Positions 1 through 64,000 of a DNA stretch of 64,000 bases are shown here, piece by piece; the first letter of the stretch is position 1; each line of letters starts with the position of its first letter. This DNA is from Chelativorans alearensis (GTDB lineage Bacteria; Pseudomonadota; Alphaproteobacteria; Rhizobiales; Rhizobiaceae). Both the position numbers and the translations under genes were made by a program. The DNA lies in assembly GCF_010993735.1 (NCBI RefSeq), contig NZ_WQNI01000006.1, positions 124,001 to 188,000 of the forward strand. Direction: 5' to 3'. The notes under the pieces were generated by a model. That model was not told where the DNA came from. It searched no databases and saw only the letters and a list, made by a program, of their open reading frames with translations.

Positions 1-296
1 CGGGCATCCTGCCGGTGCACAACTTCACGCAGATGACGCGCTTTGCCGGGCAGTGCGGGGCGCATGTGCCGGCGTGGCTGGCCGAGCGCTTCCAGGGGCT
101 GGAGGACGATCCGGCCACGCACCAGCTCGTGGCAGCCGCGGTCGCGGCGGAACAGGTGCTCGACCTCGTCGAGCGCGGCGTGGAGGATTTCCACTTCTAC
201 ACGATGAACCGCGCCGATCTCGCCTTCGCCATCTGCCACATGATCGGCATACGGCCGGCGGCGGAGAGGATCGGCGTGCAGCCGGCGGCCGCCTAG
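1..296 (+). CDS. metF: methylenetetrahydrofolate reductase, C-terminal fragment
   Basis: This is the 3' end of a gene that begins before the window; the frame enters at base 3 and ends in TAG at 294-296. MetF reduces 5,10-methylene-THF to 5-methyl-THF with FAD, feeding methionine synthesis. The roughly 97 visible residues carry the family's C-terminal signature: a GILPV strand, an RFAGQCGA segment with PxW, and the late HFYTMNR motif that packs near the folate site. The first two thirds of the barrel and the FAD site lie outside the window. The stop codon coincides with the outer end of a palindromic repeat. Confidence 0.88.
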   Translation, partial: GILPVHNFTQMTRFAGQCGAHVPAWLAERFQGLEDDPATHQLVAAAVAAEQVLDLVERGVEDFHFYTMNRADLAFAICHMIGIRPAAERIGVQPAAA

Positions 297-397
297 ATCG
301 TGATGCCTTTTCGTGGAATCGGCATCACGATCCATCTCTTTATTTTAGCATGATCTTATCCGAAAACCGGTATCCACGTTTCGGGATCATGCTCTAA
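294..397 (+). repeat. bipartite palindromic element, copy 1 (GATC-stem variant)
   Basis: Two hairpins are joined by a T-rich spacer. Hairpin A has 12-bp arms (296-307 and 321-332, GATCGTGATGCC and its complement) around a 13-nt loop ending GGAATC. Hairpin B has 9-bp arms AGCATGATC (347-355) and GATCATGCT (385-393) around a core containing GAAAACCGG and CCAC. The left end contains the TAG stop of metF. A near-identical copy lies in the opposite orientation at 15357-15459, and a variant with different stems lies at 51093-51196. Confidence 0.85.
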
Positions 398-412
398 GTC
401 TTTGAACCTACA

Positions 413-450
413 CCTCGGCCCGAAAATCGATTCCGATTTTCGGGCCGAGG
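413..450. repeat. perfect 17-bp inverted repeat
   Basis: Arms of 17 bp (413-429 and 434-450) are separated by ATTC. The inner part reads CGAAAATCG and its complement, the outer part CCTCGGCCC. It lies between the palindromic element after metF and the terminator at 467-490. It could help terminate metF or be another dispersed repeat; there is no T tract directly after it. Confidence 0.75.
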
Positions 451-460
451 CGTAGCGCGC

Positions 461-490
461 AACAGAAAAGGCCGGGTCGCCCCGGCCTTT
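461..490 (-). terminator. intrinsic terminator of the 28-aa membrane peptide gene
   Basis: A 10-bp GC-rich stem (467-476 with 481-490, AAAGGCCGGG and complement) has a 4-nt loop. Read on the minus strand it is followed by TTTTCTGTT, so it fits as the terminator 45 bp after the stop of the small minus-strand gene at 535-621. On the plus strand it has no T tract. Confidence 0.65.
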
Positions 491-534
491 CCTGAACTGT
501 TTCAGCTTCTTCCCGTCTTTTCTTATTGTGCTGC

Positions 535-621
535 TTACGGAAGGACCCCCATGATGACTGCGCCGATGAATGCGAAAGCTGCACATATCACGAGCGCGTT
601 TAGTGGCCGTGTCAGTCCCAT
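535..621 (-). CDS. 28-residue single-pass membrane peptide
   Basis: This short gene runs from ATG at 621 to TAA at 535. The product is one hydrophobic helix preceded by a basic N-terminus (MGLTRPLN, then an Ala/Ile/Phe/Val-rich stretch). Three things support it beyond the open frame: a strong AGAGGAGG ribosome binding site 9 nt upstream, a promoter-like pair TTGGCA and TAGAAT (18-nt spacing) just ahead, and an intrinsic terminator 45 bp downstream. It is its own transcription unit between metF and an exporter gene. Function is unknown; such peptides often modulate membrane complexes or act as stress proteins, but nothing here shows which. Confidence 0.6.
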   Translation of the reverse strand: MGLTRPLNALVICAAFAFIGAVIMGVLP

Positions 622-653
622 AAGCGAATGCCTCCTCTGCAGACTGAAGCCGG

Positions 654-683
654 ATTCTACGGTTTTCCACACGGCATTGCCAA
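654..683 (-). promoter_or_regulatory. promoter of the 28-aa peptide gene
   Basis: On the minus strand TTGGCA (683-678) and TAGAAT (659-654) are separated by 18 nt, a good match to the housekeeping sigma consensus. The predicted transcript start is around 647, giving a leader of about 25 nt that contains the AGAGGAGG site. Confidence 0.5.
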
Positions 684-793
684 GAGCTTTCTATGCTGCG
701 CTGCAGCAGCTTTGTGAAAAACGCTTCTCGCGACCTTGCATTGCCGCTTGAATTTCCTGCGCAAACGCTCCCCTTCACGTTGTGTTAACAACT

Positions 794-1714
794 TCACACA
801 CGCGGTCTGAGAAGGCGGCCGTCTATGGTGATCAGCCCCAGCCCGATCAAAACCATGCCGGCGATCTCGAACGTCTCCAGCCTTTCGCTTAGAAACAGGG
901 CGCCGAGCAGGATGGCGCTGACCGGCACGATGAGGGTGACGAGCGATGCGTTGGTGGCGCCGGCGGACGCGATGATGCGGAAATAGAGGATGTAGGCGAA
1001 GGAGGTGGCGAGCACGGCGAGCGCGACGACCGCCGCCCAGACATGCGCGCTCGCCGAGAACAGGCCCTCCGGCCCGTGCACCAGCATCACCAGGGGGACC
1101 ATGACAACGGTCGAGGCGGTCAGCTGGCCCGTCGCCACCACGGGCGGCGGGATGGCGCGGAAGCGGCGGGCGAAGATGAAGGCGAAGCCGTAGGAGACGG
1201 CCGCGCCGACGAGGGCGAACTTGGCCCAGATCGGCCCGCCGAGGCCGGCAACGAGGCCGGGACCGATCATCACCGCCGTGCCGGCGATGCCGAAGCCAAT
1301 GCCGGCAAGCTTGTTCAAGGAGAGCTTCTCGTCCTGCGTCAGCATGTTGGCGAGGATCGCCGTCCAGAACGGCGTGGTGGCGTTGAGCACGGAGGCAAGC
1401 CCCGCCCCGAGTTCCGTCTGGCCGAGGAAGATGAGGGAGAAGGGGATAATGTTGTTGAGCGTGGCCATGACGAAGAAGCTGCCGGCCATGGGAAAGGCGA
1501 GGCGGAAGCTCGGGCCTCGCAGGGCAAGCCAGAGCTGCAGCACGAGGGCGGCGATCGACACGCGGAACATGACGAGCGCCAGCGGCGCGATCTCGGCCAC
1601 CGCTATGCGGGCAAAGAAGAAGGATCCGCCCCAGATAGCGCCGAGCAGGATCAGCAGCGTCCAGTCCTGCAGCGACATCGGGCGGGCGGTCGCGGCGCTG
1701 GTCCCGGTGGTCAT
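794..1714 (-). CDS. EamA-family (DMT) transporter
   Basis: A 306-residue polytopic inner-membrane protein with about ten transmembrane helices in two EamA repeats. The first begins at the LLILLGAIWGGSFFFARIA segment (residues ~17-35) and the second at the LVGAAVSYGFAFIFARRF segment. EamA proteins export amino acids, nucleosides or other metabolites; the substrate cannot be told from sequence. The start at 1714 is chosen because GAGGGAGA sits 6 nt upstream; an in-frame GTG/ATG further out would add 26 non-conserved residues. It stands alone, convergent to nothing and upstream of unrelated cell wall hydrolases. Confidence 0.85.
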   Translation of the reverse strand: MTTGTSAATARPMSLQDWTLLILLGAIWGGSFFFARIAVAEIAPLALVMFRVSIAALVLQLWLALRGPSFRLAFPMAGSFFVMATLNNIIPFSLIFLGQTELGAGLASVLNATTPFWTAILANMLTQDEKLSLNKLAGIGFGIAGTAVMIGPGLVAGLGGPIWAKFALVGAAVSYGFAFIFARRFRAIPPPVVATGQLTASTVVMVPLVMLVHGPEGLFSASAHVWAAVVALAVLATSFAYILYFRIIASAGATNASLVTLIVPVSAILLGALFLSERLETFEIAGMVLIGLGLITIDGRLLRPRV

Positions 1715-1884
1715 GGCGTTCTCCCTCGTGAAAGGAAGGGCATCCTTAACACCGGTACCATCCGCCACCACCCGTTTTCGCCGCTGGCACAACGGCGATC
1801 GCCGCCGTGGCCCGAGGCGGCGGCGAGGCGTGGGGCGAATGCACGGCTAAAGCGAGTTGCGTTGGGCGCGCGAAGAGGCGCCGG

Positions 1885-3063
1885 CTACAAGTTCGAGAAA
1901 AGCGTCGCCGTGGGCCAGCCGTCCGCCGGCAGGCCCAGGCGCAGCTGCTCCTGGCGCACCGCCTCTCGGGTGTTGAAGCCCAGAATGCCGTCGATGCCGC
2001 CGACGTTATAGCCCCGGTCGGCGAGTTTCTGCTGGAGCTGCTTGATGACCTCCGGCGCCAGGCCGGGCTCCGGGCTGCGCGGGTCGAAAGCGGGTGCGCC
2101 GTCGAAGCGGGCGGCCAGGTGCGCGGCGGTCAGCGTGTAGACCAGCGACTGGTTCCATTCGAGGTAGATGTCGAAATTGTCGTAGGCCAGGAAGGCGGGG
2201 CCTTTATGGCCCATGGGCAGGATGAGGCGGGCGGGAAGGGCGTCGGCCGGCAACGGGCTGCCGTCGCGGCGGGTGATGCCGAACCCAGCCCACTGGCCGC
2301 GCGGCAGCTTGTTCGTCAGCCCGGCCTCTCCCCACGGAAGATCGCCCGGCACGCGCACCTCGTCGAGCCACGGCTCGCCAGGCCTCCAGCCGAGCGCGCC
2401 GATGGCGTGCGCGGCCGTCAGGATGGCGTCGGGCGCGCTGCCCTTGAGATCGACGCGGCCGTCGCCGTCACCGTCCACGCCCTTTTCAAGGTAGTCGCTC
2501 GGCAGCATCTGCAACTGCCCGATCTCGCCGGCCCAGGCACCGGTGACCTCGGCCGTCACCGCGCCCTCATCGATGAGCTTCAGGAGGGCGATCAGCTCGG
2601 GACGGAAGATCTCCGGCCGCCGGCAGTCGTGGGCCAGCGAGGCGAGTGCGTTGAGGGTGGAGAAGTCGCCCTGCACGGCGCCGAAATCCGTCTCCAGCGC
2701 CCAGAAGGAGGCGATGACCGGCCCTGGAACGCCGAACTCGCGCTCGGCGCGGGCGAAGGTGTCGGCGTATTTTTCCAGGTTCCGCCGACCGTGGGTGAGG
2801 CGGTAGTCGTTGATCATGCGGCTGGCGAACTCGCGGAAGGTCTGCGTGAAGACGCCTTGCGCCCGGTCGCTGTCGATCACCCGCTGGTCGAAGGAGGTGC
2901 GGCCGAGCGCTGAAAGCCCGGCAGCGCCGACGCCCTGGCTTGCAGCCTCCGCCTCGACGCCGGCGCGCCAGGCGGCGAAATCACCGCCGCATTCTTGGGC
3001 AAGGGCCGTCGTCGGTATTGAAAGGGCGGCCACGGCCGCGAACAAGGGGCTTCGCAAATACAT
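1885..3063 (-). CDS. MltB-type lytic murein transglycosylase with peptidoglycan-binding domain
   Basis: A 392-residue periplasmic enzyme that cleaves the MurNAc-GlcNAc bond of peptidoglycan to 1,6-anhydro ends. The N-terminus is a Sec signal peptide ending ALA-QE. The catalytic glutamate lies in FWALETDFG (residue ~123), followed by the family's LGQLQML-like segment and an acidic loop DGDGDGRVDL. The last ~60 residues form a PG_binding_1 repeat (IKQLQQKLADRGY ... GILGFNTREAVR). There is no lipobox, so it is soluble, unlike E. coli MltB. It lies 33 bp from the GH25 lipoprotein gene and probably shares its transcript. Confidence 0.9.
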   Translation of the reverse strand: MYLRSPLFAAVAALSIPTTALAQECGGDFAAWRAGVEAEAASQGVGAAGLSALGRTSFDQRVIDSDRAQGVFTQTFREFASRMINDYRLTHGRRNLEKYADTFARAEREFGVPGPVIASFWALETDFGAVQGDFSTLNALASLAHDCRRPEIFRPELIALLKLIDEGAVTAEVTGAWAGEIGQLQMLPSDYLEKGVDGDGDGRVDLKGSAPDAILTAAHAIGALGWRPGEPWLDEVRVPGDLPWGEAGLTNKLPRGQWAGFGITRRDGSPLPADALPARLILPMGHKGPAFLAYDNFDIYLEWNQSLVYTLTAAHLAARFDGAPAFDPRSPEPGLAPEVIKQLQQKLADRGYNVGGIDGILGFNTREAVRQEQLRLGLPADGWPTATLFSNL

Positions 3064-3096
3064 GCCTATCTCCCTCCATAATGACCACGGGCACCG

Positions 3097-3903
3097 TCAG
3101 CTGGTATAGGCCTTCAGCCATTCGCGCCAGGCATTGGCGCTGCCGTGGAAAACATTGATGTCGGCATTTCCCTCGATGCCGGGCAAGACGCCCGTTCCCG
3201 TATATTGCCAGAAAACCCAAGGGTGATTGCCATATTTGTCATCCGGATGACCGGCCACCGAGCGCAGCCAGAAAGGATAGCCCTTGAAGTGCGAGAGGCC
3301 GTTTTTGTCAAAGAAATCGACGGATGTGTAGATTATGGGGCGCTTGCCGTAGTGCCGCTCCACCGCGTCGAGGAAAATCTGCATTTCCTTGCGCACCACT
3401 TCCGCGGGCGGGCGCAGCTTGCACGAGGGGGAGAGGTGGTTCCACTCCATATCCAGCACCGGCGGCAGGGCTGCCGCATCGCGCGGCACGTGGCGGATGA
3501 ACCAGCGTGCCTGCTCGATCGCCGGGCGGCAGAAATAGTAGAAATGATAGGCGCCGCGGGCGATGCCGGCGTCCCTGGCGCCCTGCCAGTTCGCGTTGAA
3601 GGTCTCGTCGAAGCGGTCACCGCCTTCCGTTGCCTTGACAAAGGCGAAGGAGATGCCGCCCCGCGCCAGGCGGCGCCAGTCGACCTCGCCCTGGTATTTT
3701 GAGACGTCGGTGCCGTGGACCGGATAGGTCCAGGGCGGGCGCTTCTCCCATTCATGGGGATCGTTGTCGGCAAAGCGCAGCCCACCGCCGGTGAGTGCTG
3801 GTGCCGGGGCTGAAGGCGAGGGCGCAAGGTCCGCGAAATCGTAGCTCACCCGCGAACAGGCCGTCACCGACATGAGCAGCAGCAAAACCGTCAACAGGCG
3901 CAT
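3097..3903 (-). CDS. GH25 lysozyme-like lipoprotein
   Basis: A 268-residue muramidase-like protein. The N-terminus is a lipoprotein signal with lipobox SVTAC (Cys-16), so it is predicted to be membrane-anchored in the periplasm. The GH25 fold is shown by HGTDVSKYQGEVDW near residue 63, RGAYHFYYF, the catalytic DxE in PPVLDMEWN, and a WQYTGTG strand near the end. GH25 enzymes cut the beta-1,4 bond of MurNAc-GlcNAc. It is followed at 33 bp by a lytic transglycosylase, and the two look like a cell-wall turnover pair. It is divergent from the serine hydrolase gene at 3966. Confidence 0.9.
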   Translation of the reverse strand: MRLLTVLLLLMSVTACSRVSYDFADLAPSPSAPAPALTGGGLRFADNDPHEWEKRPPWTYPVHGTDVSKYQGEVDWRRLARGGISFAFVKATEGGDRFDETFNANWQGARDAGIARGAYHFYYFCRPAIEQARWFIRHVPRDAAALPPVLDMEWNHLSPSCKLRPPAEVVRKEMQIFLDAVERHYGKRPIIYTSVDFFDKNGLSHFKGYPFWLRSVAGHPDDKYGNHPWVFWQYTGTGVLPGIEGNADINVFHGSANAWREWLKAYTS

Positions 3904-3965
3904 TTTTGCGGGAGCCTCCCCGGCGGCGAATCGCTATCGTGCGTTTGTTCTTCCGGGGATAAGCC

Positions 3966-5366
3966 ATGCGGATCGTTCTTTCCATCGTCAAATGGCTCGC
4001 GGGCCTTCTCGTCGTTGCGGTTCCGGCGCTGGCGCTATGGCTATGGCTGGCGCCGCCGGAGCTGATCCGCGTCGGCGCGAGCTATACCGCCAAGATCGTC
4101 TGCTCCAACGTCTTCCTGGCCGGCCGCGAGGCCGAAAGCGTTCTGGCCGAGGACGTGCAGGCGCCGGGCCATCCGCTCCTGAGGCTGATGCGGGTGCGGG
4201 TGGACACGGAAGAGGGGGGCGTGCGGACGGGGCTCTTCGGTGTCTTCGGCGAGGGGCTTGCCGTCTCCCGCGGCGGCACGGGCTGCGCCGCCGTGCCGGA
4301 CGGCGACGTTGCGGCGGCGCGCGGCGCGGCAATTGAGGCGCCGGCGGCGGCCTCCCATGACGACGCGGCGTTGTGGCCGGAAGGGGAGCAGGTGGATACC
4401 GCCGGCTATCCCGAGATCGCCGCCCTTCTCGAGGATCCGGCGATCGTCGGTCCCGGACTGCGTGCCGCGGTGGTGGTCAGCGACGGCCGCGTCGTCGGCG
4501 AGCGTTTCGGCGCGGGCGATGCCGGCCCCGAACGGCGGCTTCTCGGCTGGTCCATGACCAAGACCGTCAACGCAGCCATCGCCGGCACGCTGGTGGGGGC
4601 GGGCAGGCTGTCGGTGGAAGAGGACGGTCTTCTTCCCGAATGGGCCGGCGACCAGCGTTCCGAGATCACGGTCGCCCATCTCCTCGGCCTCGAAAGCGGT
4701 CTTGCCTTCAACGAGGACTACGGCGGGGTCAGCGACGTCACGCGCATGCTCTACCTGGAGCCGGACATGGCGGGTTTCGCCGCCGACATGCCTCTGCTCT
4801 ACCGGCCCGGCGAGCACTTTTCCTATTCCAGCGGGACAAGCGTCATCCTGTCGCGCGTCTGGCAGAACGCATTCGCCGACGAGGAGGAAGCGCTCGCATG
4901 GCCACGGCGGGCGCTGTTCGATCCCGTGGGCATGGAGACGGCGGTCTTCGAGACCGATGCGCGCGGCACCTTTACCGGCTCCTCGTATCTCTATGCCTCG
5001 CCACGCGACTGGGCGCGCTTCGGCCAGCTTCTCCTGCAGGACGGCGTATGGGAGGGGCGGCGCGTCCTGCCGGAAGGCTGGGTGGAATGGATGCGCACGC
5101 CGACACGGGCCTCCGACGGCGAATACGGCCGCGGTGTGTGGATGCAGGGCCCGCGCGTGACGACGCCGCGGGACCAGCATCAGGACGAGGGTTTCGATCT
5201 GCCGGAGGACGCCTATTGGATGATCGGCCATGACGGGCAGACCATCACCATCATCCCCTCGCGCCGCCTGGTGGTGGTGCGCATGGGCCTGACGCCGAAC
5301 GTGCTGGGCTATAAGCCGCAGACGCTGGTGGAGGCGGTGGTGAAGGCGTTGGATGGGAGGGACTAG
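3966..5366 (+). CDS. serine hydrolase, class C beta-lactamase / penicillin-binding family
   Basis: A 466-residue protein with an N-terminal membrane anchor (residues ~4-28, VKWLAGLLVVAVPALALWLW). Catalytic motifs are in order: SMTK (SxxK, Ser ~196), YSSG in the second-motif position (~287) and HDGQ (HxG-type third motif, ~421). This set is that of the AmpC/EstB/DD-peptidase superfamily (COG1680), whose members act as esterases, amidases or peptidases; true beta-lactamase activity is not implied. About 160 residues between the anchor and the domain form a family-specific extension. GGGGAT precedes the start. The gene ends 27 bp from the convergent btaB. Confidence 0.85.
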   Translation: MRIVLSIVKWLAGLLVVAVPALALWLWLAPPELIRVGASYTAKIVCSNVFLAGREAESVLAEDVQAPGHPLLRLMRVRVDTEEGGVRTGLFGVFGEGLAVSRGGTGCAAVPDGDVAAARGAAIEAPAAASHDDAALWPEGEQVDTAGYPEIAALLEDPAIVGPGLRAAVVVSDGRVVGERFGAGDAGPERRLLGWSMTKTVNAAIAGTLVGAGRLSVEEDGLLPEWAGDQRSEITVAHLLGLESGLAFNEDYGGVSDVTRMLYLEPDMAGFAADMPLLYRPGEHFSYSSGTSVILSRVWQNAFADEEEALAWPRRALFDPVGMETAVFETDARGTFTGSSYLYASPRDWARFGQLLLQDGVWEGRRVLPEGWVEWMRTPTRASDGEYGRGVWMQGPRVTTPRDQHQDEGFDLPEDAYWMIGHDGQTITIIPSRRLVVVRMGLTPNVLGYKPQTLVEAVVKALDGRD

Positions 5367-5393
5367 CTGGAGGTCGGCGCGCGCCAACCTCCC

Positions 5394-6062
5394 TCAATCC
5401 TCGCCCGGCACCCGCACCACCGCATGCACTGCATACCCGCAAAAACGCGAGTCGAACGAAAGGCTTGCGCCGCGCCTCTCGCATTCCGATTCAAGCACCT
5501 CGCGCAGTGAATCGCGCGGCGCCACGTGGAAGGCGGCGAGCCAGCGGGTGAGGCCGGTGCGGAACCAGCCGGGAAGCTTCTCCTGGCGGCCGAAATCGAC
5601 GATATGCAGCGAGCCGCCGGGGGCGACGCAGTCCAGCGCGGCGGCGACGGTGCGTTCCCAAGGGGGGATCATCGAGAGCGCGTAGGAGAGGAAGACACGG
5701 TCGAAGTGACGGCGGCCGAAGAGCTTTTCGGCATCGAAGGCGGAGGCGTCGGCCTCGGCGAGCCGCACCTTGCCGGCGATCTTTTCGCGGCGCATGCGCT
5801 TTTCGGCGGTCTCCAGCATGACGCGGGAGATGTCGAGGCCGAAGAGCCGGGCGTCGGGATAGCGTTCGGCGGCGAGCGCCAGGTTGCGCCCGGTGCCGCA
5901 GCCGAGTTCGAGCGCACTGCCGCCCGGCGGCACGGCAAGGCCGGCGATGAGGCCGTCGCGGCCAAGCAGGTAGAACTTGCGGGTGAGGTCGTAGATGTGG
6001 CGCTGACGGCGGTAGACCCCGTCCATCAGCCGCGCATGGGCGGGGCTGTCGGCGACGGCCAT
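5394..6062 (-). CDS. btaB: DGTS synthase subunit, N-methyltransferase BtaB
   Basis: A 222-residue class I SAM methyltransferase. Motif I is ALELGCGTGRN (~residue 48), followed by an LFGLDIS acidic strand. In betaine-lipid synthesis BtaB trimethylates the diacylglycerylhomoserine made by BtaA to give DGTS, a phosphorus-free membrane lipid. The assignment rests mainly on the adjoining btaA: its TGA and the btaB ATG overlap as TGATG, implying coupled translation. The homoserine-lipid specificity itself cannot be read from motifs. The start at 6062 agrees with homologues in beginning shortly before an HARLMDGVYRRQRHIYDLTR region typical of this subfamily. Confidence 0.88.
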   Translation of the reverse strand: MAVADSPAHARLMDGVYRRQRHIYDLTRKFYLLGRDGLIAGLAVPPGGSALELGCGTGRNLALAAERYPDARLFGLDISRVMLETAEKRMRREKIAGKVRLAEADASAFDAEKLFGRRHFDRVFLSYALSMIPPWERTVAAALDCVAPGGSLHIVDFGRQEKLPGWFRTGLTRWLAAFHVAPRDSLREVLESECERRGASLSFDSRFCGYAVHAVVRVPGED

Positions 6063-7306
6063 CAGGCGTCCTTCTTCACGTAGAGGTGGAACCCGCCATA
6101 GATGGCCGAGCGGTCGCGCGCGGAATAATCGCGCGAGCGGGCGAATTCGTAATGCCACTGGTCGAGCAGCGCCTGCGGGAGGCGGCCGGGCAGGAGCGTC
6201 GGCTGCGCGGCGGTGCGGAAGATGACGCGGGCGCCGGGGGCGGCGGTGCGGGTGATCTCGCTCCACAGCGCGTTCAGCTGCCGGTCGCTCATCCAGTCCT
6301 GGGCGTCCAGCAGCACGAAACGGTCGACGCTCGCCGCGGGCTTTATGGCGAGCAACTCTATGAAATTGGCGTGGTGGACGGCGACGCGGCCGGCATTGGC
6401 GCGGATGGTCTCGAAATTGGCGCGCTGGAGATAGGCGGGAAGCGTTGCTTCGCCCTCCTTCGGATAGCGGCGGGCAAAGGCGGCCCAGGCGAAGTAGTTG
6501 TCCTTCAGCGGGAAATGGCAGGCGAGTTTTTCCAGCCGCGCGGAAAGCACCTCGGCCATGGAGCCACTGGCGCCCAGAAGCGCGTCATATTGTGCCGGCG
6601 GGATGCCGAGGCCGAAGAGCGAGGCCTTGCGCGAGGTGGCCCAGCGCACCAGCGGCTTGTCGAACAGGGGCCTCAGCCGCTCCTCGAAGAAGCGGCGCTG
6701 CTCGCGGATGCTTTTCGCGCGCATGATCTCGGAAGGGTCGACGCCGTGCAGGCGGGCGAGGCGGTGGCCCGTGGCGATGAAAAAGCCGAGCAGGCCGGTG
6801 CGGTAGAAATCGCGGTCGAAGGCGCCGATGCGGCGCCGGCCCAAAAGGTCGCGCGCCTCCCAGTAGCGGCGGCTCGTCGCGTCCAGCCTCAGTGCGATGA
6901 AGCGGTCGTATGCTTCTTCGTTGGCCGTCTCGCCCGGCCGGCCGAAGAACCGCAGGAGGTCGCCGTAGGCGGGGAGCGCGGCGAAGGCGGCAAGCTTCAG
7001 CCGGTTGAGGGCCACGTGGGCGGCGTTGAGGTCGACCACGTCGATGCGGGCAGGCGCGCGCGTCAGATAGGCCAGCATGTTGCAGCCGCCCGAGGCGATG
7101 GTGACGACGCGGTGGCCCTCGGCAAGCGCCATTGCCTCCATGTCGACCTCCGGGTCTTCCCAGATCTGCGGGTAGACGAGACCGGAAAAGAGCAGGGCGA
7201 AGACGCGCTCCGAAAGGCCCGCCTTCGTCAAGGCGGCGTTCTGATAAACGGCGCTGCCGATGCGACGGCGGGAGGAGAGGCCGATATCGGCTGAAAGGTC
7301 AGTCAT
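6062..7306 (-). CDS. btaA: S-adenosylmethionine:diacylglycerol 3-amino-3-carboxypropyltransferase BtaA
   Basis: A 414-residue DUF3419 protein. BtaA moves the aminocarboxypropyl group of SAM to diacylglycerol, the first step of DGTS synthesis. Visible signatures are YPQIWEDPEVDMEA near residue 50, VVTIASGGCNMLAYL (SAM site), DLNAAHVALNRLK, and FVLLDAQDWM. The ATG at 7306 is preferred to an in-frame GTG at 7327 because GGGGGA precedes it. In Sinorhizobium meliloti this operon is induced by PhoB under phosphate starvation; here a Pho-box-like direct repeat (7352-7369) and a leader palindrome (7316-7338) lie upstream, supporting the same control. Confidence 0.93.
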   Translation of the reverse strand: MTDLSADIGLSSRRRIGSAVYQNAALTKAGLSERVFALLFSGLVYPQIWEDPEVDMEAMALAEGHRVVTIASGGCNMLAYLTRAPARIDVVDLNAAHVALNRLKLAAFAALPAYGDLLRFFGRPGETANEEAYDRFIALRLDATSRRYWEARDLLGRRRIGAFDRDFYRTGLLGFFIATGHRLARLHGVDPSEIMRAKSIREQRRFFEERLRPLFDKPLVRWATSRKASLFGLGIPPAQYDALLGASGSMAEVLSARLEKLACHFPLKDNYFAWAAFARRYPKEGEATLPAYLQRANFETIRANAGRVAVHHANFIELLAIKPAASVDRFVLLDAQDWMSDRQLNALWSEITRTAAPGARVIFRTAAQPTLLPGRLPQALLDQWHYEFARSRDYSARDRSAIYGGFHLYVKKDA

Positions 7307-7315
7307 GGGAGAATC

Positions 7316-7338
7316 CCCCTTGGACACTGTCCAAGGGG
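7316..7338 (-). promoter_or_regulatory. leader palindrome masking the btaA ribosome binding site
   Basis: Perfect 11-bp arms CCCCTTGGACA (7316-7326) and TGTCCAAGGGG (7328-7338) have a single central base. In the btaA mRNA the 3' arm contains AAGGGG, which is also the start of the Shine-Dalgarno sequence for the ATG at 7306. It may act as an RNA hairpin limiting translation or as a dimeric repressor's DNA operator. Confidence 0.6.
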
Positions 7339-7351
7339 CTAACGGAGGTGC

Positions 7352-7369
7352 GTGACAGGGGCGTGACGG
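7352..7369 (-). promoter_or_regulatory. Pho box (PhoB binding site) of btaAB
   Basis: On the minus strand CCGTCAC, four bases, then CTGTCAC form two heptamers at an 11-bp period, the form of the PhoB consensus (two CTGTCAT units with a 4-bp spacer). It ends about 45 bp before the btaA ATG, which leaves room for a -10 element and a short leader. The spacer GCCC is less AT-rich than usual. Confidence 0.65.
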
Positions 7370-7450
7370 ATTTGCGATGCCGTGTGCACGACCGAGGCAA
7401 CACCCATCATCGGTGGCACACCGCTATACGCATAACTACACATTCCCACC

Positions 7451-7483
7451 TTGAACGCGCTGTTCTTGGTGTGTATTTATACA
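7451..7483 (+). promoter_or_regulatory. hicAB promoter with overlapping palindrome
   Basis: TTGAAC (7451-7456) and TATTTA (7474-7479) are 17 bp apart. The -10 is overlapped by the inverted repeat TGTAT-TT-ATACA (7472-7483), a natural place for autorepression by the HicB antitoxin. The predicted start site is only about 12 nt from the hicA ATG. Confidence 0.5.
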
Positions 7484-7498
7484 TAGGGAGGGGTGCGC

Positions 7499-7708
7499 AT
7501 GGGCCGCAAGCAGCACGGCAGCAAGCGAAGGGATGTGGAGAGGAGACTGCGGGCAGAGGGCTGGCGCATTGTGCGCTACGGGCCGGGCGATCATGTGCAG
7601 TATAAGCACACGGAGAGAAAAGGGCGGGTAACCATTGACCAGGGCAGTCGGGAGATTCCAACCGGCACCTTGCGCTCGATCTACAGGCAGGCCGGATGGG
7701 AGTGGTGA
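7499..7708 (+). CDS. hicA: HicA-family mRNA interferase toxin
   Basis: A 69-residue double-stranded-RNA-binding-fold protein of the HicA/YcfA family. HicA toxins cleave mRNA and tmRNA and are neutralised by HicB. The family pattern is clear: a basic start, LRAEGW near residue 20, the catalytic His region GPGDHVQYKH (usual form GSH), RVTIDQGSREIPTGTLRSI and a final AG. The ATG at 7499 is preferred because AGGGAGG lies 7 nt upstream; a GTG two codons earlier overlaps that site. hicB follows after 29 bp. Confidence 0.88.
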   Translation: MGRKQHGSKRRDVERRLRAEGWRIVRYGPGDHVQYKHTERKGRVTIDQGSREIPTGTLRSIYRQAGWEW

Positions 7709-7737
7709 TCCGGTCTTGGATGGAAGGAAAGGCTATC

Positions 7738-8136
7738 ATGTCTTATGCGATCGCACTGATCCATGAAGAGGACGGCGTCTTCGGCATTTCCTTTCCGGAT
7801 TTTCCGGGCTGCGTTTCGACCGGCGCCACGCTCGATGAGGCGATGGCCCGCGGTGCGCAGGCTCTCACCTTCCATATCGAGGGAATGGTCGAGGACGAGG
7901 AAAGCCTTCCCCTCTTACGCACGCCGGCCCAGATCAAGGCAGACCCGGAGCTGGCGGAGGATACCGCAGGCGCCGTTCTGGTGGCTGTGCCGGTGGAGCT
8001 TCCAGGCAAGGCCGTGCGCGTCAACATCACACTCGATGAGCATCTCCTGGCCGCCATCGACCGCGCGGCGGGCGCGCAAGGCTCCAGCCGCTCGGGCTTT
8101 CTGGCGGAGGCGGCGCGTCGGCGGCTTGGCCGGTAG
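7738..8136 (+). CDS. hicB: HicB-family antitoxin with ribbon-helix-helix domain
   Basis: A 132-residue antitoxin. Residues 1-~65 form the HicB partial RNase-H-like fold, with the signature GISFPDFPGCVSTGATLDEA. The C-terminal ~45 residues (VRVNITLDEHLLAAIDRAA ... RSGFLAEAARRRL) are a ribbon-helix-helix DNA-binding domain. HicB binds HicA and, through the RHH, represses the operon; a palindrome over the -10 box upstream of hicA is the likely target. GGAAAGG precedes the start. A tandem hicA-hicB order with toxin first is the common arrangement. Confidence 0.9.
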   Translation: MSYAIALIHEEDGVFGISFPDFPGCVSTGATLDEAMARGAQALTFHIEGMVEDEESLPLLRTPAQIKADPELAEDTAGAVLVAVPVELPGKAVRVNITLDEHLLAAIDRAAGAQGSSRSGFLAEAARRRLGR

Positions 8137-8186
8137 GCGCCGAGCCCCAACGGATCGCTCGAGGAGGCTGACCGGGTAACGGGCGT

Positions 8187-11100
8187 TCACCCCCGCCCGA
8201 ATCCCCCCGCAGTCGGCGTCGTCACGATCACCGCTTCTCCGGCCTCCACCACGGTCTGGTCGCAGCCCTTCAGCCGCTCGATGCGGCCGTCCTTGCGGCG
8301 CACCTCCGTCTTGCCGAGCTGGCCGTCGCCGCCGCCGTCGACGCCGCGCGGCGGCACCGTGCGGTGGGAGGAGAGGATGGCGCATTCCATGGTTTCCAGG
8401 AAACGCAGGGTGCGCCGCGTGCCGTTGCCGGCGTTCCACTTGCCCGTGCCGCCGGAGCCCCCGCGGATGTGGAAATCCTCGAGAAGCACGGGGAAGCGCA
8501 GCTCCAGGATCTCCGGGTCGGTGAGGCGGGAGTTGGTCATGTGGGTGTGGACGCCGCTGGTGCCGTTAAAGCCGCGGCCGTCGTTCATGCGGCCGGCGGG
8601 CGAGCCGGAGCAGATGGTCTCGTAATACTGGTAGGTCTCGTTGCCGAAGGTCAGGTTGTTCATCGTCCCTTGCGCGTTGGCAAGCGCTCCCATGGCGGCG
8701 AACAGCGCGTTGGTGACGTGCTGCGAGGTCTCCACGTTGCCGGCCACCACGGCGGCCGGGTAGGCGGGGCGCAGCATGCACCCTTCCGGGATGACGATCC
8801 TGATCGGCCGCAGGCAGCCGGCGTTCATCGGGATGGAGCCTTCCACCATGACGCGGAAGGCATAAAGCACGGCGGCGCGGGCGACGGGCTCCGGCGCGTT
8901 GAAGTTGTTCTTCATCACAGGCGAGGTGCCGGTGAAGTCCACCGTCGCCTCGCGCTTCTCCCGGTCCACCGTGATCTTCACCTTGATCGCCTGGCCGGTA
9001 TCGGTCGGGTACTCGTATTCGGAGACGTCGGGCAGGCGTTCCAGCACACGGCGCACGCTTTCGGCGGCATTGTCCTGGACGTGGCCCATATAGGCCTCCA
9101 CCACGTCGAGGCCGAAATCCGCCACCATCTTTTTCAGTTCCGCCACGCCTTTCTCGTTAGCGGCGATCTGTGCTTTCAGGTCGGCGATGTTCTGATGCGG
9201 GTTGCGGGCGGGGTAGGGATGGTCGGTGAGGAGGCCGTGCAGCTCCTTCTCGCGGAAGCGGCCGCCTTCGACGAGGCGGAAATTGTCGAACAGCACGCCT
9301 TCCTCGTCCACGTTCGTGGCGAGCGGCGTCATGGAGCCGGGCGCCGTGCCGCCGACGTCCGCATGGTGGCCGCGCGAGGCGGTGTAGAACAGGATCTTTT
9401 CGCCCGTCTCATCGAACACCGGCGTCACGACGGTGATGTCGGGCAGGTGCGTGCCGCCGTTATAGGGAGCGTTGAGCGCGAAGACGTCGCCGGGGCGGAT
9501 GTCGCCTTCGTTGAGGCGGATTATCGTCTCCACCGAGCGGTCCATGGAGCCCAGATGCACCGGCATGTGCGGGGCGTTGGCGACCAGCGCGCCGTTGCGG
9601 TCGAAGACGGCGCAGGAGAAGTCGAGCCGTTCCTTGATGTTCACCGAATAGGCGGTGTTCTGGAGCGTCACGCCCATCTGCTCGGCGATCGACATGAAGA
9701 GGTTGTTGAAGACCTCCAGCATGACCGGATCGGCCGCAGTGCCAAGCGCGGCCTGGCGCGGCTTCTTCTCGACGCGGCGCATGAGCACGTGATTGCGCGC
9801 CGTGATCCCGGCCTGCCAGCCGGGCTCGACGACAATCGTCTGGTTGTCCTCGATGACAAGCGCCGGGCCACTGATCCGGTTGCCGGGGGAAAGGTCGGCG
9901 CGGCGGAAGACGCCGGCTTCGCGCCATTTACCGTCGCAGAAGATGCGGCGGGTGACATGCGGTTCCGGCGCGTCGTCGTTGACGGCAAGGGCCGGCTCTT
10001 CCGGCCCCGCCGCGCGGGCGTCCACGCCCTCGACATTGACCGCCTCGACGACCATCGGCTTGTCGTCGTAGACGAAGCCGAACTGCGCCTTGTGGGCGCT
10101 CTCGAAGGCGGTCTTGGCGGCGTCGATGGAGCGCTCGTCGAAGGGGACGGAGAGCGTGGTGTCGGTGCCGTCGTAGCGGACCTCGAGGCGCAGGCGCCAT
10201 TCGGCGGTCGCGGCCGCGATGCCCTGGTCTGCGAGTTCCTTCCCGACCTCCTTGCGCAATTCGGCGATCAGCGCCTCGATCTCGGGAAGGGCGGCCTCAG
10301 CGAGCGGCTTGATCAGCGCCTTCTGGCGCGAGGCCGAGACGGTGGCAAGGCCGATGCCGTAGGCCGAGAGAAGGCCGGAGAGGGGGTGGATGAGGACGGA
10401 TTCCATGCCCAGCGCGTCGGCTACCAGGCAGGCATGCTGGCCGCCGGCGCCGCCGAAGCAGTTGAGCAGGTAGCGGGTGACGTCATAGCCGCGCTGGACG
10501 GAGATCTTCTTGATGGCGTTGGCCATGTTCTCGACGGCGATGGTGACGAAGCCCTCGGCCACGACCTCCGGGCCACGACCGTCGCCGACCTGTTCCGCCA
10601 GGGCCGTGAAGCGCTCGCGCACCGTGTCGGCGTCGAGCGGCTGGTCCTGGCCGGGGCCGAAGATCGCCGGGAAGAAATCCGGCTGCAGCTTGCCCAGCAT
10701 GAGGTTTGCGTCGGTGACTGCGAGCGGGCCGCCGCGGCGGTAGCAGGCGGGGCCAGGGTTGGCACCGGCCGAATCGGGACCGACCTTCAGGCGGCCGTCC
10801 TCGTAATGCAGCACGGAGCCGCCGCCGGCCGCCACCGTGTGGATGCGCATCATCGGCGCGCGGATGCGCACGCCGGCCACCTCCGTGTCGAAGGCGCGCT
10901 CGTATTCGCCTTCGTAATGGGCGACATCAGTCGAGGTGCCGCCCATGTCGAAGCCGATCACCTTCTCGAAACCGGCGATGCGCGCCGTCTCCACCATGCC
11001 CACCACGCCGCCGGCGGGGCCGGAGAGGATGGCATCCTTGCCCTGGAACATGTCGGCGGCGGTGAGCCCGCCGGACGACATCATGAACTTGAGGCGGGGG

Positions 11101-11837
11101 AAGGGGGGCGCGGCGGGCGCCGGCATATCATGCGATTGGATCCCAAGCTCCGCCGCCACCAGCCGCACATAACGGGCGAGGATCGGCGAAAGATACGCAT
11201 CCACCACCGCCGTGTCGCCGCGGCCGACGAGCTTTATCAGGGGCGACGTCTCGTGGCTCGCAGAGATCTGCGAGAAGCCGAGGGCGCGGGCAAGTTCGGC
11301 GGCCTCCTTCTCGTGTTCCGGGTATTTCCATGCGTGCATGAAAACGACCGCCACGGCGTCGATGCCGTCCTTTCTCGCCGCCTCCATCTCGGTGCGCACC
11401 GCTGCAAGATCGAGCGCCGTCTCCACCGTGCCGTCGACGCGCACGCGCTCCGGCACCTCGACCACGCGCTCGTAGAGTTGCTCGGGCAGCACGATCTCCT
11501 TGGCGAAGATGTCGGGGCGGGCCTGGTAGGCGATCTTCAGGGCGTCGCGAAAACCTTTGGTGATGAGCAGGAGAACGCGGTCGCCCTTGCGCTCCAGAAG
11601 CGCGTTGGTGGCGACCGTGGTGCCCATCTTCACCTCGCCGATCAGGTGCGAAGGCATGGGCTCGCCGGCCTTCGCGCCCAACAGGTCGCGGATACCTTGA
11701 ATGCCGGCGTCGCGATAGGCTTCGGGGTTTTCCGACAGCAGCTTGCGCGCATGAAGCGTGCCTTCGGGGTCGCGGCCGATGACGTCGGTGAAGGTGCCGC
11801 CACGGTCGATCCAGAAATCCCACCTGCCGGAAGTCAT
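8187..11837 (-). CDS. 5-oxoprolinase / hydantoinase, fused A and B subunits
   Basis: A 1216-residue ATP-dependent amidohydrolase. Residues 1-~690 are the HyuA half, with DRGGTFTDV at the N-terminus and the second ATPase signature [11 protein letters not shown] near 290. Residues ~695-1216 are the HyuB half ([18 protein letters not shown] ... LIVIPEGC-like and [12 protein letters not shown] segments). Single-chain fusions of this length are typical of 5-oxoprolinase (OplAH), which opens 5-oxoproline to glutamate, but N-methylhydantoinases look similar. AAGGAGC precedes the ATG. It is divergent from a MarR regulator, with a 17-bp palindrome between them that probably controls both. Confidence 0.88.
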
Positions 11838-11895
11838 GCGCTCGCTCCTTTTGCATCGGCCACTACCTCGGCAAAAATCACGTCACAGGCAAAAC

Positions 11896-11912
11896 GTCAA
11901 TAATTTATTGAC
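11896..11912. promoter_or_regulatory. candidate MarR operator between the oxoprolinase and regulator genes
   Basis: A perfect palindrome with 8-bp arms GTCAATAA and TTATTGAC around one central T. Each arm ends in TTGAC on one strand, so both divergent -35 elements could be built into the operator. It lies 58 bp from the oxoprolinase ATG and 56 bp from the regulator ATG. No convincing -10 hexamer was found on either side. Confidence 0.65.
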
Positions 11913-11968
11913 AAATTATGCATGTATGCCACTCTGCCGGCCGTGACGAGAAGGGATACGAGGTGACG

Positions 11969-12490
11969 ATGAGCGATGCCGGGGAAAAGGTGGGGCCCGT
12001 GGTTGCGGCGGCGCATCTGGCGGCCGGCGCGATGCCGGCGCTGTCGGAGATCGAGTTCGCCATGACCCTCATGCACCACTCCTTCCAGCGATGGATGGTG
12101 CGCTGCATGGCGGCGGCCGGTGTGTCGGGGCTGCAGCCGGTGGCCGTGCACCTCTTGCACGCCGTCGCCCACCGCGGGCGCGAGAAGACGCTGTCGGAAC
12201 TGTGCATGATGTTCAACATCGAGGACACCCACGTCGTCACCTACGCCATCAACAAGCTGGCGGCGCTCGACCTCGTAAAGAGCAGCCGGCGCGGCAAGGA
12301 GAAGACGGTCAAGGCGACGGAAAAGGGTGTCGAAGCCTGCCGGCGCTATCACGAGGTGCGCGAGGCGCTGCTGGTGGACAGCATGAAGCGGCTCAACCTG
12401 GATGAAAAGGCGCTGTCGGGCATCGCCGCCACCATGCGCAGCATCTCCGGCCAGTACGATCAGGCAGCCCGCAGCGCCACCATTTTGTGA
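11969..12490 (+). CDS. MarR-type winged-helix transcriptional regulator
   Basis: A 173-residue regulator. The central region (LQPVAVHLLHAVAHRG ... TLSELCMMFNIEDTHVVTYAINKLAALDLVKSSRRGKEKTVKATEKG, in pieces) has the MarR pattern: helix-turn-helix at ~75-100, then a basic wing. Long amphipathic helices at both ends would form the dimer interface. The ATG at 11969 follows GAGG by 5 nt; an upstream ATG at 11918 lies inside the palindromic control region and is unlikely. Its divergence from the 5-oxoprolinase gene suggests it regulates that gene and itself. Confidence 0.85.
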   Translation: MSDAGEKVGPVVAAAHLAAGAMPALSEIEFAMTLMHHSFQRWMVRCMAAAGVSGLQPVAVHLLHAVAHRGREKTLSELCMMFNIEDTHVVTYAINKLAALDLVKSSRRGKEKTVKATEKGVEACRRYHEVREALLVDSMKRLNLDEKALSGIAATMRSISGQYDQAARSATIL

Positions 12491-12636
12491 GAGGCGGCGC
12501 CGCGGCTGATCATCCAACCGTAACCGCTCTTCACGAAATGTGAGGAAACTCCGGAACGACGGCGCGCATTTCTGCCCCGGCTGCCCGAGGCGGGTTTTGT
12601 GCCCGCCATCAGGCTTGCCTGAAAAGGAGACGTGAA

Positions 12637-12849
12637 ATGAACAAGGTTTTCATCGGGCTCTTGTCCGCGGCGGCCCTTGTGGGGCTTGCGGCATGCGGCG
12701 AGGGCGGTGATACGGCTGCGCCGGCTGGCGACACCGGCGATGCCGAGCAGACGGCGCCGGCGGAAGAGCCCGCGCAGGGAACGGACGACACAACGACACA
12801 GGGCCTTACGCCCGATACAGGCGAGGCGGGCGGAGACACACAGCAGTAA
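12637..12849 (+). CDS. small acidic lipoprotein
   Basis: A 70-residue predicted lipoprotein. The signal peptide ends at lipobox LAAC (Cys-20); the rest is an unstructured Gly/Asp/Glu/Thr/Pro-rich tail (EQTAPAEEPAQGTDDTT and similar), without hydrophobic segments. AAGGAGA lies 7 nt before the ATG. It is followed by a strong terminator at 12952-12982, so it is a single-gene unit. Such tails are found in many rhizobial proteins of unknown role; no function is assigned. Confidence 0.75.
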   Translation: MNKVFIGLLSAAALVGLAACGEGGDTAAPAGDTGDAEQTAPAEEPAQGTDDTTTQGLTPDTGEAGGDTQQ

Positions 12850-12951
12850 ACGCTTCCCCTAACAGTTCGAGGTCCGCACCGAAATCTTCCTCCCACGGCG
12901 TTTGTCTTAAGGTCGCCAGGGGAGAAGGGTTTCCGTTGGGCTTCGTCCATG

Positions 12952-12982
12952 AGAAAGGCCGGGTAACCGGCCTTTCTTTTTT
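12952..12982 (+). terminator. intrinsic terminator after the small lipoprotein gene
   Basis: An 11-bp stem (12952-12962 with 12967-12977, AGAAAGGCCGG and complement) has a GTAA tetraloop of the GNRA class and is followed by an unbroken run of T. It ends transcription about 100 bp after the lipoprotein stop and before the TerB/DnaJ gene. Confidence 0.85.
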
Positions 12983-13081
12983 GCGCGCGCGGGCGGTTGG
13001 AGACGGGCGTTCCCGTCACGGCCGGGCATAGCGAAAATCCAGCCTCGAATTCGACGGCAAATCGCTTTAAAAGTGCCGGCG

Positions 13082-13789
13082 ATGAGCATCCTTGTCCGCC
13101 TTTCCGAACTCCTGACCCGCGCATCCGGCGGCGTATCGGCGCTGGTCGAGGCGGTGCGCACGGCTTTCAAGGGCGATCCGGAGCTGCGGCGGCGGGTAGC
13201 CTTTTCCATCGCGTTGATCGCGCTGTCGGCAAAGATGGCCAAGGCCGACGGCATCGTGACGCCGGACGAGGTGCGTGCCTTCCACGAAATATTCTCGGTG
13301 CCGCGCGAGGAAATGCGCAATGTCGCCCGCCTCTATGACCTTGCCAAGAAGGACGTGGCCGGCTTCGAGGCCTATGCACGGCAGATGGCCGGGCTGTGCG
13401 GCTCGGGCAAGCCCAACTGCGCGATGCTGGAGGACATTCTCGACGGGCTGTTCCACATCGCCAAGGCCGACGGCGTGCTGCACGATGGGGAGCAGGCGTT
13501 TCTCGCCCGCGTGGCGGAGATCTTCGGCATCAGCGAGAGGCATTATGCGCAAATCCGCGCCAGGCACGTGGCGGCGGGGGAGGGCGATCCGTATATCCTG
13601 CTCGGCGTGGGGCGCGATGCCCCCTTTCAGGAGATCAGGCGCCGCTATCGGGAACTGGTGGCCGAAAGCCATCCCGACCGCCTGATCGCGCGCGGCGTGC
13701 CGGAGGAGTTCATCGCCATCGCCAACACCCGCGTTGCCGCGTTCAACGCGGCCTACGAGCAGCTCGAGAAAAGCCGGCGGCCGGCATGA
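13082..13789 (+). CDS. TerB-like and DnaJ-domain protein (DjlA-like)
   Basis: A 235-residue protein. Residues ~40-150 form a TerB/DjlA helical domain, with the repeated KADGIVTPDEV and KADGVLHDGE acidic loops that bind metal in TerB. Residues ~165-232 form a J domain: DPYILLGV, RRRYRELV and the essential HPD (SHPDRL), which recruits DnaK. No membrane helix precedes it, unlike E. coli DjlA. The ATG at 13082 is preferred over a GTG three codons earlier, though no strong ribosome site is seen for either. Its stop overlaps the amidase start (ATGA). Confidence 0.85.
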   Translation: MSILVRLSELLTRASGGVSALVEAVRTAFKGDPELRRRVAFSIALIALSAKMAKADGIVTPDEVRAFHEIFSVPREEMRNVARLYDLAKKDVAGFEAYARQMAGLCGSGKPNCAMLEDILDGLFHIAKADGVLHDGEQAFLARVAEIFGISERHYAQIRARHVAAGEGDPYILLGVGRDAPFQEIRRRYRELVAESHPDRLIARGVPEEFIAIANTRVAAFNAAYEQLEKSRRPA

Positions 13790-14553
13790 TCGGCTTCACC
13801 GCCGAATACGCGCCGGCGCACGTGCGCGTCTCCCCCAATTTCGGCGAGCGGCGCAGCGGGATGCGGCCTGACGCGCTGATCCTGCATTATACGGGCATGG
13901 AGAGCGGCGAGGCGGCCGAGCGCCGGCTGTGCGATCCCGAAAGCGAGGTCTCGGCACACTATCTCGTGCATGAGGATGGGCGCGTCGTGCAGATGGTGCG
14001 CGAGGGCGCGCGCGCGTGGCACGCCGGCAGGGGCTCCTGGCAGGGGATAAGCGACGTCAACTCCTTTTCCATCGGTATCGAGATCGTTAATCCCGGCCAC
14101 GAACTCGGCTATCCGGATTTTCCCGCCCAGCAGATCGCCGCGGTGATCGCCTTGTGCCGCGATTTGTGCCGGCGGCATCCGATTGCGCCGCAAAGGGTGC
14201 TTGCCCATTCGGATGTGGCACCTGGTCGCAAGGTCGACCCGGGCGAAAAGTTCCCCTGGGATCTCCTGGCGCGCGAGGGGGTGGGCCACCATGTCGTGCC
14301 GGCGCCGCTGACGGACGGTCCGGTGCTCGCCGAGGGAGACCGGGGCGAGGCTGTGGAGGCGCTGCAGACGATGCTGGCGCTCTATGGGTACGGCGTTGAG
14401 ATATCGGGTCTATTCGATGCCGCGACAGCGGCCGTGGTGAGCGCCTTCCAGCGCCATTTCCGCCCGGCGCGGGTGGATGGCGCCGCCGATCCCTCGACCC
14501 GCGATACGCTTGCACGGCTCCTGTCCGCGCTGCCGAAGAACGCCGTCGGCTGA
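13786..14553 (+). CDS. AmpD-type N-acetylmuramoyl-L-alanine amidase
   Basis: A 255-residue zinc amidase that removes stem peptides from (anhydro)muramic acid. Zinc ligands and core motifs of the Amidase_2 fold are present: ILHYT near residue 33, the GIEIVNPGH centre, and AHSDVAPGRKVDPGEKFPW near 145-163. The last ~65 residues form a PG_binding_1 domain. There is no signal peptide, so it is probably cytoplasmic like AmpD, although the binding domain is more usual in exported enzymes. It overlaps the TerB/DnaJ gene by 4 bp, so the two are cotranslated. In rhizobia this pair usually sits near rnpB and mraZ, as here. Confidence 0.9.
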   Translation: MIGFTAEYAPAHVRVSPNFGERRSGMRPDALILHYTGMESGEAAERRLCDPESEVSAHYLVHEDGRVVQMVREGARAWHAGRGSWQGISDVNSFSIGIEIVNPGHELGYPDFPAQQIAAVIALCRDLCRRHPIAPQRVLAHSDVAPGRKVDPGEKFPWDLLAREGVGHHVVPAPLTDGPVLAEGDRGEAVEALQTMLALYGYGVEISGLFDAATAAVVSAFQRHFRPARVDGAADPSTRDTLARLLSALPKNAVG

Positions 14554-14627
14554 ATCTCTAAATATTCCAAAGTGATACATTTATTGAGTGGGCAAGCCCT
14601 CATTGGCGCATTTTTGCCTGCAACACG

Positions 14628-14655
14628 CCCCGCTGGGTCGGCGGCGGGGTTTTTT
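14628..14655 (+). terminator. intrinsic terminator after the amidase gene
   Basis: A 6-bp GC stem CCCCGC (14628-14633) with GCGGGG (14644-14649), a 10-nt loop and then TTTTTT. It lies about 75 bp after the amidase stop. Confidence 0.7.
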
Positions 14656-14714
14656 CCACGCCGTTTCAATCAACAAATACGCTGCGCCCGCAGCGGCAAA
14701 AATAACGGATTACA

Positions 14715-15359
14715 ATGCACATCAAAATTCTTGTTGCGGCAACGCTCGTTGTCGGCATGACGACGGGCGGCTCCGAGGCCGCGAACGATTCTCCCGAGAC
14801 GCCTGCCATTGTGAAGGCCAAAGCAGACGGCGCCGACAAGGGGTCGCTCGCCCCTTTGATCAAGAAGGTTGCGCGCGGCGGAAAGACCGCGTCCACGGCC
14901 AAAAGCGAGGAAAAGATCGCGCGCCTTGAAGGACTCGCCGGAGGCACCGCCAGGAAAGTGAGCACAGCCAAGCAGCCAGACGCCAGGCACGCCTACCATG
15001 CGATCGTCTCACGCTATGCCAGCGAATACGGCGTGCCGGTGGCGCTCGCGCACGCCGTCATTTCGGTAGAGAGCAACTACCGCGCCTCGGCGCGTGGCAG
15101 GGCCGGGGAAATCGGCCTGATGCAGATCAAGCCGTCCACCGCTCGCGGTATGGGCTACCGCGGGTCCGTCAAGGCGCTCTACGACCCCGAGACGAACATC
15201 AAATACGGCATGAAATATCTCGCCGGCGCGTACCGGCTGGGGGGCACCGACACCTGCGGCGCCATCCTGCGGTACAATGCCGGCCACGGCGCCAAGCGCA
15301 TGAACCCCGTCTCCTCGGCCTATTGCGCCAAGGTGAAGCGCATTTTGGCGAAGAACTAG
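14715..15359 (+). CDS. SLT-domain lytic transglycosylase
   Basis: A 214-residue exported transglycosylase. The signal peptide covers residues 1-22 (ends GSEA-AND). A Lys/Ala-rich linker of ~65 residues follows. The SLT (lysozyme-like) domain spans ~95-214: catalytic Glu in ISVESNYR, then GEIGLMQIKPSTARGMGY, NIKYGMKYLAG and a final ILRYNAGHG, all standard. It is shorter than Slt70 and resembles VirB1-like or MltC-like accessory enzymes, but no secretion genes adjoin it. A 7-bp palindrome (14680-14695, CGCTGCG and complement) precedes the start. Its TAG stop is also the end of a palindromic repeat. Confidence 0.88.
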   Translation: MHIKILVAATLVVGMTTGGSEAANDSPETPAIVKAKADGADKGSLAPLIKKVARGGKTASTAKSEEKIARLEGLAGGTARKVSTAKQPDARHAYHAIVSRYASEYGVPVALAHAVISVESNYRASARGRAGEIGLMQIKPSTARGMGYRGSVKALYDPETNIKYGMKYLAGAYRLGGTDTCGAILRYNAGHGAKRMNPVSSAYCAKVKRILAKN

Positions 15360-15459
15360 AGCATGATCCCGAAAAGTGGATGCAGTTTTCGGAAAAGATC
15401 ATGCTAAAACAAAAGGATAGACCGTGATGCCGATTCCATGAAAAGGCATCACGATCTAA
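15357..15459 (-). repeat. bipartite palindromic element, copy 2 (GATC-stem variant)
   Basis: The same two-hairpin element as at 294-397, in the opposite orientation. Hairpin B has arms 15360-15368 and 15397-15405 (AGCATGATC and complement). Hairpin A has arms 15420-15431 and 15445-15456 (one G-T mismatch) around a loop reading GATTCCATGAAAA. The end beginning TAGAGC supplies the TAG stop of the SLT transglycosylase gene. Confidence 0.85.
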
Positions 15460-15847
15460 CGCATCGGCCTGAAATCCGGGATCGGCCCCTCGGAACACGA
15501 TACGCAGATTCAGCACCCTACAGCCTCTCTTTTGGCGTCCCGGGGGACATCGTTCTGTAGGGTGTTGACGGCCTGTTCGCGCCGGGATAGTCGCGCGTAC
15601 AGCGCCGCTCGATAGTATTGATAGTAGAAGCAATAAGCAGACTTATTTCACGATATCCTTTCATTCCGGCAATGTCCTCCCCAACTGGATGTCGGCAGTG
15701 CGCACTTCGGGGATCGGCCCATGGTTGCGGCCGGTTTAACCGAGTGCGCTGGCTTGCCGCTCGTGGGCTCGGGCGAGCGAGCCTGTTTACTCCCTGACTA
15801 TCAAATGATAGTTTAAGCTATTTCATTTCGTAGCAAATTGAGGAAAC
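15460..15847. other. 388-bp gene-free stretch before the glycosyltransferase gene
   Basis: No convincing coding frame was found. It holds a 10-bp inverted repeat CACCCTACAG (15514-15523) and CTGTAGGGTG (15555-15564), with GTCCC...GGGAC able to pair inside it. Near the gene is a palindrome ACTATCA-AA-TGATAGT (15797-15812), 36 bp before the glycosyltransferase ATG and in AT-rich DNA, which is a candidate operator or promoter-overlapping site. TTGACG at 15564-15569 could be a -35 element but has no clear partner. Confidence 0.55.
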
Positions 15848-16624
15848 ATGAGATCTGCGACCGAGCCGTGGTCCCTGTCGGGAACCATCGAAGAGTCGTC
15901 CCGTCCTCGACTAAAGGCGTTTATCATTCATCTGAAGCGTGCGGTAGAACGCCGACCGCAGGTCGAAAGGCTGGTTGCGGCGCTGCCTATACCGGCAGAA
16001 ATCGTGGATGCCGTCGACGGAGAGTGTCTCGATGTGGCGGAAGCCGGCAAGGTCTACCGTCCTCGTCTTCACAATCCCCGTTATCCATTCCGGCTGAGCA
16101 AGAGCGAAATCGCCTGCTTTCTCTCGCATCGCAAGGCATGGCAGGCGATCGTCGATCAGGAGCTCGATGCCGGCTTCGTTGTAGAAGACGATGTCGAGCT
16201 CGACGAATTCTTCCCGCGCTCCTTCGCCAGTGCTTTGGCGTGCCTGGAGCCGGAAGATTTCGTGCGCTTTCCGTTCCGCGCGGACCGCGAGGCCGGGCCG
16301 GAACTTTTCAATGACGGCAAAACGCGCATCATCGCGCCGAGCCCCGTCGGATTGGGCATGGTGGCACAGCTCGTGGGCCGAAGCGCGGCCCGGCATCTTC
16401 TCGCCGCAACGCAGCGGTTCGACCGGCCCGTCGACACGACCGTTCAGATGAAATGGGTAACCGGCGTCGCGCCCAAGTCGGTCGTACCGGGTGGCGTGCA
16501 CGAAATTTCCCGCAAGCTTGGCGGCAGCATGATCCGGCGGAAGAAAACGGTGCCTGACAAGCTCCGCCACGAGATTCTGAGGCCGCTTTACCGGATCAGG
16601 ATCGCGATCCGATCGCGCAGATAA
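15848..16624 (+). CDS. GT25-family glycosyltransferase (LPS/LOS biosynthesis)
   Basis: A 258-residue cytoplasmic glycosyltransferase. GT25 signatures: AFIIHLKRAVERRPQVERLV at ~24-43, VDAVDGE, the LSKSEIACFLSHRKAWQAIVD block (~82-102), the VVEDDVELDEFF nucleotide-sugar DxD region near 112, and a late GGSMIRRKK tail. The family adds galactose or similar sugars to lipooligosaccharide. The first ~22 residues are not conserved-looking. GAGGAAA precedes the start. It is followed after 13 bp by a polysaccharide deacetylase gene, so the pair probably modifies a cell-surface glycan. Its less biased codon use and position beside rnpB suggest an accessory gene. Confidence 0.85.
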   Translation: MRSATEPWSLSGTIEESSRPRLKAFIIHLKRAVERRPQVERLVAALPIPAEIVDAVDGECLDVAEAGKVYRPRLHNPRYPFRLSKSEIACFLSHRKAWQAIVDQELDAGFVVEDDVELDEFFPRSFASALACLEPEDFVRFPFRADREAGPELFNDGKTRIIAPSPVGLGMVAQLVGRSAARHLLAATQRFDRPVDTTVQMKWVTGVAPKSVVPGGVHEISRKLGGSMIRRKKTVPDKLRHEILRPLYRIRIAIRSRR

Positions 16625-16637
16625 GGTACAAGACCGC

Positions 16638-17366
16638 ATGCCGGCTCCGATCTTGCTCTACCATCAGATCGACATTCCGCCATCCCGGCGGACCCCCTTC
16701 CGCAGCATGGTGGTGCATCCGCATGCATTCCGCAATCAGATGCTCTGGTTAAAGCGGCTCGGCTACAGGGGTCTCTCGCTCCGCGAAGCCATGCCCTACA
16801 TTCGTGGAGAGCGGACCGGGAAGGTCGCTGCGATCACTTTCGACGACGGCTTTCTCAACGTGTTCGAGAACGCTCTTCCGGTATTGCGGGAATTGGGTTT
16901 CACGGCGACCGGCTTCTTCGTGGTCAGCCAGATCGGCGGCAGCAACGAATGGGATAGGGTAATCGGCGTTCCCGAAGCTCGCTGCATGTCGGCGGCCCAA
17001 TTGCGCGAATGGGCAGCGCTTGGCAACGAAGTGGGCTCGCACACGCTCGATCACGTGCACCTGCCGGAGCAGCCGGCGGATGAAGCCAGGCGCCAGATTG
17101 TCCGCTCGCGCGGCATGCTCGAGGATATTCTGGGAGAGGAGGTGCTTTCCTTTTCTTACCCTTACGGACAGGAAGGAGAAAGATGCCGCCGGATGGTTCG
17201 GGAAGCGGGATATCGTTACGCCACAACAACCCGCCGCGGCAGCGCAGGGCCCGGTGACGATGTCTTCGGGCTTCCACGCGCCACGGTACGGCGCAATGAC
17301 ACATGGCTGCACTTTTTGAAGAAATGTCTGGCGGGGTACAGTTCAGCCCCGGCGTCGATGGATTGA
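16638..17366 (+). CDS. polysaccharide deacetylase (NodB/CE4 family)
   Basis: A 242-residue CE4 metalloenzyme that removes N- or O-acetyl groups from polysaccharide. NodB motifs: TFDDGF (motif 1, catalytic and metal Asp, ~residue 68), SHTLDHVHL (motif 2, His ligands, ~135) and SFSYPYGQ (motif 3, ~167). The N-terminus ILLYHQID is typical of the exported family, but no signal peptide is visible. It lies 13 bp after the GT25 gene with no terminator between, so a joint role in a surface glycan is likely; the substrate is unknown. Confidence 0.88.
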   Translation: MPAPILLYHQIDIPPSRRTPFRSMVVHPHAFRNQMLWLKRLGYRGLSLREAMPYIRGERTGKVAAITFDDGFLNVFENALPVLRELGFTATGFFVVSQIGGSNEWDRVIGVPEARCMSAAQLREWAALGNEVGSHTLDHVHLPEQPADEARRQIVRSRGMLEDILGEEVLSFSYPYGQEGERCRRMVREAGYRYATTTRRGSAGPGDDVFGLPRATVRRNDTWLHFLKKCLAGYSSAPASMD

Positions 17367-17476
17367 ACCATGCCGAAGCATACCGCCCCCAACCCTTTGT
17401 AAGGCAATCGGAAACAGCTGCGATCGGATATGCCCCAATTACCCCAATTAAATGTCCGATACTCCAGCTCGAAGCA

Positions 17477-17507
17477 TTGCCTTTTGGCGCTCGAATCCCT
17501 TTATACG
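17477..17507 (+). promoter_or_regulatory. possible rnpB promoter
   Basis: TTGCCT (17477-17482) and TATACG (17502-17507) precede the predicted 5' end of RNase P RNA by a few bases. The 19-bp spacing is long. A tandem CCCCAATTA pair (17433-17450) lies upstream. Confidence 0.35.
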
Positions 17508-17511
17508 AGGC

Positions 17512-17922
17512 ACCAGCCGGTCGGACGGCCGCACGCGCAAGCGCCGAAAGGCCGCGCGTGAGGAAAGTCCGGGCTCCAAGGAAACACGGTGCCGGGTAAC
17601 GCCCGGCGGGGGTGACCCCAGGGAAAGTGCCACAGAAAGCAGACCGCCCGGCAAAGCCCGAAGGGCGAAGCCGGGTAAGGGTGAAAGGGTGGGGTAAAAG
17701 CCCACCGCGCGCCTGGCGACAGGGGCGGCACGGCAAACCCCACCGGGAGCAAGACCGAATAGGAACGGCATGAAGGGAAACCTTCAAGGGCGGTTTCCGG
17801 CCCGGCCGTTCGGGTAGGTTGCTTGAGGCCGGCGGCAACGCCGGTCCCAGAGGAATGGTCGTCACGTCGCACAGCCCACGGGCCGTGCGGCCATACAGAA
17901 CCCGGCTTACAGACCGGCTGGT
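17512..17922 (+). ncRNA. rnpB: RNase P RNA, bacterial type A
   Basis: The catalytic RNA that trims tRNA 5' leaders. The ends pair as P1: ACCAGCCGGTC (17512-17522) with GACCGGCTGGT (17912-17922), followed by TTTTTCTTTTT as terminator. The universal P4 strands are present: GAGGAAAGTCCGGGCTCC near 17562-17580 and ACAGAACCCGGCTTACAG near 17895-17912. Other marks are the CACAGAAAGCAGACCGCC block with GGTAAGGGTGAAA and the TAGGAACGGC-like J regions. At ~411 nt its length fits Alphaproteobacteria. The position shortly before mraZ is the usual rhizobial one, but two extra genes intervene here. Confidence 0.95.
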
Positions 17923-17969
17923 TTTTCTTTTTGCATAGTGGGCGGTACGGCCCTGTCTCTTAATCGGCT

Positions 17970-19133
17970 CTAATATGCCCTGCGAAGGGAGATAAACCCG
18001 CCGGTCTGGTGATAGTCGTAGATGTCGACATTGCTGTCGCGCCGCTCGTGGAAGACCGTCAATTCCGGCTTGATCCCTTTCCATTCCAGCCGGTCGTGGG
18101 CGATGGAGAAGGAGGGGCGCACCGTTACGTCCTTCCGGTTCAGCCTCCAGAACGGATCATATTCGGTGAATCTCGTCCAACTCGCCGACAGGCTCGGCGA
18201 CAGGTTCCAATCGCCGAATTTCATGTCCAGCCCGACGGTCGTGCTTGGCCTGTAGTAGGTGTAGTAGTCGTTGACGCCGTTCAGGTGCTCCAGCGAGGCA
18301 TTCCAGAAGAAGGTCGCGTTCGGACGGAACGTCCAGTCGCCAAACAAATAGGGCCTGTAAAACTGGCCCGATCTGTCGTGGTCCTTGGAAAACGTATAGC
18401 CGACGTCGCCACCCAGGCCGATCCGGCTCGTCGAGGACAGGGTAAAGCGCCGCCAGGCGCCGAGCGTGGGGCGTATAAAGGGGCTGTCCTCGTTCAGTTC
18501 CGCATCCATGCTCGCCTCGACAAACAGCTTCGAGGGCAGCATGCGGCCGACGGAGAACTGGCCGCGCAACACGTTGAGCCCGTCGCGCTCGAAAAGCCGC
18601 GCGTTGCCGTTGAACTTGGTCAGCACGCCGTTGTCCCAAAGCTTCTCGACGGAAAGCCACGGCTCGAGACCGTGTGCCAACCTCCGTGGCGAGGACGGTT
18701 CGTACTCGAGCGGAATTCCGTTGAAGAAGATCGTCCCGCCCGAGGGGGCTCGGGCGGGATTGCTGTCGCTTACGATTCTGGCGCCGAAGCGGACGCGCAG
18801 AATGTGCAGCTCCGCCTCTTCGATGAAGGGCAGGATGTTGCGCTTGACCGCCTTTGGCGTGCTGGGGTGGTCGTACACTTCCCGGAAAAGCGCCAGCGCC
18901 TGCCTGAATTCGCCGACGCTGAAATAGGACCGCGCGAGCTCCAGCTTTATCCGCGCGGTCGGGACTGTCCCCAGCAAGTGGCGATAGTTGCGGATAGCGA
19001 TATCGTGCCGCCCGGCCTGGGCGGCAGACAGGCTTTCCTTGAAGATGGCGTCGGCTTGTTCGGGGGCCAGCCTCTCTGCGTTCGCTACCGTACTGAAGAC
19101 AAGACAAAAGGCGAATGCAGCCAGTATCTTCAT
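17970..19133 (-). CDS. Slam-like outer-membrane protein (surface lipoprotein assembly modifier, type XI secretion)
   Basis: A 387-residue exported protein with signal peptide 1-19 (ending ANA-ER). Residues ~25-115 are TPR-like helices with the Slam pattern: YRHLLGTVPTARIKLELARSYF, GEFRQALALFREV, then the PKAVKRNILPFIEEAE bridge. The remaining ~270 residues alternate aromatic/hydrophobic and polar residues as in an outer-membrane beta-barrel and end in a terminal aromatic (RRAY). Slam proteins (DUF560) move lipoproteins to the cell surface. The gene directly follows a TbpB-like lipoprotein gene (stop TAA, one base, ATG), the usual cargo-then-translocon order. Assignment is from pattern, not alignment; a generic porin is the alternative. 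Confidence 0.75.
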   Translation of the reverse strand: MKILAAFAFCLVFSTVANAERLAPEQADAIFKESLSAAQAGRHDIAIRNYRHLLGTVPTARIKLELARSYFSVGEFRQALALFREVYDHPSTPKAVKRNILPFIEEAELHILRVRFGARIVSDSNPARAPSGGTIFFNGIPLEYEPSSPRRLAHGLEPWLSVEKLWDNGVLTKFNGNARLFERDGLNVLRGQFSVGRMLPSKLFVEASMDAELNEDSPFIRPTLGAWRRFTLSSTSRIGLGGDVGYTFSKDHDRSGQFYRPYLFGDWTFRPNATFFWNASLEHLNGVNDYYTYYRPSTTVGLDMKFGDWNLSPSLSASWTRFTEYDPFWRLNRKDVTVRPSFSIAHDRLEWKGIKPELTVFHERRDSNVDIYDYHQTGGFISLRRAY

Positions 19134-19134
19134 A

Positions 19135-20031
19135 TTACTGCTTCTTGGCCCCGTAGCCTCCGTAGTACCGCTCGATGCCGTCGCCTTTCACGGCGAACGT
19201 GCCGCCGACTTCCTGGGCGCCCGGGCCATAGAAACGGCCGTCGATCTTACCGGTCATGCCGTTGGCGGTGCGGACATTACCAGACATCTCGTTGCTTCCG
19301 GCCGAGTAGGTCATGGTGCCGGTGAGGTCGAGATGATCCTTCGCAACGCCTCCCAAGGATTTCGTGTCGTCGGTTTTGAAGTCCACGGAACGCCTTGCAA
19401 AATCAGCATTCAACGTCGCCTCAGACGTCATGTAATGCCATTCGGGAATGTTGCTTTCGTCGTAGTCGATATATTCTCCCCCCGCAGTCCCTTTGAATGT
19501 CGCTTTTCCAGACGAGGGAATGTTGGCCACCGGCGTGTCGGATCCTATGCTTGCCGCTCCGATGTTGGCCTCGGATACTACGAAGTCACGTTCGAACCAC
19601 GTGCCATAAGTCTGATACTCAAACCCGTCGGCTCCCGGTTCGGCAAAAGCGATGTCGATCTTATCGTCTTTCGACTCGAGGGACAGGAATTTCCCATCGT
19701 CTGAAATTGATGAATATTCAGATATATTTTCTTCATTAAGAACCTTCTTCGATGTTGGCGTCGTTAATGCAATCGACGTTATGTCTCCATCGGAATTCGT
19801 TGTTACTTCTGTGGAGACTTTTGCGCTCGAGAAGGATGTCAATGCAAAGTCGCTGTCGTCCTCGCCGGTGGCCGTGGCCTCGCGTCCCTTTCCCTTAATC
19901 GTGGTGGTCTCGCCGGCCTTCATTTCGGCGAAACTCGTGAAAGTGGGGCCGTCAGGGCCGCCGGGACCGCCCGATCCCCCGCCGCATCCTGCAAGTGCGA
20001 ATGGAAGAATAAGAAAAAACAGCTTTTTCAT
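19135..20031 (-). CDS. TbpB/factor H-binding-type surface lipoprotein, candidate Slam cargo
   Basis: A 298-residue lipoprotein. Lipobox LAGC (Cys-16) is followed by a Gly-rich tether (GGGSGGPGGPDGP). The C-terminal ~130 residues resemble the TbpB beta-barrel domain, with LTGTMTYSAGSNEMSGNV and the hallmark GRFYGPGAQEVGGTFAV seen in TbpB, hemophilin and similar proteins. These bind transferrin, haem carriers or host factors; the ligand here is unknown. The gene is visibly richer in A and T than its neighbours, has TTGGAG 10 nt before the ATG, and is cotranscribed with the Slam-like gene. It looks horizontally acquired. Confidence 0.78.
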   Translation of the reverse strand: MKKLFFLILPFALAGCGGGSGGPGGPDGPTFTSFAEMKAGETTTIKGKGREATATGEDDSDFALTSFSSAKVSTEVTTNSDGDITSIALTTPTSKKVLNEENISEYSSISDDGKFLSLESKDDKIDIAFAEPGADGFEYQTYGTWFERDFVVSEANIGAASIGSDTPVANIPSSGKATFKGTAGGEYIDYDESNIPEWHYMTSEATLNADFARRSVDFKTDDTKSLGGVAKDHLDLTGTMTYSAGSNEMSGNVRTANGMTGKIDGRFYGPGAQEVGGTFAVKGDGIERYYGGYGAKKQ

Positions 20032-20545
20032 GAGTTACTAACTCCAATTTTATCTAAACAACGCTTGGTCGAACTACCTTTTGGTGTACGGCGCGGCCGC
20101 GGGGAACATATACAGTTGTACCCGCGTTTCAAGCGTTTAGGCGCATTCTTCCACGTGTTTATGAGCCTAGTTGCCTGCGGCCACGCTTCGCGCGTTCCGG
20201 CGGTCGCACAAGCGGCGGGCAAGGCATGTCACCGTAAGGCCCCTGTAAGGCTAACCCTTCGTTAGGCTTAACAGGGGATAAACGTCCGATGGCTCGCAAG
20301 CTGCTGGAATCCGGGGCGAATTCGCTACCTATGTCTATCAATCCCGTTGACGCCCATGAACGCCCATGTTATCCCATCAAATCAGTCAGATTATTGTTTC
20401 AGCGGGAGTTTGAAGGCCGCGCCGCCGCGTTTTCGGCGGGGTGCCGGGCGTTGTGCCCGGGGCGGGGAACGGATCGAGGAGCCGCGTTTCTGCGCGGTCG
20501 AAGCAATGCAGAGGGGCATGACGCCAACAGCGGCCGTCGCAGATC
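20032..20545. other. 514-bp control region between the surface lipoprotein and mraZ genes
   Basis: No gene is evident. The minus-strand promoter of the lipoprotein should lie in the first ~100 bp (an AT-rich TTTAGATAAAATT segment is seen near 20050). The right half holds the mraZ promoter and its four-unit repeat array (20343-20376), then a GC-rich leader of ~170 nt with a potential hairpin GTGCCGGGCGTTGTGCCCGG near 20441-20460. Short frames here lack ribosome sites and read as noncoding. Confidence 0.6.
20343..20376 (+). promoter_or_regulatory. MraZ operator: four CCCR repeats at 10-bp period over the mraZ promoter
   Basis: CCCG (20343), CCCA (20353), CCCA (20363) and CCCA (20373) recur every 10 bp; on the other strand the last three read TGGG. 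MraZ binds direct TGGG-type repeats with 5-6-bp gaps and represses its own operon. A promoter-like pair TTGACG (20347-20352) and TATCCC (20370-20375), 17 bp apart, lies inside the array, so binding would block RNA polymerase directly. Confidence 0.68.
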
Positions 20546-21010
20546 ATGGATCGGTTCTTATCCAGTGCGATCAACAGGATCGACGCGAAGGGGCGGGTCT
20601 CCGTGCCGGCTCACTTCCGCTCCGTGGTGCAGAGGCGCGGCTTTGCCGACCTCTACGCGCTGAGGGCGCTGGATGTGCCGGCGATGGATGTGGGCGGCCC
20701 GGACCTGCTCGACCGCTACGAGGAGCGGATCGCGGTGGAGGACCCGTTCCTGCAAACGGCGGACGACATGTCCTTCTTCGTCCATGGCGACGGCAGCTTC
20801 CTGAAACTGGACCAGGACGGGCGCATTACCGTAACGGACTTCGTTCGCGAGCATACGGGGATTACATCGCAGGTCGCCTTCGTGGGGCGCGGCCTCTTCT
20901 TTCAGATATGGGAGCCGGAGCGGCTCAGTGCCCACGGCGCGCAGGTTCGCGCACGGCTCTTGAAATTGCGGCAGCAGGCCTCTCAGGCCCGGGCCGCAAG
21001 TACGGAATGA
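20546..21010 (+). CDS. mraZ: transcriptional regulator MraZ
   Basis: A 154-residue member of the AbrB-like MraZ family, first gene of the dcw cluster. The paired DNA-binding halves are visible: [22 protein letters not shown] at the N-terminus and [18 protein letters not shown] (the second, degenerate repeat) near residue 90. MraZ forms ring oligomers and represses dcw transcription through repeated TGGG sites; a matching array covers the presumed promoter ~170 bp upstream. The stop overlaps the rsmH start (ATGATGA context), giving coupled translation. Confidence 0.93.
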
Positions 21011-22032
21011 TGGCGGGCCCCGGCGGCGAAAGCTCGGCCGGTGGCGGACTGGCCCGCCACATTCCGGTCCTTCTCGAGGCGGTGATCGCCGCCCTCGACC
21101 CGGCACCGGGAAAGACGATCGTCGACGGCACGTTCGGTGCCGGCGGTTATACGGGCGCGCTCCTTAAGCGGGGCGCGAGTGTGGTGGCGATCGACCGCGA
21201 TCCCGACGCTATCGCCGGTGGTCAGGCGCTGGCCGCGCGCTTCGGCAGCCGGCTGCGGTTGGAGCTTGGCCGATTTTCGGAAATGGAGGCCATCGCCGGC
21301 GGCGCGGTGGACGGGGTGGTGCTGGATGTCGGCGTGTCGTCCATGCAGCTCGATGAGGCGGAACGCGGGTTCTCCTTCCGAAAGGAAGGCCCGCTCGACA
21401 TGCGCATGGGCCGCGAAGGCCCAAGTGCCGCCGATGTCGTCAACCGCCTCAAGGCGGGGGATCTGGCGCGCATCTTCGGCCTGCTCGGAGAGGAGCGCCA
21501 TGCCGGCCGCATCGGCCGCGCCATCGAGCGGCGACGGGCCGAAAAGCCGTTCGAGACCACCGGGGACCTGGCCGCGCTCGTTGAGCGCACAATCGGCCGC
21601 AAGCCGACCGACAAGATCCATCCCGCCACGCGCGTCTTCCAGGCCCTGCGCATCTTCGTCAACGATGAACTCGGCGAACTGGCGCGCGCGCTGTTCGCGG
21701 CCGAGCGCATCCTGAAGCCGGGCGGTGTGCTTGCCGTTGTCACCTTCCATTCGCTGGAGGACCGCATCGTCAAGCGGTTCCTCACCGCGCGCTCGGGCGC
21801 TGTGGGCGGCTCCCGGCATCTGCCGGAGGCGGCGGCTCCGCAACCGATCTTCGAAAAGCCGCAGAAGCCGGTGGCGCCCGGCAAGGCCGAGACGGATCAG
21901 AACCCGCGCGCCCGCTCGGCGCGGCTGAGGGCGGCGCGGCGCACGGATGCGCCGGCGGGAGCGGAGGATTTCGACAGCCTGGGCGTGCCGGCGCTTTTCG
22001 TCACGGCACAGCTCGGCGAGAAGGCGAGGTAG
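21007..22032 (+). CDS. rsmH: 16S rRNA C1402 N4-methyltransferase RsmH
   Basis: A 341-residue SAM methyltransferase that modifies C1402 in the ribosomal P site. It has [13 protein letters not shown], motif [12 protein letters not shown] (~residue 41), the [10 protein letters not shown] acidic strand, the [23 protein letters not shown] block in pieces, and the closing [18 protein letters not shown] codons at 21007 and 21010 are both possible; the first overlaps the mraZ stop by 4 bp. About 15 residues before the conserved region are Gly/Ser-rich. It sits in its usual place between mraZ and ftsL. Confidence 0.95.
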
Positions 22033-22036
22033 GCAG

Positions 22037-22402
22037 TTGTTCCGGACCAGCGACATCATCCTGATAGCGGTCATGCTTTCGGCGGCGGCGTTCACCTACA
22101 AGACCAAGCACGAGGCGGAAGCGATGATGAGCCGCGCCCGTGAGCTGGAGACGCAGATCCAGCTCGAAAAGGACGCCATCGACGTCCTGAGGGCGGACCG
22201 CAGCCTTCTCACCCAGCCGGGGCGCCTGGAGAAGCTGGCGAATATCTACAAGGACGAGCTCGGCCTCGGCATCATGGACCCCAAGCAGATCGCCACGCCG
22301 GCATCGCTGCGCGAGCTCCCCTTCCGCTCCGAGGAGACGCTGATGGTCGAGGGCGCGGACGGCGCGGACGAACCGGTGGTGACGGGAGGGGTGCGGCCAT
22401 GA
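22037..22402 (+). CDS. ftsL: cell division protein FtsL
   Basis: A 121-residue bitopic division protein. A short cytoplasmic tail is followed by a transmembrane helix (~residues 6-23, IILIAVMLSAAAFTY) and a periplasmic coiled coil (KTKHEAEAMMSRARELETQIQLEKD, in pieces) that pairs with FtsB and FtsQ and activates FtsWI. The start is taken as TTG at 22037: GAGGTAGG lies just upstream and no ATG or GTG precedes the helix without running into the rsmH gene. The last codons overlap the ftsI ATG. Confidence 0.85.
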   Translation: MFRTSDIILIAVMLSAAAFTYKTKHEAEAMMSRARELETQIQLEKDAIDVLRADRSLLTQPGRLEKLANIYKDELGLGIMDPKQIATPASLRELPFRSEETLMVEGADGADEPVVTGGVRP

Positions 22403-24111
22403 AGATGCCGAGGCTGTGGAAGAACCGGCGGGCTATGGAAGGCGATGGCGCCATCGTCGTCGACGGCGCGCGCAAGGCCACCGGCGGGCGGTCGCGCAAC
22501 CGGGTGGTGATGGCGATGGCCGTGCTCTTCGGCATCTACGCGGCCATCGGCGCGCGGCTGGTGCATCTCGGCCTGGTCGAGGAGGAGGTGGTCAACCTGC
22601 CGCAGAGCCGGGCGACGGCCTCGCGGCCCGACCTTGTGGACCGCAACGGCGAGGTGCTGGCGACCGACATCAAGACCGCTTCCCTGTTCGCCGAGCCGCG
22701 GCGCATCGCCTATATCGACGAGACCATCGAGAAACTGCAGACGGTGCTGCCGGACCTCGACTATGAGCAGGCCTACCGGCGGCTCGATAGCGATGCCGGA
22801 TTCGTGTGGCTGCGCCGCCAGCTTTCGCCGCGCCAGCAGAGCGAGATCCTGGCGCTCGGCATTCCAGGGCTGGGCTTCCGCACGGAGAAGCGCCGCTTCT
22901 ATCCCGGCGGGGCGACCGCCGCGCACATCCTCGGCCTCGTCAACATCGACAACCAGGGCATCGCCGGCATGGAGAAATATGTCGACGAACAGGGCCTCGC
23001 CGACCTGCAGGCGCTGGGCCTTGCCGGGCCGGACACGCTCAATCCGGTGCGCCTTTCCATCGATCTGAGGGTGCAGCACGTGCTGCACGACGAGCTCACG
23101 CAGGCCATGGAGCGCCACCAGGCCATCGCCGCCGGCGGCGTCGTCCTAAACGCGCGCACGGGCGAAGTGATGGCCATGGCCTCGCTGCCCGACTACGATC
23201 CCAACAACCCCTTCAACGCGCTCGAGAAGGACCGGCTCAACCGCATGTCGGCGGGCGTCTTCGAGATGGGTTCGACCTTCAAGCTCTTCACGACGTCGAT
23301 GGCGCTCGATTCCGGCCTCGTGGGCATCAACGACAAATTCGACGCGACGCGCCCCTTGCGCATCGGCGGGCACACAATCCGGGATTTCCACGGCAAGGGA
23401 CGCGTTCTGAGCGTGCCGGAGATCTTCATTTATTCCTCCAACATCGGCACGGCCAAGATGGCCGATGTCGTCGGCGTCGAGGGGCACCGGGAGTTCCTGA
23501 AACGGATCGGCATTCTCGATCGCATCGAGACGGAACTGCCGGAAGTCGCGCATCCCACCGAACCGGCGAAGTGGAAGAAGATCAACTCCGTCACCATCTC
23601 CTTCGGCCACGGCGTCGCCACAACGCCGCTGCAGACCGCAACCGCGGCGGCGGCGATGCTGAACGGCGGAAAACTCATTCCGCCGACCTTCCTGCCGCGC
23701 ACCGAGGAAGAGGCGAACGCGATTGCCGAAAAGGTGATTTCCGAGGAGACCAGCGCCGCGGTCCGCTATCTCTTCCGCTACAACACGGAGAAGGGCTCCG
23801 GGCGGCGCGCCGAGGTGCCCGGCTACCATGTCGGCACCAAGACCGGCACGGCGGAGAAAGTGGTCAACGGCCGCTATTCCAACGACACGCGCTTCAATAC
23901 GTTCATCGCCAGCTTTCCGGCCAATGATCCGGACTATGTCGTCTTCGTGGTTCTCGACGAACCGAAGCCGGAGAAGCCAGGCATGTCCGCGACCTCGGGC
24001 ATAACCAACGCTCCCCTGGCCGGCAATATTATCCGCCGCACCGCGCCACTACTTGGCGTGCAGCCAGATTTCGGCCATGAAAGTGAGGCTTTGCTGGTTT
24101 CGTATCAGTGA
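22399..24111 (+). CDS. ftsI: septal peptidoglycan transpeptidase FtsI (PBP3)
   Basis: A 570-residue class B penicillin-binding protein that crosslinks septal peptidoglycan in complex with FtsW. A ~36-residue cytoplasmic tail precedes the transmembrane helix ([19 protein letters not shown]). A PBP dimerisation domain ([20 protein letters not shown]) follows. The transpeptidase active site has GSTFK (SxxK, Ser ~293), SSN (~350) and KTGTAEK (~480). It overlaps ftsL by 4 bp. The C-terminus is short after the last motif, as in other rhizobial FtsI. Confidence 0.96.
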
Positions 24112-24164
24112 TTCCGGTAAGCCGAGGCTCGTGCGGCTGGCCGCAAAAAGAATTCTGGGGTGTG

Positions 24165-25619
24165 ATGAAGCTGGGTGAACTTGCCGATATCTTGCCGCAT
24201 GGCGCGGCACTATCCGACGATATGCAAGTCTCCGGTCTTTCATCGGATACGCGGCAGCTTTCCGCCGGCGACCTTTTTTTCGCCCTTGCCGGCGCCAAGG
24301 CGGATGGCGCGGCCTTCGCGGCGGAGGCCGTGCGCCAAGGCGCGGCGGCGATCGTCGCCCGGCCGGGTGCCGTGGGCACCGATATCGGTGCTCCGGTCGT
24401 CGAGGTGGAGGACCCGCGCCGCATATTGGCGCTGACGGCCGCCCGCCTCCATGCCGGCCAGCCGGCGACCATGGTGGCGGTGACCGGCACCAGTGGCAAG
24501 ACCTCCGTTGCCTCCTTCACCCGGCAGATCTGGGAAGAAGCCGGGCTTGCCGCGGCCTCGATCGGCACCACCGGCGTCGTGGCGCCGGGACGCGAGGACT
24601 ACGGCGAATTGACGACGCCGGATCCGGTGTCGCTGCACCGTCTGTTGAAGGAACTTGCCGAGGCCGGCGTCACCCACGGCGCCATGGAAGCCTCCAGCCA
24701 CGGGCTCGACCAGCGCCGGCTCGACGGTGTCAGGCTCGCCGCCGGCGGCTTCACCAATCTCGGCCGCGACCACATGGATTACCACCCCACGGTGGAGCAC
24801 TACCACCGCACCAAGATGCGCCTGTTCGACACGCTCCTGCCGAAGGGCGCGCCGGCCGTCGTCTTCGCCGACGATGCCTGGTCGGAGGCGACGGAGAAGG
24901 CGGTCCGCGACGCCGGGCTGGAGTTGCTCACCGTCGGGCGCAAGGGCGCGTTCCTGACGCTGAAGCGCGTCGAGCACGAGCGCCATCGCCAGCGCGCCGA
25001 GGTGGAGCACGAAGGGCTGATCCACGAGATTGACCTGCCGCTCGCCGGCGACTTCCAGGTGTCCAACGCGCTGGTGGCGGCGGGGCTTGCCATCGCCACC
25101 GGGCTTGCCGCCGACAAGGCCCTTTCGGCGCTTGAGCATCTCGAAGGCGCCTCCGGCCGGCTGGAGCTTGTCGGCACGGCGGCAAACGGTGCACAATGCT
25201 ACGTCGATTATTCGCACAAGCCCGAGGCGCTGGAGAACGTGCTTCTCGCGGTCCGGCCCTTCACCACGGGCCGCGTTATCGTCGTCTTCGGCTGCGGCGG
25301 TGACCGCGACAGGCTGAAGCGGCCGATCATGGGCGAGATCGCCGGGCGGCTCGCCGACGTCGTCATCGTCACCGACGACAATCCGCGCTCGGAGGATCCC
25401 GCCACCATCCGTGCCGCCATCATGGAAGCGGTCCCCACGGCGAGCGAGATCGGCGACCGGCGCGAAGCGATCCGCGCCGCGGTCGCCATGCTCGAGACGG
25501 GAGACACGCTGGTCGTCGCCGGCAAGGGCCACGAGGTCGGGCAGGAGATCGCCGGCAGAAAGCATCATTTTTCCGATCACGAGGAGGTGCGGCAGGCACT
25601 TGAGGAGAAGGGCGCGTGA
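24165..25619 (+). CDS. murE: UDP-MurNAc-L-Ala-D-Glu:meso-DAP ligase MurE
   Basis: A 484-residue cytoplasmic Mur ligase. It has an N-terminal UMP-binding domain ([20 protein letters not shown]), the ATP loop GTSGKTS (~109), the carbamylated-Lys region with [11 protein letters not shown], and the DNPRSEDP motif near 408 that in MurE marks meso-diaminopimelate specificity over lysine. The ATG at 24165 gives the normal N-terminus; a GTG overlapping the ftsI stop would add 19 atypical residues. The 53-bp gap from ftsI is one of the few inside this cluster. It overlaps murF (GTGA). Confidence 0.95.
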
Positions 25620-27043
25620 GGCTTCTTTGGGACAGCCAGGCGCTGGTGAACGCCACCGGAGGCCGCCCCTTCGGAAACCTGCCCGAGGGGGTGACGGGCA
25701 TTTCCATCGACACCCGCACGCTGGAGCGCGGCGAAGCGTTCTTCGCCATCAAGGGCGATAAGTTCGACGGCCATCAGTTCGCCACCGCGGCCATGGCGGC
25801 CGGTGCCGGGCTCCTGGTCGTCTCGGAAGAGAAGCTGCCGGCACTCGGTCGCCTCGCCGTGCCCAAGGTGGTGGTGCCGGATGTGCTGAAGGCGCTCGAA
25901 GGGCTGGCGGCGGCGGCACGCGAGCGTACGCGCGCCAAGGTGATCGCCGTCACCGGCTCGGCCGGCAAGACGACCACCAAGGAGATGCTGCGGCATATGC
26001 TGGAAAGCGCCGGCAGCGTGCACGCCGCCGACCGCTCCTTCAACAACCATTGGGGCGTGCCGCTGACGCTCGCCCGCCTGCCGGCCGATTGCGACTACGC
26101 CGTCTTCGAGATCGGCATGAACCATCCTGGCGAGATCGAGCCGCTGACACGGCTGGTGAAGCCGCACATTGCCATTGTCACCATGGTGGCGGCCGCCCAT
26201 CTCGGCTATTTCAAGAGCCTTGACGAGATCGCCCGGGCCAAGGGCGAGATCTTCTCCGGCGTGGTGCGCGGCGGCCATGCCGTCCTCAACCGCGACGACC
26301 AGCGCTGGAAGATCCTGTCGAAGATGGCCGGCGATGCCGGCATCAAGAACATCTGGGGCTTCGGCGAGAACGCGCGGGCCCAGTTCAGGCTCGTCAAGTG
26401 GGAGCCTCAGGAAGAGGGCTCGGCCGTGACGGTGAAGATCGCCGGCCAGGAACTGGCGGCGCGGGTCGGCGCGCCGGGGCGGCACATGGTGCAGAACGCC
26501 CTCGCGGCGGTCGGTGCCGGCTACCTGGCAGGCGCGGACGTCGCCAAGCTCCTTCTGGCGTTTGGGGATTTTTCCGCCGGGCCGGGGCGCGGCAAGCGCC
26601 ACTTTCTGCGCCTCGATGCCGGCACCTTCACGCTGATCGACGAGAGCTACAACGCCAACCCCGCCTCCATGCGGGCGGCGATGCAGCTTCTTAGCAGCAC
26701 ACCGGTCGCCGGCGAGGGCCGGCGCATCGCCGTTCTGGGCGACATGCTGGAGCTTGGCCCGCACTCGGCGAAGCTGCACGCCGCGCTCGCGGACCTTGTT
26801 GCGGCCTCTAATGTCGACCTGCTCTACCTCGGTGGGGCGGAAATGAAGGCGCTGGCCGACAATCCGCCGGCCGGCCTCACCGTCGAATATCGCGAGGACG
26901 CGGAGAAGCTGCAGCCGCTCCTCCTCGATGCGGCAAGGCCGGGGGACGCGATCATGATCAAGTCATCCAAGGGCATCGGCTTCTCCAAGCTGGTCGAGGC
27001 CCTTCTCAAGCAATTTCCGGCGGCGACGCCGGCACGGATTTAG
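25616..27043 (+). CDS. murF: UDP-MurNAc-tripeptide:D-Ala-D-Ala ligase MurF
   Basis: A 475-residue Mur ligase that adds D-Ala-D-Ala to complete the pentapeptide. It shows [20 protein letters not shown] in the N-terminal domain, ATP loop [11 protein letters not shown] (~120), the [11 protein letters not shown] segment, and the [12 protein letters not shown] block. The C-terminal domain has [16 protein letters not shown] and VLGDMLELG. It starts with GTG, which overlaps the murE stop by 4 bp. mraY follows after 32 bp. Confidence 0.95.
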
Positions 27044-27075
27044 GAGGCGGGACGCCCGCCTGAGGGACTTTCATT

Positions 27076-28158
27076 ATGCTGACGCTGCTCGTGGAATTCG
27101 CCGATGAATTCACCGCCTTCAACGTTTTCCGCTACATCACCTTCCGCACCGGCGGGGCGCTGATCACGGCCGCCTTCATCGTCTTCCTGTTCGGCCCGGC
27201 CATCATCAATTCGTTGCGTGTGCGCCAGGGACGGGGCCAGCCGATCCGCGCCGACGGGCCGCAAACCCATTTCAAGAAGGCCGGCACGCCCACCATGGGC
27301 GGGCTGATGATCCTCTCCGGCATCCTCGGCTCCACCCTCCTGTGGGCGAACCTTTCCAGCGTCTATGTGTGGATCGTGCTGATGGTGACCGTGGTTTTCG
27401 GCGCCGTCGGCTTCTACGACGATTATCTGAAGGTGACGAAGCAGTCGCATATGGGCTTTTCCGGCAAGATACGGCTGGCGCTGGAGTTTCTCATCGCCGG
27501 CCTTGCCGCCTGGCTGATCATGCGCGCGGGGCAGGCGCCTTTCTCCTCCTCGCTCACTTTCCCCTTCTTCAAGGAGTTCCTGCTCAACCTCGGCATCTTC
27601 TTCATTCCCTTCGCCGCCTTCGTCATCGTCGGCGCGGGCAACGCGGTGAACCTGACCGACGGGCTCGACGGGCTGGCCACGGTACCGGTGATGGTGGCGG
27701 CCGCCTCCTTCGGGGTGATCGCGTATCTTTCGGGCAATGCCATCTTCGCCGACTATCTGCAGATCCACTTCGTGCCGGGCACGGGAGAGCTTGCCGTCGT
27801 CCTCGGCGCGGTGATCGGCGCCGGCCTCGGCTTTCTCTGGTTCAACGCGCCGCCGGCCGCCATCTTCATGGGCGACACGGGGTCGCTGGCCCTCGGCGGT
27901 CTTATCGGCACCATCGCCGTCGCCACCAAGCACGAGATCGTGCTGGCCATCATCGGCGGCCTGTTCGTGATCGAGATCCTGTCCGTGATCATCCAGGTCG
28001 CCGTCTTCAAGATGACCGGCAAGCGCGTGTTCCTGATGGCGCCGATCCACCACCACTTCGAGAAGCTGGGCTGGACGGAGAGCCAGGTGGTCATCCGCTT
28101 CTGGATCATCGCCGTGGTCCTGGCGCTGATCGGGCTTTCGACGTTGAAGCTGAGGTAG
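27076..28158 (+). CDS. mraY: phospho-MurNAc-pentapeptide transferase MraY
   Basis: A 360-residue integral membrane enzyme that transfers phospho-MurNAc-pentapeptide to undecaprenyl phosphate, giving lipid I. About ten transmembrane helices are apparent. Family motifs: [14 protein letters not shown] (~74), the catalytic Asp pair in [18 protein letters not shown] (~193), [12 protein letters not shown] (~272) and the cytoplasmic [13 protein letters not shown] (~320). Length is standard. GAGG lies before the ATG. Confidence 0.97.
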
Positions 28159-28183
28159 TAGGTCCGGCTATGCGGCGCCCGTC

Positions 28184-29587
28184 ATGATCCCCGCCTCTAC
28201 CTTCGCCGGCAAGAACATCGCCGTCTTCGGCCTCGGCGGCTCCGGCATTGCCACCGCGCAAGCGCTGATTGCGGGCAGCGCCACCGTTCTCGCCTGGGAC
28301 GACAATCCGGAGAGCGTCGCCCGCGCCGGGGAGGAAGGCGTCGAGACCCGCGACCTGCGCGCGGCGAACTGGAAGGATTTCGATGCCCTGGTGCTGGCGC
28401 CGGGCGTGCCGCTTACCCACCCCCGGCCGCACTGGAGCGTGGAGCTGGCGCGGGCGGCCGGCGTCGAGATCATCGGCGACATCGAACTCTTCGCGCGCGA
28501 GCGGCGGGCAAGGGCGCCCGATGCGCCTTTCGTCGCCGTCACCGGCACCAACGGCAAATCGACGACGACGGCGCTGATCGCCCATGTGCTGAAGGCGGCG
28601 GGGCGCGATGTGCAGATGGGCGGCAATATCGGCCGCGCCGTCATGACGCTGGAGCCGCCGACGGCGGGGCGCCACTATGTGGTGGAGTGCTCCTCCTATC
28701 AGATCGACCTGGCGCCGACGCTCGATCCTTCCGCCGGCGTCCTGCTCAACCTGTCGCCGGACCATCTCGACCGGCATGGGACGATGGAGGACTACGCGGC
28801 GATCAAGGAGAGGCTGGCCGCCGGCAGCGGCACGGCCATCGTCGGCATGGATGACGCCCACTGCCGCACTATTGCCGCACGGCTGGAACAGGCCGGGCGC
28901 AAGGTCACGCGGATTTCCGTCACGCAGACGCTCGAAGAGGGGTTCTTCGCCCGTGAGGCCGTGCTTCTGCGCGCCGAGGGCGGCAGGACCGAAAGGCTGT
29001 TCACGCTCGAAGGCATCGGCTCCCTGCGCGGTCGGCACAACGCGCAGAACGCGCTTGCCGCCCTTGCCGCCTGCCTTTCCTGCGGGCTCGCGGTCGAGGA
29101 GATCCGCTCCGGCTTTGAAAGCTTTCCCGGCCTTGCCCACCGCATGGAGCAGGTGGGGCGGCTCAAGCACGTTCTCTTCGTCAACGATTCGAAGGCCACG
29201 AACGCCGATGCGGCCGGACGTGCCTTGTCGAGCTTCCCGCGCATCTACTGGATCGCCGGCGGCCTGCCGAAGGAGAGCGGCATCGGCAGCCTGCGGCCCT
29301 TCTTCGGCCGCATCGCCAAGGCCTATCTGGTGGGCGAGGCGGCCCCCGCCTTCGCCGCCACGCTGGGGGAGGCGACGGATTACGAGATTTCGGGTACCAT
29401 AGACGCCGCCGTCGAGCATGCCGCGCGGGATGCGGCGGGCGATCCCGCGGGCGAAGTCGTGGTCCTGTTGTCGCCGGCTTGTGCGAGTTTCGACCAGTTC
29501 AGGAATTTCGAAGTGAGGGGCGAGGCGTTCCGCAACGCGGTGCTTTCGCTTTCCGGCGTCGAGACACTCGGGGAGACCAGGGAATGA
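28184..29587 (+). CDS. murD: UDP-MurNAc-L-Ala:D-Glu ligase MurD
   Basis: A 467-residue Mur ligase adding D-glutamate to UDP-MurNAc-L-Ala. The N-terminal Rossmann domain starts [15 protein letters not shown]. The ATP loop is [11 protein letters not shown] (~119). Then come [11 protein letters not shown], the [11 protein letters not shown] segment and, in the C-terminal domain, [21 protein letters not shown] and [12 protein letters not shown]. It lies 25 bp after mraY and its stop overlaps the ftsW start (ATGA). Confidence 0.96.
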
Positions 29588-30738
29588 TCAGCCGTACCGA
29601 TCGCAGTCTTGTGGCCAATTGGTGGTGGACCGTCGACCGCTGGTTCCTCGCCGCCTTTCTCCTGCTCATGGGGCTCGGCGTGGTCCTTTCCTTCGCGGCG
29701 AGCCCGGCGGTGGCCGAGAGGATCGGCCTCGACAGCTTCCATTTCGTCACACGGCAGGTCATCTTCATGATCCCGGCGCTGGCGGTGCTCATCGGCGTCT
29801 CGTTCCTGGAGCCGCGCCATGTGCGCCGGTTGGCGCTCGTCATGCTGGTCGGCTCTCTGGTGCTGATGGTGGCGACACTGTTCATCGGCATGGAGGTGAA
29901 GGGCTCGCGGCGCTGGATCTACCTGTTCGGCATCTCCATCCAGCCGTCGGAATATCTGAAACCCGCCTTCGTCGTCATCTGCGCATGGCTCTTCGCCGAG
30001 CACGCGCGGCAGCCGGAAATCCCCGGCAACCTCTTCGCCATGATCCTGCTCGGTCTCGTCGTGGCGCTGCTGGTCGCCCAGCCGGACCTTGGCCAGACCA
30101 TGCTGGTGCTCGGCACCTGGGGCGGGATGTTCTTCATCGCCGGCATGCCGTGGCTGTGGATTGCCGTGTTGGGCGCGCTCGGTGCGGCGGGCGCGGCCGC
30201 CGCCTATTCCCTCTTCCCGCACGTGGCCGACCGCATCGACCGCTTCGTCACCGGCGAGGGCGACACCTATCAGGTGGATATGAGCCTTGAGGCCATGACG
30301 CGCGGCGGCTGGCTGGGGCAGGGCCCAGGCGAGGGGTCGGTCAAGCGAATCCTGCCCGACAGCCATACCGACTTCGTCTTCGCCGTCGCCGGAGAGGAGT
30401 TCGGCCTCCTCATGTGCCTTGTCATCCTGGCGCTGTTCGCCTTCATCGTCCTGCGCGGGCTGGCGCTGGCCAAGCGCGAGAGCGACGACTTCACGCGCTA
30501 CGCGCTTTCCGGCCTCGTCATCCTGTTCGGTTTGCAGTCGATCATCAACATGGCCGTCAACGTCCGGATGATGCCGGCCAAGGGCATGACGCTGCCCTTC
30601 ATCTCCTATGGCGGCTCCTCGCTCGTCGCCATGGCGATCTCCATGGGCATCGTCCTGGCGCTTGCCCGGCGGCGGCCGGAGAAGCGGAAGCCCATGAGCT
30701 TCTCCAGCGTCTCCGGGCGGGCGGCGACGGCCGGTTGA
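29584..30738 (+). CDS. ftsW: septal peptidoglycan glycosyltransferase FtsW
   Basis: A 384-residue SEDS-family membrane glycosyltransferase that polymerises lipid II at the septum with FtsI. Ten helices are apparent. SEDS marks: [23 protein letters not shown] in pieces (~residue 100), [13 protein letters not shown], then [28 protein letters not shown], and PFISYGGSS-type ending near 340. The start overlaps murD by 4 bp. murG follows after only 2 bp. Confidence 0.95.
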
Positions 30739-30740
30739 CG

Positions 30741-31865
30741 ATGGAAGGCAGGACCGTCCTTCTCAGCGCCGGCGGCACCGGCGGGCACCTCTTTCCAGCC
30801 GAGGCACTGGCCCACGCGCTGCGCAAGCGCGGCTGGTCCGTGCACCTTGTCACCGATGCCCGCGCCGCACGCTTTGCCGACAGCTTTCCGGCCGAGGCCG
30901 TACACGCCGTCGATGCCGCCACCTTCGGCTCGCGCAACCCGCTCACCCTCCTGCGCAGCGGGCTCGCCATCTGGCGCGGCGTGCGCCAGTCTTCCGCACT
31001 GATCGCGCGGCTGAAACCCAGGGCAGTCGTCGGCTTCGGCGGCTACCCGACGCTGCCGCCCCTCTTCGCCGCTACGCGGCGCGGCGTGCCGACGATCATC
31101 CACGAGCAGAACGCGGTGATGGGGCGTGCCAACAAGGCGCTCGCCGGGCGCGTGACGGCGATCGCCGGCGGCTTCCTGAAGGCCGAGGGCCCTTTTGCTG
31201 AGAAGATCGTCGTGACCGGCAATCCGGTCCGCCAGGCAGTCCTAGACGTCGCCGACACGCCCTATGCCGCGCCATCGGAAGGGGAAGCGCTGCGCCTTCT
31301 CGTCTTCGGCGGCAGCCAGGGCGCGCGGTTCTTCTCCGACATGGTGCCGGAAGCGGTCGCGGGATTGCCCGAAACCTTGCGCTCGCGCCTCCTCATCACC
31401 CACCAGGCGCGGCCGGAAGATGAGGCGCGCGTCAGGGAGCGCTATAATGGACTAGGTGTCGCGGCCGAGGTTTCGCCCTTCTTCGCCGACCTGCCGGCGC
31501 GCATGGCGGCAAGCCACCTCGTCGTCGCCCGCTCGGGCGCCTCGACCGTGCTCGAACTCTCCGTCATCGGTCGGCCAGCGATCCTGGTGCCGCTGCCGCA
31601 CGCCCTTGACGACGATCAAGGCCACAACGCACAGCTTCTGGTGGACGTGGGTGGAGCGCTGATGAGGCGGCAGCCGGACATCACCGCCGAGAGCCTTGCC
31701 GGCGACCTTGCGGCGCTGCTCGGCGACGGCGGGCACCTTGCGGCCATGGCCGTGGCGGCGCGCGGTATCGGCCGGCCCGATGCCGCCGCATTGCTTGCCG
31801 ACCTGACAGAGGCTATTGCGTCGGGGCAATCGGCAGCCACTATGAGAGAGGGAGCGGACGCATGA
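30741..31865 (+). CDS. murG: UDP-GlcNAc:lipid I GlcNAc transferase MurG
   Basis: A 374-residue GT28 glycosyltransferase peripheral to the inner membrane; it makes lipid II from lipid I. Signatures: [18 protein letters not shown] at the start, the second glycine loop [10 protein letters not shown] (~97), [12 protein letters not shown] (~118), [11 protein letters not shown] (~190), and the UDP-GlcNAc site [27 protein letters not shown] (in pieces, ~258). Its stop overlaps the murC ATG. Confidence 0.96.
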
Positions 31866-33259
31866 AGATGCCGCAGACAATCGGGGTCGTGCATTTCATC
31901 GGCATCGGTGGCATCGGCATGAGCGGCATCGCCGAGGCGCTCTTCACGCTCGGCTATCAGGTGCAGGGCTCCGACCAGGCCGAAAACGCCAATGTCGTGC
32001 GCCTGCGCGAGAAGGGCATCGAAGTCTTCGTCGGCCACAAGGCGGAGAATCTCGGGGCAGCCGAAGTGGTGGTCATCTCCACCGCCATCAAGCGCGACAA
32101 CCCGGAGCACAAGGCGGCCCGCGAGCGGCTTCTGCCCATCGTGCGCCGTGCCGAGATGCTGGCCGAGCTCATGCGTTTCCGCCAGGCGGTCGCCATCGGC
32201 GGCACGCACGGCAAGACGACGACCACCTCCATGGTCGCCGCCCTTCTCGATGCCGGCGGGCTCGACCCCACGGTCATCAACGGCGGCATCATCAACGCCT
32301 ATGGCACCAACGCCCGCATGGGCAAGGGCGACTGGATGGTGGTGGAAGCCGACGAGAGCGACGGCACCTTCCTGAAGTTGCCGGCCGAGATCGCCGTCGT
32401 CACCAACATCGATCCCGAGCATCTCGACCACTACGGCTCCTTCGACAAGGTGCGCGAGGCCTTCCGCCAGTTCGTGGAGAACGTGCCGTTCTACGGCTTC
32501 GGCGTCATGTGCATCGACCATCCGGAGGTGCAGGCGCTGGTGCGCCGCATCGAGGACCGCCGCGTCATCACCTACGGCGAGAACCCGCAGGCCGACATCC
32601 GCTTCTCCAACCACCGCATGGACGGGGCGGTGTCGGTCTTCGACGTGACCATCCGTGGCCGCAAGGCAGAGACGGTCGAGACGATCGAGGGCCTGCGCCT
32701 GCCCATGCCCGGCCGGCACAACGTGACGAATGCGGTTGCGGCGGTCGCGGTCGCCCATGAGATGGGCATCTCGGCCGAGGACATCCGCAAGGGGCTGTCC
32801 GCCTTCGGCGGCGTCAAGCGGCGCTTCACGCAGACGGGCACCTGGAACGGCGTGCAGATCTTCGACGACTACGGCCATCACCCGGTCGAGATCCGCGCCG
32901 TGCTCAGGGCCGCGCGCGAGGCCACGAGCGGGCGCATCATCGCCATCGCCCAGCCGCACCGCTACACGCGCCTCAGCGACCTCTTCGACGACTTCTCCTC
33001 CTGCTTCAACGATGCCGACACGGTGCTGGTGGCGCCCGTCTACGCGGCGGGCGAGACGCCGATCAACGGCATCTCCTCCGAAACGCTGGTGGCGAGCCTG
33101 CGGGCGGCCGGCCACCGCGACGCCCGCTTCATCGAAGGGCCGGAGAAGATCGCGCCGCTGGTGCGCGCCATCGCCAAGGAAGGCGATTTCGTCGTCTTCC
33201 TGGGCGCCGGCAACATCACCCAGTGGGCCTATCTACTGCCCGAGGAGCTCTCATCATGA
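31862..33259 (+). CDS. murC: UDP-MurNAc:L-alanine ligase MurC
   Basis: A 465-residue Mur ligase making UDP-MurNAc-L-Ala. It has [16 protein letters not shown]-like N-terminal glycine loop ([12 protein letters not shown], ~residue 11), ATP loop [12 protein letters not shown] (~116), [24 protein letters not shown] and the C-terminal [12 protein letters not shown] (~340) with QPHRYTRL. It overlaps murG before it and murB after it by 4 bp each. Confidence 0.97.
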
Positions 33260-34218
33260 ATGGTGAGGAACTCGTCAGGAAGCTCGGCACCCGGCTTGCC
33301 GGCCTGCGCGGCAAGCTTACGCCCGACGCCGGCATGGACAAGATCACCTGGTTCCGCGCCGGCGGCGAGGCGGAAGTCCTGTTCCAGCCGCAGGACGAGG
33401 AGGACCTCGCGGCCTTCCTGCGCGCCGTGCCGGAAGAGGTTGCGATCACCGTCGTCGGCATCGGCTCCAACCTCCTGGTGCGCGACGGCGGCCTGAAAGG
33501 CTTCGTCGTGCGCCTGTCGACCAAGGGGTTCGGCCAGGCCGAGGTGATTTCGCCGACGCGGATCAGGGCCGGGGCGGCGATCCCCGACAAGCGGCTTGCG
33601 GCGGCCGCGCTCGAAGCGGGCATCGGCGGCTTTCATTTCTATCACGGCATCCCCGGCGGCCTGGGCGGTGCGCTGCGCATGAACGCCGGCGCCAACGGCG
33701 TGGAAACGCGCGAGCGCGTCGTCGAAGTGCGGGCGCTCGACCGCAAGGGCGACCTCCACGTTTTGACGAACGAGGACATGGGATACGCCTATCGTAAATC
33801 CTCCGCGCCCGCCGGCCTCATCTTCACCTCGGCGGTGATGGAGGGCTACGCGGAAGACAAAAAGGCCATCCGCGCGGCGATGGACGCCGTACAGCACCAC
33901 CGCGAGACGGTGCAGCCGATCCGCGAGAAGACCGGCGGCTCGACCTTCAAGAACCCGGAAGGCACGTCGGCCTGGAAAGAGATCGACAAGGCCGGCGGCC
34001 GCGGGCTGATGATCGGCGGAGCGCAGATGTCGCCCATGCACTGCAACTTCATGATCAACACGGGGACGGCCACCGGCTACGATCTGGAGTTCCTGGGCGA
34101 GACCGTGCGCGCGCGGGTGCTGGAGAATTCCGGCATCCACCTCGAATGGGAAATCAAACGCATCGGCGCCTTCAAACCGGGCCACGCGATCGACCCGTTC
34201 CTGGGGCAGCTGCTTTAG
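33256..34218 (+). CDS. murB: UDP-N-acetylenolpyruvoylglucosamine reductase MurB
   Basis: A 320-residue FAD enzyme that reduces UDP-GlcNAc-enolpyruvate to UDP-MurNAc with NADPH. FAD-binding motifs: [22 protein letters not shown] (~72), [18 protein letters not shown] (~133), the YAYRKS region, and the catalytic-Ser segment [10 protein letters not shown] (~232). The final Glu-bearing region is [17 protein letters not shown]-like ([13 protein letters not shown]). It ends the first block of the cluster; a 591-bp repeat-rich gap follows. Confidence 0.96.
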
Positions 34219-34309
34219 CTTCCCGTTTGTACGGGATCGCTGGCATACCCCACAAGGGCTATGGGATTCCATATCGTGGATGGGAAGGCGCCGGCGCTGC
34301 GGCCGGCGG

Positions 34310-34372
34310 CTCCTCGCCCCCACGAATGTGGGGGAGAGGTGGCCCCGCGTAAGCGGGGTCGGTGAGGGGGAG
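34310..34372 (-). repeat. GC-rich dispersed palindromic repeat, copy A
   Basis: Read on the minus strand it has CCCCCTCACCG, a hairpin CCCCGCTTACGCGGGG, CACCTCTCCCCC and a final GGGGGCGAGGAG. This C-rich repeat type is widespread between rhizobial genes. It is inverted relative to copy B at 34461, and similarity continues for ~40 bp beyond the GAGGAG end (GCCGGCCGCA and GCCTTCCC blocks). Confidence 0.75.
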
Positions 34373-34460
34373 ATGGCGCCGCCTTTTCCATCCGCGCCCG
34401 TCTCGATCCGACAAGGCACCACCCGCGGGCAACACTGTGCAAATGGCGCTGCCGAGCCGG

Positions 34461-34521
34461 CCCCCTCACCGTCTTGGCCTACGGCCGATACACCTCTCCC
34501 CCACGTGGTGGGGGCGAGGAG
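34461..34521 (+). repeat. GC-rich dispersed palindromic repeat, copy B
   Basis: It begins CCCCCTCACCG, has a hairpin TTGGCCTACGGCCGA, then CACCTCTCCCCC, CACGTGGTG and GGGGGCGAGGAG. It faces copy A at 34310-34372, so the ~90 bp between them could be extruded as a large imperfect hairpin. Confidence 0.75.
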
Positions 34522-34809
34522 TTGCCGGCCGCAACGCTACGCCTTCCCGTCCAAAGGGAGGGATTGAGGGTAGGGGTCCGGCGACGCCGGAAGGAATGCG
34601 CCCTTTTACGATCACATTTTGCAAATTTACCGAAAATTTGAATCCAACGGAATCTCAAGGCCTTGCCACTGAATCAACTCTCTGATTCTTTGGGCATAAG
34701 CTTTCCTGATTTGAGTCGGCGGTGTTTGCGCCAGGGGGCTTCTCTGGAGCGAGGGGAATGGATTCGTGAAGACGCCGAACCGGCAAGGGCCTGAGAGAGG
34801 CACCGGTAG

Positions 34810-35736
34810 ATGAAGAAGAAGCACGTGGCCGTGTTGATGGGCGGGTTCTCGTCCGAGCGGCCGGTCAGTCTTTCTTCCGGTACCGCCTGCGCCGACGCCC
34901 TGGAGGCGGAGGGCTACCGCGTGACGCGCGTGGACGTCGACCGCGACATCGCCCGCGTGCTCGGCGACCTGAAGCCGGATGTCGCCTTCAACGCCCTGCA
35001 CGGGCCCTATGGCGAGGACGGGACCATCCAGGGCGTTCTGGAATACCTGGCCATTCCCTACACGCACTCCGGCGTGCTCGCCTCGGCGCTCGCCATGGAC
35101 AAGGATCTGGCGAAGACCATTGCGCGGGCGGCCGGCATCCCCGTTGCGCCCTCGCGCATCGTCAACCGTTTCGAGATCGCCGATACGCATCCGATGGAGC
35201 CGCCCTATGTCGTCAAGCCGGTCAACGAGGGATCGAGCTTCGGCGTCGTCATCGTGCGCGAAGACCAGTCGCACCCTCCGCAAATCCTCGGCTCGGACGA
35301 GTGGGGATACGGCGAAAAGGTGATGGTGGAGCGCTACGTCGCCGGGCGCGAGCTCACCTGCGCGGTGATGGGGGAGAAGGTGCTCGGCGTGTGCGAGATC
35401 GTGCCGGTGGGGCATTCCTTCTACGATTACGATTCGAAATACGTTCCGGGTGGATCAAAACACGAATGCCCGGCAAAAATTTCACCGAATATTTACCAAA
35501 AAATACAGACACTCTCCCTTACTGCGCACGAGGTGCTCGGCTGCCGGGGCGTGAGCCGTTCCGACTTCCGCTACGACGACCGTTTCTCGGAAGAGGGTGA
35601 GCTGGTCTGGCTCGAACTCAACACTCAACCGGGCATGACGCCGACCTCCCTGGTGCCGGACATCGCAGTCGAGGCAGGAATTGGATTTGGTGGATTGTTG
35701 AGTTGGATGGTGGAGGACGCGTCGTGTTCGCGCTGA
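34810..35736 (+). CDS. ddl: D-alanine--D-alanine ligase
   Basis: A 308-residue ATP-grasp ligase supplying D-Ala-D-Ala to MurF. Motifs: [17 protein letters not shown] (~8), [18 protein letters not shown], the [16 protein letters not shown] Lys and loop (~140), the [16 protein letters not shown] strand, and RSDFRYDD with [16 protein letters not shown] metal-binding end. A short AT-rich stretch inside (35450-35515) encodes the omega-loop region [11 protein letters not shown] and is normal for the family. The stop overlaps the ftsQ start. Confidence 0.95.
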
Positions 35737-36623
35737 GGTCGGATAAGGGCGGTCGCCCGGGCGAGGCCGGCCTGGTGCTGCCGCGGTGGCTGCGTCGCCC
35801 GGCGCGCATGCTCCAGCGTGTCGATATCGACCGCATCGAGCCGCCGCGCTTCGCCGCGACGATGGCGACCTGCGTCCTCTTTGCGCTCGCCGGGCTTTAT
35901 GGCGGGCTCAAGGGCGGGCATATGGACGAGGTTGTGCGGGCAGCCACGTCGCGCGTCGGCTTCGCCATCGAGGATGTCGATGTGCGCGGCAACCACCATG
36001 CCTCGGAGATCGACGTCCTGCAGCAGATCGGCCTCGACGGCTGGACGTCGATGGTGGGTTTCGACGTGCGGGCGGCGCGCGAGCGCATCGCCGAGCTTCC
36101 CTGGGTCGAGCGTGCCGAGGTGCGCAAGGTCTATCCGGCGACGGTCGTGGTGAACATCGTCGAGCGCGAGCCCTTTGCCCTGTGGCAGCAGGGAAGCCGG
36201 CTCTCGGTGATCGAGGAGGACGGCGATACCATCGCTCCGTTCTACGGCGGGCGTCTGGCGGGGCTGCCGCTGCTCATCGGCGCGGGCGCCAACGGGGCCG
36301 GACCCGCCTTCATCGAAAAGGTATCGCGGGTGCGCGGGCTTGACGGACGCGTGCGCGCCTATATCCGCGTTGCCGATCGGCGGTGGGATCTGCGGCTCGA
36401 CAACGGCATCACCGTCAAGCTGCCGGAAAACGGCTTTGAGGCGGCGCTGGCGGAGGCCTCGCGGCTCGATGCCGAATATGCGCTTTTCGCGCGCGATATC
36501 GAGGCTATCGACCTGCGCCTGCCCGACCGCGTGACGGTGGCGCTGACGCCGGATGCGGCGGAAAAGCGCAACGCGGCGTTCGAGGAACTGATGGACCGGC
36601 GCAAGAAGGGAGCCAGGATATGA
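35724..36623 (+). CDS. ftsQ: cell division protein FtsQ
   Basis: A 299-residue bitopic division protein linking FtsL/FtsB to the divisome. A basic cytoplasmic tail is followed by a transmembrane helix (~residues 46-63, [17 protein letters not shown]), a POTRA domain ([25 protein letters not shown], in pieces; ends [15 protein letters not shown]) and the FtsQ beta domain. Start is set at GTG 35724, after GGTGGAGGA and 13 bp inside ddl; a TTG seven codons earlier is possible. It overlaps ftsA by 4 bp. Confidence 0.92.
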
Positions 36624-37930
36624 GCTGGCTTCTGGGCGATCGCAACGCCGCGCAGCGGCGTTCGGGCATCATCACGGTCCTCGACGTGGGGTCGAGCAAG
36701 GTCTGCTGCATCATTGCCCGCCTGCTGCCCAGCGAGGGCGGCAGGGCGCTGCCGCACCGCACGCACCGCATCAAGGTGATCGGCATCGGTCATCAGAAGT
36801 CGGAAGGCGTGAAGTCGGGCGTGATCGTCGATCTCGAACGCGCGGAGCAGGCGGTCCGCCTCGCCGTCGACGCGGCGGAGCGGATGGCGGGGCTGACCGT
36901 CGATTCCCTGATCGTCAACGTTTCGGCCGGCAGGCTGAAGAGCGAGACGGCCTCGGCCACCATCAATCTGGGCGGGCACGAGGCGGCCAAATCGGACGTC
37001 AACCGCGTGCTTTCTGCCGGCGCGCGCCAGGCGCTGCGCGCCGAGCGCGAGGTCGTGCATTCGCTGGCCGTCGGTTTCTCGCTCGATTCGGAGCGCGGCA
37101 TCCGCGATCCGCGCGGCATGGTGGGCGATACGCTGGGCGTCGACATGCATGTGGTGACGGCCGATAGCGTGCCCTTGCGCAATCTGGAGCTTTGCATCAA
37201 CCGCGCGCACCTCTCGGTCGAGCGCATGGTGGCCACGCCCTATGCCAGCGGCCTTGCGGCCCTGGTGGACGACGAAGCCGAGATGGGGGCCGCCTGCATC
37301 GACATGGGCGGCGGCTGCACGACGATCTCCGTCTTCGTCGACGGCAAGTTCGTGCATTCGGACGCGCTGCCGGTCGGCGGCAATCATGTGACCATGGATC
37401 TTGCGCGGGGGCTTTCGACGCGCCTTGAGGATGCCGAGCGGCTGAAGGTCATGCATGGCTCGGCGCTGCCGGCCAGCGCGGACGACCGCGACGTCATCGC
37501 CATCCAGCCCATCGGCGGCGAGGAGAGCGAAGGAAGCCTGCAGGTGCCGCGCGCGGTGATGACACGCATCGTACGCGCCCGCGTCGAGGAAACGCTGGAG
37601 ATGGTGCGCGACCGGCTCAACCGCTCCGGCTATGGCCATCTGGTGGGGCGCCGCGTTGTGCTGACGGGAGGCGCGAGCCAGCTTGCCGGCCTGCCGGAAG
37701 CGGCGCGGCGGCTTCTCGGCCGCAATGTGCGTCTTGGCCGGCCGCTCGGCGTGAAGGGCCTGCCGGAAGCGGCCAAGGGGGCGGCTTTCGCAGCCCCCAT
37801 CGGGCTCCTGATCTATCCGCAGGTGGCGGATTTCGAAAGCCGCATCTCCAAGGGCGGCATGTTCACACGCGCGACGGGGACCGGGGGACGGTTGCAGCGC
37901 GTCAGTCAGTGGTTGCGTGAGAGTTTTTGA
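36620..37930 (+). CDS. ftsA: cell division actin-like protein FtsA
   Basis: A 436-residue actin-fold ATPase that tethers FtsZ to the membrane. Phosphate-binding loop [14 protein letters not shown] near residue 16; the 1C subdomain region ([24 protein letters not shown]) is typical; the second phosphate loop is [14 protein letters not shown] (~226) and the adenosine motif [13 protein letters not shown] (~350). The C-terminus ends [13 protein letters not shown], an amphipathic membrane-targeting helix. ATG overlaps the ftsQ stop by 4 bp. ftsZ follows after 67 bp. Confidence 0.96.
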
Positions 37931-37997
37931 CGGGGGATGGGCCCCACAACTATGGCCGCGGCGGCGAGGCGGCGGACAAGGCGGAAAGGACGAGGAA

Positions 37998-39623
37998 ATG
38001 ACCATTAACCTGCAGAAGCCGGACATTACCGAGCTGAAGCCGAGGATCACCGTGTTCGGTGTCGGCGGCGGCGGCGGAAATGCGGTCAACAACATGATCA
38101 CGGCAGGCCTCGACGGCGTCGAATTCGTGGTGGCCAACACGGACGCCCAGGCGCTGACCACCTCCAAGGCCGAACGGATCATCCAGCTCGGCGCGGCGGT
38201 GACCGAGGGGCTCGGCGCCGGCTCGCAGCCGGAAGTCGGCCAGGCCGCCGCCGAGGAGTGCATCGACGAGATCATGGATCACCTGTCGTCGACCCATATG
38301 TGCTTCGTCACCGCCGGCATGGGCGGCGGCACGGGCACGGGGGCGGCTCCCGTCGTGGCGCGCGCGGCGCGCGAGAAGGGCATCCTGACCGTCGGCGTCG
38401 TCACCAAGCCGTTCCACTTCGAGGGGCAGCGGCGCATGAAGACCGCCGACGCCGGCATCGAGGAACTGCAAAAGTGCGTCGATACCCTCATCGTCATTCC
38501 GAACCAGAACCTCTTCCGTATCGCCAATGACAAGACCACCTTCGCCGACGCCTTCGCGATGGCCGACCAGGTGCTCTACTCCGGTGTCGCCTGCATCACC
38601 GACCTGATGGTCAAGGAAGGCCTCATCAACCTCGACTTCGCCGACGTGCGCTCGGTGATGCGCGAGATGGGCAAGGCCATGATGGGCACGGGCGAGGCTT
38701 CCGGCGAGGGCCGCGCCATGGCGGCGGCCGAGGCGGCGATCGCCAACCCGCTGCTCGACGAGACCTCCATGAAGGGCGCCAGGGGCCTCTTGATCTCGAT
38801 CACCGGCGGCCGCGACCTCACCCTCTTCGAGGTGGACGAGGCGGCGACGCGCATCCGCGAGGAGGTCGATCAGGAGGCCAACATCATCCTCGGCGCCACC
38901 TTCGACGAGGATCTGGAGGGCGTCATCCGCGTCTCCGTGGTTGCCACCGGCATCGACAAGTCGGCGGCCGAGATCTCCTCGCCGCCCACCGCTATCCGCC
39001 AGCAGCCGCGGCCGATCCAGCCGCAGCACAGGCCCGAGACGCGCACGGAGACACCGCAGCCGCAGGCGGCGCGCGAGGTGGCGACGGCCGAGGCCGAGGA
39101 GGACCCGGTCGCCGAGGCGATCCGCGCGGCCGAGCAGAACGCGGCGCAGTCGCAGGGCGGCTTCCGGCCGCAGAGCAAGCTCTTCAAGCCGGCCGCGCAG
39201 CCGCAGCCCGAGCCCGCTCCCCGGCCGGCAGCGCCCGTTGAGGCGGTCGCTCAGCCGCAGCCGGCGCCGGCCCAGCCGCGCATGCCGCGCGTTGAGGATT
39301 TCCCGCCGGTGGTGCAGGCCGAGCTCGAGGCAGGCCGCCATGCGGCCCCCGAGGAGCAGGAGGAGCGCGGCCCGGTAGGCCTGCTCAGGCGGCTCACCCA
39401 CGGCCTTTCCCGCCGCGAGGAGGAAGAGCCCGCAGCCCAGCCGCCGGAGCCGCGGCTGCGCCAGCCGGAGCCGCGCCGCGCGGCCGGCAGCGAGAGCCAG
39501 CTCTACGCGCCGCGCCGCGGACAGCTCGACGAGCACGGCCGTGTGGCGCAGCAGCAGCCGCGCGCAGCGCAGGAAGACGACCAGCTGGAAATCCCCGCCT
39601 TCCTCAGAAGGCAGGCGAACTGA
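37998..39623 (+). CDS. ftsZ: cell division GTPase FtsZ
   Basis: A 541-residue tubulin homologue that forms the Z ring. The GTPase core (1-~320) has [14 protein letters not shown], the tubulin signature [13 protein letters not shown] (~108), and the T7 loop region [12 protein letters not shown] very long Pro/Gln/Glu/Arg-rich linker (~340-525) follows and ends in the conserved C-terminal peptide [11 protein letters not shown] that binds FtsA and other partners. The length is typical of rhizobial FtsZ1. The ATG at 37998 follows AAGGACGAGG; upstream in-frame codons are leader. Confidence 0.97.
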
Positions 39624-39897
39624 GTCGGCCACAGGTGTTAACGGATGGTAAGGGCGGGTGCTGCGGCGCCCGTCTGCGTTCATAGAAAAAACGATTTCAA
39701 AACAAATAATTACGGGTCGAATGCAATGCCGCTATACCGTAACATAGGGTAAGAAAGCGTGATTTGGCGTCGCCCAACCGGAACATTATCTTCCGCCGCG
39801 AACAGTTGCGGAGCCAAGGGCGTTATTGGGGCTAGTCCTGCTTCGTTGAAAGGACCGCCCGCACGGAAAAGGCGTGCGTGTGGTTGGGGGCGGGACA
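39624..39897. other. ftsZ-lpxC intergenic region with possible lpxC promoter
   Basis: An AT-rich stretch is centred on 39680-39715. TTACGG (39710-39715) and TATACC (39733-39738), 17 bp apart, form a weak promoter candidate for lpxC. A near-match to the CtrA consensus, TTAA-7-TAAG (39638-39652), lies just after the ftsZ stop but has one mismatch. GGGCG ... CGCCC near 39653-39672 could form a weak terminator stem for the cluster. Confidence 0.35.
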
Positions 39898-40848
39898 ATG
39901 GGGATTGAGTTGCTCGAATACCAAACCACGCTTAAGTCGCGTTTTAGCCTGTCCGGAATCGGCGTCCATAGCGGAAAAGCCGTAACCGTCCACTTCAGCC
40001 CGGCAGAGCCCGACACGGGCATCGTTTTCCAGCGCGTCGACGAAGAGGCCTCGGGCCGCGTGATCCGCGCGCTGGCGGCCGAGGTCGGCGAGACGGACCT
40101 TTGCACCGGCCTCGGCGATCCGGCGGGCGACCACGTGGCCACCGTCGAGCACCTGATGGCCGCGCTGTCGGCCATGGGCATCGACAACGTCGCCATCGAG
40201 ATCGACGGCGGCGAAGTGCCGATCATGGACGGCAGCGCCAGCGCCTTCGTCGAGGCGTTCCAGCAGGCCGGCATCGAGACGCTCGCCAAGAAGCGGCGCT
40301 ATATCCGCATCGTCAAGCCGGTCCGCATCGACATCGGCAGCTCCTGGGCCGAGTTCCGGCCCCATGACGGCACCCGCTTCGAGATCGAGATCGACTTCGA
40401 CAGCCCGGCCATCGGCCGCCAGTCGCTGTCCGTCGACCTCAACGCCGAGGTTTTCGCGCGCGAGGTCGCCCGCGCCCGCACCTTCGGGTTCATCAAGGAT
40501 GTCGAGCGGCTGTGGGCGGCCGGCTACGCGCTCGGCTCCTCGCTGGAGAACTCCGTCGTCATCGGCGAGGATCATCGGGTCATCAATATGGAAGGCCTGC
40601 GCTACAAGGACGAGTTCGTCCGCCACAAGATGCTGGACGCCGTGGGCGATCTGGCGCTGGCCGGGGCGCGCTTCATCGGCTGCTTCCGCTCCTACCGCGG
40701 CGGCCACCGCCTCAACGCGACCGCGCTCAGGCATCTCCTCACCGACCGTTCGGCCTTCGAGATCGTCGAGACGGCACGGCGCGAGCGCGGCCGCGGCGCC
40801 GAGATGGTCGCCGTCAACGCGCCGGTCTACGCGCCCTGGATGCTCTGA
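39898..40848 (+). CDS. lpxC: UDP-3-O-acyl-N-acetylglucosamine deacetylase LpxC
   Basis: A 316-residue zinc deacetylase, the committed step of lipid A synthesis. It has LSGIGVHSGKAVTV at ~16, the first zinc His region ATVEHLMAALSAMGIDN (~83), IMDGSASAFVEA, EIEIDFDSPAIG, ARTFGFIKDVE, and the HKMLDAVGDLALAG zinc/catalytic block (~243). The late catalytic His is in GGHRLN. The ATG at 39898 is chosen for the GGGGGCGGG site upstream. It follows ftsZ, the usual alphaproteobacterial order. Confidence 0.96.
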   Translation: MGIELLEYQTTLKSRFSLSGIGVHSGKAVTVHFSPAEPDTGIVFQRVDEEASGRVIRALAAEVGETDLCTGLGDPAGDHVATVEHLMAALSAMGIDNVAIEIDGGEVPIMDGSASAFVEAFQQAGIETLAKKRRYIRIVKPVRIDIGSSWAEFRPHDGTRFEIEIDFDSPAIGRQSLSVDLNAEVFAREVARARTFGFIKDVERLWAAGYALGSSLENSVVIGEDHRVINMEGLRYKDEFVRHKMLDAVGDLALAGARFIGCFRSYRGGHRLNATALRHLLTDRSAFEIVETARRERGRGAEMVAVNAPVYAPWML

Positions 40849-41014
40849 TCCTTTCGCCCCAGGGCGGGATGATGTGGGGACAAGGGCCTTTCTGTCCTCC
40901 CTTGCCACAAAAAAGTGCCATTGCACCTCGATAGCGTTGCCGCGCGCGCCGTTTTTGCATTAAGAGTGCGTGCATTATTTCTGTTCAGAAAAACGCCGGA
41001 GGGGCGACCCGCGA

Positions 41015-41881
41015 ATGTTCCTTAGACGCGCTGCCAGCACCGATCGCCGGCCTCGGTTCTCTTCACTGGTGATCGCCGCAACGGTCACACCGCTTCTCTT
41101 GACCGCCTGCAACGCGGAAAAGGACCTCGATCTGTCGACCTATGTCGAGCAGACGGAGCCGGCCGACGCGCTCTACAATCAGGGCCTTGCCAACCTGAAC
41201 TCCGGGCGCATGAAGGAGGCGATCGCCAAGTTCGAGGCGGTCGATCGGCAGCATCCCTATTCGGAATATGCCCGCAAAGCGCTTCTGATGAGCACCTTCG
41301 CCAACTACAGGCAGGGGCAATACCCCGAGGCCATCAACAACGGCAAGCGCTACGTCACGCTCTATCCCACGAGCGAGGACGCCGCCTACGCGCAATATCT
41401 GACGGGGCTCAGCCACTTCCGGCAGATCCGCGAAGTGACGCAGGACCAGAGGGACGCGCGCCTGACCATCGAAGCCATGGAGCAGGTGGTACAGCGCTGG
41501 CCCGATTCGGAATATGTGGCCGATGCCCGGGAAAAGATCCGCTTCGCCAACGATCAGCTCGCCGGCAAGGAGATGCAGATCGGCCGCTACTATCTGGAGC
41601 GGCGCGAGTATATCGCCGCCATCCGGCGCTTCCGCGGCGTTGTGGAAAACTACGGCAACACCCGTCACGTGGAGGAGGCGCTGGCCCGCCTCACCGAATC
41701 CTACTACGCCATGGGCGTCGCCTCGGAAGCGCAGACGGCGGCGGCCGTGCTGGGGCACAACTACCCCGAGAGCGATTGGTACAAGGATTCCTACGCGCTG
41801 CTGCAATCGGGCGGCCTGGAGCCGCGCGAGAACACCGGCTCCTGGATCTCCAGGGCCGCATCCCTCATCACGGGAAGCTAA
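41015..41881 (+). CDS. bamD: outer membrane protein assembly lipoprotein BamD
   Basis: A 288-residue lipoprotein of the BAM complex, which inserts beta-barrel proteins. A basic N-terminus and long signal (lipobox LLTAC, Cys ~30) precede five TPR-like repeats: [27 protein letters not shown] (in pieces), [54 protein letters not shown] and [15 protein letters not shown]. The ATG at 41015 follows GGAGGGG. recN follows after 12 bp. Confidence 0.94.
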
Positions 41882-41893
41882 TCGCGCAAATCG

Positions 41894-43567
41894 ATGCTCT
41901 CGCACCTTTCGATCCGCGATATCGTCCTGATCGAACGGCTCGACATCGACTTTTCCTCCGGGCTGTCGGTGCTGACGGGCGAGACGGGGGCGGGAAAATC
42001 CATCCTGCTCGATTCGCTCTCCCTGGCGCTCGGCGCCAGGGGTGATGCGTCGCTGGTGCGTCATGGGGCGGCCCAGGGGCAGGTGACGGCGGTCTTCGAC
42101 CTGCCGGCCGCGCACCCGGCGCGCGAATTGCTGCGCGAGAACGCGGTCGACGAGGAGGGCGATATCGTCCTGCGCCGCGTGCAGACGGCCGACGGGCGCA
42201 CCCGCGTCTTCATCAACGACCAGCCGACCAGCGTCGCCCTGATGCGCCGGCTCGGCCATGCCCTGGTGGAAATCCACGGCCAGCACGACGAGCGCGCGCT
42301 GGTTGACACGGCCGCGCACCGCGACCTGCTCGACGCCTTCGGCGGGCTCGGGCTGCGTGCCGAGGCCGTGCGGGCGGCATGGCGCGCCTGGCGCGAGGCC
42401 GAGCAGGCGCTTTCCCGCCACCGGGCGAAGGTGGAGGCGGCCGCGCGCGAGGCCGATTTCCTGCGCGCGTCGGTGGAGGAGCTTGCAAAGCTCGACCCGC
42501 AGCCGGACGAGGAAACGGCGCTGGCCGACGAGCGCGCGCAGATGATGCGCGCCGAGAAGACCGCCTCCGACATCGCCGATGCACAGGAGGTGCTTTCCGG
42601 CAACGCCTCGCCGCTGCCCACCCTTGCCAGCCTCCTGCGGCGGCTGCAGCGCAAGGCGCAGGAGGCGCCGGGGCTTCTCGAAGAGATCATCACCTCGCTC
42701 GACGAGGCGCTCCTGTCGCTCGACGCCGCGCAGGGCGCCGTCGACGAGGCCATGCGCGCCGCCGAGTTCGACCCCCAGCGCCTCGAGCAGGCGGAGGAGC
42801 GGCTCTTCGCCCTGCGTGCCGCGGCACGCAAGCACAACGTCACGGTCGACGACCTCGCCGCCCTGCGCGACCGCATGGACGCCGACCTTGCCGACCTCGA
42901 CGCCGGCGAGGAGCGGCTGGGGCTCCTGGAAAAGGAAGCGCGGGCGCGCCGCGAGGCCTATGACGGCGAGGCGAAGCTGCTTTCGCAGGAGCGTCGCCAT
43001 ACGGCCGAGGCCCTGGTCGAGGCGGTGATGGCCGAACTGCCGGCGCTGAAGCTCGAGCGGGCGCGCTTCATCGTCAACATCGACAGCGAGCCCGACGACC
43101 GCATGGAGGAGGGCATCGACCGGGTGGAGTTCTGGGTCGAGACCAATCCCGGCACGCGGCCCGGCCCGATCATGAAGGTGGCGTCCGGCGGCGAACTGTC
43201 GCGCTTCCTGCTCGCCCTCAAGGTGGCGCTCGCCGACCGGGGCTCCGCACCCACCCTCGTCTTCGACGAGATCGACACCGGCGTCGGCGGCGCGGTGGCC
43301 GACGCCATCGGCCAGCGCCTCGCCCGCCTCGCAAGCCGCATCCAGGTCCTCTCCGTCACCCACGCCCCACAGGTCGCCGCCCGCGCCCACACCCACTACC
43401 TGATCGCCAAGTCCGGCGGCCTCGACCGCGTGACCACCGGCGTCGCCGTCATGGACGCCGCCTCCCGCCAGGAGGAGATCGCCCGCATGCTCGCCGGCGC
43501 CACCGTCACCGACGAGGCCCGCGCGGCGGCCGAACGGCTGTTGCGGGAGAACGCGGCGGCGGAGTGA
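41894..43567 (+). CDS. recN: DNA repair ATPase RecN
   Basis: A 557-residue SMC-like ATPase for double-strand-break repair. Walker A GETGAGKSILLDSLSLALG is near residue 30. The coiled-coil arms run through Glu/Arg/Ala-rich sequence (~155-370). The C-terminal head has the signature SGGELSRFLLALKVAL (~433) and Walker B TLVFDEIDTGVGG, then VLSVTHAPQVAA. The start has ATG after TCGCGCAAATCG with no strong ribosome site, but the N-terminal MLSHLSIRDIVLIERLDIDF is standard. The operon with bamD and ligA is typical for the order. Confidence 0.96.
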   Translation: MLSHLSIRDIVLIERLDIDFSSGLSVLTGETGAGKSILLDSLSLALGARGDASLVRHGAAQGQVTAVFDLPAAHPARELLRENAVDEEGDIVLRRVQTADGRTRVFINDQPTSVALMRRLGHALVEIHGQHDERALVDTAAHRDLLDAFGGLGLRAEAVRAAWRAWREAEQALSRHRAKVEAAAREADFLRASVEELAKLDPQPDEETALADERAQMMRAEKTASDIADAQEVLSGNASPLPTLASLLRRLQRKAQEAPGLLEEIITSLDEALLSLDAAQGAVDEAMRAAEFDPQRLEQAEERLFALRAAARKHNVTVDDLAALRDRMDADLADLDAGEERLGLLEKEARARREAYDGEAKLLSQERRHTAEALVEAVMAELPALKLERARFIVNIDSEPDDRMEEGIDRVEFWVETNPGTRPGPIMKVASGGELSRFLLALKVALADRGSAPTLVFDEIDTGVGGAVADAIGQRLARLASRIQVLSVTHAPQVAARAHTHYLIAKSGGLDRVTTGVAVMDAASRQEEIARMLAGATVTDEARAAAERLLRENAAAE

Positions 43568-43733
43568 AGTGGGGAAGGCCGCATTCAGGCGAGCCGGCCT
43601 GAACATGCAGGGGGCCCCGCCATCCCCCCAGCACCAACCGGTGCACATTCCCGCTCTCGCTCATCTCCACCCGGTCGAACGCCCAGCCCAGCCGCTTCAA
43701 CTCCGCCGCCAGCGGCGGCAGCGGCCGCTGCAT
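43506..43733 (-). CDS. possible small ORF antisense to the end of recN
   Basis: A minus-strand frame of about 75 codons starts at ATG 43733 (MQRPLPPLAAELKRLGWAF) and overlaps the recN tail by 62 bp. The first ~40 residues look protein-like, with a strand-helix rhythm and a KRLGW segment, but the end is Pro/Arg-rich as in noncoding GC-rich sequence. No good ribosome site is seen. It may be a gene remnant or a chance frame. Confidence 0.2.
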   Translation of the reverse strand: MQRPLPPLAAELKRLGWAFDRVEMSESGNVHRLVLGGWRGPLHVQAGSPECGLPHFTPPPRSPATAVRPPRGPRR

Positions 43734-43827
43734 GCCTGTCAGCACCTGTCAGGAATGTTTTCCTATACCCATTCACGCCCCTCCCGACCCGTGCGATAAT
43801 CCCGCCTGAAGAATGGAGGAGGCAGCC

Positions 43828-44643
43828 ATGGACGGAACTGCGGCAATCGAGCGGGATCGCGTGGCGCTGAAGCGCATCGTGGCTTCCCTCGTGGCCATGG
43901 CCGGGCCGGCCGTGGGCCCTCATCCTGAGGCGCGGGCCGAAGGCGAGCCGCGAAAGACCCTGCCCCGCCATCTCTGGCGCGCCATCCTCCGCCTGTTGCG
44001 CCCGACTGAGGCCGCCGCGCGGCGGCTGATCATCGCCGCCGCGCGCGGTCTCACCGTCTGTCTGCCGCCCCCGCGCAAACAGAGGCCCGCAAGCCCGGTG
44101 CCGCTCCTGCGCAGCCTCGGCATCGCCGTGATGGCCTCGCCCGCCGACCTGGCCGCCGCAGCGCGCAGAGCGAGGGCGGAAGCCAGGCGCGCCGCCGTGC
44201 CCGCCCGTCCGCGAAGCGTGAGCCTGCCGCTCTTCGACCCGCTGCCGCATACCCCGACGCAGGACCGCCGCCATGGGCCGGCGCACGCCGTCCCGCGCAT
44301 CCTGTTTCCCGGCGTCACCGAGCCGTCTCCCCTCCCGCAGCCGCCCTCCCGCGACGATCCCGTCAGCGCCGCGCGTCTTGGCCAGCGCCTCGCGGCACTC
44401 GCCGCCGCCCTTGACGACCTGCCGGGACAGGCCATGCGCTTTGCCCGCTGGAAGGCGCGCCGCGATCTGGGGCTTGTGCGCCGCACCGCACCGCTGCGCG
44501 GCGGCCGCCCGCCCGGCGGCCGGCTGTCCCGCTTCGACCCGTCCGACGCCTACCGCCCCCGCAATATCCGCGAGGTCGACGAGATCCTGGCGTACGCCCA
44601 TTCGCTGGCCCTCTACGCGCTGGAGAGCCCCGATACCTCATGA
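43828..44643 (+). CDS. uncharacterised basic Ala/Arg/Pro-rich protein
   Basis: A 271-residue protein with no recognised domain. The N-terminal third is helical (ERDRVALKRIVASLVAMAG; then ARRLIIAAARGLTVCLPPP), the middle is Pro/Arg-rich, and the C-terminus has a more ordered block RFDPSDAYRPRNIREVDEILAYAHSLALYALE (in pieces). GGAGGAGG lies 5 nt before the ATG at 43828, good evidence of translation; an ATG at 43813 overlaps that site. It sits between recN and ligA on the same strand, so a DNA-related role is possible but not shown. Confidence 0.6.
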   Translation: MDGTAAIERDRVALKRIVASLVAMAGPAVGPHPEARAEGEPRKTLPRHLWRAILRLLRPTEAAARRLIIAAARGLTVCLPPPRKQRPASPVPLLRSLGIAVMASPADLAAAARRARAEARRAAVPARPRSVSLPLFDPLPHTPTQDRRHGPAHAVPRILFPGVTEPSPLPQPPSRDDPVSAARLGQRLAALAAALDDLPGQAMRFARWKARRDLGLVRRTAPLRGGRPPGGRLSRFDPSDAYRPRNIREVDEILAYAHSLALYALESPDTS

Positions 44644-47070
<2,427 letters not shown>

Positions 47071-47121
47071 AATCTTATATGAAGGGCAGGAAAAGCGGTC
47101 GAAACGACCGAGGAGGTCGAG

Positions 47122-47547
47122 ATGAAAAAGCATGTCGCAACGCTGTGCGCGGCGGTCATGGCGTTTTCCGTTGCAGGCGTCCCCACCGCGCCGTCCATAT
47201 CCGCGCCGATCTATCCGGCGCCGTTGGCTGCGCCCGATAACGGCAAGCGCTACGAGGAGGTGAACCACCGCGGCAGGTACTATTCGCGCGACTATCGTCG
47301 CTACAGGAAATACCGCCGCCACCGGCGCGATCGGGACAACGACGTGGGCGCATTGCTCGGTGGGCTTGCGGCGGGCGCGATCCTCGGCGGGCTGCTCAGC
47401 CAGTCGCGAAGGGCGCCCGTCTACCGCTACGGCAGCGACCCGCATGTGGAATGGTGCCTGCGGCGTTACCGCTCCTACGATGTGCGCACGGACACCTTCC
47501 AGCCCTATCACGGCCCGCGCAGGTATTGTAACTCGCCCTATCGGTGA
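47122..47547 (+). CDS. BA14K-family protein
   Basis: A 141-residue exported protein. The signal peptide covers ~1-28. A Tyr/Arg-rich basic segment (GRYYSRDYRRYRKYRRHRRDRD) precedes a glycine-rich hydrophobic stretch (GALLGGLAAGAILGGLL). The C-terminus carries the BA14K motif HVEWCLRRYRSYDVRTDTF ... YHGPRRYCNSPY. The family is named for the Brucella 14-kDa immunoreactive protein and is common in Rhizobiales; a lectin-like surface role has been proposed. GAGGAGG precedes the ATG. Confidence 0.9.
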   Translation: MKKHVATLCAAVMAFSVAGVPTAPSISAPIYPAPLAAPDNGKRYEEVNHRGRYYSRDYRRYRKYRRHRRDRDNDVGALLGGLAAGAILGGLLSQSRRAPVYRYGSDPHVEWCLRRYRSYDVRTDTFQPYHGPRRYCNSPYR

Positions 47548-47567
47548 GCCGAGGCCATAGGATGGCG

Positions 47568-47595
47568 CCGGCAGGCCGCCCACGCGGCCTGCCGG
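47568..47595 (+). terminator. strong hairpin after the BA14K gene
   Basis: A 12-bp GC stem (47568-47579 with 47584-47595, CCGGCAGGCCGC and complement) has loop CCAC and lies 20 bp after the stop. No T tract follows, so it would act as a weak or factor-assisted terminator. Confidence 0.5.
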
Positions 47596-47665
47596 TGTCC
47601 AGGTTCAAGACCGGCCCCGACCCATCACCCACCTTCATCGTTGGCTCAATGAAATTGATATGACT

Positions 47666-47682
47666 GGTCAGCATTCCTGACC
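47666..47682. promoter_or_regulatory. possible operator upstream of azlC
   Basis: An inverted repeat GGTCAG (47666-47671) and CTGACC (47677-47682) with a 5-bp gap, about 25 bp before the azlC ATG. It could bind an Lrp/AsnC-type or other dimeric regulator. No regulator gene adjoins. Confidence 0.3.
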
Positions 47683-47707
47683 TATGCTCGTCGGCCTGGA
47701 GGTTCCC

Positions 47708-48436
47708 ATGACCGCTGACAGTTACGTCGCGCCGCGCCGGTGGAGCGAATTCATGCTTGGCGCGCGCCGGAGCCTGCCCGTCGTCGTGGCCGCCGCTCCC
47801 TTCGGCCTTTTGTTCGGCACCCTTGCGCTGGAGAACGGTTTTTCCACCTTCGAGGCGATCTTCATGAGCGCCACCATCTATGCCGGCGCCAGCCAGATGG
47901 TGGGCCTTGACCTCTTCGGTGCAAAGGTCGCGCCGTGGCTGGTGGTCCTGTCCATCTTCGCCGTCAATTTCCGCCACGTGCTCTATTCCGCCACCATCGG
48001 CCGCCAGCTCTCCCACTGGACACCGCTGCAGCGCGCTGTCGGCTTCTTCTTCCTGGTCGACCCGCAGTTCGCCGAAGCCGAGCAGCGGGTGGAGAGCGGC
48101 CGGCGGATCGGCTTTGCCTGGTACATGGGGATCGCCCTGCCGATCTATACCCTGTGGGTCGTCGAGGCGTGGGTGGGAGCCCTTTTCGGCCGCCTCATCC
48201 CCGATCCGCATGCGCTGGGGATCGATTTCCTTTTACCGATCTACTTTCTCGGCCTCGTCATGGGCTTCCGCAAACGGGCGATGTGGCTGCCCGTCGTGGG
48301 CGTGAGCGCCGTGGCGTCCGTCATCGCCTATAAGACCGTGGGCTCTCCCTGGCATGTGTCGATCGGCGCGCTGGCCGGTGTCTTTCTTGGGGCATTGCTG
48401 CCGCCGGGCAAATCCGTGCGGGAGGAGGCGCAATGA
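47708..48436 (+). CDS. azlC: AzlC-family branched-chain amino acid exporter, large subunit
   Basis: A 242-residue inner-membrane protein. Family marks: LPVVVAAAPFGLLFGTLA (first helix, ~21), EAIFMSATIYAGASQMVGLDLF, NFRHVLYSATIGRQL, and the FFLVDPQFAEAE loop. With AzlD it exports branched-chain or related amino acids (as in AzlCD and YgaZH). The ATG at 47708 follows GGAGG by 5 nt. It overlaps azlD by 4 bp. Confidence 0.9.
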   Translation: MTADSYVAPRRWSEFMLGARRSLPVVVAAAPFGLLFGTLALENGFSTFEAIFMSATIYAGASQMVGLDLFGAKVAPWLVVLSIFAVNFRHVLYSATIGRQLSHWTPLQRAVGFFFLVDPQFAEAEQRVESGRRIGFAWYMGIALPIYTLWVVEAWVGALFGRLIPDPHALGIDFLLPIYFLGLVMGFRKRAMWLPVVGVSAVASVIAYKTVGSPWHVSIGALAGVFLGALLPPGKSVREEAQ

Positions 48437-48732
48437 GCACGATTTTCTGGATCATCGTCGCCGGTGCGGTGCTGACCTACCTGACGCGCGCCGGCGGGCA
48501 CCTGGTGCTCTCCCGCTTCGAGCGCATCCATCCACGCGTGGAAGCGGGGCTCAACGCCGTGCCCGCCGCGGTGCTGACGACACTGGTGGCGCCCGCCGCG
48601 ATGGAGGGTGGGCCGGCCGAGATCGCGGCTCTTGTGGTAGCGGCGCTGATCTCGCTGGCGGGCGGCGGGATGATGCCGATGTTCCTGACGGCCATGGCGG
48701 TGCTCATTCTCCTGCGGCATTTGCTGGGGTAG
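48433..48732 (+). CDS. azlD: AzlD-family branched-chain amino acid exporter, small subunit
   Basis: A 99-residue membrane protein with three to four helices. The AzlD pattern is TYLTRAGGHLVLSRF near residue 16, the GLNAVPAAVLTTLVAPA segment and a final GGGMMPMFLTAMAVLILLR helix. The ATG overlaps the azlC stop, as is usual for this two-subunit exporter. It ends 8 bp from the convergent aminopeptidase gene. Confidence 0.88.
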   Translation: MSTIFWIIVAGAVLTYLTRAGGHLVLSRFERIHPRVEAGLNAVPAAVLTTLVAPAAMEGGPAEIAALVVAALISLAGGGMMPMFLTAMAVLILLRHLLG

Positions 48733-48740
48733 AGCAGTCC

Positions 48741-50567
48741 TTACAGCGGCGCCGTCGCTAAACGCAGCCAGGCGGCCGTCTCGCCGTCGACCAGCGGCCC
48801 GACCTCCGCCAAGACCCGTCCATGATAGGCGTCGAGCCACTCCCGCTCCTCTCCCGTCAGAAGCGACGGATCGATGAGCCGGCGGTCGACGGGTGCCAGC
48901 GTCAGCGTCTCGAAGCCGTGCATGTCCACCTCGCCCCCTTCGACAGGCTCGGGAGGGGTGACGACGATGAGGTTCTCGATGCGGATGCCGTAGTGCCCGG
49001 CGCGGTAGTAGCCGGGCTCGTTGGACAGGATCATGCCGGTGCGCAGCTTTTCCGTGCCGGTCTTGGCGATGCGCTGCGGGCCCTCGTGCACGGAAAGGTA
49101 GGAGCCGACGCCATGGCCCGTTCCATGGCCATAGTCGAGGCCGGCATTCCAGAGAGCAAGCCGGGCGAAGGCGTCGATGTCCACGCCGCGGGTGCCGGCG
49201 GGAAAGCGCAGCATGGAGAGGGCGATCACGCCCTTCAGCACCAGGGTGAAGCGGTTCCGCATCTCGTCCGTCGGCTGGCCGAGGGCGACGGTGCGCGTGA
49301 CATCCGTCGTGCCATCCTCGTACTGGCCGCCGGAATCGACCAGCAGAAGCTCGCCCGCCGCAAGCTTCCGGTTGGTCTTCCTCGTCACGCGGTAGTGGAT
49401 GATGGCGCCGTTGGGGCCGGCGCCGGAGATGGTGTCGAAGGAGATGTCGCGCAGCGGCATCTGCGCTTCGTCGCCGGCGCGGCGCCGGCATTCCTCCAGA
49501 TGCTTGACGACGGCGATCTCGTCGAGGCTCTCCGGTTCCTGCGCGTCGAGCCAGGCGAGGAAGCGGGCAAGGGCCGCGCCGTCGCGCAAGTGGGCTGCCC
49601 GCGCGCCCTTCAGCTCCGCCTCGTTCTTCATGGCGCGGGGAAGGGCAGTGGGATCGGCGAAGGAGACGGTTGCGCCGCCGCTCTCCTCCACCAGGAGGCG
49701 CAGCTTCTCGGCCGCGCGGGCATTGTCGAGGCCGATCTTCGCGCCATCTCGCGCTAGCTCCGCGAGCACGGTCTCCAGCTCCGAGGGCACATGGAGCTCC
49801 GCCAGTTGGCGCAGATAGGTCTCCGTTTCGTTCGAGAGCTTCTTCGGGTCCATGAAGAGGCGCGGTCGGTCTTTGGCCGAGAGAATGGCAAAACCGAGCG
49901 CCAGCGGCGTGTGCGGAACGTCGCTGCCACGGATGTTGAACGCCCAGGCGAGCGAGGATGGGTCGGTGAGCACCGTGTGGTCGACGCCGTCCTCGGCCAG
50001 CTTGCCGGCCAGGCGGGAGAGCTTGTCGGCGGCTGCTTCCCCGGCATAGTTGAGCGGGTGGATGCGCACCGGCTCGGCGGGCGGGGCGGGCTGGTCTTCC
50101 CATATGGCGTCAACGAGATTGCGTTCGAGCGGTACGGCCTCCGCGCCCGGCTTCTCCAGGGCTTTGCGCAGGCCAAGCGTGTCGCCGATGGTGTGCAGCC
50201 AGGGGTCGAAGCCGACGCGTGCGCCCTTCGACAGGTTCGCCTTCACCCAGTCGCGCGGCGGGTTGTCGACAAGGCTCTCGATATCGAAGAGCGCGGGATC
50301 CGTCTGCTCGCCGGCCTGCAGCGTGTAGCGGCCGTCGACGAAGAGGACCGCCTTCTCGCGCAGGATGAGCGCCGCGCCCGCCGAGCCGGTGAAGCCGGTC
50401 AGCCATGCAAGCCGCTCCGCGCCCGGCGGCAGGTATTCTCCCTGATGTTCGTCGCTGTGCGGCACCAACAGGCCGTCGAGGCCGGCCTCTGCCATCAACG
50501 CGCGCAAGCGCTCCAGGCGCGGACCTGCCTGAGAGGGATCGGCGGTGCTGTCGAAAGACTGGAACAT
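48741..50567 (-). CDS. Xaa-Pro aminopeptidase (M24B, three-domain aminopeptidase P type)
   Basis: A 608-residue metallopeptidase that removes N-terminal residues preceding proline. Two creatinase-like N-terminal domains (LLVPHSDEHQGEYLPPGAERLAWLTGF at ~30-60; a second at ~160-310) precede the M24 domain. Metal ligands are visible: LLVDSGGQYEDGTTDVTRT (two Asp), GHGTGHGVGSYLSVHEGP (His), ILSNEPGYY (Glu) and HGIRIENL (Glu). The length matches the eukaryotic-like XPNPEP1 form. The ATG at 50567 follows GGAG. A half-copy of a palindromic repeat lies just upstream. Confidence 0.92.
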   Translation of the reverse strand: MFQSFDSTADPSQAGPRLERLRALMAEAGLDGLLVPHSDEHQGEYLPPGAERLAWLTGFTGSAGAALILREKAVLFVDGRYTLQAGEQTDPALFDIESLVDNPPRDWVKANLSKGARVGFDPWLHTIGDTLGLRKALEKPGAEAVPLERNLVDAIWEDQPAPPAEPVRIHPLNYAGEAAADKLSRLAGKLAEDGVDHTVLTDPSSLAWAFNIRGSDVPHTPLALGFAILSAKDRPRLFMDPKKLSNETETYLRQLAELHVPSELETVLAELARDGAKIGLDNARAAEKLRLLVEESGGATVSFADPTALPRAMKNEAELKGARAAHLRDGAALARFLAWLDAQEPESLDEIAVVKHLEECRRRAGDEAQMPLRDISFDTISGAGPNGAIIHYRVTRKTNRKLAAGELLLVDSGGQYEDGTTDVTRTVALGQPTDEMRNRFTLVLKGVIALSMLRFPAGTRGVDIDAFARLALWNAGLDYGHGTGHGVGSYLSVHEGPQRIAKTGTEKLRTGMILSNEPGYYRAGHYGIRIENLIVVTPPEPVEGGEVDMHGFETLTLAPVDRRLIDPSLLTGEEREWLDAYHGRVLAEVGPLVDGETAAWLRLATAPL

Positions 50568-50589
50568 GGGGCACTCCACAGGGCGCTGT

Positions 50590-50643
50590 CTTGTCGCAAT
50601 TCCGGGCGGAAACCGGTTCCCGCCTTTCCTCAAATTTTTCTAG
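50590..50643 (+). repeat. half copy of the bipartite palindromic element (CAATTCC variant)
   Basis: It contains TTGTCGCAATTCCGG, then CGGAAACCGGTTCC, and ends TTTTTCTAGAG. This is the hairpin-B half seen complete at 51142-51196, but the right arm has decayed. It lies between the aminopeptidase start and the DUF1127-like gene. Confidence 0.7.
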
Positions 50644-50849
50644 AGGCCGCGACCCTAACCGCGGGTGAGGGCGCGGGCAATGCGGCGGAGAGGGATTTCA
50701 ATCTTATTGATGTTGCGGCGCAGCACGTCCTTCGCACATGCAAAAATCGAATGGCTGGCATGCGCAATGAGCGCTGGTTGATCGGGTCAGCAATGCTTAC
50801 CTTTCGAAGCGTGGAGGACGAACTTTCTATAGTGAGAAGGAAACTTCAC

Positions 50850-51032
50850 ATGGCACATGGTGCAAAGCGTGGATTTTTTCGTAACGCCGTGGATGCGTTG
50901 GTTGCCGCCCGCGAACGGCAGGTGAGCCGCTATGTCAACGGCGCGCTCCTGATGCTCGACGACGAGACGTTGAAGGCGCACGGCTACAGCCGTGAAGAGC
51001 TGCGCCGCAAGGGCACGGGCTATATGTACTGA
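50850..51032 (+). CDS. DUF1127-like small arginine-rich protein
   Basis: A 60-residue protein. A basic amphipathic helix (KRGFFRNAVDALVAARERQVSRYVNG, in pieces) is followed by LLMLDDETLKAHGYSREELRRKG, the arrangement of rhizobial DUF1127-like proteins. Some members bind RNA and affect phosphate or stress physiology; nothing more can be said here. AGAAGG lies 9 nt before the ATG, TATAGT (50828-50833) may be the -10 box, and a strong terminator follows 20 bp after the stop, so it is a single-gene unit. Confidence 0.8.
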   Translation: MAHGAKRGFFRNAVDALVAARERQVSRYVNGALLMLDDETLKAHGYSREELRRKGTGYMY

Positions 51033-51052
51033 GATTTTCACTCGGGGCTTGG

Positions 51053-51094
51053 AAAAAGGCGGCCGCAGCCACTGCGGCCGCCTTTTTTCTTTTT
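51053..51094 (+). terminator. intrinsic terminator after the DUF1127-like gene
   Basis: A 16-bp stem (51053-51068 with 51072-51087), 11 bp of it GC-rich (GGCGGCCGCAG and complement), has a 3-base loop and ends in TTTTTTCTTTTT. It is the clearest terminator in the window. Confidence 0.9.
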
Positions 51095-51196
51095 AGACCA
51101 GTTCATCGTTTCACGGAATCGATGAACTGGTCTAACTTTTTGTTTTGTCGCAATTCCGGACGGAAACCCGGTTCCACTTTTCCTGGAATTGCTCTA
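51093..51196 (+). repeat. bipartite palindromic element, copy 3 (variant stems)
   Basis: The architecture is that of the copies at 294 and 15357, but both stems differ. Hairpin A has 16-bp perfect arms (51093-51108 and 51120-51135, TTAGACCAGTTCATCG and complement) and keeps a TTTCACGGAAT loop. Hairpin B has arms GCAATTCC (51150-51157) and GGAATTGC (51185-51192) and keeps the GGAAACC...CCACTTTTCC core. The right end CTCTAG supplies the TAG stop of the minus-strand prmA gene. Confidence 0.85.
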
Positions 51197-52066
51197 GCGC
51201 TTCATGTGGAGCGTGGCCCAGCCTTCGCGGTGGATCGTGGCGACGTGGCGGAAGCCCTGGCCGACATAGGCGGCGATGACGGCACGGCGCTGGCGGTCCA
51301 GAATGCCCGACAGGATGAGCGAGCCGCCCGGTGCAAGATGATGCGCCATATCGGGCGCCAGCCGCATCAGCGGGCGGGCGAGGACGTTGGCGACGATCAG
51401 GTCGAACGGTCGTCTTTCGGCAAACAGGCGGTGATGGAAGCCGGGCGCTGTGACGGGGTGGACCCAGGCGGCGGCTTCGTTCAGCCGCACATTGGAACGC
51501 GCCACACGCGTGGCCGTGGGGTCGATGTCGGTGGCCAGCACCGGAATGCGCCTGAGCTTGGCGATGGCGATGGCCAGGACGGCGCTGCCCGTGCCGAGGT
51601 CCAGCGCGTTCCTGGGGTGCTCGCGGTTCATGACGCGGCCGATCATCTCCAGACAGCCCGCCGTCGTGCCGTGGTGGCCGGTACCGAAGGCAAGGCCTGC
51701 CTCGATCTCGATGGCGATCTCGCCCGGCCGCGCGCCGCCGCGCTCGTGGGCGCCGTGGATGAAGAAGCGGCCGGCCCGCACGGCGCGCAGACCCTCCAGC
51801 GCGTGGGCGACCCAGTCGGTCTCCGGTAGCTCCTCCACGGATATCTCCGGAAAGACGGGCAGGGCGCCGAGGGCCGCGCCCATGCGCGTCTTCACGCCGT
51901 CGGCATCCTCCATGGCATAGACGGAGACCTCGTGCAGGCCTTGCGCCTCGTCGATCTCCGTGATGGCGAGCGCCAGTCCGTCATCCTCGAATGCGCGGTC
52001 GAAAAGATCATAGATGCGGGTGGCAAGCGCCTGCGGCGCCTGGAGGTAGAGACGGGTCTGGGACAT
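51194..52066 (-). CDS. prmA: ribosomal protein L11 methyltransferase PrmA
   Basis: A 290-residue SAM methyltransferase that trimethylates ribosomal protein L11. The N-terminal L11-recognition domain is followed by FGTGHHGTTAGCLEMI (~140), motif I ALDLGTGSAVLAIAIAKL (~163), PVLATDIDPTATRVARSNV, and the catalytic-loop strand LIVANVLARPLMRLAP. Its TAG stop is also the end of the palindromic element at 51093-51196. It is adjacent to a Sco gene on the same strand, with a large hairpin between. Confidence 0.93.
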   Translation of the reverse strand: MSQTRLYLQAPQALATRIYDLFDRAFEDDGLALAITEIDEAQGLHEVSVYAMEDADGVKTRMGAALGALPVFPEISVEELPETDWVAHALEGLRAVRAGRFFIHGAHERGGARPGEIAIEIEAGLAFGTGHHGTTAGCLEMIGRVMNREHPRNALDLGTGSAVLAIAIAKLRRIPVLATDIDPTATRVARSNVRLNEAAAWVHPVTAPGFHHRLFAERRPFDLIVANVLARPLMRLAPDMAHHLAPGGSLILSGILDRQRRAVIAAYVGQGFRHVATIHREGWATLHMKR

Positions 52067-52088
52067 CGGCTTTAAAGAAGGTGGGGCT

Positions 52089-52234
52089 AGGGTGTGTTGA
52101 GATTCAGGCCATGGCGGGCTGCAAATGGCGATTTTCCGCGCTTCCGGTGCTCATGTACCCGTACGTACACTGCGCTCCGGTTCTCGAAAATCACCATTTT
52201 CGCCTCGCCCTGACCTTGAATCTCAACACACCCC
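52089..52234. repeat. 146-bp imperfect inverted repeat
   Basis: Outer arms of 17 bp are perfect (52090-52106, GGGTGTGTTGAGATTCA; 52217-52233). Inside, AAATGGCGATTTTC on the left pairs imperfectly with AAATGGTGATTTTC on the opposite strand at the right, and CCGG/GTAC blocks also correspond. The whole unit can fold as one long hairpin filling the gap between the sco stop and the prmA start. It looks like a MITE-like or REP-type dispersed repeat. Confidence 0.75.
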
Positions 52235-52237
52235 AAG

Positions 52238-52816
52238 TCAGCCCTCCTTTACCAGCCGGCGCAGCTTGGCGATAGCTGTGTCCGGGTTCTCCTGGTAGGA
52301 AATGGTGCCGAAAAAGTCGCCGTCGCGGCCAAGCAACATGACCGAGGCCGTGTGGTCCATGGTGTAGTCGCCGCCCTCCAACTCCACCTTGTTGGCATAG
52401 ATGCGGTAGGATCTGACCATCTCCATCACTTTCTCGGGCTCGCCGGTGATGCCGGTGATGCGGCTGGAGAAGTTTTCCAGATAATTCTTCATGATCTCCG
52501 GCGTATCGCGCTCGGGGTCGACGGTGACGAAATAAGCCCCCAATTCCTCGCCGTCCTCGCCCAGTTGCTCGAGCCAGCCTTCCATCTCGAACAGTGTGGT
52601 GGGGCAGATGTCGGGGCAATGGGTGAAGCCGAAGAAGATCGCCGTCGGACTGCCCTCGAATGCCTTTTCGCTGATCGGTTCGCCATTCTGGTCGACAAGC
52701 TGGAACGGCGCGCCAAAGGCGACCGCCGCACTCCTGTCGCGGTACCACTGGAACGTGAGCAAGCCGACTGCAAGGACCATAAGGGCGAGAATGCCGACAA
52801 GAATGTAGCGCATCAT
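52238..52816 (-). CDS. SCO1/SenC-family copper protein
   Basis: A 192-residue thioredoxin-fold protein anchored by an N-terminal helix (RYILVGILALMVLAVGLL) and facing the periplasm. The copper site is CPDIC in FGFTHCPDICPTTLF (~76-81) with the distal His in YTMDHTASVMLL. Sco proteins deliver copper or act as thiol reductases for the CuA centre of cytochrome c oxidase. The ATG at 52816 is chosen over a GTG three codons upstream; neither has a strong ribosome site. A small membrane-protein gene lies 21 bp upstream on the same strand. Confidence 0.92.
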   Translation of the reverse strand: MMRYILVGILALMVLAVGLLTFQWYRDRSAAVAFGAPFQLVDQNGEPISEKAFEGSPTAIFFGFTHCPDICPTTLFEMEGWLEQLGEDGEELGAYFVTVDPERDTPEIMKNYLENFSSRITGITGEPEKVMEMVRSYRIYANKVELEGGDYTMDHTASVMLLGRDGDFFGTISYQENPDTAIAKLRRLVKEG

Positions 52817-52837
52817 GGAAATCACCGTTGAAGGAAA

Positions 52838-52996
52838 TCAGAGACACCAGGCAAGGCCGGCCTCAGCCAGGGAAATAAAAATCGCCGCGCCGTTCTCCAT
52901 CCACATGGCAAGCCCGAGACCAGCTAGCGCCGCTAGGAGCATGGCAAGGGCACCAAGCTTGAGGAAGGCCGGAAGATTGGCGGGTGCCGTCTTCAT
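52838..52996 (-). CDS. 52-residue membrane protein upstream of sco
   Basis: A short protein with one clear hydrophobic helix (ALAMLLAALAGLGLAMWM) and a second C-terminal amphipathic stretch ending LAEAGLAWCL. It is 21 bp upstream of the Sco gene on the same strand, so it is likely cotranscribed. The coding pattern (third-position GC, hydrophobic periodicity) supports a real gene, but no strong ribosome site is seen before the ATG at 52996. Function unknown; a link to respiratory copper assembly is inference from position only. Confidence 0.55.
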   Translation of the reverse strand: MKTAPANLPAFLKLGALAMLLAALAGLGLAMWMENGAAIFISLAEAGLAWCL

Positions 52997-53442
52997 GGAT
53001 GAAGGATAGTCCCGATGCCGAGGGGAAGGAAGATGCAAACTGTCGCAAGCGGCGACCGCTCACGGGGAGAAGGAGCCGCTAAAGATATCACCCCGCTGCA
53101 CACCGTGTCGTCATATACGCACATGTTATGTTTGCCGATACGGCCTTTACCTTGTCCCAGTGGTCCGACCCAACAGATGGTACCCATCCCTTTGGAAGAG
53201 CTAGCGCACGAGTTGTTAACCTGTTGGGGCGATTTGTCCGGACAGATGGGGCCATCTGTCAGGATCGCACCACTAGACCATTGCTGCAGGATTTGATTCG
53301 CACGAGCCGGTGAAGCTTACGTGCAACCCAATATAGAAATATACTCGCGTGGTGCGTGTATTGACTTTCATCCTACTTATATAGCCAAATGCCAAGGGCT
53401 TTTCTGCGCCCTGGTGGCGCGGTATCGAGCAGGGGCAATTAA
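52997..53442. other. 446-bp gene-free stretch before the winged-helix-like ORF
   Basis: The stretch is less GC-rich than its surroundings. It has TGTCC-GGACA (53235-53244) overlapping a near-perfect palindrome GACAGATGG-GG-CCATCTGTC (53241-53260). Near the downstream gene there is an AT-rich segment with TATAGAAATATA (around 53330) and TTGACT (near 53361) followed by TTATATAG, a plausible but badly spaced promoter. Short plus-strand frames at 53015-53313 lack ribosome sites and protein-like composition. Confidence 0.45.
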
Positions 53443-53895
53443 ATGAATAAGAACTTCCACGAACTGAAACGTCAGCTTGCTGAACTTTCAGAAACCATCA
53501 ACAAATTCGAGTCGGAAGCTGTCCAGCTCCGCATCGTGGAACTTTTATTCAACCAAGCCGGCGGCCAGAGATTCTTGGAGGCACCTGGTAGTTCCTACGC
53601 CGCCGGGCCCGGCCGGGCCGGCAGGCGCGAAGCGGCGGGCCCCTCTGGTGCCGGTTCGCGGGCACGCACAACCGCCCCTAGCGCCAGCGGTGCCGTCGCG
53701 GCGCTGGCGCGATTGATTTCCAGCGACTTCTTCAATCAAAAACGCACGATCGGCGATATCGTGAAAAAATGCGAAGAAGAAGTCGGCACCCGCTATAAAT
53801 CCAACGCCTTTTCCGGGCCGCTGTCGCGCTACGCCAATAGCGGTGTGCTGAAACGCGAGAAGAACGCCGACGGCAAGTACGTATATTTCAAATAG
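53443..53895 (+). CDS. uncharacterised protein, coiled-coil start and winged-helix-like end
   Basis: A 150-residue protein of unknown function. Residues 1-~40 are a charged helix (ELKRQLAELSETINKFESEAVQLR). Residues ~47-87 are a Gly/Ala/Arg/Ser linker encoded by very GC-rich, hairpin-forming DNA. Residues ~92-150 (FFNQKRTIGDIVKKCEEEVG ... FSGPLSRYANSGVLKREK ... YVYFK) have helix-helix-strand spacing like a winged helix. Codon use in the two ends is less biased than in neighbours, as for an acquired gene. AGGGGC precedes the ATG. It is convergent with uvrD. Confidence 0.65.
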   Translation: MNKNFHELKRQLAELSETINKFESEAVQLRIVELLFNQAGGQRFLEAPGSSYAAGPGRAGRREAAGPSGAGSRARTTAPSASGAVAALARLISSDFFNQKRTIGDIVKKCEEEVGTRYKSNAFSGPLSRYANSGVLKREKNADGKYVYFK

Positions 53896-53949
53896 GTATG
53901 CGATCGTCATAAACGGCCGGTGTGGGCTGAAGCTTCGGCCCGAAACCGT

Positions 53950-56571
53950 TCACGCCCGTTCGACGAAGCCGTCCAGAACGCGTTTCTGGCCCGCCTTGTC
54001 GAAATCGATGGTAAGCTTGTTGCCATCTATTGCCGCGACATTGCCGTTGCCGAACTTCAGGTGGAAGACGCGGTCGCCCACCTTGAAGGCCGAAGGGCCA
54101 TCGGCGACCGACTTGGCCACCAGCTCGCCCTCGATGGTGCGGCCCTTGACCGAGCCGCGCCCAGCGCCATAGCCCGAATCCGTCTCGCCGTAGCCGATGC
54201 GCTCTACCTGATGGCCGGAGCGCGTGCCCCAGTTGCGCGCCGTGGCGTCCGTGCGGTTTTTCTGGGCGCGCTGCCAGCCGGGGGTGGCGTAGGAATTGGA
54301 GAAGACCTCCGCCGCCTCGTCGAAGCGCGAGGGGCCGTAGGGATTGGGCCGGCCCGGCTGCCTGCCGCCCTGGGGGCGCCCATAACCGCCATAGGCGCCG
54401 CCGTCCTCTGCCACCTCGACATGCGCCTCGGGCAATTCATCGAGGAAGCGCGAGGGGATGGTGGATTGCCACAGGCCGTGGATGCGGCGGTTGGAGGTGA
54501 ACCAGACGTGCAGGTTCTTCTTGGCGCGCGTCAGGCCGACATAGGCAAGCCGCCGCTCCTCCTCAAGGCCGGAACGCCCGCCCTCGTCGAGCGCGCGCTG
54601 ATGGGGGAAGAGGCCTTCTTCCCAGCCGGGCAGGAACACGGTGTCGAACTCCAGCCCCTTGGCCGAATGCAGCGTCATAAGGCTGACTGCGTCGAGCTCC
54701 TCGTCGCGCTCGGCGTCCATGACCAGCGCCACATGCTCCAGAAAGCCGCGCAGGCTCTCGTATTCCTCCATGGAGCGGATGAGCTCCTTCAAGTTCTCCA
54801 GCCGCCCAGGCGCTTCGGCGGAACGGTCGTTCTTCCACATGTCGGTGTAGCCCGACTCCTCCAGGATCAGCTCGGCCAACTCCGTATGCGGCGTGCGCTC
54901 CAGCATGCCCTGCCAGCGCTCGAAGCTTTCCACGAGGTTGCGCAGGGCGGCACGCGGCTTGGGCTTCATCTCCTCGGTGCCGACAAGGTCGCGCGCGGCC
55001 TGCAGGAGCGGCGCGCCGCGCATGCGTGCGACATCATGGATCTGGCGTACGGCGGCTTCGCCCAAGCCTCGCTTCGGCACGTTGACGATGCGCTCGAAGG
55101 CGAGGTCGTCGGCGCCTTGGGCGACGACACGGAAATAGGCGAGCGCGTCGCGGATCTCCATCCGCTCGTAGAAGCGCGGGCCGCCGATGACACGGTAGTT
55201 GAGGCCGAGGGTGACGAAACGATCCTCGAACTCGCGCATCTGGAAGGAAGCGCGCACGAGGATGGCCATGTCGTTGAGAGCGTGGTCCTTGGCCTGGAGA
55301 GCCTCGATCTCCTCGCCGAGGGCGCGCGCCTCTTCTTCCGAATCCCAGGCGGCGTGGACCTTGACCTTGGGGTCGTCCGGATCGGCCGCGTCGGTGAAAA
55401 GCGTCTTGCCGAGCCGGCCTTCGTTGTGGGCGATGAGATGGGAGGCGGCGCCCAGGATATGGGCGGTGGAGCGGTAGTTGCGCTCAAGCCGGATGACGGT
55501 GGCGCCGGGAAAATCCTTCTCGAAGCGCAGGATGTTGTCCACCTCGGCGCCGCGCCAGCCGTAGATGGATTGATCGTCGTCGCCCACACAACAAATGTTG
55601 ATTTGTTGTGTGGGTTTGTTTTCGCTCACGGGCCGCACCGCCGCCTGCGGCGGCTGGCCCTCCGCGGGGGCGGGCGAAACGTCGCCCGGCGCCCGGTCGG
55701 GCGCTCGGCCTTCGGCCGGATGCTTGCCTGGCCGCTGCGCGAGGAGCCTCAGCCACATGTACTGCGCCGTGTTCGTGTCCTGATACTCGTCCACCAGGAT
55801 GTATTTGAACTTGGCGTGGTATTCCCTGAGAACGTCCGGGTTTTCGCGGAAGAGGCGGATCGGGTGCAGGAGGAGGTCGCCGAAATCCACCGCATTCAGC
55901 GTCTTCAGCCGCTCCTGATATGCGGCATAGAGTTCGCGGCCCTTGCCGTTCGCGAAAGCGCGGGCGTCGCCCTCGGGAATGTCCTGCGGGACCAGCCCCT
56001 TGTTCTTCCAGCCGTCGATCATCTGCGCGAACTGGCGCGCCGGCCAGCGCTTGTCGTCCAGACCCTCGGCCTGGATGAGCTGCTTCAGGAGCCTGATCTG
56101 GTCGTCGGTGTCGAGGATGGTGAAGGAGGATTTGAGGCCGGCGAGCTCGGCATGGCGGCGTAAGAGCTTGACGCCGATCGAGTGGAACGTGCCGAGCCAC
56201 GGCATGCCCTCGATAGCCTGCCCGACCAACACGCCGATACGCGCCTTCATCTCGCGCGCCGCCTTGTTGGTGAAGGTGACTGCGAGGATCTGCGAGGGAT
56301 AGGCACGGCCGGTCGCCAGGATGTGGGCGATGCGCGTCGTCAGCACCCGCGTCTTGCCGGTACCGGCGCCCGCCAAGACGAGCACCGGACCTTCGGTGGT
56401 CTCGACGGCCAGGCGCTGCTCCGGGTTCAGCCCTTCGAGATAGGGTGTGGCCGCGCCCTGGCGGGCGGCCATGGCGCGCGCGGCAATGCCGCCCGCGCGC
56501 GGGGCGGTGGGCGGGGAGCGTGGGGCTTCATCATCGCCGAAGAACGGCAGATCGTCCGGAGAACCTGACAT
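53950..56571 (-). CDS. uvrD: UvrD/PcrA-type SF1 DNA helicase
   Basis: An 873-residue 3'-5' helicase for excision and mismatch repair. Motifs in order: LNPEQRLAV, Walker A GAGTGKT (~68), DEYQDTN (~260), GDDDQSIYGWRGAEV (~330), TLHSAKGLEFDTVFLPGWEEG (~640) and RRLAYVGLTRAKKNL. A C-terminal PcrA-type Tudor tail ends DKLTIDFDKAGQKRVLDGFVERA. Unusual: ~43 residues of Pro/Ala/Gly/Arg sequence are inserted between DEYQD and GDDDQ (~280-322), encoded by a run of hairpins. The ATG at 56571 gives a normal N-terminus; upstream in-frame codons are not protein-like. Confidence 0.93.
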   Translation of the reverse strand: MSGSPDDLPFFGDDEAPRSPPTAPRAGGIAARAMAARQGAATPYLEGLNPEQRLAVETTEGPVLVLAGAGTGKTRVLTTRIAHILATGRAYPSQILAVTFTNKAAREMKARIGVLVGQAIEGMPWLGTFHSIGVKLLRRHAELAGLKSSFTILDTDDQIRLLKQLIQAEGLDDKRWPARQFAQMIDGWKNKGLVPQDIPEGDARAFANGKGRELYAAYQERLKTLNAVDFGDLLLHPIRLFRENPDVLREYHAKFKYILVDEYQDTNTAQYMWLRLLAQRPGKHPAEGRAPDRAPGDVSPAPAEGQPPQAAVRPVSENKPTQQINICCVGDDDQSIYGWRGAEVDNILRFEKDFPGATVIRLERNYRSTAHILGAASHLIAHNEGRLGKTLFTDAADPDDPKVKVHAAWDSEEEARALGEEIEALQAKDHALNDMAILVRASFQMREFEDRFVTLGLNYRVIGGPRFYERMEIRDALAYFRVVAQGADDLAFERIVNVPKRGLGEAAVRQIHDVARMRGAPLLQAARDLVGTEEMKPKPRAALRNLVESFERWQGMLERTPHTELAELILEESGYTDMWKNDRSAEAPGRLENLKELIRSMEEYESLRGFLEHVALVMDAERDEELDAVSLMTLHSAKGLEFDTVFLPGWEEGLFPHQRALDEGGRSGLEEERRLAYVGLTRAKKNLHVWFTSNRRIHGLWQSTIPSRFLDELPEAHVEVAEDGGAYGGYGRPQGGRQPGRPNPYGPSRFDEAAEVFSNSYATPGWQRAQKNRTDATARNWGTRSGHQVERIGYGETDSGYGAGRGSVKGRTIEGELVAKSVADGPSAFKVGDRVFHLKFGNGNVAAIDGNKLTIDFDKAGQKRVLDGFVERA
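55583..55735. repeat. hairpin-rich in-frame insertion within uvrD
   Basis: A perfect 14-bp inverted repeat (55583-55596 and 55601-55614, CCCACACAACAAAT, loop GTTG) is followed by four short GC hairpins: CCGCCGC/GCGGCGG (55638-55653), CGGGCGA/TCGCCCG (55671-55688), GCGCCCG/CGGGCGC (55689-55704) and CGGCC/GGCCG (55706-55718). All are read through in frame as the extra ~43 residues of the helicase. Confidence 0.7.
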
Positions 56572-56656
56572 TGAGCACCGCATATGGTGATTCGGGCCTG
56601 GGAGGCCAAACGTTTTCCTTTTGTACCGGTTCGTCACGGCAAGGCCAAGGTCTGTG

Positions 56657-56711
56657 CCGGCACTTCACGCAGCCCCCGGCACTTCACGCAGCCCCGGTAC
56701 TTCACGCAGCC
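56657..56711. repeat. three tandem 18-19-bp repeats between uvrD and the hydrolase gene
   Basis: The unit CCGGCACTTCACGCAGCC occurs at 56657-56675 (one extra C), 56676-56693 and 56694-56711 (one C-to-T change). It lies in the divergent promoter region of uvrD and the dienelactone hydrolase. It could be a slippage product or a repeated binding site. Confidence 0.8.
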
Positions 56712-56802
56712 TTGAATGGACCGGCTGGAAACCCATTCCTATGCTCGCTCAGGGCGTGACGGCCCGAGGGGGAACGCAATTATCCCAGGAGAGAGCGTAG
56801 CT

Positions 56803-57678
56803 ATGTCCACACCGAAGATCACCCAGGCGATGATCAACGCCTACGACGAGTACACCCACCTTAGCCTAGACCGCCGCGGCTTCATGGAAAAGCTGACGAA
56901 GCTTGCCGGCTCGAGCGCGGCCGCGGCGGCGATTGTGCCGCTGCTGGCAGCCAACTCCGCCCGCGCCGCCATGATCGCAGAAGACGACGAGCGGCTGACG
57001 ATCGAGGAGATCACCTATCCGGGTGGCACGGGCGAGATGCGGGGCTATCTCGTGCGCCCGGCCGAGCAGGAAGGGCCGCTGCCGGCGGTCGTCGTCATCC
57101 ACGAGAACCGCGGACTTAACGCACATATCAAGGATGTGGCGCGGCGCATGGCGTTGGAGGGGTTCGTGGCGCTGGCGCCGGACTTCCTGTCGCCCCTCGG
57201 CGGCACGCCGGAAGACGAGGACGAGGCGCGGTCGATGTTCGGCCAGCTTGATCCGGAGCAGACGGTCGCCAACGGCGTTGCCACCATCGAATTCCTGGAA
57301 GGGCACGAGGAGACGAACGGCAACGTGGGTGCCGTCGGCTTCTGCTGGGGCGGCGGCACGGTGAACAGCCTCGCCGTCAACGCGCCTTCTCTCGACGCGG
57401 CGGTCGCCTATTACGGGGCGCAGCCCGACCCGGAGGACGTGGAGAATATCAGCGCACCGCTGCTCCTCCACTACGCCGGCCTCGACGAGCGCATCAACGC
57501 CGGCATCGAGGAATATCGCGAGGCGCTCGAGGCGGCCGGCGCCGAACACACCATCCACATGTACGAAGGGGTGAACCACGCCTTCAACAACGATACCTCC
57601 GAGGCCCGCTATGACAAGGAGGCGGCAGACCTGGCGTGGCAGCGGACGGTGGAGTTCTTCAACGAGAAGCTCGCTTAA
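56803..57678 (+). CDS. Tat-exported dienelactone hydrolase-family protein
   Basis: A 291-residue alpha/beta hydrolase. Residues ~1-60 include a twin-arginine-type signal: LDRRGFMEKLTKL, then AGSSAAAAAIVPLLAANSARA, so periplasmic export is likely. The hydrolase core has VVVIHENRGLNAHIKDVARR, the Cys nucleophile elbow GFCWGGG (~183), the acid in the AGLDERIN region and the catalytic His in NHAFNND. Family members cleave dienelactones and related esters; an exported form has no defined substrate. AGGAGAGAG precedes the ATG. Confidence 0.88.
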   Translation: MSTPKITQAMINAYDEYTHLSLDRRGFMEKLTKLAGSSAAAAAIVPLLAANSARAAMIAEDDERLTIEEITYPGGTGEMRGYLVRPAEQEGPLPAVVVIHENRGLNAHIKDVARRMALEGFVALAPDFLSPLGGTPEDEDEARSMFGQLDPEQTVANGVATIEFLEGHEETNGNVGAVGFCWGGGTVNSLAVNAPSLDAAVAYYGAQPDPEDVENISAPLLLHYAGLDERINAGIEEYREALEAAGAEHTIHMYEGVNHAFNNDTSEARYDKEAADLAWQRTVEFFNEKLA

Positions 57679-57686
57679 GCCGTACG

Positions 57687-57709
57687 GGGGGCTGCCTATG
57701 GGCAGCCCC
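57687..57709. terminator. bidirectional terminator-like hairpin between convergent genes
   Basis: A 9-bp GC stem GGGGCTGCC (57688-57696) and GGCAGCCCC (57701-57709) with loop TATG lies where the hydrolase gene and the small minus-strand gene converge; it overlaps the latter's stop codon. No T tract is present on either strand. Confidence 0.45.
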
Positions 57710-57893
57710 GCGCTTCCTGCGCCCGGCGCAGGATCGCACGTGCGAAGACGAGGTCGATGGGGATGGGGTCGCGCTGCGTCTCGATCTGGTAAAGCTCCTC
57801 GTCCAGCGCTTTCAGGGCGCGCCAGACCTCGTAGTCGCTTACGCTCGCGTCACGGGCAAGCCGCTCGGACATCCGTTTCACATCGACCTTCAA
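57696..57893 (-). CDS. small uncharacterised helical protein
   Basis: A 65-residue charged, mostly helical protein (VKRMSERLARDASVSDYEVWRALKALDEELYQIETQRD, in pieces; ends RAILRRAQEARGCP). No known domain. The TTG start at 57893 is preferred because AGGGAGA lies 5 nt upstream; an ATG seven codons later has no such site. It is a lone minus-strand gene with a CtrA-consensus sequence about 125 bp upstream, hinting at cell-cycle control. The composition is protein-like rather than random GC-rich. Confidence 0.6.
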   Translation of the reverse strand: MKVDVKRMSERLARDASVSDYEVWRALKALDEELYQIETQRDPIPIDLVFARAILRRAQEARGCP

Positions 57894-58016
57894 GGCTGTC
57901 TCCCTGGTGCCGCCGGAGCGGTGGGCGAATCAATTTGAGCGTTGGGAGAATTCTGAAACGCCTATCGGGCGCTTCAAGGAAGGGCGGAGCTGTAAGCTGT
58001 GCAAAGGGGGGTATGG

Positions 58017-58032
58017 TTAAGCGCCGGTTAAC
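58017..58032. promoter_or_regulatory. CtrA full-site consensus match
   Basis: TTAA, seven bases (GCGCCGG), TTAAC matches exactly the CtrA binding consensus of Alphaproteobacteria. The nearest downstream gene is the small minus-strand gene starting at 57893, 124 bp away. A single match of 9 fixed bases can arise by chance, though less often in GC-rich DNA. Confidence 0.4.
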
Positions 58033-58035
58033 ATT

Positions 58036-58090
58036 GGTTTGCCGCAATTCCGGACGGAAAACCGGTTTCCACGCCTCCTGAAATTGCTCT
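58036..58090 (+). repeat. half copy of the bipartite palindromic element (CAATTCC variant)
   Basis: It contains TTTGCCGCAATTCCGGACGG, AAAACCGGTTTCCACG and ends GAAATTGCTCT. Arms GCAATTCC (58044-58051) and GAAATTGC (58080-58087) have one mismatch. It lies 6 bp past the stop of the minus-strand chloride channel gene, again at a gene end. Confidence 0.72.
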
Positions 58091-58096
58091 CGGACC

Positions 58097-59731
58097 TCAG
58101 CGATGCTCTTCCTCGCTGAGCTGCACCAGCGCCTTGTTGAAGGAGCGCAGCGCGCGGATATGGGTGGCGAAGGCGATGATGCGGGTCTCGTCCTTGGGGT
58201 CGACCACGGGTAGTCGGGTGTGGCCGCTCTGGTCGAAGGCGCGCAGGGCCGCTTCCAGTGTGTCGGTGGGCTTGAGCGCGGGCGTATCTTCCTGTGGATC
58301 GTGGCGCTCCGGTTCGGCGTCGTCGGCCAGCGGCTCCATGAAGTCCATCACGCGGGTGACCTGGCCGAGCGCGCGATGCGGGCCTTCCTGGATGAACAGG
58401 CCGCGCATTTCCAGCTGCCAGTGGAACCAGGAGTGGCCGTGGATCGCCTGCGTGATGCCGTGGGCGACGGCGACGGTGAGCAGGAGGGCGATGGAGAGCG
58501 TGTAGCCGCCTGTCAGCTCGAAGACGATGAGCGTGGTCGAGATGGGCGCGCCGAGGACGGCGCCGGCGACCGCGCCCATGCCGAGGATGGCATAGAGGCC
58601 GCCGCTCGAGGCCATGTCGGGGAAGACGGAGGCCGCGATGACGCCGAAGGAGCCGCCGGTGAGCGCGCCGAGATAGAGGGCCGGCGAGAAGATGCCGCCG
58701 CCGAAGCGGGCGCCGAGCGTGATCGCCGTGGCGACCGTCTTCACGACGATCAGCATCAGCATCGTGATGAGAGGCAGCCGCTGCCACAGCGCCATGTCCG
58801 TTACCTCGTAGCCGACGCCCAGCACCTGCGGGAAGACGAGTGCGATGGCGCCGACCAGGATGCCGCCGGCCATCGGCTGCAGCCATAGCGGGATGCGTGT
58901 GCCGCGCGCCACGAACTCGGCGATGAACAGTGCCAACTGGAACAGGATGGCGACCACCGCCGCTGTCACGCCGAGCAGAACGAAGGCGGGGAACTCCCAA
59001 AAGGATGTGATCGCATAGTGGGGCACGAGGAAGGCCGCCGCATTGCCGAACCAAAGCCGGGAGGCCACGCCGCCCGCCGTTGAGGCTATGACGATGGGCA
59101 CGAAGGAGCGCATGGCGTAGTGGCCAAGGATCACCTCGTGGGCGAACAGAACGCCGGCGATCGGCGCGTTGAAGGAGGCGGCGATGGCGCTCGCCACGCC
59201 GGCACCCAGCAGCGTGCGGCGGCACCATTCGGGGAGTTCGGCGCGCCAGGCGACGGCGGTGGCCAGCACCGCGCCCAGATGCACTACCGGCCCCTCGCGC
59301 CCGGCGCTGGCACCGGATCCCAAGGAGAGCGCGGTAATGAACGCGGAAAGCAGCCCGTCGCGCAGCGAAAGCTTGCGGCCGGCGAGCGCCCGCGCTTCGA
59401 TGACATCGGCCACGGCACCCGTGCGCCGCGCCTTGAGCCCGATGAGAAGCAGTCCGACGAGAAGCCCGCCGACGACGGGGCCGGCCATGATCCAGTACCA
59501 GGAAAGCGTGACGGCGTTCGAATAGACACGTTCGGAACGGGAGCCGAGCCAGGGGAGCTGGAAGATGCCGATCAATTCGCGGAAGACGATAGCGGCGATG
59601 GCCACGCCGATGCCGATCGCCAGTGCGATCAGCCAGACGAAGGGCTGGCGCGTCTCCATGAAGGCGCGCAGGTTCGGCTCGACCCAGGAGACGACGGTGC
59701 GTGGAAGGCGGGAGACAAGCCGAGGCGCCAT
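58097..59731 (-). CDS. ClC-type chloride channel/antiporter with CBS domains
   Basis: A 544-residue membrane protein with the ClC double fold (residues ~25-440) and a C-terminal CBS pair (~455-535). Ion-pathway motifs: GSGASAGREGP (~124; the gating Glu is in GREGP), GARFGGGIFSPALYLGA (~325) and the conserved C-terminal-half Tyr in the GGYTLSIALLLTVA region. Some ClC proteins are channels and others Cl-/H+ exchangers; the proton-glutamate could not be assigned with certainty. It is 7 bp downstream of the thioesterase gene on the same strand. Confidence 0.92.
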   Translation of the reverse strand: MAPRLVSRLPRTVVSWVEPNLRAFMETRQPFVWLIALAIGIGVAIAAIVFRELIGIFQLPWLGSRSERVYSNAVTLSWYWIMAGPVVGGLLVGLLLIGLKARRTGAVADVIEARALAGRKLSLRDGLLSAFITALSLGSGASAGREGPVVHLGAVLATAVAWRAELPEWCRRTLLGAGVASAIAASFNAPIAGVLFAHEVILGHYAMRSFVPIVIASTAGGVASRLWFGNAAAFLVPHYAITSFWEFPAFVLLGVTAAVVAILFQLALFIAEFVARGTRIPLWLQPMAGGILVGAIALVFPQVLGVGYEVTDMALWQRLPLITMLMLIVVKTVATAITLGARFGGGIFSPALYLGALTGGSFGVIAASVFPDMASSGGLYAILGMGAVAGAVLGAPISTTLIVFELTGGYTLSIALLLTVAVAHGITQAIHGHSWFHWQLEMRGLFIQEGPHRALGQVTRVMDFMEPLADDAEPERHDPQEDTPALKPTDTLEAALRAFDQSGHTRLPVVDPKDETRIIAFATHIRALRSFNKALVQLSEEEHR

Positions 59732-59738
59732 CGGTCCG

Positions 59739-60215
59739 TCAGGCCCGCCAGCGGATGGCGATGGCGCGGCCGGCCCGCTCGGGCGCGGGCAGGCCGGCAT
59801 GGGCCGCGGCAAGCTGCTCCACCTTCTCCATCACGTCCGGAGGGAACGGGGCTACTTTCGGGCCGCTCATGTCCACATGCAGTGTAAGGCATTCGCATGT
59901 GGCGGCGAGCCAGCCGTCCGCGTGGCGGACCTCCTGAAAGGAGCGTAGCCGCTTCTCGTCATGGTCGAGAAGCTGCCAGGAAACGGTGACGCGGTCGCCC
60001 CGATGCAATTCGCGTACATAGCAGATGTGGACTTCGGCCGAGTATGTGGTCAGCCGGCGCGCCTTCGCGTAGTCCGGCCCCATGCCGAGGGCAATGGAGA
60101 CCTCATCGAACGCACGGTCGAACAGCACCGCGTAATAGGCCATGTTCATATGGCCGTTGTAGTCGATCCAGCCTTCCTCGACCTCGAAGACACTGGAGAT
60201 ATGCGGTCCGCCCAC
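59739..60215 (-). CDS. hotdog-fold acyl-CoA thioesterase
   Basis: A 158-residue 4HBT-type thioesterase. The catalytic segment is WIDYNGHMNMAYYAVLFDRAFDE near residue 17, followed by the AEVHICYVRELHRGDRVTV strand-helix. The IDYNGHMN form resembles betainyl-CoA or carnitine-linked thioesterases, but the neighbours do not support carnitine use. GTG at 60215 is chosen as start because GGAAAGGA lies upstream and longer frames add unlike sequence. It is cotranscribed with the ClC gene 7 bp downstream. Confidence 0.82.
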   Translation of the reverse strand: MGGPHISSVFEVEEGWIDYNGHMNMAYYAVLFDRAFDEVSIALGMGPDYAKARRLTTYSAEVHICYVRELHRGDRVTVSWQLLDHDEKRLRSFQEVRHADGWLAATCECLTLHVDMSGPKVAPFPPDVMEKVEQLAAAHAGLPAPERAGRAIAIRWRA

Positions 60216-60343
60216 CCGTCTCGTTCCTTTCCCTTGCAATACCGATCGCCACTGGACAATGCGACGATTTGCTGGAGACTCGGGATAGAAACGGAAAGCC
60301 TTTTGCTCCACAAGGGCGGGAGGTGGATTTTAGGAGAAAAAAC

Positions 60344-61765
60344 ATGGCCGTGGCGGCGGTGGCGAAGATCGAGCGCAACGAAAGCGGAATTTCGCGGGTG
60401 CTGGAACAGCTCGGCGCGCGCTTCGGTGAGCGGCTGCAGACCGGGCCGTCCCTGCGCGAGCAGCACGGTCATACCACCACCTATATCCCCAATCAGGCGC
60501 CGGATGGCGTGCTCTTCCCCGAAAGCGTCGAAGAGGTGCAGGAGGCGGTGCGGGTCTGCGCGGAGCACCGCGTGCCGGTGATACCCTTTGGGGTCGGTTC
60601 GTCGCTGGAAGGGCACGTCAACGCACCGGCGGGCGGCATAAGCCTAGACATGACGCGCATGAACCGGGTGCTCGCCGTCAACCAGGAGGATCTCGACTGC
60701 ACGGTGGAGCCCGGCATCACGCGCGAGGAATTGAACCACTATCTGCGCGACACGGGCCTCTTCTTCCCCATCGATCCCGGCGCCAATGCCAGCCTCGGCG
60801 GGATGGCGGCGACACGGGCGTCCGGCACCAACGCCGTGCGCTACGGCACGATGCGGGAGAACGTGCTCTCGGTAACGGCGGTGATGGCGGACGGCAGGGT
60901 GGTGACGACGGCGCGGAGGGCGCGCAAGTCTTCGGCCGGCTACGACCTGACGCGGCTCCTCGTCGGCTCGGAAGGCACGCTCGGCGTCATCTGCGCGCTG
61001 ACGCTCAAGCTCTACGGCATCCCTCAGGCGATCTCCGGCGGCGTGTGCCCGTTTCCGAGCGTGGAGGCCGCCTGTCAGGCGGTCATCACCACCATCCAGA
61101 TGGGCATCCCCGTTGCTCGCATGGAGCTCGTCAACGCGCTCGGCATGCAGGCGATCAACCGCTATTCCAAGCTCGATTATCCGGAGACACCGTGCCTGTT
61201 CCTCGAATTCCACGGCACGGATGCCGGTGTCGCCGAGCAGGCGGAGATGTTCGGCGAGATCGCGGGCGAGTTCTCGGGCGGCCCCTTCAACTGGGCACGC
61301 GAGGCGGAGGAGCGCCAGAAGCTGTGGAAGGCCCGGCACGACTTCTATTGGGCGGGCTTCACGCTGCGGCCCGGCACGAAGGCACTGGCGACGGACGTGT
61401 GTGTGCCCATCTCACGGCTTGCCGAATGCATCGTCGAGACGGAGGCCGACATCGCGGAGACCGGGCTGATCGCGCCCATTGTCGGCCACGTGGGGGACGG
61501 TAATTTCCATGTCACCGTGCTGATGGATATGGAGGACGGGGAAGAGATCGCCCGCGCGGAAGGCTTCGTTTCGCGTCTCAACAGGCGGGCGCTTGCCATG
61601 GAAGGCACGTGCACGGGCGAGCACGGCATCGGCCAGGGCAAGATGCGCTATCTTGAGGAGGAGCACGGGGTGGAGGGCGTGGACGTGATGCGCGCCATCA
61701 AAAAAGCGCTCGATCCGCTCAACATCATGAATCCGGGAAAGATCATCGGGATCGTGGGCGAGTAA
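60344..61765 (+). CDS. FAD-linked oxidase, D-lactate dehydrogenase / GlcD type
   Basis: A 473-residue flavoprotein oxidising a 2-hydroxy acid such as D-lactate or glycolate. The PCMH FAD domain has VPVIPFGVGSSLEGHVNAP (~81), LGGMAATRASGTNAVRYGTM and SSAGYDLTRLLVGSEGTLGVI. The C-terminal substrate domain ends with GHVGDGNFHVTVL (~383), CTGEHGIGQGK and LDPLNIMNPGKI. Absence of iron-sulfur motifs and partner subunits suggests the single-chain D-lactate dehydrogenase type. TAGGAGA precedes the ATG. Confidence 0.9.
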   Translation: MAVAAVAKIERNESGISRVLEQLGARFGERLQTGPSLREQHGHTTTYIPNQAPDGVLFPESVEEVQEAVRVCAEHRVPVIPFGVGSSLEGHVNAPAGGISLDMTRMNRVLAVNQEDLDCTVEPGITREELNHYLRDTGLFFPIDPGANASLGGMAATRASGTNAVRYGTMRENVLSVTAVMADGRVVTTARRARKSSAGYDLTRLLVGSEGTLGVICALTLKLYGIPQAISGGVCPFPSVEAACQAVITTIQMGIPVARMELVNALGMQAINRYSKLDYPETPCLFLEFHGTDAGVAEQAEMFGEIAGEFSGGPFNWAREAEERQKLWKARHDFYWAGFTLRPGTKALATDVCVPISRLAECIVETEADIAETGLIAPIVGHVGDGNFHVTVLMDMEDGEEIARAEGFVSRLNRRALAMEGTCTGEHGIGQGKMRYLEEEHGVEGVDVMRAIKKALDPLNIMNPGKIIGIVGE

Positions 61766-61919
61766 TCGGGTGGTGGCCACTTTATGGGCATCGAGGTCGA
61801 ATAACCTGGCGGAAAATGCTTTCGCCCCGTTGCGTCCCATCCAGCCGGCGGGCCGGAAAAAGGGCTGCGTAGGGCGCGAGACGGCAATGGAAGCCCCCAC
61901 GCGGAAACGGAGGTGAAAG

Positions 61920-64000
61920 CTGGCGCGACTCTTCGTCATCATTGGCGGTCTTGTGGTGCTGGCGCTGACAGCGGCGCTGGTGGCGCCCTATTTCATCGAC
62001 TGGACGAACTACCGCGACGATTTCGAGCGCGAGGCGGGCCGCATTCTCGGCCGCGAGGTGCGGGTGGAAGGCGCGGCGCGGGCGCGACTTCTGCCTTTTC
62101 CCTCCGTCACCTTCACCAATGTCGTGGTTGCCGGGGGACAGCCGGGCGAGGCGGCCATGACAGTCGACGAATTCTCCATGGACGCGGAACTGGCGCCTTT
62201 CCTCTCCGGTGAGCTTCTGATCTTCGATATGCGGCTGGTGCGGCCGAACGCCAGCCTTGAGATTGGCCCGTCTGGGAGCATCGACTGGGCTATGCGTCCG
62301 TCCTCGCCCTTCGATCCGCATCAGGTGACGCTGGAGAAGGTAACAATCAGCGGTGGCACCGTCGCCATCCACCAGCAGGCCAGCGGGCGCACCATCCAGC
62401 TCAGCGACATCGACGCCGAGCTTTCGGCACGCTCGCTGGCGGGCCCCTGGCGGGTGAACGGGGCGCTCGCCGTCGATGGCATGCCCGTGGCGCTTTCCGC
62501 CTCCACTGGAACGGTGGGCGATGAGGGGGGCATGCGCGTGCGGATTTCCGCCGAACCGCGGGACTATCCGCTGTCTCTGGAAACGGACGGACAGGCGCAG
62601 TTCGTGGAAGGCGAGGGGCGCTACGCCGGCACCTTTCGCCTGCGTACGGTGCGGCCCGAAACAGGAGATGCGGCCGATGCACCGGCGCAGGCCGACAATC
62701 CGGGCAATCGGGTCACCGGTCTCTTCGCGCTCAACCATGAGCGGCTTACGGTGGAGGAGTTCCGTTTCGAGACGGGGCCGGAGATCGATCCCTATACGGC
62801 CGAAGGCGAGGCGGTGGTGGAACTGGGAGCCGAGCCCTCCTTCTCCATCACCGCCGACGGCGCCCAGATCCGCTTCGGCGGACCGGCGGAGGAGGGTGGC
62901 GCGATGTCGGGCCTTTCGGCCGACGAGCGCTTCGCCGCGCTCACCGGGTTTATCACCGACCTTCCCAAGCCAACCATTCCCGGTGTGATCGCCGTCAATC
63001 TGCCCGCCATCGTCGCCGGCGACACGACCATCCGCGATATCCGCGTTCGCGCCGAGCCGGAGGAAAGGGGGTGGAAGATCGATTCGCTGGCCGCCACGCT
63101 GCCCGGCCGTACGCGCTTCGAGGGGGAGGGTCTCCTTGCCACCGCCGACGACCTTGCCTTTACCGGCAACGTGGTGCTGGCGGTGGGGCAGCCATCGGGT
63201 TTTGCCGCCTGGCTCGCCAAGGACGTGGACGAGGCGATCCGGCGGCTGCCGGCGGCCGGCTTCAGCGCCGATGTGGCGCTGACGGCGGAGCGGCAGCGCT
63301 TCGACGATCTGGAGCTTATCCTGGGCGACGCCCGCTTTCGCGGCGCCGTTGACCGGCAAAGCCCTGCCGACGCGCGGCCCTCCCTAGCGTTGTCGCTTAC
63401 CGGCGACCGGCTGGATGTCGACGGAATGCGGGCTTTCGCCTCGCTCTTCGTCGACGAGGCCGGCCGCAACCGGCTTGCCGACCATGACGTCGATCTGGAG
63501 GTCGCAGCGGGGCCTGTCTCGGCCGAGGGGCTGACGGCGGAACGGCTGGATACCGCACTCCGCCTGAGGGCCGGCGAACTGGAGATCGACCGGCTGACAA
63601 TCGGCGGCCTGGCAGAGGCCAATATCAGCGCCACGGGCCAGATCAGCGGCATCGGTGAAGAGCCTACGGGCAGGCTGGACGCGGCGGTGGTGGCGGTCGA
63701 CCTGGCGCCGCTGGTGAGCCTTTTGGCCGAGCGCTTTCCCGGCAACCGGCTGTTGGCCGCGCTCAACCGGCGCGCCGCCTTCTATCCCGGCCTTCTGGAA
63801 GATGCGGAATTGGATATCGTCGCCAGCGCGACCGACAATGGCGGCGAATCCGCGGGACTTGCGGTGAGCGCAAAGGGGGAGGCGGGCGGCACCGTCTTCA
63901 GCCTCTCCGTCTCGGGCGAGGGCGCGTTGTCCGAGGCCGCCGAGGCACGGTTCACCACCAATTTCAACGGACGCAACGAGGAAGCGGCGTCGCTCTACGC
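61920..64000 (+). CDS. AsmA-family protein, N-terminal part (runs off the window)
   Basis: About 693 residues are visible. A transmembrane anchor (ARLFVIIGGLVVLALTAALVA) is followed by the AsmA start block FIDWTNYRDDFEREAGRILGR and LLPFPSVTFTNVVV, then long beta-rich sequence. AsmA-like proteins bridge inner and outer membranes and move phospholipid. The start appears to be CTG at 61920: an in-frame TGA lies at 61914-61916, GGAGGT (61909-61914) is 5 nt upstream, and the next usual start, GTG at 61953, falls inside the anchor helix. The stop is outside the window. Confidence 0.88.
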   Translation, partial: MARLFVIIGGLVVLALTAALVAPYFIDWTNYRDDFEREAGRILGREVRVEGAARARLLPFPSVTFTNVVVAGGQPGEAAMTVDEFSMDAELAPFLSGELLIFDMRLVRPNASLEIGPSGSIDWAMRPSSPFDPHQVTLEKVTISGGTVAIHQQASGRTIQLSDIDAELSARSLAGPWRVNGALAVDGMPVALSASTGTVGDEGGMRVRISAEPRDYPLSLETDGQAQFVEGEGRYAGTFRLRTVRPETGDAADAPAQADNPGNRVTGLFALNHERLTVEEFRFETGPEIDPYTAEGEAVVELGAEPSFSITADGAQIRFGGPAEEGGAMSGLSADERFAALTGFITDLPKPTIPGVIAVNLPAIVAGDTTIRDIRVRAEPEERGWKIDSLAATLPGRTRFEGEGLLATADDLAFTGNVVLAVGQPSGFAAWLAKDVDEAIRRLPAAGFSADVALTAERQRFDDLELILGDARFRGAVDRQSPADARPSLALSLTGDRLDVDGMRAFASLFVDEAGRNRLADHDVDLEVAAGPVSAEGLTAERLDTALRLRAGELEIDRLTIGGLAEANISATGQISGIGEEPTGRLDAAVVAVDLAPLVSLLAERFPGNRLLAALNRRAAFYPGLLEDAELDIVASATDNGGESAGLAVSAKGEAGGTVFSLSVSGEGALSEAAEARFTTNFNGRNEEAASLY

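Follow-up and report, generated by a model that had tools for sequence, protein, structure and literature searches.

A probable type XI secretion (Slam) pair in Chelativorans alearensis whose cargo handle varies, probably by recombination

Type XI secretion systems (T11SS) are the closest described counterparts of the gene pair treated here. In the reconstituted Slam1-TbpB system, Slam is an outer-membrane translocon for unfolded cargo and is helped by the holdase Skp (PMC9090332). The cargo plan set out in the cited sections of PMC12282271 consists of a barrel, a pedestal and a variable N-terminal effector. Predicted T11SS are also known from the environment, among them subcluster 1C of the Sphingomonadaceae and water- and soil-associated clusters (PMC8406197), as well as a marine cluster 3, whose conserved locus encodes, near an OMP gene, an SPII lipoprotein cargo (282-375 aa) that forms an 8-strand barrel (PMC12282271). 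T11SS proteins predicted for bacteria of soil, water and the sea have already been published (PMC8406197, PMC12282271); the point added here is a nearly fixed translocon against a changing cargo front, in a divergent compact Slam group. A search of the open-licence literature found no paper that links DUF560 to Rhizobi, Sinorhizobium to surface lipoprotein assembly, or surface lipoproteins to Chelativorans.

The window, meaning the whole stretch of 64,000 nucleotides of Chelativorans alearensis that was analysed, carries between rnpB and mraZ two minus-strand genes that very probably form a type XI secretion (Slam) unit, with a cargo handle that varies, probably by recombination. The cargo lipoprotein gene (19135..20031, minus strand, 298 aa) is recognised by PF01298, a lipobox and a fold model with its matches, and the compact Slam-type T11SS outer-membrane protein gene (17970..19133, minus strand, 387 aa) by PF04575, a model and a profile-profile match. 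In the coupling junction TAA-T-ATG (19131..19137, minus strand), the single base 19134 separates the lipoprotein TAA from the ATG of the Slam start, which is exactly the one-base spacing given in the initial annotation. On one side of the insertion site is the convergent RNase P RNA gene rnpB (17513..17925, plus strand; RF00010, 296.8 bits), and on the other is mraZ (20546..21010, plus strand; NF001477, 201.1 bits). A promoter and terminator scan found 2 and 4, versus 0.9 and 3.0 expected. Open frames of a glycosyltransferase family 25 gene and a polysaccharide deacetylase gene adjoin rnpB (window 15848-17366), and at their place in Chelativorans salis, a species of the same genus (L041:7912-8370), only short fragments match.

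The cargo comprises a signal peptide with lipobox (residues 1-16), a Gly-rich tether (17-30), a handle or effector (31-169) and a TbpB_B_D barrel (170-298), and fits the barrel, pedestal and effector plan mentioned above. The signal peptide and lipobox MKKLFFLILPFALAGC were read by eye, with an LAGC lipobox and Cys16; the Gly-rich stretch lies at residues 17-29 and the block GRFYGPGAQEVGG at residues 265-277, all three being present as the initial annotation had named them, the last as a C-terminal TbpB-like block. The profile search proposed there for the lipoprotein gave a full-length match to PF01298 (TbpB_B_D; E 4.9e-11, profile positions 1-126 of 126, residues 171-297) at 43.7 bits, above the cut-off of 26. 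A TbpB-type 8-strand barrel, on which that reading depended, is further visible as eight strands at residues 176-297 of a low-confidence model (pLDDT 39), and fold matches agree with a barrel domain at residues ~170-298 (19138..19524, minus strand). The best 50 of 707 Foldseek matches to this model (E <= 10) are TbpB, LbpB, fHbp, NHBA or haemophore entries, and so are the 50 VIA matches listed, with 3hoe, among the listed fold matches, titled merely 'surface lipoprotein'. The PDB sequence search returned NHBA (GNA2132) as best match, at E 0.006, or E 0.011 with a profile. The cargo holds one PF01298 stretch in 298 aa and not the two handle-barrel lobes of TbpB, and FHBP_C scores 23.3 bits, below the cut-off of 28.1 for membership in the factor H binding proteins. 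The handle itself is acidic (net -15), rich in Ser/Thr and has zero histidines.

The Slam protein shows a signal-peptide-like start, a short TPR-like helical region (residues ~24-113) and a predicted barrel (~114-387), with an aromatic C-terminal residue. It had been described as a TPR plus beta-barrel protein with the Slam (DUF560) pattern, and this pattern stands, PF04575 (SlipAM) being matched at E 1.4e-8 and 35 bits (cut-off 22), over profile positions 184-286 of 288 and within the C-terminal third of the protein. The TPR part is fainter, with no model at its cut-off (TPR_16 20.9 versus 32.7 bits, E 4.8e-4 at residues 32-87; TPR_Slam 17.3 versus 35.2 bits, profile positions 52-100 of 104), and the equivalog NCBIfam NF041636 slam_lipo reaches 42.4 bits versus a cut-off of 80. 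A profile of four compact Slams nevertheless aligns with one of 16 cargo-paired Slams across query residues 29-387 (probability 99.1; E 1.2e-18, which applies to one single comparison, made with 16 of the 21 paired Slams and with N-termini trimmed to an inner Met), and the TPR-like region falls on the same region of the paired Slams. The structure model, built from a two-row alignment (pLDDT 36), has helices at residues 24-116, with pLDDT about 40-64 for residues 21-110. At E <= 0.001 Foldseek matched nothing to this model, and the 50 matches listed include no outer-membrane barrel. A crude script counted 17 amphipathic peaks, and with so poor a model a barrel of 14 strands is no more than putative. 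In the PDB sequence search, the matches were to proteins of TPR or PPR type, with some further weak ones. This Slam is shorter than, and very divergent from, the Neisseria-type Slams.

The compact Slams of the window, C. salis, genome G238 and S. meliloti have 387-390 residues, and four of the five group members have a cargo homologue immediately upstream. The fifth, in G232, is a 341-aa open frame; its match starts at residue 67, the first part of the frame being without a match, and the contig ends about 270 bases past the frame. A TbpB_B_D cargo stands beside the Slam in C. salis and G238 (PF01298 in both) and in S. meliloti (by annotation and homology), the junction being a one-base gap in C. 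salis and a 4-base overlap in G238 (GTGA, with a GTG start inferred) and S. meliloti. The S. meliloti Ak57 pair (LZK74_32475/32480, in a record from Medicago nodules) is annotated as a transferrin-binding protein-like solute binding protein and a surface lipoprotein assembly modifier, and its Slam is about 48-51% identical to that of the window. In a 32-row tree, a long branch (100/100) sets the five compact Slams apart, and Slams encoded by Alloyangia and Salipiger plasmids are their nearest kin there (95/97); the tree left out the family frames L027 (140 aa) and L030 (318 aa) and Slam hits without an extracted frame, and used N-termini trimmed to an inner Met. These plasmids (L090, L091) belong to the same replicon cluster and have in common a cargo-Slam block that also holds genes for an alpha/beta hydrolase and a peptide transporter, with hydrolases that are 77% identical. 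A conserved alpha/beta-hydrolase partner was considered and rejected, the S. meliloti hydrolase having no significant similarity to those of the plasmids. The 3.7 Mb record CP090106.1 (L089) goes by the name pSymB; with genes for primosomal protein N' and an ATP synthase subunit on it, it may be the chromosome under a wrong name.

Across 297 genomes of the family, PF04575 is matched in 40 and PF01298 in 20. A PF01298 partner lies within 5 kb of 21 of the 44 PF04575 hits, and a PF04575 partner within 5 kb of 22 of the 30 PF01298 hits (one of the 30 being below cut-off), while at least two unpaired hits (G238:C40, G232:C31) are near contig ends. This pairing, repeated in the kind of neighbourhood survey that had been suggested, is far above chance for domains so rare, and neither family was found in 14 control genomes. 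Together with the family matches, domain order and gene spacing, the pairing in relatives supports the initial reading of a TbpB-like lipoprotein with a Slam-like partner. In another family member, G225 (L008, L045), four TbpB_B_D matches occur on three contigs, and at least two of them adjoin glycine- and aspartate-rich repeat frames that look RTX-type by eye. A compact-Slam profile (E <= 1e-10) matched two of 397 genomes of the order, the window genome and G329, the latter at positions 20-148 only.

The window genome also contains a second Slam-cargo pair (C3:77751-79568), with a canonical Slam (C3:77751-78605) that is 20-25% identical to the first and far away in the tree. This pair (436 and 348 aa; L005:8749-11184) is unrelated to the first. 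It adjoins genes reading as lon and clpX by eye; on its other side lies a frame that matches sigma-70 region 4 weakly (E 0.0017, below cut-off) and, further on, a 403-aa frame that is integrase-like by eye and has no Pfam match.

Within the genus, the Slam search found the protein in full in two of 16 genomes, those of the window and C. salis, and a match of 97 residues at 29% in G302. The rnpB-mraZ intervals of the 14 other genomes yielded neither gene (tblastn, E 1e-3), and by hit ends they span about 330-870 bases, whereas the window interval measures about 2,620 and that of C. salis 2,800. The interval of the closest relative, G281, is about 400 bases on one contig. The downstream flanks of the window and G281 are 95.9% identical (13,463 aligned bases), versus 91.6% for the window and C. 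salis (6,866) and 91.9% for G281 and C. salis (6,864), which makes the window and G281 nearest kin. Absence of the pair in G281 is therefore less likely to be the ancestral state; its loss there would be the simplest account of these alignments, with two separate gains at the same site as a possible alternative.

Between the window and C. salis, divergence is uneven. The Slams are 90% identical and the cargos 62%, and by part the cargo identity is 80% for residues 1-30, 47% for the handle (31-169), 64% for barrel residues 170-242 and 84% for 243-298. At the level of nucleotides (120-base windows), identity is 0.93-0.96 beside mraZ, 0.64-0.79 just upstream of the cargo gene and 0.82 in the tether, and it sinks to 0.56-0.64 across the bulk of the handle. 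It recovers to 0.71-0.78 over the first barrel half and, from the end of the cargo gene onward across the Slam, lies at 0.86-0.97. Divergence falls after about cargo residue 236-242: synonymous differences at same-residue codons number 49 of 132 in cargo 1-242, and 50 of 382 when cargo 243-298 and the Slam are taken together (Fisher p 1.4e-8), a cut picked after seeing the data. When the position of a single break is instead optimised, so that this choice is allowed for, the best break falls after codon 236, and none of 5000 permutations gives one as strong. The background in flanking genes varies (mraZ 10/147, DjlA 40/217, ftsI 114/528), at 0.07-0.22 and below 49/132. The handle differs in synonymous change from the Slam (p 2.6e-6) and from the whole barrel (p 0.011), and the whole barrel does not differ significantly from the Slam (19/90 versus 46/337, p 0.098), with 15 of 45 in 170-242 and 4 of 45 in 243-298. 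Misalignment could inflate the figure for the handle, less so that for barrel residues 170-242.

Base composition changes in the same part of the gene. The cargo gene had been noted as AT-richer than its neighbours, and is so, its GC being 0.544 where the Slam gene has 0.608 and the window 0.66; this is limited to the first ~242 codons (third-position GC 0.50-0.63, then 0.81). Third-position GC of the handle is 0.59 in the window and 0.52 in C. salis, and that of the barrel end is 0.81 in both, so the step falls near the divergence break in both alike. It is small in S. meliloti (0.75, 0.78, 0.81), and in G238 (0.55, 0.63, 0.63) it lies elsewhere, the G238 Slam gene itself being at 0.55. The window handle has almost as low an identity to C. 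salis (0.47) as to S. meliloti (0.42), versus about 90% and 49-51% for the Slams, which agrees with replacement of a cassette. The transfer that the initial annotation drew from the AT-rich cargo is not favoured as a recent transfer of the whole pair, the Slam gene being within the range of its neighbours in third-position GC (0.82) and in dS to C. salis (0.20; mraZ 0.094, DjlA 0.296, ftsI 0.347); what survives of it is a probable replacement of the outer part of the cargo. The divergent block (residues ~31-242; 19306..19941, minus strand), delimited by identity, synonymous change and GC, would be the product of a recombinational exchange in one lineage or in both, since the synonymous break and the third-position GC step are at about the same place. 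This mosaic reading comes from one close species pair and is unpolarised.

Several other explanations can be weighed against these data. It is highly improbable that the 387-aa protein is a member of some other helical-plus-barrel family and lies beside a TbpB-like lipoprotein by chance, the lipoprotein then being periplasmic or reaching the surface by another route, such as the second Slam. The PF04575 match in the last third only, a weak match to DUF2860 below cut-off (E 0.0019) and the presence of that canonical Slam speak for it; PF04575 is nevertheless above its curated cut-off in this protein and in three relatives (36.5 bits in C. salis, 43.5 in G238 and 54 in G232), the profile of its group follows the paired-Slam profile nearly from end to end, and the upstream cargo recurs in the group. 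A role in scavenging iron or haem, of the haemophilin or TbpB type and in the service of a TonB receptor elsewhere in the genome, is doubtful for the unit. Haemophilins (8glo, 7rea, 6om5) are among the closest listed fold matches, although these matches span residues 148-298 and the handle is barely probed by them. Haem is ligated by histidine(s) in haemophilin (HphA); the window handle is free of histidine, and no histidine is conserved across the four aligned cargos of the compact group, in an analysis in which the second cargo was trimmed by 30 residues. The genome has five Plug-domain TonB receptors; none is near either pair, the nearest being about 58 kb off and none on the contig of the second pair. 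No iron box was found in the window with an Irr-type pattern. Cluster 1 T11SS genes do co-occur with haem and metal pathways, according to the part of PMC12282271 cited.

A true T11SS pair may also have a cargo handle that diverged by fast positive selection alone, the comparison here covering one close species pair. The handle is the most divergent part of the protein, at 47% versus about 90% for the Slam, which would suit a binding region exposed to the outside. If the mutation rate is ordinary, selection acting on residues leaves synonymous change unraised, whereas here it is raised above the flanks, and third-position GC shifts near the same point in both species; selection alone is thereby disfavoured, and we regard it as improbable. 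For recombination, we tentatively propose, with slightly less than even confidence, that in environmental rhizobial relatives the compact Slam and roughly the last quarter of the cargo, where its barrel ends, are kept near-fixed at a chromosomal site, while divergent alleles swap a cassette made up of the handle and the first barrel half. The cassette would perhaps include the upstream region, and one of its edges would lie some 25 residues before the conserved GRFYGPGAQEVGG. Recombinational diversification of this kind is known for meningococcal surface lipoproteins. For the Hyphomicrobiales bacterium of the window, we know of no animal host or other animal link, and if such exchange takes place, phages, predators, plants or competitors would be its driver.

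In the type XI secretion unit that we favour, the lipoprotein would be made first and lipidated after Sec export, and the lipidated, unfolded chain would be handed across the periplasm. The helical-plus-barrel Slam would recognise the C-terminal 8-strand barrel of the cargo and move it through the outer membrane, and by analogy the Slam1-TbpB route may apply to this pair. The cargo would stay lipid-anchored with its acidic handle outward, and this handle, presumably the part touching the environment, would vary between related strains, probably by recombination, with the barrel end, junction and translocon nearly fixed. With the translocon at 90% and the handle at 47%, the contrast points to the part on which specificity and selection may act. 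Should delivery depend on nothing but the barrel end, each Slam would be expected to accept either of the two natural cargos. The window pair, its S. meliloti relative and the second pair offer small systems for the role of Slam cargo without an animal host.

Like the Slam-TbpB and Slam-SLP systems of Neisseria, Moraxella and Pasteurella, as presented in the cited parts of PMC5449769 and PMC9090332, the window has a TbpB-barrel lipoprotein beside a PF04575 protein, with the cargo gene adjacent to the translocon gene. Unlike those systems, its Slam is shorter and very divergent, its cargo has a single lobe with an acidic handle, and there is no nearby TonB receptor. As in the environmental T11SS clusters (PMC8406197, PMC12282271), the PF04575 protein is not known to occur in an animal host. 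Marine cluster 3 loci often come with DUF1194 and rarely with a TbpB-type barrel gene (PMC12282271), whereas DUF1194 has no match in the eight window proteins scanned. A further likeness is the S. meliloti Ak57 pair (cargo 41%, Slam 48%), whose frames overlap by 4 bases and whose genomic neighbourhood differs from that of the window.
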